This document shows, in pieces, positions 1 to 23,658 of a stretch of 23,658 nt of DNA. Position 1 is the stretch's first letter. The number at the start of each line of letters is the position of its first letter. The notes below the pieces were generated by a model. The model was not told the DNA's origin. It was given only the letters and a program-made list of their open reading frames with translations, and made no database searches. The stretch comes from a virus. The stretch spans positions 1 to 23,658 of IMG/VR virus record IMGVR_UViG_3300009151_000397; one strand, given 5' to 3'. The position numbers and the translations under genes are program-made.

Positions 1-24
1 CGGACGTGCTACGGAGGACAGGCA

Positions 25-216
25 ATGCGATTCGTTTTGGCGATGCTGTTAACACTTCCCCTGACCGGGTGCGTGACCCTGACCAGCACCGTCGAGACTA
101 ACGGCGCGGTCTGCGACGTGTGGCGCGATGTGTCCTGGTCGTCCAAGGACACCACGGGCACCATCATCGAGGTCAAGCAGAACAACGCCCGCCGCGAAGG
201 ATGGTGCGCTAAGTGA
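25..216 (+). CDS. Small phage lipoprotein, possibly lysis-related
   Basis: A 63-residue protein. Residues 1-15 form a short signal peptide with a hydrophobic core, followed by a lipobox (L13-T14-G15-C16), so the mature product should be a lipid-anchored periplasmic protein of about 48 residues with two further cysteines (C29, C61). The C-terminal pattern (W-S-x-x-D-T-T-x-T-I near the middle, then N-N-A-R and a final W-C) matches a family of tiny lipoproteins common beside lysis genes in phages. A role like an outer-membrane spanin is possible but is inferred from size and lipobox only. A good SD (GGAGGA at 13-18) precedes the ATG. It is convergent with the next gene, and the two stops overlap in a short hairpin (206-220). 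Any upstream lysis gene lies outside the window. Confidence 0.7.
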   Translation: MRFVLAMLLTLPLTGCVTLTSTVETNGAVCDVWRDVSWSSKDTTGTIIEVKQNNARREGWCAK

Positions 217-412
217 GCGCCATCACCTTTGGAAACACCACGTCCCCAAGGATCTCCATGCGCTCCCGCGCCGCCCGCAGCATCGTGTAGCGTTGGTGCA
301 GGCGGATCAGCACCGACTGCCGTTGCTCGCCCACGCGCTCCTCGTCCAGCATCTTCTTGATGGTGTCCTCGTCCAGATCGGGCAACACCTTGTTGATCTC
401 GCGCCAGTTCAT
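209..412 (-). CDS. Small hypothetical protein, last gene of the helicase operon
   Basis: A 67-residue protein of unknown function. It is mostly charged and helical by composition, with heptad-like stretches around the middle (D-E-D-T-I-K-K-M-L-D-E-E-R, then Q-R-Y-T-M-L-R-A-A-R-E-R-M-E-I-L). The N-terminus (residues 3-20) could be a small helix-turn-helix-type domain, but this is a guess. Its ATG overlaps the helicase stop in an ATGA, so translation is probably coupled to the helicase and the product probably acts in the same process. No signal peptide or membrane segment is seen. Confidence 0.6.
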   Translation of the reverse strand: MNWREINKVLPDLDEDTIKKMLDEERVGEQRQSVLIRLHQRYTMLRAARERMEILGDVVFPKVMALT

Positions 413-1749
413 GCCTTCAGTTCCTCAAGTGCTATGTCTGAAATCGCCCGCTTGTCCTGAAGCGCGCCCCAGATCCGTTCGTCTATAGTTTTATTACAGA
501 TCAACAGATAACACCAGACATCCCGCGTTTGGCCGCCCCGGTGGATGCGCCCCACCGTCTGTTCAAACAGTTCCAGCGACCACGGCAGCGACAGGAAGAT
601 CATGTTGCAGCCGCCAAACTGTAGGTTCAAGCCGTGCCCGGCGGACTTGGGATGGATCAGCAGCATCTCGATCTTGCCCGCGTTCCATCGCTTGATGGCG
701 TTGAAATCGTCAATTGTCCGCGCTAACGGATACCGGCGCAGCAACTCGGCAAGCTCTTCCTTGTAATTGTAAACGATGATCGTGTTGGCGTGCTGGTTTT
801 CATTCAAGATCTCGTCCAGCAAATCGAACTTGTGCATTGAAAACCAGACGGCCTTTTGTTTCACATGAAACTTGCCCGGTTCCGGTAATGCTTCCGTCTT
901 GGTGTCGTAGACGAACCCAGACGCCATTTGCTGGAGCTTGTTCGTCACGGCGGCGGCGTTCGCCGCAATGATCCGATCCTCGCCGTACTCCAGCACAAAA
1001 TCGCGCTTCATTTTTTCGTAGGGTTTGCGGTCAGCCAAGTCGCAGCGCATTTCCACAACATTTAACTGCGGCAGTTTGTCGCTGTACTCGCCTGGCTCCA
1101 GCACGAAAGTCGCCGGACGGATGGCGTCCATGACCTGTTCCAGCGCGCCCTTGCGCGGTTGCCAATCGCCGAAGTCGCGGTTAACGCACACGAAATACTT
1201 CTGAAGGAACGCGCCTTTGGCGCGGCCCAGTAGCGTTTGGTCGATCACCTTGCATTGGCCGAACACGTCTTCAAGCCCGTTGGACGTGAACGAGCCGGTC
1301 AAGCCCCACCGGAACGGGATCTTGTCGAGGTGCGCCAGCAGCGCCTTGAAACGCTTGCCGCTGGGGTTCTTGAGCCGCGTTAGCTCGTCAAAGACGATGC
1401 CGTCGAAGCCCGACAAATCCGGCAGGGACTGGATGTTGTCGTAGTTGGTAACGACGATAGGCGCGGCGCTGTCAAACGCCGCTTGACGCTGCGCTGGCGT
1501 CCCGGTGGCGATGGCGATCTCAAGATCTGGAGCCCACTTGGGTTGCTCGACCGGCCACACGTCCGTGCAGACGCGTTTAGGGGCCAGCACCAGCCAACGC
1601 TTGACGTGCCCCTCCGCGATCAACTCGGTCATGGCCGTTAGCGTGATGGCCGTCTTGCCTGCGCCCACGGGCGCAAGGATCATTGCGCGGTCTCGTTCGA
1701 ACAGGAAATCGGCGGCTTGTTCTTGGTAAGGTCGTAACGTGAGGCCCAT
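409..1749 (-). CDS. SNF2-type superfamily 2 DNA helicase/translocase
   Basis: A 446-residue two-domain ATPase. The N-terminus has the SNF2-like L-R-P-Y-Q start (residues 5-9), then Walker A APVGAGKT (26-33), motif II F-D-E-L (120-123, the DEAH position), and motif III L-T-G-S (150-153). The C-terminal RecA-like domain has motif V S-A-G-H-G-L-N-L-Q (369-377) and motif VI Q-T-V-G-R-I-H-R-G-G-Q (397-407). These motifs identify an ATP-driven duplex DNA translocase rather than a replicative helicase; phage homologues sit in replication/recombination modules next to VRR-NUC and DUF2800 genes, as here. The start at 1749 follows AAGGGG at a workable distance. The gene overlaps the nuclease gene by 70 bp and the downstream gene by 4 bp, so the three are co-translated. 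The exact role (fork remodelling, recombination or host DNA processing) is unknown. Confidence 0.93.
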   Translation of the reverse strand: MGLTLRPYQEQAADFLFERDRAMILAPVGAGKTAITLTAMTELIAEGHVKRWLVLAPKRVCTDVWPVEQPKWAPDLEIAIATGTPAQRQAAFDSAAPIVVTNYDNIQSLPDLSGFDGIVFDELTRLKNPSGKRFKALLAHLDKIPFRWGLTGSFTSNGLEDVFGQCKVIDQTLLGRAKGAFLQKYFVCVNRDFGDWQPRKGALEQVMDAIRPATFVLEPGEYSDKLPQLNVVEMRCDLADRKPYEKMKRDFVLEYGEDRIIAANAAAVTNKLQQMASGFVYDTKTEALPEPGKFHVKQKAVWFSMHKFDLLDEILNENQHANTIIVYNYKEELAELLRRYPLARTIDDFNAIKRWNAGKIEMLLIHPKSAGHGLNLQFGGCNMIFLSLPWSLELFEQTVGRIHRGGQTRDVWCYLLICNKTIDERIWGALQDKRAISDIALEELKA

Positions 1750-2003
1750 TCATCCACCCCTTCTTTGGACCAAAGGCAAGCGTAATGCTGCCCCAGCCGC
1801 CGCATGTCCATTGCGAATAGTTCTTGAAGCGGCGACAGACGCCCGCCTTTCGTTTTAAGTTCCACAAACCACGTTTCGCCGTTGGGCATCCACGCGATCC
1901 GATCCGACACCCCGCGCTGCGTTGGCGACTGGAACTTGTAGGTAAGCCCTTGCCGCAGCATGACCGCCCACACGAAATATCGTTCGATTTCGCTTTCTCT
2001 CAT
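1680..2003 (-). CDS. VRR-NUC domain nuclease
   Basis: A 107-residue single-domain protein of the PD-(D/E)xK superfamily, VRR-NUC family. The core can be read directly: acidic N-terminal helix (E4, E6), G-V-S-D-R-I at 31-36 with D34, E-L-K-T-K-G-G at 48-54 (E48 and K50 being the ExK pair), and S-P-L-Q at 57-60. In phages these small nucleases are usually paired with an SNF2 helicase, as here, and are thought to act as structure-specific nucleases in DNA recombination or repair. The C-terminal ~23 codons overlap the helicase start in another frame. The start has no recognisable SD: the ATG is preceded by a run of T. It opens a leftward operon that diverges from the DUF2800 gene. Confidence 0.92.
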   Translation of the reverse strand: MRESEIERYFVWAVMLRQGLTYKFQSPTQRGVSDRIAWMPNGETWFVELKTKGGRLSPLQELFAMDMRRLGQHYACLWSKEGVDEWASRYDLTKNKPPISCSNETAQ

Positions 2004-2074
2004 AAAAAAATGTATTGCATGTTCGTAAAAGAAAGTCTAGTGTCCGTCAGTCAACAGTCCACTGAGGTAATCTA
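2004..2074. promoter_or_regulatory. Divergent intergenic control region
   Basis: This 71-bp gap separates two divergent operons, so it should hold promoters in both directions. On the minus strand TTGACT (complement of 2049-2054) is a fair -35, but no good -10 follows at 17 bp. On the plus strand TTGCAT (2015-2020) is followed only by a weak -10 (TAGTGT). GAGGT at 2064-2068 is the SD of the plus gene. The promoters may be of a phage-specific or activator-dependent type; the matches are too weak to place start sites. Confidence 0.45.
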
Positions 2075-3205
2075 ATGGCTCAACATTCCAACATCGTCGG
2101 CGGGTCCACCGCCAAGCGCGTCATCAACTGCCCTGGCTCCGTGGCGCTCGTCGCCAAGATGCCGCCCAAGCCCTCCAGCGTCTACGCCGACACCGGCACT
2201 CTGCTCCACAACGTCATCGCGGACGTGCTGGACGGCAAGGCCACCGCGCAGGACTTCCTTGGTGCTGTCCATGCGGACGTGACGCTCGATCAGGATCTGA
2301 TCGACAATAAACTGTTGCCCGCGCTGGCGGCGCTGAACGAGATCGACCCCGACAGGCAGATGGAGTTTGAGACCGAGGTGGTCGTCGGGTTCGGTGATCT
2401 GTTGCCCGGCGTGTTTGGCTCGTCGGACATTGTGGGCCGCATCGGCGACACGGCGTACATCGTCGATTGGAAATTTGGCGACGGCGTGGCCGTCGATGTC
2501 GAAGAGAACCCCCAGCTTATGTTTTACGCCGCTGCGGCCATGCGGACCCCTGCCGCCCAGTGGGCGTTTGAAGGCGCAACCAAGGTCGAGCTGGTCATTG
2601 TGCAGCCGCCCTACGTCAAGCGTTGGGAGACGACGCCGCGCCGCATTCAACTGTTTGAGAAGGAACTGATGCAGGCGGTGAAGGTAGCCCAGCGTCCTGA
2701 CGCGCCGCTGGCGCAGGGCGAGTGGTGCCGCTGGTGCGCTGCCAAGGCGATCTGCCCCATCATGACCGGCGCTGCGGATCGGGCGATGGTTGCCGCGCTG
2801 AAGAGCGTCGATGTCGCTGACGTGTCGGACTACCTGAAGATGGCGGACCAGTTGGAAGGCTGGATTAAGGAAGTGCGGGCGCTGGCGATGCAGACGCTGG
2901 AGGCCGGTCTGCCAGTGCCCGGCTACAAGCTTGTCCCCAAGCGCGCCATGCGCCAGTGGATGGATGAAAGAAAGGCCCTTGACGCCATGTGCGATCTGGG
3001 GCTCGATGTAAAGGAATTGACAGAGACGAAGTTGTTGAGCCCTGCACAAGCCGAGAAGGTGCTAAAGAAGTACAAGCTCGCGCTGCCTGCGGATCACGTC
3101 GTCGCTATCTCATCGGGTAACACACTGGCAACCGAGGATGATCCTCGCCCAGCGGTGTTGCAGGACGGCCAACGGCTTGCAGCCGTTCTTGGTAAACTTG
3201 TTTAA
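2075..3205 (+). CDS. DUF2800 family PD-(D/E)xK nuclease-like protein with Cas4-like cysteines
   Basis: A 376-residue protein of the DUF2800 phage family, related to RecB/Cas4-type nucleases. Visible core elements: H45 in T-G-T-L-L-H; D118 in G-S-S-D-I-V-G; D131 and K133 in D-W-K-F-G (the DxK pair); and Q147 in Q-L-M-F-Y-A, matching the order H...D...(D/E)xK...Q of RecB-like exonucleases. C19 near the N-terminus plus C218-x2-C221-x5-C227 fits the iron-sulfur cysteine arrangement of Cas4/AddB-type nucleases, so a 4Fe-4S cluster is likely. The C-terminal third (from about 235) has no motif I recognise. SD GAGGT precedes the ATG. It is 12 bp upstream of the putative ssDNA-binding gene, an order often seen in phages and consistent with a recombination or end-processing role. 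Confidence 0.88.
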   Translation: MAQHSNIVGGSTAKRVINCPGSVALVAKMPPKPSSVYADTGTLLHNVIADVLDGKATAQDFLGAVHADVTLDQDLIDNKLLPALAALNEIDPDRQMEFETEVVVGFGDLLPGVFGSSDIVGRIGDTAYIVDWKFGDGVAVDVEENPQLMFYAAAAMRTPAAQWAFEGATKVELVIVQPPYVKRWETTPRRIQLFEKELMQAVKVAQRPDAPLAQGEWCRWCAAKAICPIMTGAADRAMVAALKSVDVADVSDYLKMADQLEGWIKEVRALAMQTLEAGLPVPGYKLVPKRAMRQWMDERKALDAMCDLGLDVKELTETKLLSPAQAEKVLKKYKLALPADHVVAISSGNTLATEDDPRPAVLQDGQRLAAVLGKLV

Positions 3206-3217
3206 GGAGCAACGGTC

Positions 3218-3877
3218 ATGTCAAATCTTACAGCATTCGGTAACGCTAATCTCCCCGACGCCGATATTCATTCTCTTGCCGCCAGCCTGCGCGCGGCCAG
3301 CGCAGAAATTTCCAACGTGTCAGGATTTGTCATCATTAAGATGGACAAAACCGGGCATTGGGTGTTTGGCGCGGATCAGACTGAGGTTGAGGACGATTCA
3401 ACTTGGGCCATTAACCCTCACAGTTTTATTAAAGGCTATATTGCTTGGGGCGATGGTGAAGTTCTTGGCGAAAAGATGGTTGATGTACGCGCGCCTGATT
3501 TCGACCCCGGCGATGCGCCTGTTGGTGCAAAGAAAGGGTGGGAAAAACAAGTTGGATTTTCGCTGAAGTGTATGTCTGGCGAAGATAAAAATTTGGAGGC
3601 GCGGTACAGAGTTACGTCTGAAGGGGGTAAAAAAGCTTGGGCGCATATTTCCGATACGATTGCCGAACAAATAAAAAAAGACGCTTTGAAGCCAGTTCCG
3701 GTTGTGAAGCTTAAAAAAGGTTCATACCCACACAAATCCTATGGCCGCATCATTACGCCCGTCTTCGAAGTTATTGAGTGGGTCGGATTGGATGGTGCGC
3801 CTGCGGAAACCGAGGCAGCGGAAGCTGTCACGGACGACACCCCTTCTGAGTCGCGTCGCCGTCGTCGCAGCGCGTAA
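3218..3877 (+). CDS. Putative single-stranded DNA-binding protein (DUF2815-like position)
   Basis: A 219-residue acidic-to-basic protein. In phages with the DUF2800-PolA cluster the gene after DUF2800 usually encodes a DUF2815 ssDNA-binding protein. Supporting features are length, a central region rich in aromatic and basic residues (residues ~100-185, including Y-R-V-T, L-K-K-G-S-Y-P-H-K-S-Y-G-R), and a flexible acidic tail that ends in a cluster of arginines (S-R-R-R-R-R-S). Classic SSB proteins also carry acidic disordered tails, but the final basic patch is atypical. It has a strong SD (AAGGAG) 13 bp downstream of the DUF2800 stop. Its base composition is noticeably AT-richer than its neighbours, with runs of A, which suggests a different history. 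The function is inferred mainly from context. Confidence 0.6.
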   Translation: MSNLTAFGNANLPDADIHSLAASLRAASAEISNVSGFVIIKMDKTGHWVFGADQTEVEDDSTWAINPHSFIKGYIAWGDGEVLGEKMVDVRAPDFDPGDAPVGAKKGWEKQVGFSLKCMSGEDKNLEARYRVTSEGGKKAWAHISDTIAEQIKKDALKPVPVVKLKKGSYPHKSYGRIITPVFEVIEWVGLDGAPAETEAAEAVTDDTPSESRRRRRSA

Positions 3878-3940
3878 GGAGGAGTGAAAGCGGGCGCCAG
3901 TGGTCCTCCCCCCGCTGGCGCCCGTGAGTATCTACAGCCC
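3876..3940 (+). promoter_or_regulatory. SD followed by a perfect 10-bp hairpin in front of the DNA polymerase gene
   Basis: A strong SD (GGAGG, 3878-3882) sits directly after the upstream stop codon. It is followed by a perfect inverted repeat, CGGGCGCCAG (3891-3900) and CTGGCGCCCG (3915-3924), with a 14-nt loop. The loop contains TCCTCC (3904-3909), which is complementary to GGAGGA (3878-3883), so a pseudoknot hiding the SD is possible. There is no T-tract, so it is not a typical intrinsic terminator. It may set the level of polymerase translation. Confidence 0.55.
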
Positions 3941-5911
3941 ATGAAAACTCTCTGGCTTGATTTCGAGACGCGGAGCAAGTGCGACTTGCCTTCGCGGGGC
4001 GTGTACAACTACGCCCAAGACGCCAGCACGCAGGTGCTGTGCATGTCCTACGCCTTCGATGACGACGAGGTCGTGACCTGGGTGCCCGGTCAACCGTTCC
4101 CCGCCGCCGTCGCCAACCACACCGGCCAGATCCGCGCGCACAACGCTGCGTTCGAGCGCCTGATCTTCTGGTTCGTGCTGTGCCCCGATCACAAGATTCC
4201 TGAACCCAAGCTGGCGCAGTTCTACTGCACGGCAGCGCAAGCCCGCGCCAATTGCGCGCCTGGCTCGCTTGAGGATGTGGGGCGGTTTGCTGGCGCGTCC
4301 ATGAAGAAAGACCATCGCGGGTCGCAATTGATCCGCCTGCTGTCCATCCCGCAGGCTGACGGGTTCTTCCGTCAGGATCAGACGCTCATGGCTGAGATGA
4401 TCCAGTATTGCGAACAGGACGTGCGCGCCATGCGCGCGATCAGCAAGGGTATGCGTGACTTGTCCGCTGACGAGCTGGCCGACTACCACGTCAACGAGCG
4501 CGTCAACGATCGGGGCGTGCGCGTTGATGTCGCCTTGTGCAACGCCGCGATCCGTTACGCCACCGCGGAGCTGGACGAGATCCAGCAGATCGTGCGCGAG
4601 GTGACGCAGAACGCGATCACCAGCGTCCGCAGCCCCAAGATGCGCCAGTGGGTGTTGGACCGCGTGGGTCCGCAGGCGCTGGAATTGATGACGGTCTACA
4701 AGGATGGCGAGGCCAAGTATTCTATAGACAAATCCGTGCGCGGCAACCTTTTAATTCTTGCTGGAGAAAACCCCGATGAAGTGCCGCCCGATGTCGCTGA
4801 GGTCATTCAATGTGCGGACGACCTATGGGCTTCGTCGGTCGCGAAATTCCAACGCGCCGCTAATCTCGCTGATCGCGACGATGGACGAGTGCGTGGGGCT
4901 TTTGTCTTTGCTGGAGGTTCAGCAACGGGCCGTGCTTCTAGCTTTGGGCTACAAGTCCACAATTTCCCGCGCAAGTGCGCGAAGGAACCTCAACTAGTCC
5001 GTGACGCGATGGTGCTGGGCGGCGAGATCGTCCCGCAGTACGGCAAGCGCGTCACTGACGTGCTGAAGCAGATGCTGCGCCCGGCGCTGCTGGCCGAGCC
5101 CGGCAACGCGCTGGTGGTGGCCGACTGGTCGTCCATTGAGGCGCGCGTCAATCCGTGGCTGTCTGGCCGAGGTGACGCCAAGCTGGATCTGTTTCGCAGT
5201 GGTGAGGATGTCTACAAGGTGAACGCATCCGCTACCTTTCACGTCCCTGTCGCCGAGGTGACGGGCGACCAGCGCCAGGTCGGCAAGGTGCAGGAGCTTG
5301 CGTGTGGATTTGCCGGAGGCGTCGGCGCATTCGCTGCGATGGGCCGCATCTACGGCTTGTTGCTGCCGGAGCCTGAAGCCCGGCGCATGGTGGACGGTTG
5401 GCGCAGGGCTAACCCGTGGGCGATGCCGTTCTGGGAAGGTCTGGAGCGCGCGTATACCGCCGCCATGCGCCACAAGAACAAAGAGTTTACCGCCGGGCGC
5501 ATAACTTACTTGTTCGATGGCGTTCACCTCTGGTACGCTTTGCCGTCTGGGCGCATCCTTTGCTACCCATACGCCAAGCTGGAGGAAGACGGCGTCACTT
5601 ATGCCAAGGCGGCATGGAAGCCCGCCGCAGACGCCAAGGAATGGCCCCGCGCCCGCCTGTGGCGCGGTCTAGCCTGCGAGAACGTGACGCAAGCGACGGC
5701 CAACGACATCTTGCGCTACGCTCTTCGTTCGCTCGATGCAGAGGGGTTTGAACCCGTTCTGCACGTCCACGACGAGATCGTGCTGGAGACCGCAGACCCC
5801 GTAGCAGCCGAAGAGGCCATGCAACGCGCGATGTGTACGCCGCCCGCATGGGCCGCAGGTCTGCCGCTGGGGATCGAGACGACGACGATGACACGCTACG
5901 GGAAGGGGTAG
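3941..5911 (+). CDS. Family A DNA polymerase with 3'-5' exonuclease domain
   Basis: A 656-residue replicative polymerase related to PolA/T7 gp5. The N-terminal proofreading domain shows Exo I D7-F-E-T, Exo II H-N-A-A-F-E (67-72) and Exo III Y156-x3-D160. The polymerase domain shows motif A D395-W-S-S-I-E-A-R, motif B around R445-Q-V-G-K with A-C-G-F-A-G-G, and motif C H610-D611-E612. There is no 5' nuclease domain, as is usual for phage enzymes of this type. I chose the ATG at 3941 because the exonuclease fold begins at once (M-K-T-L-W-L-D-F-E-T). An in-frame GTG at 3884 would add 19 residues encoded by the hairpin, and its SD is only 1 nt away, too close to work normally. Neither start has an ideal SD. 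The primase-helicase gene follows after 3 nt. Confidence 0.95.
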   Translation: MKTLWLDFETRSKCDLPSRGVYNYAQDASTQVLCMSYAFDDDEVVTWVPGQPFPAAVANHTGQIRAHNAAFERLIFWFVLCPDHKIPEPKLAQFYCTAAQARANCAPGSLEDVGRFAGASMKKDHRGSQLIRLLSIPQADGFFRQDQTLMAEMIQYCEQDVRAMRAISKGMRDLSADELADYHVNERVNDRGVRVDVALCNAAIRYATAELDEIQQIVREVTQNAITSVRSPKMRQWVLDRVGPQALELMTVYKDGEAKYSIDKSVRGNLLILAGENPDEVPPDVAEVIQCADDLWASSVAKFQRAANLADRDDGRVRGAFVFAGGSATGRASSFGLQVHNFPRKCAKEPQLVRDAMVLGGEIVPQYGKRVTDVLKQMLRPALLAEPGNALVVADWSSIEARVNPWLSGRGDAKLDLFRSGEDVYKVNASATFHVPVAEVTGDQRQVGKVQELACGFAGGVGAFAAMGRIYGLLLPEPEARRMVDGWRRANPWAMPFWEGLERAYTAAMRHKNKEFTAGRITYLFDGVHLWYALPSGRILCYPYAKLEEDGVTYAKAAWKPAADAKEWPRARLWRGLACENVTQATANDILRYALRSLDAEGFEPVLHVHDEIVLETADPVAAEEAMQRAMCTPPAWAAGLPLGIETTTMTRYGKG

Positions 5912-5914
5912 GAC

Positions 5915-8251
5915 ATGCAAGAACAACAATTTTACGATTACATCACGGGGCTCGCCCCGGCAGGCGAGACGGCGCTGCTGGTGCGCCAGAAGCCCGTCAT
6001 GCGCGACGGCGAGCAGCAGGCGTTCCTTGACGGTTCGCTGAAGTACACCTGGCCCGCGTACATGCCCACCAAGCCGCGCGGGGAAGGCGAGGCATGGTAT
6101 CTCAACACCGGCTCGTTCATGGCGTCACGCTTCCTCGACGGCAAGCCCAGCGCCAGCGCCGCGAATTGCGACTACGTCCTGTGCATGATGCTGGACGACA
6201 TCGGCACCAAGTCCAAGGTGCCGCCCCTGCCGCCGACATGGATCATGGAGACCAGCGAGGGGTCGTTCCAGTGGGGCTACGGCTTTACCGATCAGCCGTC
6301 CAAGGGTGAGTTCAGCGCGGCCATCACCGCCATCGCGGAGGCAGGCTACACAGACCCCGGCGCGACCAACCCTGTACGTAACTTTCGCATTCCCGGCTCC
6401 GTTAATCTGAAGCCCGGTCGCGATCTCTTCCGTTCACGTTTGGTTGAGTTCCATCCAGACCGTGAGTACACGCTGCCGCAGATCTGCGAGGCGTTGGGTG
6501 TTACGCCGGGGGAAGCCGCTACCGTTTCTCATTTAGGGCTCAAGTTGCGCGACACCGGCAAGGATACCGTGCTGGAGTGGCTTAACGACAAGGGTCTGGT
6601 GCTGTCGCACGTCAACCCAGAAGGCTGGATGGGCATCGTGTGCCCCAACCACGCCGAGCATACGGACGGCCAGACTGGAGCCCGCTACAAGCCGCTGGAT
6701 CGCTCGTTCTGCTGCTACCACGGCCACTGCGAGGGTTTCAATACGCAGGCGTTCTTGGCGTGGGTCCACGCCAACGGTGGCCCGCGCGTTTCGCCAGGTC
6801 TGCGCGACGAATTGTTGGCTGAACGGATGCAAGAGGCGTTGTCAAAAATTGCGCCCACCGAGGCGTTTCCCGACGAGGCCGCCAAGGTCATCGCCGAAGT
6901 CGAGCGCAAGGAGGTCGGGCGCGTTGACAAGGCGAGCTGGTACGAGCGGTTCGCCTACATCATTGAAGACGACGCTTACTTCGACATGGACGCCCGCACC
7001 GAGTTGAGCCGTCACAGCTTCAACGCCATCTTTCGCCATGTGTTTTGCAAATCCATTCACGTCACCGGCAAAACCGCGCGGCGCATCGAGGCCAGCGTCT
7101 GCTACGATGAGAACCGCAGCGCCGCCAACGCTAGGCTGTTGCGCGGCATTACCTACGCTGCGGGTGACGGCGTCCTCGTCTCGCGCGACGGCGACGTGTA
7201 CGGCAACCGCTGGCGCGACGCGCGCCCTGACCTGACCGGCGTGGCCGCTGGCGACGTGTCTCGATGGCTGAATCATTGTCGGGTGCTGGTGCCCGAAGAG
7301 GCCGAACTGGCCCATTGCCTCGACGTGATGGCGTTCAAGCTTCAGAACCCCCGCGTTAAGATCAATCACGCCGTCCTGCACGGCGGCGACGAGGGGTCTG
7401 GCAAAGATACCATGTGGGCTCCAGCCATCTGGGCGGTCTGCGGGCCAGGTCTCAAAAACCGTGGGCTAGTGGACAACGACGGCCTGACATCGCAATGGGG
7501 CTACGCGTTGGAGTCGGAGATTCTGATCCTGAACGAGTTGAAGGAGCCTGACGCCAAGGAACGCCGCACGCTTGCTAACAAGCTCAAGCCCATCATCGCC
7601 GCCCCGCCGGAGACGCTGCCGATCAACCGCAAGGGGCTGCACCCCTACGACATGGTCAACAGGATGTTAGTGTTGGCGTTCACGAACGATCCCGTCCCGA
7701 TCTCGATTAGTTCGGGCGACCGCCGCTGGTTCTGCATCTGGTCGGCGGCAGGGCGTATGCCCGCAGACGAAGCGCAGGCGATGTGGACCTGGTATCGTGC
7801 GGGCGGGTTCGAGACCATCGCCCGTTGGCTGGCTGACAGGGACGTGTCCAAGTTCAACCCGGCCGCGCCGCCCATGTGGACCGAGTTCAAGGAAAACCTG
7901 ATCGAGAACGGCATGTCTATCGCGGAGAGTTACATCGTGGACCAGATCCGCGCCAAGGCGGGCGAGTTCCGGCGCGGGATCATCGCCACGCCGTTCTTCA
8001 AGATCTGCGAAAGCCTCAACAATGGCGCGCCGAGCGGCGTCAAGATCCCGCAGGCGGCGTTGCTTCACGCGCTCAAGGAGGCCGGGTGGATTGACCGGGG
8101 CAAGGTGGCGTCTGCGGAGCATCCTGGTAAACGTCACATCTACATCGCGCCCGAGTTGATGAAGCACAGCAAATCCGCGTTGCGGAACATGCTGGAGCCC
8201 GCAAACAGTTCGGAAAGTAACGTGCGCGATTTCCCCGGCAAGAAGCCCTGA
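5915..8251 (+). CDS. Primase fused to SF3 helicase (RepB-like primase plus DUF5906-type helicase)
   Basis: A 778-residue bifunctional replication protein. The N-terminal ~200 residues resemble RepB-like/AEP primases: acidic pair in M-L-D-D-I-G-T-K-S-K (D94, D95) and F-R-I-P-G-S-V-N-L-K-P (157-167). A likely zinc-binding segment follows (C243, H246, then C266, C267, H269, C272). The C-terminal part is a superfamily 3 helicase: Walker A G-D-E-G-S-G-K-D-T (491-499), Walker B I-L-I-L-N-E-L (536-542), motif C L-A-F-T-N-D-P (587-593), and G-D-R-R-W-F (601-606) as the arginine finger region. It would prime and unwind DNA for the polymerase encoded just upstream. The last ~150 residues look like a winged-helix or accessory region, which is a guess. 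The gene ends the rightward replication operon. Confidence 0.9.
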   Translation: MQEQQFYDYITGLAPAGETALLVRQKPVMRDGEQQAFLDGSLKYTWPAYMPTKPRGEGEAWYLNTGSFMASRFLDGKPSASAANCDYVLCMMLDDIGTKSKVPPLPPTWIMETSEGSFQWGYGFTDQPSKGEFSAAITAIAEAGYTDPGATNPVRNFRIPGSVNLKPGRDLFRSRLVEFHPDREYTLPQICEALGVTPGEAATVSHLGLKLRDTGKDTVLEWLNDKGLVLSHVNPEGWMGIVCPNHAEHTDGQTGARYKPLDRSFCCYHGHCEGFNTQAFLAWVHANGGPRVSPGLRDELLAERMQEALSKIAPTEAFPDEAAKVIAEVERKEVGRVDKASWYERFAYIIEDDAYFDMDARTELSRHSFNAIFRHVFCKSIHVTGKTARRIEASVCYDENRSAANARLLRGITYAAGDGVLVSRDGDVYGNRWRDARPDLTGVAAGDVSRWLNHCRVLVPEEAELAHCLDVMAFKLQNPRVKINHAVLHGGDEGSGKDTMWAPAIWAVCGPGLKNRGLVDNDGLTSQWGYALESEILILNELKEPDAKERRTLANKLKPIIAAPPETLPINRKGLHPYDMVNRMLVLAFTNDPVPISISSGDRRWFCIWSAAGRMPADEAQAMWTWYRAGGFETIARWLADRDVSKFNPAAPPMWTEFKENLIENGMSIAESYIVDQIRAKAGEFRRGIIATPFFKICESLNNGAPSGVKIPQAALLHALKEAGWIDRGKVASAEHPGKRHIYIAPELMKHSKSALRNMLEPANSSESNVRDFPGKKP

Positions 8252-8259
8252 ACGAAAGA

Positions 8260-8285
8260 CCCCCGGTTGCGTAAGCGACCGGGGG
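8260..8285. terminator. Strong hairpin between convergent operons
   Basis: An 11-bp stem (CCCCCGGTTGC at 8260-8270 pairing with GCGACCGGGGG at 8275-8285, one G-T wobble) closed by a GTAA tetraloop of the stable GNRA type. It starts 8 bp after the primase-helicase stop. Neither side has a long T-run, so termination may depend partly on stem strength; it could also protect the 3' end of the mRNA. Its location after the rightward replication operon supports a terminator. Confidence 0.75.
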
Positions 8286-8341
8286 CAAGTTGCGTTTCGA
8301 ACAAACACTAGGACTAGGCTACTCAGACACCTCACAATCTA

Positions 8342-8363
8342 TGCCGGGGCGGATGCCCCAGCA
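8342..8363 (-). terminator. Candidate terminator of the leftward small-gene operon
   Basis: On the minus strand TGCTGGGGC and GCCCCGGCA pair over 9 bp with one G-T wobble and a 4-nt loop; on the plus strand the same pair is an A-C mismatch, so the hairpin is better in leftward RNA. It lies about 10 bp beyond the stop of the last leftward gene. The following TAGATTGT is only weakly T-rich. Confidence 0.45.
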
Positions 8364-8372
8364 ATCCAGTCT

Positions 8373-8744
8373 TCACCGGATCTGTTTAGCGGCACGGGCC
8401 GCATGTTCATCATCTTCGCGCAGCGCGTGCGTCGCCGCAGGCCATGCGTCTTCAATCTCGCGCGGTGGCAGATCCTCGATCACGCGCAGATTAGCGCGCA
8501 AGTTCTCGATGCGATACTCCAGCGTCTCGATGGTGTCGTTAATGGCGCAGGCGGTCGCGCGGTCGTCAACGCCAAGCAAGGTCAGCAACTCTTCAATTTC
8601 GCGTTCCATCTCGTCGTGAAACGTCTGTTTCTTGCGGCCCTCGCAGTAGTACGCCAGCAACGCCGCTTCATGGATGGCCTTTGCCGCGATCTGAATGCGG
8701 ACGTAGGCTACTTCGTCGTGTTCGTTGATACCAATTTTGAACAT
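8373..8744 (-). CDS. Hypothetical helical protein, last gene of the leftward operon
   Basis: A 123-residue acidic protein with no family I recognise. Composition and spacing suggest mostly helix, with a probable coiled coil around residues 45-90 (E-R-E-I-E-E-L-L-T-L-L, then E-T-L-E-Y-R-I-E-N-L-R-A-N-L-R). Residues 15-35 include one short hydrophobic helix (A-A-K-A-I-H-E-A-A-L-L-A-Y-Y), not long enough for a membrane span. An SD (GAGGGAG) lies 6 nt upstream of the ATG. A rightward frame over the same DNA (8403-8765) is long but has no SD and opposes the whole cluster, so I take the leftward frame. Confidence 0.65.
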   Translation of the reverse strand: MFKIGINEHDEVAYVRIQIAAKAIHEAALLAYYCEGRKKQTFHDEMEREIEELLTLLGVDDRATACAINDTIETLEYRIENLRANLRVIEDLPPREIEDAWPAATHALREDDEHAARAAKQIR

Positions 8745-8803
8745 GTCAGGCTCCCTCTGGGTTAACGGTGAATGGTTGCACGTCAGCGCGATGGTGTAAA
8801 GGT

Positions 8804-9034
8804 TTATTTAGCATCTAGTGCTTCGCAGACAATGAAATAAGTCATGTCGTCGCGGGTCATGATGACTTGCTCGTCTTCGGGGCCGAATTGATCGTGAAGG
8901 TCTTTAATTTGCCGCAGCGCCGCCTTCAGCTTCTCAATGCGGTCGGCGGCTTCACATTTAATTGGCTCAAAAAGCTTGCCAAAGAATGGATCATCCACTG
9001 GTTCGCGCAGCCGTTTTACGAGATCATCGTTCAT
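8804..9034 (-). CDS. Small hypothetical phage protein
   Basis: A 76-residue acidic protein. The N-terminus (M-N-D-D-L-V-K-R-L-R-E-P) followed by a segment with E-A-A-D-R-I-E-K-L-K-A-A-L-R-Q-I resembles a common kind of small phage protein in which a short leader precedes an amphipathic coiled-coil helix, here residues ~28-48. Its function is unknown. It has a very good SD (GGAGGAAG), and its ATG lies 11 bp inside the preceding gene, so it is translationally coupled to it. Confidence 0.7.
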   Translation of the reverse strand: MNDDLVKRLREPVDDPFFGKLFEPIKCEAADRIEKLKAALRQIKDLHDQFGPEDEQVIMTRDDMTYFIVCEALDAK

Positions 9035-9227
9035 CTATCTTCCTCCCCATCGTCGGGTTAGGGCGCCCGCGCACGTCAGGGTTAGGCCAGACCCAGATCT
9101 CGCCAGTGTCGTCTTGGATGCACACCCACAGCAGGTGATGCTCGTCGCCGTTGTCGATCAGGAAGTGCGCCAGCGCCCGCCCTAGTGGGGTCGTCAGGGG
9201 CATGGTCGGGTTGAGTTGCAGGATCAC
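9024..9227 (-). CDS. Conserved small phage protein of unknown function
   Basis: A 67-residue protein matching a small family seen in many phages of proteobacteria: it begins M-I-L-Q-L-N-P, continues G-R-A-L-A-H-F-L-I-D, and has H-H-L-L-W-V-C-I-Q-D-D-T-G-E-I-W followed by W-P-N-P-D-V-R and N-x-T-M-G-R. The pattern is recognised from memory; no function is established for it. It is probably a compact beta-rich fold. The ATG overlaps the upstream stop as ATGA, showing tight coupling in the leftward operon. Confidence 0.8.
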   Translation of the reverse strand: MILQLNPTMPLTTPLGRALAHFLIDNGDEHHLLWVCIQDDTGEIWVWPNPDVRGRPNPTMGRKIDER

Positions 9228-9577
9228 GGCTTGCCCTCCGTCAGGAACGCAGGCGCGTCCAGCGGCTCATCGCCGGGGCGCTCAGGCATCGCCACCTCGC
9301 GGGTGATGGGCGCCTGCGCCTGCACCAGGTCGCGCACCACGAGTTCGAAGTAGCCCGCGCCGTCCTGCCAGTGGTCCAGAAAGCTAGGGTCACCGCACAG
9401 GATGCGCGCCACCTTGTCGGCGACCACCTCCAGCGCCTGCGCCTGCGCCACGTCTAGGCGGCCCCAGTTGCGTGACGTCCGCATGAGTTGCTTGATGGCC
9501 TGCGAGTAGCCCGCGACTTCACGGAACGCGCCGTGGGTCTGTTCGCGGTCGGATAGGATCTGGTCTGTAATGCTCAT
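9224..9577 (-). CDS. DUF6378-like phage protein
   Basis: A 117-residue protein that fits the DUF6378 pattern: I-T-D-Q-I-L-S-D-R-E-Q-T-H-G at the start, then N-W, a stretch Q-A-Q-A-L-E-V-V-A-D-K-V-A-R-I-L-C-G-D-P, and D-H-W-Q-D-G-A-G-Y-F. The family is common in phages and its activity is not known to me; the H/D/E-rich helices recall small metal-binding nucleotide-handling folds, which is only an analogy. I start at 9577 and not at the longer frame's ATG (9664), because the first 29 residues of that frame lack family similarity and the 9577 ATG overlaps the upstream stop as ATGA. An Ala/Pro-rich tail follows the conserved part. Confidence 0.8.
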   Translation of the reverse strand: MSITDQILSDREQTHGAFREVAGYSQAIKQLMRTSRNWGRLDVAQAQALEVVADKVARILCGDPSFLDHWQDGAGYFELVVRDLVQAQAPITREVAMPERPGDEPLDAPAFLTEGKP

Positions 9578-9963
9578 TTGATGCGGTCCTTTTTTGGATG
9601 TAGGGCGTTCATGATGGTCGTGTGGTCGCGTCCGCAGAAGATCCCTATCTTTTGTAACGACCATCCATGCTTGCGGAGCGCTCGGTACACGTCCGCTCTG
9701 GCGCGTGTGTAGGGCAGCTTGCGGCTTGGACCCATCGCATCGGTCCAGGTCATGCCGTGGGGCACGAGCGCCGCTTGAGCGATGCGCCTGGCGGCGGATA
9801 GGGTGTACTGGTACGTCAGCGGCGCAGGTTCAGGTTCAGGCGCCTGCGGCTCTGGTTCGGGCATGGGCAGCACGGGCTGTCGCCAAGGCGGTGGTGGTCC
9901 GGCGTTGAGCCGGGCGCGTACCTGCTTGTAGTGGTCCGTGAGGGCGGTGTAGTAGTCGCTCAT
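9574..9963 (-). CDS. Free-standing DnaA domain IV-like DNA-binding protein
   Basis: A 129-residue protein. The first ~50 residues are low complexity and rich in Pro/Glu (a P-E-P-E-P-Q-A-P-E-P-E-P run). Residues ~85-120 look like the DNA-binding domain IV of the replication initiator DnaA: a helix (A-R-A-D-V-Y-R-A-L-R), then W-S-L-Q-K-I-G-I-F-C-G-R-D-H-T-T-I-M-N-A, which carries the DnaA signature G-R-D-H-T-T-(V/I). There is no AAA+ ATPase domain, so it cannot be a full initiator. It might bind DnaA boxes or related sites to regulate the host origin or the phage origin, or act as a transcription regulator. ATGA overlaps join it to both neighbours. The repeat-rich region at 11363-11806 is an attractive but unproven target. 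Confidence 0.75.
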   Translation of the reverse strand: MSDYYTALTDHYKQVRARLNAGPPPPWRQPVLPMPEPEPQAPEPEPAPLTYQYTLSAARRIAQAALVPHGMTWTDAMGPSRKLPYTRARADVYRALRKHGWSLQKIGIFCGRDHTTIMNALHPKKDRIK

Positions 9964-10154
9964 GGCACCATCTCCATGAGCCAGCGCCGGGCGTCGCGCT
10001 CGTTTCTAGCGTAGCCCAGCGCGCCCAGGACGGTCACGCAGCGCCATGCGCGGGCGTGGGTGCGCTTGTAGCGAACCGCAGCGTAATAGCCTAGCAGGCG
10101 CCCGTAATAGGTCACGGTGCGCGTCGCGTCGGAATGGGTTGTGGTGGTGATCAT
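9960..10154 (-). CDS. Small hypothetical basic protein
   Basis: A 64-residue protein rich in Arg, Tyr and Thr (T-V-T-Y-Y-G-R-L-L-G-Y-Y-A-A-V-R-Y-K-R) with a C-terminal helix ending W-L-M-E-M-V-P. I recognise no family. The start at 10154 is chosen over an upstream in-frame ATG (10205) because a strong SD (AGGAGG) lies at proper distance and the previous gene stops 1 bp before it. It overlaps the DnaA-like gene by ATGA, so the two are probably made together. Confidence 0.65.
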   Translation of the reverse strand: MITTTTHSDATRTVTYYGRLLGYYAAVRYKRTHARAWRCVTVLGALGYARNERDARRWLMEMVP

Positions 10155-10155
10155 C

Positions 10156-10425
10156 TCAAGCCCTCCTGTTCCGAGCGCGCACCGCGCGCAAGATCTCCTG
10201 CCCATCGCTCTCCCACACGCCGGAGGCGCAGGGGCACGAGTGCGAGGGCGCGGCGCGTTGCAGTTCGCGGGCTTGCAGGGCGCGGATGGCGGCCATGACG
10301 GCCTGACCGTAGGCGCGGCGGTCGGGATCGGGCGCGCGCCTGTAGCGGTCTAGCCCAGCAAGCTTAGGGTAGGGCTTTTGGTTTTCGTCGGCGTCGCGGT
10401 CGATGTAGGTTTTGCGCTTTGCCAT
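10156..10425 (-). CDS. Small hypothetical basic protein
   Basis: An 89-residue strongly basic protein starting M-A-K-R-K-T-Y-I-D-R-D. The middle is a likely helix (R-A-Y-G-Q-A-V-M-A-A-I-R-A-L-Q-A-R-E-L), followed by a segment with two nearby cysteines (S-C-P-C-A-S-G) and an Arg-rich tail. The charge suggests nucleic acid binding, but no known domain is visible. SD GAGGT precedes the ATG. It ends 1 bp before the next gene. Confidence 0.6.
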   Translation of the reverse strand: MAKRKTYIDRDADENQKPYPKLAGLDRYRRAPDPDRRAYGQAVMAAIRALQARELQRAAPSHSCPCASGVWESDGQEILRAVRARNRRA

Positions 10426-10441
10426 TGTCAGACCTCAATAT

Positions 10442-10522
10442 CTATATGAACGCCATTGCCAAAAGGGCACCGACTATTGCTAGGCTTACGATGGTCAAGA
10501 TTGTTTCGATTATCGCGATCAT
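10442..10522 (-). CDS. Proposed 26-residue single-span membrane peptide
   Basis: A very short frame in an otherwise unexplained gap between two leftward genes. It starts M-I-A-I-I-E-T-I-L and is almost entirely hydrophobic except one Glu at position 6, giving one membrane span with no soluble domain. It begins at the ATG complementary to 10520-10522 and stops at TAG (complement of 10442-10444). A weak SD (GGAA) lies about 10 nt upstream. Such tiny hydrophobic peptides occur in phage early regions, for example as holin-like, toxin or membrane-modulating peptides; I cannot say which. The opposite strand also has a hydrophobic frame here, so this is tentative. Confidence 0.4.
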   Translation of the reverse strand: MIAIIETILTIVSLAIVGALLAMAFI

Positions 10523-10600
10523 TGCTAAGGTTCCGTTGCGGGAGGGGCGGGGTGCGACGCGCAGGGGTGCGCGCCGTGGGGGCGATGGGGCGAATGGGCG

Positions 10601-10885
10601 TCACGCGCATGGGTAAGCGCGCGCGCGGCGCAATTCCCACTTTTCGTGGATGGGGCCGCCATCGGGCGCTTCGTCAATGACGACATACGCGACCGTCTTT
10701 AAAACAAGCGCGGCGCGGTCGCCATCACATGTGAAAACGCGGTGCGGATAACCGGGAAACGCGCCGTCGCGGTCGCCAGCGGGTCGGTCGGAATATTGGA
10801 ACCATGCGCCGCCTTGCACGTCGAACTCGCCTAGCAAGCGCGGCGCAGTCATGTGGGGTTCGTTGTAATAGGTCGCCATAGCCAT
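10601..10885 (-). CDS. Hypothetical protein, probably beta-rich
   Basis: A 94-residue protein with no family I recognise. It has alternating hydrophobic stretches typical of beta-strands (L-L-G-E-F-D-V, A-W-F-Q-Y-S-D, H-R-V-F-T-C-D-G-D, T-V-A-Y-V-V-I-D-E) and ends in an Arg-rich tail. The start at 10885 is preferred over the in-frame ATG at 10951 because a GGAG SD lies at the right distance and the upstream extension is Arg/Pro-rich filler lying in the gap to the previous gene. Confidence 0.6.
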   Translation of the reverse strand: MAMATYYNEPHMTAPRLLGEFDVQGGAWFQYSDRPAGDRDGAFPGYPHRVFTCDGDRAALVLKTVAYVVIDEAPDGGPIHEKWELRRARAYPCA

Positions 10886-10960
10886 TGTCCGGTCTCCATG
10901 TTGACGCCTTGATTGGCGCTCTGGAATAGGGGCGCCCGTGGGCGCCCGCATTTCAGAAGG

Positions 10961-11257
10961 TCAAGCAGTCTGAATTTTAGCGCGCATTGCGCGGACAAAC
11001 TCAATCCAAGATCCATTCTCATACCAATGCGCAAGCCATCCGGCGTCGTCGACGGTTGCGCCAAGCGCTTCTAGGGCGCGATCAGCGAGAGCTTGCGCGC
11101 GCATTTTGCGCGCGGACGAATAATCTGTTGAATGGCTGGACATCCAACCGCGACGGTTCGCGTCGTACGTCTGGACGATCCATTGATTGTGGCCTTGCGA
11201 AATCAGGGGGCTAACGTTTGCGCGCGCGGCGCGAATGGCGGAAGAAAGATTGGTCAT
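10961..11257 (-). CDS. Hypothetical protein, first gene of the leftward small-gene operon
   Basis: A 98-residue protein. It has an N-terminal helix (T-N-L-S-S-A-I-R-A-A-R-A-N-V), a central Arg-rich segment (S-A-R-K-M-R-A-Q-A-L-A-D-R-A-L-E-A-L-G), and a W-rich C-terminal part (W-L-A-H-W-Y-E-N-G-S-W-I-E-F). I recognise no family. An AGGA SD lies upstream of the ATG. As the first gene after the repeat-rich intergenic region it should be among the earliest expressed of this operon and could be a regulator or host-interaction protein; that is inference from position only. Confidence 0.65.
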   Translation of the reverse strand: MTNLSSAIRAARANVSPLISQGHNQWIVQTYDANRRGWMSSHSTDYSSARKMRAQALADRALEALGATVDDAGWLAHWYENGSWIEFVRAMRAKIQTA

Positions 11258-11315
11258 GTGCTTGTTCCTGCGTTGTGGCGTCTGCGCGCCGTTTCGACAA
11301 GAATCACTGTAATAG

Positions 11316-11346
11316 ATTTTACTGCATTAGCAAGCGGAAAATGCAA
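11316..11346 (-). promoter_or_regulatory. Weak candidate promoter of the leftward operon
   Basis: On the minus strand TTGCAT (complement of 11341-11346) is followed after 19 bp by TAAAAT (complement of 11316-11321, five of six to the -10 consensus). The spacing is 2 bp longer than ideal. It is placed correctly, about 60 bp upstream of the first gene of the operon. Confidence 0.25.
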
Positions 11347-11436
11347 GATAGCGAAAATAGTTTTAGGCTAGTGCTTGGTCATGTTTAGGCGCGTGTTTAG
11401 GCGGGTGAAAACGCCGGAATTGCGGGGGGTTTGGCT

Positions 11437-11510
11437 ATTTAGGCTATTTTGATTATATGACTTAATGAACTTTATAATTATACATATATAGTATGTAGTA
11501 TAGGCTGTGT
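11437..11510. other. AT-rich block, candidate DNA unwinding element
   Basis: About 70 bp of strongly AT-rich DNA (for example TATAATTATACATATATAGT at 11473-11492) in a GC-rich genome, lying inside the GCCTAA repeat field. AT-rich DNA beside iterons is the usual make-up of replication origins. It also contains a good promoter, so the low GC may simply serve transcription. Confidence 0.45.
11449..11478 (+). promoter_or_regulatory. Sigma70-type promoter, rightward
   Basis: TTGATT (11449-11454, four of six to the -35 consensus), 18 bp spacer, TATAAT (11473-11478, perfect -10). This is the best promoter-like sequence I found in the window. Transcription would start near 11485. No protein gene follows before the terminator at 11561. 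Confidence 0.5.
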
Positions 11511-11587
11511 GGAGCTGTGACGTGCCCCGCGCAACTAGCCTAAATGGCCTAAATGGCCTAACGCCCCGGTTTTCCGGGGCGTTTTTG
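11485..11587 (+). ncRNA. Candidate ~100-nt phage small RNA
   Basis: The DNA between the promoter at 11449-11478 and the intrinsic terminator at 11561-11587 has no credible reading frame, so a short non-coding RNA is predicted. Its 3' part would carry three GCCUAA units and the terminator hairpin. It might act as an antisense or regulatory RNA, or as an origin primer RNA. The ends are estimated from the promoter and terminator only. Confidence 0.35.
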
Positions 11588-11681
11588 CCTGAATGCGTGA
11601 CTATTTAACGCCTAACCAAGTGACTATGTAGAAGACGCGCGCGTTCTGGCGAATGCGTTAGGCCATTTAGGCCATTTAGGC
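11538..11681. repeat. Perfect 27-bp inverted repeat with 90-bp spacer
   Basis: Bases 11538-11564 are the exact reverse complement of 11655-11681. Each arm holds three GCCTAA units at 9-bp spacing and ends in GCCTAACGC (read on its own strand). The spacer contains the terminator. The two arms present the same binding array in opposite orientation, as in bidirectional origin or operator arrangements; in RNA they could also form a long hairpin. Confidence 0.85.
11561..11587 (+). terminator. Intrinsic terminator
   Basis: A perfect 9-bp stem, ACGCCCCGG (11561-11569) with CCGGGGCGT (11574-11582), a TTTT loop and a following T-run (11582-11586). It is the most typical rho-independent terminator in the window and is oriented rightward. 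Its 5' arm overlaps the end of the left arm of the 27-bp inverted repeat. Confidence 0.8.
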
Positions 11682-11717
11682 CATTGGCAAACACTAGCCC
11701 AAAACGCCTAACTCCAT

Positions 11718-11737
11718 GCGAGCGCAGGCGAGCGCAG
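11718..11737. repeat. Two tandem copies of a 10-bp unit
   Basis: GCGAGCGCAG occurs twice directly in tandem. It is the first of a run of small tandem repeats that follow each other to 11913. Confidence 0.7.
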
Positions 11738-11764
11738 GACGCATTGTGCGACTGCTTGCTACTA

Positions 11765-11806
11765 GCCTAAGACGCCTAAGACGCCTAAGACGCCTAAGAC
11801 GCCTAA
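11765..11806. repeat. Tandem array, 9-bp unit GCCTAAGAC, five copies
   Basis: Four complete GCCTAAGAC units and a fifth beginning with GCCTAAG. The unit contains the same hexamer as the rest of the repeat field, so this is the densest iteron-like cluster. Confidence 0.9.
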
Positions 11807-11862
11807 GCCCCCTGCCCCCTGCCCCCTGCCCCCTGCCCCCTGCCCCCTGCCCCCTGCCCCCT
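11807..11862. repeat. Tandem array, 7-bp unit GCCCCCT, eight copies
   Basis: Eight perfect units starting exactly where the 9-bp array ends. The strand bias (C on plus, G on minus) is extreme, so the G-rich strand could form G-quadruplexes: each unit carries a run of five G on the minus strand. Confidence 0.92.
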
Positions 11863-11868
11863 GCCCTT

Positions 11869-11913
11869 GGCCCGGCCCGGCCCGGCCCGGCCCGGCCCGG
11901 CCCGGCCCGGCCC
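11869..11913. repeat. Tandem array, 5-bp unit GGCCC, nine copies
   Basis: Nine perfect units right after the 7-bp array, separated by GCCCTT. Each junction is a short palindrome (GGGCCC-like), so the array can fold back on itself. A translated frame across these arrays (11716-11916) is only a repeat artefact. Confidence 0.92.
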
Positions 11914-12011
11914 TAGGGATAAAAGCCTAGGAAAATCGACGGGGGGCCAGGACCCTGCGCCGGCCGGTCACGGTCACGGAGGGATTGCAAACAATTTTTT
12001 TTAAATATAAA
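11914..12011 (+). promoter_or_regulatory. Leader of the late (packaging) operon
   Basis: Between the GGCCC array and the small terminase. It contains CCTAGG-type duplicates around GATAAAA (11910-11931), a tandem GGTCAC pair (11967-11978), an isolated strong SD (GGAGGG, 11978-11983), and a T/A-rich run before the start. TTGCAA (11985-11990) and TATAAA (12006-12011) could be a promoter with a short 15-bp spacer. No standard late promoter is evident, so a phage-specific factor may be needed. Confidence 0.3.
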
Positions 12012-12500
12012 ATGTCTTACATGACATGGCACACGCTCCCCCACGACACGCGCAAGCTTCAGGCAACTGAGGCACGGCTTGACGCCATCTATTGGGCGGC
12101 GCGCAATGGCCTGAAGGGCGACACGCTGGCGTTGGCTGCTGGGATGCGTCCGTCTGAGTATCGGCAGCTCTGCGAGTTTGATCCGCTGACGGAGATGGCA
12201 GAACAGAAGGGCCGCGCTGACGGCGAGATGGAAGTGTCGGGCATACTGCATGACGCGGCGCGGGCGGGCGACGCCAAGGCGGCGTTGGAAATCCTGAAGC
12301 ACGCGCATGGATGGACGGCTAAGACGGCGTTGGACATCAACATAGACCAGACCATATCGGTCAAGCACGCCTTGGAGATGGCCCAGCAGCGGGTGCTGGA
12401 GGGGACGTTTACTGTCGTGGAACAGCTAGAGGACACAAATAATGGACAATCTGCCCAAACTGACGCCGGAAGAAGAAGCTTTGCTACAGTACCATCGTAA
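12012..12500 (+). CDS. Terminase small subunit-like protein
   Basis: A 162-residue protein. Position before TerL, size and helical make-up fit a terminase small subunit, which binds the packaging site and loads the large subunit. Residues ~15-60 (A-T-E-A-R-L-D-A-I-Y-W-A-A, then L-A-L-A-A-G-M-R-P-S-E-Y-R-Q-L) look like a helix-turn-helix of the kind used by small terminases; later helices (S-G-I-L-H-D-A-A-R-A-G-D-A-K-A-A-L-E-I-L-K) would mediate oligomerization. The start is uncertain: ATG 12012 has no adjacent SD, TTG 11985 has an SD only about 1 nt away, and ATG 12021 would be nearly leaderless if a promoter lies at 11985-12011. The last 59 bp overlap the next gene. Confidence 0.7.
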   Translation: MSYMTWHTLPHDTRKLQATEARLDAIYWAARNGLKGDTLALAAGMRPSEYRQLCEFDPLTEMAEQKGRADGEMEVSGILHDAARAGDAKAALEILKHAHGWTAKTALDINIDQTISVKHALEMAQQRVLEGTFTVVEQLEDTNNGQSAQTDAGRRSFATVPS

Positions 12501-12777
12501 TCATTTGTACGGCGGAACAGCGTTAAAAAACGCCGATGGAAGTTACACTACGTTTAAAGGAGCCGTAGTAGGCACCGATACCGGGCATACAATAATGCCT
12601 ACATATTGGAACGGCGCTGTGCGACCAATTGATGAAGCATTTCGTAACATGGTAAAATCGGGCATATCTTTTCCTAATTATCCTACCGTAGACGCGGCGT
12701 TGGCCGCTGAACAACGTTTGCATGGCATTATGGAAAATGATGTCGCCGAATATTCTAAAAACAAAAAGCCAGAATAA
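12442..12777 (+). CDS. Conserved phage protein between the terminase genes
   Basis: A 111-residue protein of a type I recall from many phages: a Y-G-G-T-A-L-K-N-A-D-G-S segment, T-T-F-K-G-A-V-V-G-T-D, P-T-Y-W-N-G-A-V-R, F-P-N-Y-P-T-V-D-A-A-L-A-A-E-Q-R-L-H and a charged tail. In many phages related sequences are found near virion or internal protein genes; no activity is known to me. It starts inside the small terminase gene with an AGAGG SD 9 nt upstream and shares its stop codon with the TerL start (TAATG). Codon use is more AT-rich than in TerL. Confidence 0.7.
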   Translation: MDNLPKLTPEEEALLQYHRNHLYGGTALKNADGSYTTFKGAVVGTDTGHTIMPTYWNGAVRPIDEAFRNMVKSGISFPNYPTVDAALAAEQRLHGIMENDVAEYSKNKKPE

Positions 12778-14300
12778 TGCAAACACCAATTTATTCGGCT
12801 CAGGACGAGATGGAGGTGATGGCGCGGTTGTGGACGCCCGCGCTGAAGAACGACCCGCTAAAGTTCGTGCTGTACGCGTTCCCGTGGGGGCAGAAGGGGA
12901 CGCCTCTTGAGGACTTTGCTGGCCCTCGCAAATGGCAGCGCGAGGTGCTGCATGAACTGGCGGAGCATATAGCGCAGAACAACGGCAAGGTTGACTTCGA
13001 CACGCTGCGGATGGCGACCAGCTCGGGGCGCGGCATTGGCAAGTCGGCGCTGGTGTCCTGGCTAGTGATCTGGATGCTATCAACGCGCATTGGGTCCACC
13101 ACCATCGTGTCGGCTAACTCGGAAGCGCAGCTCAGGTCGGTGACGTGGGCTGAAATAACCAAGTGGCTGTCCATGTCATTGAACAGCCACTGGTTTGAGA
13201 TCAGCGCTACCCGCGTGGCTCCGGCCAAGTGGCTGACGGAAATCGTGGAGAAAGATCTGAAAATGGGTACGCGCTACTGGGGCGCGGAGGGGCGGCTGTG
13301 GAGCGCGGAGAATCCGGACGCCTACGCGGGGGTGCACAACTTCCAGGGCGTGATGCTGGTGTTCGATGAGGCCAGCGGCATCGAAGACAGCATCTGGTCG
13401 GTGGCGGCGGGGTTCTTTACGGAAAACACGCCCAACAGGTTTTGGATGGCGTTTAGCAACCCCCGGCGCAACAGCGGGTACTTCTACGAGTGCTTCAACG
13501 GCAAACGAGACTTCTGGCGCAACAAGATCGTGGACGCCCGGTCGGTTGAAGGAACGGACAAAGCGGTGTACCAGCAGATCATCGACGAGTACGGGGCGGA
13601 CAGCAACCAGGCCTACGTCGAAGTCTACGGGCAGTTTCCCAGTGCGTCAGATGATCAGTTCATTGGTAGCCACCTGGTTGACGAGGCGATGGACCGCGTC
13701 AAATGGAAGGATCAGTCGGCTCCCATCGTCATCGGCGTGGACCCAGCGCGGTTCGGGGCGGATTCGACGGTCATCGCGGTACGGCAGGGCCGGGACATCA
13801 TCGCTATTAAGAAGTACCGGGGCGACGATACGATGGAAGTTGTGGGCCGCGTGATTGAGGCTATCGAAGAGTACAAGCCCGCGCTCGTGGTGGTGGACGA
13901 GGGCGGGCTGGGGGCGGGCGTCGTAGACCGGCTCAAGGAGCAACGGTACAAGATCAGGGGCGTCAACTTCGGGTCCAAAAGCAAGAATCCGCTCATGTGG
14001 GGCAACAAGCGGGCGGAGATGTGGGGTGAACTGCGGGCGTGGCTCAAGACGGCCAGCCTGCCTAAGGATCGCTACCTCAAGAGCGACCTGATCGGTCCCA
14101 TGATGAAGCCGGACAGCAAGGGCACCATTTTCTTGGAAAGCAAGAAAGACATGAAGGCGCGGGGGCTGGCGTCACCCGACGCGGCGGACGCCATTGCTGT
14201 CACGTTTGCGTTCCCGGTGGCGCACCGGGAGTACGTTGACCGGGGGCCTAGAAGAGGATACTCTGCGGGCGGAATTACAACCTCATGGATGGGATCGTAA
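12777..14300 (+). CDS. Terminase large subunit
   Basis: A 507-residue DNA-packaging motor and nuclease. The ATPase domain has Walker A S-S-G-R-G-I-G-K-S-A (82-91) and Walker B V-M-L-V-F-D-E (192-198), followed by a coupling motif region around M-A-F-S-N-P (224-229). The RNase H-like nuclease domain has G-V-D-P-A-R-F-G (320-327, D322), V-V-V-D-E-G-G (371-377, D374), and S-P-D-A-A-D-A (466-472, D468/D471), supplying the metal-binding aspartates. It cuts concatemers and drives DNA into the prohead through the portal. The start shares the stop of the previous gene (TAATG), so translation is coupled. I cannot deduce cos or headful packaging from this alone. Confidence 0.95.
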   Translation: MQTPIYSAQDEMEVMARLWTPALKNDPLKFVLYAFPWGQKGTPLEDFAGPRKWQREVLHELAEHIAQNNGKVDFDTLRMATSSGRGIGKSALVSWLVIWMLSTRIGSTTIVSANSEAQLRSVTWAEITKWLSMSLNSHWFEISATRVAPAKWLTEIVEKDLKMGTRYWGAEGRLWSAENPDAYAGVHNFQGVMLVFDEASGIEDSIWSVAAGFFTENTPNRFWMAFSNPRRNSGYFYECFNGKRDFWRNKIVDARSVEGTDKAVYQQIIDEYGADSNQAYVEVYGQFPSASDDQFIGSHLVDEAMDRVKWKDQSAPIVIGVDPARFGADSTVIAVRQGRDIIAIKKYRGDDTMEVVGRVIEAIEEYKPALVVVDEGGLGAGVVDRLKEQRYKIRGVNFGSKSKNPLMWGNKRAEMWGELRAWLKTASLPKDRYLKSDLIGPMMKPDSKGTIFLESKKDMKARGLASPDAADAIAVTFAFPVAHREYVDRGPRRGYSAGGITTSWMGS

Positions 14301-14302
14301 CC

Positions 14303-14713
14303 ATGCCCAATACGCAATCCATTGGCATCGCCTACCTCGATCAGGACATTATTGGGGCGCAGTACATCTTCTCTAACGAGCAGATTGGTTACGGCACGGC
14401 GGCGCAGGGCGCGGTCACACAGCTTACCGACAAGTCTACGGGCGTGACGCTCAATAAGTCGTCTGGCCGCATTACCTTGAACAACGCGGCGCTGGCGTCC
14501 AACACGGCGGCGTCGTTTACGCTGACCAACAACCTTATCAGCACCAACGACGTGATCATCACCAACGTCAGCGGCGGCGGCACGGCGGGCGCGTACACGA
14601 CCTACGTGTCCAGCATGACGGCTGGGTCTGCGGTCATTACGCTGCGTAACCTGAGCGCCGGTTCGCTGTCTGAGGCCGTTGTCATCAACTACGCCATCAT
14701 CCACGGACAGTAA
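14303..14713 (+). CDS. Probable small virion (decoration or head fibre-like) protein
   Basis: A 136-residue Thr/Ser/Ala/Asn-rich protein without charge clusters, with a regular beta-strand pattern: K-S-S-G-R-I-T-L-N-N-A-A-L, A-A-S-F-T-L-T-N-N-L-I, D-V-I-I-T-N-V-S-G-G-G, A-V-I-T-L-R-N-L-S-A-G-S-L-S-E-A-V-V-I-N-Y-A-I-I. This pattern is widespread in phage structural regions near the terminase and portal and fits a small beta-sandwich; a capsid decoration role is plausible but not shown. The start at 14303 is preferred to the in-frame ATG 18 nt upstream, which would overlap TerL. Confidence 0.65.
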   Translation: MPNTQSIGIAYLDQDIIGAQYIFSNEQIGYGTAAQGAVTQLTDKSTGVTLNKSSGRITLNNAALASNTAASFTLTNNLISTNDVIITNVSGGGTAGAYTTYVSSMTAGSAVITLRNLSAGSLSEAVVINYAIIHGQ

Positions 14714-14714
14714 C

Positions 14715-14858
14715 ATGCCCCTCAAGAAGTCCCCCACGCCCAAGGCGTTTAAAACCAACGTGGCGACCGAAATAAAGGCTGGAAAACCACCTAAGCAGGC
14801 GGTTGCCATCGCCTATTCGATTAAGCGAGCAGCAGCGAAGCCGTCAAAGGGCAAGTGA
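14715..14858 (+). CDS. Small basic conserved phage protein
   Basis: A 47-residue lysine-rich protein with the pattern M-P-L-K-K-S, N-V-A-T-E-I-K-A-G-K-P-P-K-Q-A-V-A-I-A-Y-S, ending in a Lys/Ala tail. Similar tiny proteins (start M-P-x-K-K-x-S, then K-Q-A-V-A-I-A) are very common next to portal genes in phages; their function is unknown to me. The high positive charge suggests DNA or RNA contact. It lies 1 bp after the previous stop and 1 bp before the portal start. Confidence 0.75.
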   Translation: MPLKKSPTPKAFKTNVATEIKAGKPPKQAVAIAYSIKRAAAKPSKGK

Positions 14859-14859
14859 C

Positions 14860-17067
14860 ATGGACTATTCAGGGGTAGCTGCGGCAGGCCGCGTGTCAAG
14901 CGGGGGCGGGTCTCGTAAAAAAGATCCCGCTACTGTCATGGACACGATGCGTAGCCGTCTGACGATGGCTATTGCCGCCTATTCCGAAAGCCGCGAAGAC
15001 GAGTTGGACGATCTGCGGTTCTTTGCCGGGTCGCCTGACAATCAGTGGCAGTGGCCTGCGGATGTGTTGGCTACCCGTGGTTCGGTGCAGGGGCAGACGA
15101 TCAACGCCCGGCCTTGCCTGACCATCAATAAGCTGCCCCAGCATGTGCGCCAGGTAACGAATGATCAGAGACAAAATAGGCCAAGCGGCAGGGTCATTCC
15201 TGTCGATGACAAGGCGGATGTGGAAGTCGCTGAGATCTACGATGGTCTGGTTCGCCATATTGAGTATATGTCGGACGCGGACGTGGCTTACGATACTGCT
15301 TGCGAAAATCAGGTAACGTATGGCGAGGGCTACATCCGACTGCTCACGGAATATAACGGCGATGACACGTTCGATCAGGACATCCGCATCGGGCGCATTC
15401 GCAACTCTTTTAGTGTCTACATGGACCCCACCATTCAAGATCCATGCGGATCTGACGCCAAATGGTGCTTTATCACAGAAGATCTTACGAAATCTGAGTA
15501 CGAGCGCCTTTTTCCCGACGCCATGCCAATTTCGTCTATCCAGCAGCAAGGCGTTGGCGACGAAAACCTGTCCAACTGGCTTAACGAAGATGTAGTTCGT
15601 ATTGCGGAGTACTTTTACATCGAATACGAGTCCGCCAAGCTCAACTTGTATCCCGACAACCGCACTGCGTTTGAGGGAAGCCGCGAAGACGCCATGTTCA
15701 AGGCGTCTGGATTGGCTCCGCTCAAGAGCCGCCAAGTAGACCGCAAGCGCGTCAAGTGGTGCAAGACCAACGGCTATGAAATGCTGGAGGAGAACGACTG
15801 GGCGGGCCAGTGGATTCCGGTCATCCGCGTCGTTGGCAACGAATTTGAGGTTGATGGCCGTCTTTTTGTGTCTGGATTGGTGCGAAACGCCAAAGACGCG
15901 CAACGGATGTACAACTATTGGGTATCCGCTGAAACTGAGATGTTGGCTTTGGCCCCCAAAGCGCCGTTTATCGGCTATGGAGGCCAGTTTGAAGGCTATG
16001 AGCAGCAGTGGAAAACCGCAAACGTCAACAACTGGCCCTATTTGGAGGTCAATCCTGACGTTACGGACGGCCAAGGAGCTGTTTTGCCACTTCCGCAGCG
16101 GTCTCCCCCGCCTATGGCGCAAGTTGGTCTCATACAGGCCAAGGCGGGCGCTTCTGACGACATCAAATCGACCACTGGTCAGTACGACAGTAGCCTTGGC
16201 GCGACCAGCAACGAGCGGTCAGGCCGGGCTATTCTGGCTCGCGAAAAACAAGGTGATACAGGCACATATCATTACGTTGACAACCTTGCCCGCGCCATCC
16301 GCTACACAACCCGCCAGATTGTCGATATGATCCCCAAGATCTACGACACCCAACGCATCGCCCGCATTATCGGCATGGACGGCGAGACTGGCATGGCAAA
16401 GATCGACCCGACACAGCAAGAGCCGGTCAAGAAAATTGTCAACCCTGAAAACCCCGGCATTGTGATTGAGAAAATCTACAACCCCGGCGTCGGCAAGTAC
16501 GATGTATGCGTCACGACCGGGCCAAGCTACATGACCAAGCGTCAGGAAGCTTTGGATTCAATGTCGCAGCTTCTTCAAGGCAATCCCAACCTGTGGGCTG
16601 TTGCGGGCGATCTGTTCATCAAGAACATGGATTGGCCTGGCGCGCAGGAAATGTCCAAGCGGTTTGCCAAGACCATTGATCCCAAGCTTCTTGAGACCGA
16701 CGACAAGTCTCCGGCGCTTCAAGCTGCTGAACAGCAAATGCAGGCAATGGGCCAAGAGATGGAAATGATGCACAAGATGCTTCAAAACGTCCATCAATCC
16801 GTTGAAATGCAGGATCTTGAGCGCAAAAACTTTGAGGCGACAATCAAGGCGTTTGACGCTGAGACCAAGCGCATTTCTGCCGTCCAAGCGTCAATGTCCC
16901 CTGAACAAATCCAAGACATTGTTATGGGGACGGTCCACGGTATGATTACTAGCGGCGATTTGGCGGGCGAGATACCCGGTCAGGAATTGCCGGGTGAAGG
17001 CGCTGAACAAGGAATGCCGCAGGGAATGCCGCCCCAAGGAATGCCACCGCAGGGAATGCCGCAATGA
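14860..17067 (+). CDS. Portal protein, P22-type
   Basis: A 735-residue portal, which forms the dodecameric ring at one capsid vertex through which TerL pumps DNA. The order of segments fits the P22-like portal family: a conserved early block (R-P-C-L-T-I-N-K-L-P-Q-H-V-R-Q-V-T-N-D-Q), then D-D-K-A-D-V-E-V-A-E-I-Y, G-E-G-Y-I-R-L-L-T-E-Y, and a long helical C-terminal region (M-Q-A-M-G-Q-E-M-E-M-M-H-K-M-L) with coiled-coil character. The final ~20 residues are repeats of G-M-P-P-Q type, low complexity. The start at 14860 is used, not the in-frame ATG at 14803, because that would run through the preceding small gene. The stop overlaps the next ATG (ATGA). Confidence 0.92.
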   Translation: MDYSGVAAAGRVSSGGGSRKKDPATVMDTMRSRLTMAIAAYSESREDELDDLRFFAGSPDNQWQWPADVLATRGSVQGQTINARPCLTINKLPQHVRQVTNDQRQNRPSGRVIPVDDKADVEVAEIYDGLVRHIEYMSDADVAYDTACENQVTYGEGYIRLLTEYNGDDTFDQDIRIGRIRNSFSVYMDPTIQDPCGSDAKWCFITEDLTKSEYERLFPDAMPISSIQQQGVGDENLSNWLNEDVVRIAEYFYIEYESAKLNLYPDNRTAFEGSREDAMFKASGLAPLKSRQVDRKRVKWCKTNGYEMLEENDWAGQWIPVIRVVGNEFEVDGRLFVSGLVRNAKDAQRMYNYWVSAETEMLALAPKAPFIGYGGQFEGYEQQWKTANVNNWPYLEVNPDVTDGQGAVLPLPQRSPPPMAQVGLIQAKAGASDDIKSTTGQYDSSLGATSNERSGRAILAREKQGDTGTYHYVDNLARAIRYTTRQIVDMIPKIYDTQRIARIIGMDGETGMAKIDPTQQEPVKKIVNPENPGIVIEKIYNPGVGKYDVCVTTGPSYMTKRQEALDSMSQLLQGNPNLWAVAGDLFIKNMDWPGAQEMSKRFAKTIDPKLLETDDKSPALQAAEQQMQAMGQEMEMMHKMLQNVHQSVEMQDLERKNFEATIKAFDAETKRISAVQASMSPEQIQDIVMGTVHGMITSGDLAGEIPGQELPGEGAEQGMPQGMPPQGMPPQGMPQ

Positions 17068-17429
17068 CGAAAGCTTCTGATTTTGTAGGGTATTTATTTC
17101 TTGCACGGGATGTTACGCATTCCGTTCATTTGAATACCCGTAGCTACGCTAAACACAAAGCGCTTCAAAAATTCTACGAAAACATTGTAGATTTGGCTGA
17201 CACATTTGCGGAAATGTATCAAGGTCGACACGGTCTAATTGGTGGTATCAGCCTTCAAACAGCCAAAAAAACCACTAACGTCGTTGAATTTTTGGAAAAC
17301 CAACTTCAAGAAATTGAAGATTGTCGATACGATGTTGTGGACGAAAAAGACACGGCGCTTCAAAATATCATTGATGAGATTGTAGGGTTGTACCTGTCAA
17401 CCCTGTACAAACTCAAGTTTTTGGCGTGA
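17064..17429 (+). CDS. DUF5856-like phage protein
   Basis: A 121-residue all-helical protein. F-L-A-R-D-V-T-H-S-V-H-L-N-T-R-S-Y-A-K-H near the N-terminus, then F-Y-E-N-I-V-D-L-A-D-T-F-A-E-M-Y-Q-G and a C-terminal L-Q-N-I-I-D-E-I-V-G-L-Y helix match the DUF5856 family recalled from phages. Spaced H and E/D residues on the helices suggest a ferritin- or Dps-like four-helix bundle, which is an analogy. The role is unknown; its position after the portal suggests a virion or assembly accessory. Codon use is AT-rich compared with the portal gene. Its ATG overlaps the portal stop. Confidence 0.75.
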   Translation: MTKASDFVGYLFLARDVTHSVHLNTRSYAKHKALQKFYENIVDLADTFAEMYQGRHGLIGGISLQTAKKTTNVVEFLENQLQEIEDCRYDVVDEKDTALQNIIDEIVGLYLSTLYKLKFLA

Positions 17430-17437
17430 GGTAAACA

Positions 17438-17854
17438 ATGCCCACCGCATCTTACGTCAAATATACCGCCGCAATTGAGCCTCTCTTAGAGAACATCAAT
17501 TCTGGCACTGATTCGTGGAAGATAGCTCTCGCGGCTACCGTAAATGCGGCGAATACAACGTTTACGGCGGGCACCACGGATCTGGCTACGGCTGGCGGAT
17601 ATACGGCAGGTGGCAACGCGGCGACCGTTACATCGGCTACACAGACGGCGGGCACATATAAACTGGTGCTGGCAAGCCCATCCGTGTGGACAGGATCTGG
17701 CGCTGGATTTACGTTTCGATATGCGATACTTTGGGATGCTACGACCAGCACTCCGGTGGCGTATTGGGACTACGGGTCGAGCGTGTCCGTAGCGTCTGGC
17801 GACACCATTACCGTGACTCTTGATGCTACAAATGGCGTGTTCCAAGCTACTTGA
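17438..17854 (+). CDS. Probable structural protein, beta-rich
   Basis: A 138-residue protein rich in Thr, Ala and Gly. W-K-I-A-L-A-A-T-V-N-A-A-N-T-T-F near the N-terminus and F-R-Y-A-I-L-W-D-A-T, W-D-Y-G-S-S-V-S-V-A-S-G-D-T in the second half follow a pattern frequent in phage virion-associated proteins encoded among tail genes. I know no specific function; a small tail or head accessory protein is the best guess. It starts 8 bp after the previous stop, with a GAGGT SD. Confidence 0.65.
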   Translation: MPTASYVKYTAAIEPLLENINSGTDSWKIALAATVNAANTTFTAGTTDLATAGGYTAGGNAATVTSATQTAGTYKLVLASPSVWTGSGAGFTFRYAILWDATTSTPVAYWDYGSSVSVASGDTITVTLDATNGVFQAT

Positions 17855-17866
17855 TAGGATAGATCT

Positions 17867-19375
17867 ATGGCCTTCATAACCGCAGATCGTGTCAAGGACA
17901 CGTCCACCACGACGGGTACGGACAGCATTACGGTTTCTGGTGCGTCGCCAACGGGCTATCGGACTTTCTCAACGGTTTTGAGCGCCGGAGACACATTCTA
18001 TTATTGCGTTCAGGGTCAAACGACGGCTGAATGGGAAGTGGGACTGGGTACGTATTCCAGCGCCAATGTTTTTGCTCGCACAACCGTTTTGGCGTCTTCT
18101 AACAGCGGCAGCGCGGTGTCATTTTCGGCAGGCACCAAGAATGTGTTTATCACATTAGCTGCCACCAAAACGCTTCAGATTGGCCCTAGCAGCACCCCTG
18201 TGGCAGGGTCAGTACCGTATGGCACGGGCGCTACATTGGCGTATTCGGCTGCGGGCACGTCTGGTCAGGTACTTACGTCTAGCGGAACCGGCGCGCCTAC
18301 CTGGACCACGGTTGGCGGCACCGGCACTGTAACTAGCGTAGCGGTTAGCGGCGGATCTACTGGCCTTACGACTAGTGGGGGACCAGTTACCACATCAGGC
18401 ACCATAACCATTGCAGGTACGCTTGCTACGGCTAACGGCGGCACAGGTGGTACTGCAACGCCTATCGCAGGCACTATTCCTTACGGCACTGGAACGGCGC
18501 TTGCGTATTCGGCTGCGGGCACATCAGGCCAAGTGCTTACATCTGGCGGATCTGGCGCACCTACATGGACCACTGTGACGGGTACGGGCACCGTTACCAG
18601 CGTAGCGCAATCGTTTACCGGCGGTTTGATTTCGGTTTCTGGTTCGCCAATTACCGCGTCAGGAACGTTGGCGCTTACCGTGGCCGGTACTTCTGGCGGT
18701 GTTCCGTATTTCAGCAGTTCGGCTGCATGGGCTTCATCTGCGGTTTTAACTGCAAGCGCCATTATGGTCGGCGGCGGGGCAGGCGCAGCGCCTTCGACTA
18801 TCACAACCGGCACTGGCGTTGTAACGGCGCTTGGCGTAGCGGTGGGGTCTGCGGGCGCGTTTGTTACCAATGGCGGTGCTCTTGGTACGCCGTCTAGCGG
18901 TACGCTTACTAACGCCACTGGTCTTCCTATTTCTACCGGCGTTTCTGGTTTAGGAACCGGCGTAGCTACGGCGCTTGGGTCCGCCGTTACAGGATCTGGC
19001 GGCGTAGTGTTGGCTTCCGCGCCTACAGTCACCAACCCTACAGTCACCAACTATGTTGAATCGGTGGTGGCAATTGGAACTGTTACTAGCTCCAGTACCA
19101 TCGCCCTGACCAACGGCACGGTTCAGACGGCTACTCTGACAGCTTCCACGGCTTGCACGTTTACGATGCCAACGGCGACTGCGGGTAAATCTTTTGTGCT
19201 GCTATTAAAGCAAGCTGCTACAACCGGCAACGGTACGGCTACGTTTACCAGCGTCAAATGGGGCACTGCTGGCGCCCCTACAATCACAGCTACTGCGGGC
19301 AAAATGGACATCCTTACTTTTATCGCTGACGGCACCAATTGGTACGGCAGTGCAGCGCAAGGATACACGCCGTAA
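17867..19375 (+). CDS. Tail fibre-like protein with N-terminal shared module and 88-residue repeats
   Basis: A 502-residue low-complexity Thr/Ser/Gly/Ala-rich protein. Residues 1-105 (M-A-F-I-T-A-D-R-V... to V-F-I-T-L-A-A-T-K) form a module found again at the N-terminus of the 20235 gene; it is probably the virion-attachment domain. A repeat of 88 residues follows (around G-T-L-A-Y-S-A-A-G-T-S-G-Q-V-L-T and G-T-V-T-S-V-A), seen at DNA level as near-copies starting at about 18241 and 18505. Such G-T-V-T-S-V-A repeats with A-N-G-G-T-G-G are typical of phage fibres. The C-terminal ~100 residues (from I-A-L-T-N-G-T-V-Q-T-A-T) look like a small beta domain. It may contact the host surface. It ends with TAATG overlapping the next gene. 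Confidence 0.75.
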   Translation: MAFITADRVKDTSTTTGTDSITVSGASPTGYRTFSTVLSAGDTFYYCVQGQTTAEWEVGLGTYSSANVFARTTVLASSNSGSAVSFSAGTKNVFITLAATKTLQIGPSSTPVAGSVPYGTGATLAYSAAGTSGQVLTSSGTGAPTWTTVGGTGTVTSVAVSGGSTGLTTSGGPVTTSGTITIAGTLATANGGTGGTATPIAGTIPYGTGTALAYSAAGTSGQVLTSGGSGAPTWTTVTGTGTVTSVAQSFTGGLISVSGSPITASGTLALTVAGTSGGVPYFSSSAAWASSAVLTASAIMVGGGAGAAPSTITTGTGVVTALGVAVGSAGAFVTNGGALGTPSSGTLTNATGLPISTGVSGLGTGVATALGSAVTGSGGVVLASAPTVTNPTVTNYVESVVAIGTVTSSSTIALTNGTVQTATLTASTACTFTMPTATAGKSFVLLLKQAATTGNGTATFTSVKWGTAGAPTITATAGKMDILTFIADGTNWYGSAAQGYTP

Positions 19376-20235
19376 TGTTCGCCGCAAAAAATTTCTTTTT
19401 TGCCGCAATTTCTGGGGCGCTTTCCTCAGTTGAATATCTTCTTGTTGCTGGCGGCGGCGCAGGAGCAGGCGGAATTGATGCTGGCGGCGGCGGTGCTGGC
19501 GGCGTTCTTTCGGGCAGCACCGCTATATCAATTGGTACAACTTACACAATAGCAGTGGGCGGCGGCGGCGCTTCTAGTAGTTCAACTACTTATTTAGGCG
19601 CTAGTGGGTCCAACAGTACGTTTACAGGTTTAACTGCCGCCGTTGGTGGCGGTGGTGGTGGTGGGTGGAACGGCGGCGCTGGCATGGCTGGCGCAAATGG
19701 CGGTTCTGGCGGCGGTAGTTTTGGTTTGGCCGGCGGAACTGGTACAGCTGGTCCTCCGCGCCAAGGTTATAATGGTGGAGTAGGATATAATAACCCAGTA
19801 GTACTTGCTTCTGGCGGTGGCGGCGGCGGAGCGGGCGCGGTTGGCGGCGCTGGGTCAGGTACTGCTGCTGGCGATGGCGGCGTAGGCGTTGAATGGCCCA
19901 CTGGGTCTGGTACTTATTACGGTGGCGGCGGCGGTGGCGGCGGCGATTACAAAGGTTCTACCGGCGGTGCTGGCGGTACTGGCGGCGGGGCTACAGGCAC
20001 TACTGGCGCTGGCGCATCGGGGGCGGCAAATACGGGCGGCGGCGGCGCAGGCGCAGGGTATGTTTCTTCAGGTGTATTTTCTACCGGCGGCGGCGGCGGA
20101 TCGGGCGTTGTCATTGTTCGTTATCCTGACTCGTACGCCGCTGCGGCGTCTACGACAGGCTCACCTACCATAACTGTCGCGGGTGGCTATCGTACTTATA
20201 AATTCACTGCATCATCTGGGAGCATCACCTTCTAA
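19375..20235 (+). CDS. Glycine-rich virion-associated protein
   Basis: A 286-residue protein of which about 200 residues are glycine-rich, with runs of G and A-G repeats. A hydrophobic N-terminus (M-F-A-A-K-N-F-F-F-A-A-I-S-G-A) precedes V-E-Y-L-L-V-A-G-G-G-A-G, the standard start of the phage glycine-rich domain, which ends in the common terminal motif G-S-P-T-I-T-V-A-G-G-Y-R-T-Y-K-F. Proteins with this domain are often tail or fibre components. It lacks the N-terminal module of the two flanking genes, so it may pair with them. Start at 19375, sharing the base of the previous stop; the frame upstream of this runs into the fibre gene. Confidence 0.7.
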   Translation: MFAAKNFFFAAISGALSSVEYLLVAGGGAGAGGIDAGGGGAGGVLSGSTAISIGTTYTIAVGGGGASSSSTTYLGASGSNSTFTGLTAAVGGGGGGGWNGGAGMAGANGGSGGGSFGLAGGTGTAGPPRQGYNGGVGYNNPVVLASGGGGGGAGAVGGAGSGTAAGDGGVGVEWPTGSGTYYGGGGGGGGDYKGSTGGAGGTGGGATGTTGAGASGAANTGGGGAGAGYVSSGVFSTGGGGGSGVVIVRYPDSYAAAASTTGSPTITVAGGYRTYKFTASSGSITF

Positions 20236-21758
20236 TGGCTTTCATCACCGCAGATCGTGTTCTTGATAGCTCCACGTCCACAGGCACGGGGGCTTTTGTT
20301 GTGTCTGGTACGCCTGCGGCGGGCTATCGAACGTTTTCGGAGGTCATGTCGGTTGGCGATACCTGCTACTATTCGATCCAAGGACAAACGACCAGCGAAT
20401 GGGAAGTGGGTCTTGGCACCTATTCGTCCGCAAATACGTTGACCCGCACTACGGTCTATAGCTCGTCCAATTCAGGATCTGCGGTTACATTTTCTGCTGG
20501 CACCAAAAACGTATTTATTACGATGGCGGCGTCCAAATCGCCACAGCTAGACCCCTCTGGTAACGTGACGGCGTTAGGTACGCCTGCGTCTATAGCGTTG
20601 ACAAATGCCACCAGTTTGCCTCTTGCAACAGGCGTTACCGGAACGCTCTCTGCCAACAACGGTGGGTCCGTAGCCTGGCAGACTGTCCAGACGGCATCCT
20701 TCGCGGCTGTTGCTGGCAATGCTTACCCCGTCAACACCACCTCCGCTGCGATCACAGTCACGCTCCCCGCCAGCCCGTCTGCTGGCGCCATCGTGCAATT
20801 GACAGACTATGCGGGAACTTGGGCGACGAACAATGCCACGGTTGCGCCTAATGGTAGCAAAATCAATGGTGGTACGGCTAATTATACGTTAAATATAAAC
20901 CGCGAAAGTGTAGCCCTTGTTTATCTAGACGCCACACAAGGCTGGGTTATTTATTCTGGATTTAATAGTTCATCAAGCGGCGTGTATGCGGTTTCATATT
21001 TAGTTGTTGCTGGCGGTGCTGGTGGCGGCGCAAACGATGGCGGCGGCGGTGGAGCCGGGGGCTATTTATCTAGCGCAACTTCACTTGTATCTGGCGTAAC
21101 TTATAGTTTTGTTGTCGGCGCTGGCGGCGCGGGATCAGTCGGAACTACATCTCCTAATTCAGGGGGAACAAACGGCTCTAATACAACTGCGTTTGGCTTA
21201 ACCGCCATCGGCGGCGGCGGCGGCGGCGGACAAGGTGGATTAACCGGAGGTTCCGGAGGGTCAGGCGGCGGCGCTAGTAATAGCTCAAGTCCGGGGTCTG
21301 GCACATCTGGACAAGGAAATGCTGGCGGCGCGGGAACTAATAGCTCACCATTTCCCGGTGGTGGCGGCGGTGGTGCATCTGCTGTTGGCGGCGCAGGAAC
21401 AACGAACGGCGGCAACGGGGGTGCAGGAACTGCGTCGTCTATCACCGGGTCATCTGTAACTTATGCAGGCGGCGGCGGTGGTGCGACGTTTAACGCCACA
21501 GCGGGCGGAACGGGTGGCGCTGGCGGCGGCGGTGCAGGCGGTGCAGGTGTTGCAGGCGTTGCCGGTACGGCGAACACAGGCGGCGGTGGCGGCGGCTCTG
21601 GCGGCGCTGGCACTGGAGCAGCAGGCGGCTCCGGCGTTGTCATTCTGTCTGTGCCCACTGCCAACTATTCCGGCACCACGACCGGCTCACCAACCGTAAC
21701 CACGTCGGGCAGCAACACCATCATCAAATTCACCGCATATGGGAGCTACACGGCATGA
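20235..21758 (+). CDS. Chimeric fibre protein: shared N-terminal module plus glycine-rich domain
   Basis: A 507-residue protein. Residues ~1-105 (M-A-F-I-T-A-D-R-V-L-D... to V-F-I-T-M-A-A-S-K) closely match the N-terminus of the 17867 product, with the identical stretches E-W-E-V-G-L-G-T-Y-S-S-A-N and F-S-A-G-T-K-N-V-F-I-T. A linker of about 140 residues follows, including an S-A-A-I-T-V-T-L-P-A-S-P strand pattern. From V-S-Y-L-V-V-A-G-G-A-G-G onward it has a glycine-rich domain like that of the 19375 product, ending G-S-P-T-V-T-T-S. It thus joins the front of one neighbour to the back of another. Probably a tail fibre or adhesin. The last 4 bases overlap the next gene (ATGA). Confidence 0.75.
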   Translation: MAFITADRVLDSSTSTGTGAFVVSGTPAAGYRTFSEVMSVGDTCYYSIQGQTTSEWEVGLGTYSSANTLTRTTVYSSSNSGSAVTFSAGTKNVFITMAASKSPQLDPSGNVTALGTPASIALTNATSLPLATGVTGTLSANNGGSVAWQTVQTASFAAVAGNAYPVNTTSAAITVTLPASPSAGAIVQLTDYAGTWATNNATVAPNGSKINGGTANYTLNINRESVALVYLDATQGWVIYSGFNSSSSGVYAVSYLVVAGGAGGGANDGGGGGAGGYLSSATSLVSGVTYSFVVGAGGAGSVGTTSPNSGGTNGSNTTAFGLTAIGGGGGGGQGGLTGGSGGSGGGASNSSSPGSGTSGQGNAGGAGTNSSPFPGGGGGGASAVGGAGTTNGGNGGAGTASSITGSSVTYAGGGGGATFNATAGGTGGAGGGGAGGAGVAGVAGTANTGGGGGGSGGAGTGAAGGSGVVILSVPTANYSGTTTGSPTVTTSGSNTIIKFTAYGSYTA

Positions 21759-22126
21759 GCCACTTCGCAAAGTGCCTTGACGGCAAAGTCATCCAAGTCA
21801 TCGTCGCGGAGCCCGACTTCTTCGACACGTTCGTCGATAGCTCGCCCGGCTCGTGGATACAGACCAGCTACAACACCCGTGGCGGGGTCCACTATGGTGC
21901 GGACGGCCAGCCAGACGGCGGTGTGGCCCTGCGCGGCAATTACGCTGGCATCGGGTACACCTACGATCAGGCGAACGATGTGTTCTACGCACCGCAGCCC
22001 TTCGCAAGCTGGACGCTGGATCAGGCCACATGGCTGTGGAATGCGCCCGTGCCGTATCCGGCTGACGGGCAAATGTACGCTTGGGATGAGACTGTGGTTG
22101 GCTGGAAGCTTGTTACCGAAGGATAG
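21755..22126 (+). CDS. Conserved phage tail-region protein
   Basis: A 123-residue protein of a well-spread phage family: it begins M-S-H-F-A-K-C-L-D-G-K-V, then V-I-V-A-E-P-D-F-F, W-I-Q-T-S-Y-N-T-R-G-G-V-H-Y-G, D-G-G-V-A-L-R-G-N-Y-A-G-I-G-Y-T-Y-D, and the W-rich tail W-N-A-P-V-P-Y-P with a closing W-D-E-T. This pattern is common in cyanophage and freshwater phage genomes next to fibre genes. Its function has not been shown to my knowledge; a structural or fibre-assembly role is inferred from position. Confidence 0.8.
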   Translation: MSHFAKCLDGKVIQVIVAEPDFFDTFVDSSPGSWIQTSYNTRGGVHYGADGQPDGGVALRGNYAGIGYTYDQANDVFYAPQPFASWTLDQATWLWNAPVPYPADGQMYAWDETVVGWKLVTEG

Positions 22127-22135
22127 GTTAATTGA

Positions 22136-22501
22136 ATGGCTTTCGCTCTTACTGGATACGGCATTGCATCGTTACCGATTGCAACCGCACCGTTGGCGGG
22201 AAGCCCCCCGGTTCTTTCGGCCGCGTATACGCTTGACGCATCGTATGGCTCATACGCGCTTACCGGGCAGAGCATAACTTTTAACCGGGGCATTTCGCTT
22301 ACCGTTTCTAGCGGGGCATACGCGCTTACCGGGCAAAGCATAACCATCACAAAGGGCTTCTTGCTTTCCGTCCAAAACGGTCTATACTCGTTAACCGGGC
22401 AGGCCGTAGACATCACGTATACCCCCTTCACCCCGCCGGTTACAGGACCGACGCAATACTTTATAGAAATCCGGTCCTTTACGGAATCTAGGAGAATATG
22501 A
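22136..22501 (+). CDS. Repeat-containing beta protein, probable virion component
   Basis: A 121-residue protein with three copies of a ~22-residue unit: G-S-Y-A-L-T-G-Q-S-I-T-F, G-A-Y-A-L-T-G-Q-S-I-T-I and G-L-Y-S-L-T-G-Q-A-V-D-I. At the DNA level, the first two units repeat after 66 bp (the shared string CATACGCGCT begins at 22251 and 22317). The pattern suggests a small beta-solenoid or stacked strands; similar Y-x-L-T-G-Q repeats are known from phage structural proteins. Residues 1-30 are hydrophobic but no clear signal peptide is seen. Its stop overlaps the next ATG (ATGA at 22498). Confidence 0.65.
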   Translation: MAFALTGYGIASLPIATAPLAGSPPVLSAAYTLDASYGSYALTGQSITFNRGISLTVSSGAYALTGQSITITKGFLLSVQNGLYSLTGQAVDITYTPFTPPVTGPTQYFIEIRSFTESRRI

Positions 22502-22806
22502 TGTCGGTTAACCTGAAAGCCATCACAACCCGATTGGGCTATCAGCAGATTACGTCCCTTAGCTCTTCCACGGCGTTGACAGTGCCTTCGGTTGACGTGA
22601 ATGGCCTGAATTGCCGTCCTGTAATCGCGCTCATTACCCCCGAAGGTCAGGCTGTGCGGTGGCGCGATGACAACATCGCTCCCACAACGACTGTCGGGAT
22701 GCCTCTCGCCGTTGGCGTTACGCTCCAGTATGATGGCGATTTGACCATGATCCGGTTCATTGAACAGGTATCTGGTGCAAAGCTTAACATCAGCTATTAC
22801 GCTTAA
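22498..22806 (+). CDS. Small hypothetical phage protein, probable virion component
   Basis: A 102-residue (or 101 from the second ATG at 22501) beta-rich protein: V-R-W-R-D-D-N-I-A-P-T in the middle, then G-M-P-L-A-V-G-V-T-L-Q-Y-D-G-D-L, M-I-R-F-I-E-Q-V-S-G-A-K-L-N-I-S-Y-Y-A at the end. The last segment resembles the closing strands of small virion accessory proteins in many phages (F-I-x-x-x-x-G-x-x-L-x-V-x-Y). An AGGAGA SD lies upstream. Function not known. Confidence 0.65.
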   Translation: MMSVNLKAITTRLGYQQITSLSSSTALTVPSVDVNGLNCRPVIALITPEGQAVRWRDDNIAPTTTVGMPLAVGVTLQYDGDLTMIRFIEQVSGAKLNISYYA

Positions 22807-22815
22807 AGGTGCCCC

Positions 22816-23304
22816 ATGAACGTCTCGCAGGATAGCGCCCCAATGGACTACATGGACTACTTCCTTAACCAGCTCCCCAAAAACTTGGCTACGATGGCCG
22901 CGCTGCGGGACGAGTTGGCCGTTCGTCAGGGTGCGCTGTTTGCCGCTCAGGACGCGGTTGCTGACCGGGCCAAGGCAGCGGAAGAGCTTGCCGCTGCCCG
23001 CGCAACTGCTGCTGAACTGGTTGCGGGTGCTCAGGACGCGCGCGCCGCATTGATTGCGGACCAAACCGCATTGATGGCTGACCGCGCCGCGTTTGACGCC
23101 GCCAAAGCGGACAGCGACGCCGATCTTGCCGCCCGCGTGGATCTTCTGTCTCGTCAGGAAGCTTCTTGCAATGCTACCGAACTTCGTCAGGCTGCTACGG
23201 CTGCGTCACTTGACGCGCGCGCTGCTGATCTGGCATCTGCTACGCAGGCCCTTGAGGCCCGTGTGAAAGCCTTCCAAGAGAAAGTGGCAGGTCTTTCAGC
23301 TTAA
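22816..23304 (+). CDS. Alanine-rich coiled-coil protein
   Basis: A 162-residue protein, about one third alanine, with long helical stretches from residue ~20 to the end (for example A-A-L-R-D-E-L-A-V-R-Q-G-A-L-F-A-A-Q-D-A and D-R-A-A-F-D-A-A-K-A-D). This should be an extended coiled coil. The N-terminus (M-N-V-S-Q-D-S-A-P-M-D-Y-M-D-Y-F-L) is separate and could be a docking segment. No family is recognised. It may be a fibre shaft, internal or assembly protein; the next gene looks like a scaffold, so an assembly role is conceivable. Confidence 0.6.
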   Translation: MNVSQDSAPMDYMDYFLNQLPKNLATMAALRDELAVRQGALFAAQDAVADRAKAAEELAAARATAAELVAGAQDARAALIADQTALMADRAAFDAAKADSDADLAARVDLLSRQEASCNATELRQAATAASLDARAADLASATQALEARVKAFQEKVAGLSA

Positions 23305-23342
23305 CCGACTGGCCGGTAGCCAGGCACTCCTCGGAGTACCCC

Positions 23343-23658
23343 ATGAACGACGACATGCTTGCCCCAGCGGGTGCCCCGGCGCCCGCGTCAGAATCGGAAG
23401 CTACGGCGGCTCCTATTGCTGAAACTACAAGGCCGGAAGATCAAACGACTGAAACGCCCAAGTCTTTTACACAAGAAGAATTGGACGCCATAGTCGGCAA
23501 GCGCCTCGCAAGAGAGCAGCGTAAATGGGAACGGGAGCAGGCCCAACGGACTGTTCCTACTGCGCCTTCTGAGCTACCGCCACCTGATCAGTTCGATTCG
23601 GTTGAAACCTATGCGAAAGCATACGCCGAACAGATGCTACGGGCACGGGAAGTTCAAA
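23343..23658 (+). CDS. Scaffold-like protein, 3' end outside window
   Basis: The first 105 codons of a gene cut by the window end. After an acidic, Ala/Pro-rich start it has F-T-Q-E-E-L-D-A-I-V-G-K-R-L-A-R-E-Q-R-K, the charged helical pattern of many phage capsid scaffolding proteins, which guide procapsid assembly and normally precede the major capsid gene. The ATG is preceded by an SD-like GGAG (23333-23336) inside a small hairpin. The 38-bp gap also holds CTGGC/GCCAG (23309-23323). The major capsid gene is expected beyond the window. An alternative is an internal virion protein. Confidence 0.75.
   Translation, partial: MNDDMLAPAGAPAPASESEATAAPIAETTRPEDQTTETPKSFTQEELDAIVGKRLAREQRKWEREQAQRTVPTAPSELPPPDQFDSVETYAKAYAEQMLRAREVQ

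Follow-up and report, generated by a model that had tools for sequence, protein, structure and literature searches.

Origins built from short iterons and read by self-loading helicases are already known from satellites and mobile elements. The alpha protein of phage P4, itself a satellite, is a primase-helicase whose C-terminus binds the short iterons of the origin (type I); its primase is DnaG-like, whereas the phage protein considered here carries a primase of the archaeo-eukaryotic type. SaPI Rep likewise combines a primase and a helicase in a self-loading initiator; the multiple short iterons of its origin are recognised by the C-terminal domain, and loading in both directions has been proposed there (PMC7581432). 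In SCCmec, the isolated C-terminal domain of Cch2 binds the AAGTG direct repeats of the origin (PMC7581432), while the recognition site of the NrS-1 primase-polymerase, of 8 nt, is present twice (PMC7102993). Finally, geminivirus iterons keep their positions and their repeat pattern while their sequences are highly diverse and matched to the cognate Rep (PMC12548392), although this Rep is a rolling-circle protein of single-stranded DNA plant viruses with an unrelated DNA-binding domain. No paper describing such an origin in the phages treated below, or such a wing code, was found in the literature searched, in which few subscription journals were covered.

The window, that is the whole stretch of 23,658 bp that was analysed, is a 23.7-kb viral fragment from a podovirus-like phage with a P22-type portal. 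Its genes come in the order SNF2 helicase, PD-(D/E)XK nuclease, A-family DNA polymerase, primase-helicase, a set of small leftward genes, a field of short repeats and then, rightward, terS, terL, portal and tail genes. Relatedness at the DNA level to named phages is confined to two of them, with 69-74% identity over terL only, and contigs that carry relatives of the helicase were assigned to bins of Rhodoferax and other beta-proteobacteria, and also to bins of other phyla. The leftward block (8373-11257) shows a fast turnover of genes, the one adjoining the array differing even among relatives whose terL is 98% identical. The proteins and protein parts on which the argument turns are the following.

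5915-8251, plus strand: primase-helicase of 778 aa, with an AEP primase, an SF3/DUF5906 helicase and a C-terminal winged helix (Pfam PF19263; PHROG DNA primase).
7961-8158, plus strand: C-terminal winged-helix domain, residues 683-748 (AlphaFold, pLDDT about 90).
8108-8125, plus strand: wing loop, residues 732-737 (column scan and switch test).
9574-9963: small DnaA_C-like protein with a DnaA-type helix-turn-helix and a GRDHTT signature, present in about a third of the family.

The primase-helicase resembles the described initiators in several respects. By sequence it matches the NrS-1 primase (6k9c/6k9e, E 1e-8), and the model of the full protein, of moderate quality (pTM 0.38), matches by fold NrS-1 (E 8e-12), the S-2L PrimPol and SaPI5 PriRep1 (7ola, 7pds). 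NrS-1 is the closest solved structure by both measures, and SaPI Rep/PriRep1 would be the same type of initiator. With Cch2/CCPol of SCCmec it shares a D5-type helicase adjoining an A-family polymerase. In the AlphaFold model of residues 609-778, a strand and helices are followed by a strand (726-731), a loop and a further strand (740-744), and residues 732, 734 and 737 lie in this loop, the wing. A PDB fold search with the isolated C-terminal domain returned nothing under E 0.001, the weak matches being mostly winged-helix regulators. There are also differences: compared to SaPIs, these are tailed phages with their own capsid genes, the array lies beside terS at 3-8 kb from the helicase gene, the 9-bp phase is strict and the box sequence switches between close relatives; compared to Cch2, the primase is fused to the helicase, and there are, instead of three 5-nt repeats, 8-17 boxes that measure 6-9 nt and an A+T block; and the iteron array is a feature that NrS-1 does not have, nor has such a wing been described for NrS-1.

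The field itself had been noticed from the letters of the window as 17 GCCTAA hexamers in 444 bp, counted on both strands, with clusters of 3, 3 and 5 copies spaced by exactly 9 bp, and a recount bears this out. GCCTAA/TTAGGC occurs 21 times in the window on both strands, 17 times within 11363-11806 and 4 times in the other 23.2 kb, which answers the concern that the hexamer might be equally dense elsewhere. The whole window held on average 8.9 copies and at most 17 in 100 dinucleotide shuffles, from which about 0.17 copies would be expected per 444 bp. Eight gaps between boxes are exactly 9 bp, and the boxes run across the field in the order: four minus, the A+T block, four plus, three minus, six plus. 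The parts of the field are, from left to right:

11363-11444, minus strand: left iteron cluster, four TTAGGC boxes (11363, 11385, 11397, 11439).
11446-11512, no strand: A+T-rich block, best 50 bp 86% A+T, a candidate duplex-unwinding element.
11449-11478, plus strand: promoter-like TTGATT-18-TATAAT inside the A+T block, weak (shuffles give 0.7 such sites for the region, which has 2).
11538-11561, plus strand: right iteron cluster 1, three GCCTAA (11538, 11547, 11556) in 9-bp phase, unit GCCTAAATG.
11610-11615, plus strand: lone GCCTAA box.
11658-11681, minus strand: three TTAGGC boxes (11658, 11667, 11676) in 9-bp phase, pairing with 11531-11564 as a 34-nt imperfect inverted repeat.
11706-11711, plus strand: lone GCCTAA box.
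11765-11806, plus strand: right iteron cluster 2, five GCCTAA (11765 to 11801) in 9-bp phase, unit GCCTAAGAC.

The placement of the field between leftward and rightward genes, with an A+T-rich block inside, is seen in the window and kept in relatives, and so is the field as such, whose absence from close relatives would have told against this reading. In six close relatives (L054, L049, L035, L069, L070 and L071, terL 96-100% identical) it is retained with differing copy numbers, and in farther ones (terL 79-88%) an array stands at the equivalent place with a different box, namely TGACCCAA, TTGTCCACA, TGACCTA, TGCCGAA, TGCCCAA, CGCCTAAC, TGACTA or TTGTCA. In 47 of 58 homologous intergenic regions, repeats most often recur at a lag of 9, and among all boxes of the relatives 246 gaps measure 9 bp (next commonest: 27). 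Polarity is conserved as well: across motif classes, 198 minus against 36 plus boxes lie left of the A+T block, while the first two boxes to its right are plus in 120 cases and minus in 16. The block itself is found at the equivalent place in every motif class, with about 80% A+T between oppositely oriented boxes in most of them. The position between the small leftward genes and terS, the 9-bp head-to-tail phase, the polarity and the A+T block are thus conserved, and the box sequence is lineage-specific. The 9-bp phasing, which had been considered unusual for classical iterons of about 20 bp, is the rule in this phage family, the hexamer itself belonging to one lineage.

What the box sequence follows is the wing of the primase-helicase. 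In a first set of C-termini, a K-S-R wing was found with CCACA boxes and a V-A-S wing with CCCAA boxes, and this rule was upheld in all 73 of the loci fetched later, several of them near-identical to earlier ones. In total, 274 loci with both a helicase and an array were reduced to 140 non-redundant genomes, in which K-S-R wing against CCACA box gives a two-by-two count of 95/4/2/39, with 134 genomes agreeing and 6 breaking the rule. Array similarity for similar versus different wings is 0.71 versus 0.07 below 10% divergence of the helicase core, 0.49 versus 0.07 at 20-30% and 0.34 versus 0.03 at 30-40%. A single-column scan, stratified by core divergence and covering 617 helicase, 114 TerS and 272 TerL columns, ranks helicase positions 732, 737 and 734 at the top with a score of 0.21, followed by 0.12 for the next (helicase mean 0.006, sd 0.039); the combination of 732 and 734 reaches 0.40. 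By comparison, the best TerL column scores 0.116. Roughly 1,100 features in all (columns of proteins, and gene families) were compared, and these three residues predict the box best. With the winged helix excluded from tree building, the K-S-R state was seen to switch independently, and with support, 13 times; on average 12.3 of these switches are concordant with CCACA and none is opposed (median p 5e-4). Besides, M at 732 is paired with TGACTA in both the GRLMSR and the GLCMSP groups, which are distant clades, and a far relative on a contig from a Rhodoferax bin (L494), with a helicase 57% identical, again combines K-S-R with TTGTCCACA. Taken over about 140 relatives, this covariation suggests that the short repeat used by each phage is determined by three residues of its helicase-primase.

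The association could also have arisen without any functional cause, through the exchange of a linked block of DNA reaching from the 3' end of the helicase gene through the array, since wing and array lie within 3-8 kb of each other and these phages recombine. Such a block would, however, raise all wing positions and the gene families lying in between, whereas the neighbouring wing positions 733, 735, 736 and 738 score 0.025-0.076 against 0.21 for 732, 734 and 737, and the 117 gene families between helicase and array, tested as box readers, reach at most 0.055. That only the three residues respond while intervening families stay this low argues against simple linkage, and we consider block exchange highly improbable. 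The same low values bear on the view that the boxes are operators, by which the DnaA_C-like protein of 9574-9963 or another small leftward product would control the divergent early leftward and late rightward promoters. The field does separate divergent operons and includes a promoter-like site, a DnaA-type helix-turn-helix and the GRDHTT signature are present in the 9574 product, and the boxes recognised by DnaA itself are 9 bp long; the original prediction had put forward the products of 9574 and 10961 as the binders to be examined. Nevertheless, about 170 of the 274 array loci, among them all those of the TGACCCAA/TTGTCCACA clade, gave no DnaA_C protein; its recognition helix hardly varies between arrays made of GCCTAA, GCCAATCG or ACAATCGG, and none of the families encoded between helicase and array follows the box (0.055 at best, against 0.21). 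The 9574 protein, which most array-bearing relatives lack and which stays nearly the same where boxes differ, was accordingly set aside as box reader, and the 10961 product is not conserved beside the array even in close relatives. The prediction of an iteron-like field and possible origin hence keeps its support while its proposed binders do not, and an operator function appears unlikely.

Packaging and host replication offer two further accounts. A pac/cos site bound by the small terminase would suit a field directly upstream of terS, given that TerS has a helix-turn-helix and that a conserved G-rich element follows the array; yet this helix-turn-helix is almost invariant among genomes with different boxes, the best TerS column reaches only 0.087, and the opposite box orientations around the A+T block are origin-like. 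As its DNA-binding domain does not vary with the repeats, TerS was rejected as box reader, and a packaging site is held to be very unlikely, if slightly less so than block exchange. Binding of the boxes by host DnaA, the other motifs being decayed versions of DnaA boxes, draws on the K-S-R clade, in which the boxes are DnaA-box-like (TTGTCCACA, some TTATCCACA), TT[AGT]TCCACA occurs on average 6.4 times per array and exact TTATCCACA is present at least twice in 10 of 41 genomes. On the other hand, the boxes of other clades are as many and as regular without being DnaA boxes, exact TTATCCACA is confined to the K-S-R clade (0.02 per array elsewhere, and no match in the array of the window), and host DnaA leaves unexplained that box and phage helicase wing changed together in 13 independent switches. 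This is, in our view, the least probable of these accounts. As an observation in its own right, the K-S-R boxes TTGTCCACA and TTATCCACA are near or identical to the bacterial DnaA box (L120, L124, L136, L137, a subset of L202-L265, L387, L392 and L494), which reflects either convergence or the use of host DnaA.

The conserved anatomy and the covariation of box and wing fit an iteron origin with its own initiator helicase, operating in the manner of SaPI Rep or SCCmec Cch2, and the field is probably the replication origin of a freshwater tailed phage, with the primase-helicase as the predicted initiator reading the boxes by its wing. In common with described iteron origins, the window and its relatives have multiple short repeats in a non-coding region, an A+T-rich region beside them and, encoded by the same element, an SF3/D5-type helicase with a primase. 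The distance of 3-8 kb between array and helicase gene departs from the location directly downstream of that gene, which is typical of SaPIs and unneeded for the mechanism. We infer iteron binding, melting of the A+T block, a bidirectional start and origin function as follows. Box arrays in 9-bp head-to-tail phase, of opposite polarity on either side, would flank the A+T unwinding block; the C-terminal winged helix would bind the boxes, residues 732, 734 and 737 of the wing choosing the base sequence; hexamers would then assemble on both sides and melt the block, and forks would start for the adjacent A-family polymerase, with loading in both directions. Mapping of the origin by GC skew, as had been suggested at the outset, gave no origin signal, the cumulative skew of 13 near-complete relatives having its extremes at varying places and not pointing to the array.

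That the C-terminal domain sets iteron specificity is suggested by the covariation, and the window is part of a discordant pair. A relative with a winged helix identical to that of the window (L303) has GCCAATCG boxes and no GCCTAA, another (L273) combines a GCCTAA-type wing with a mixed array, and all other array-bearing members of the GCCTAA subclade have a GRI[AG]S-type wing. Closely related wings may therefore accept both GCCTAA and GCCAATCG boxes, or the window and L273 may be recombinant or chimeric contigs. In view of this discordance, the claim that the primase-helicase reads the boxes is stronger for the family, where it is very likely, than for this exact window, where the balance leans in its favour. 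In a further relative (L284), the helicase is the same or nearly the same as that of the window, with a ACAATCGG array; this case and those of L303 and L273 are either switches observed over a short evolutionary distance or the product of chimeric contigs.

For a common group of tailed phages from fresh water that has not been cultured, these data point to where replication probably starts and to the protein that probably initiates it. With 13 or more independent switches, they also provide a collection of natural variants among which the repeat read by an initiator helicase seems to depend on a few residues of its wing. The long-standing question of how a dozen scattered sites can change in step with their initiator can here be tested directly on these variants. 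Wherever other phages or mobile elements encode D5-type primase-helicases, the wing may further allow their origin boxes to be predicted. More tentatively, and as a possibility we regard as somewhat less probable than its contrary, residues 732, 734 and 737 could be a natural specificity code, the large freshwater family having jointly and repeatedly switched its wing and all of its boxes, thereby dividing co-occurring phages into replication-compatibility groups, with the box of one clade converging on the host DnaA box.

Several smaller elements lie in and beside the field. Inside the array, a perfect 8-bp hairpin, CGCCCCGG-TTTT-CCGGGGCG with a T tail (11562-11586), is terminator-like; L069 and L070 lack it and L071 has a degraded version, and a scan of the region did not report it. 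No Rfam match for an RNA element was obtained in the field. Directly 3' of the field and before terS stand two perfect tandem arrays, (GCCCCCT)x8.6 at 11807-11866 and (GGCCC)x9 at 11869-11913, at the place of which about 14 copies of CCCTG are found in L070 and a CCTGCCT-type array in L264/L265. Just before terS, at 11935-12010, a G-rich element and, after it, GGTCACGGTCACGGAGGGATTGCAAACAATTTTTTTT are conserved among close relatives and may represent a cos site or a late promoter; distant relatives likewise have a G-run.
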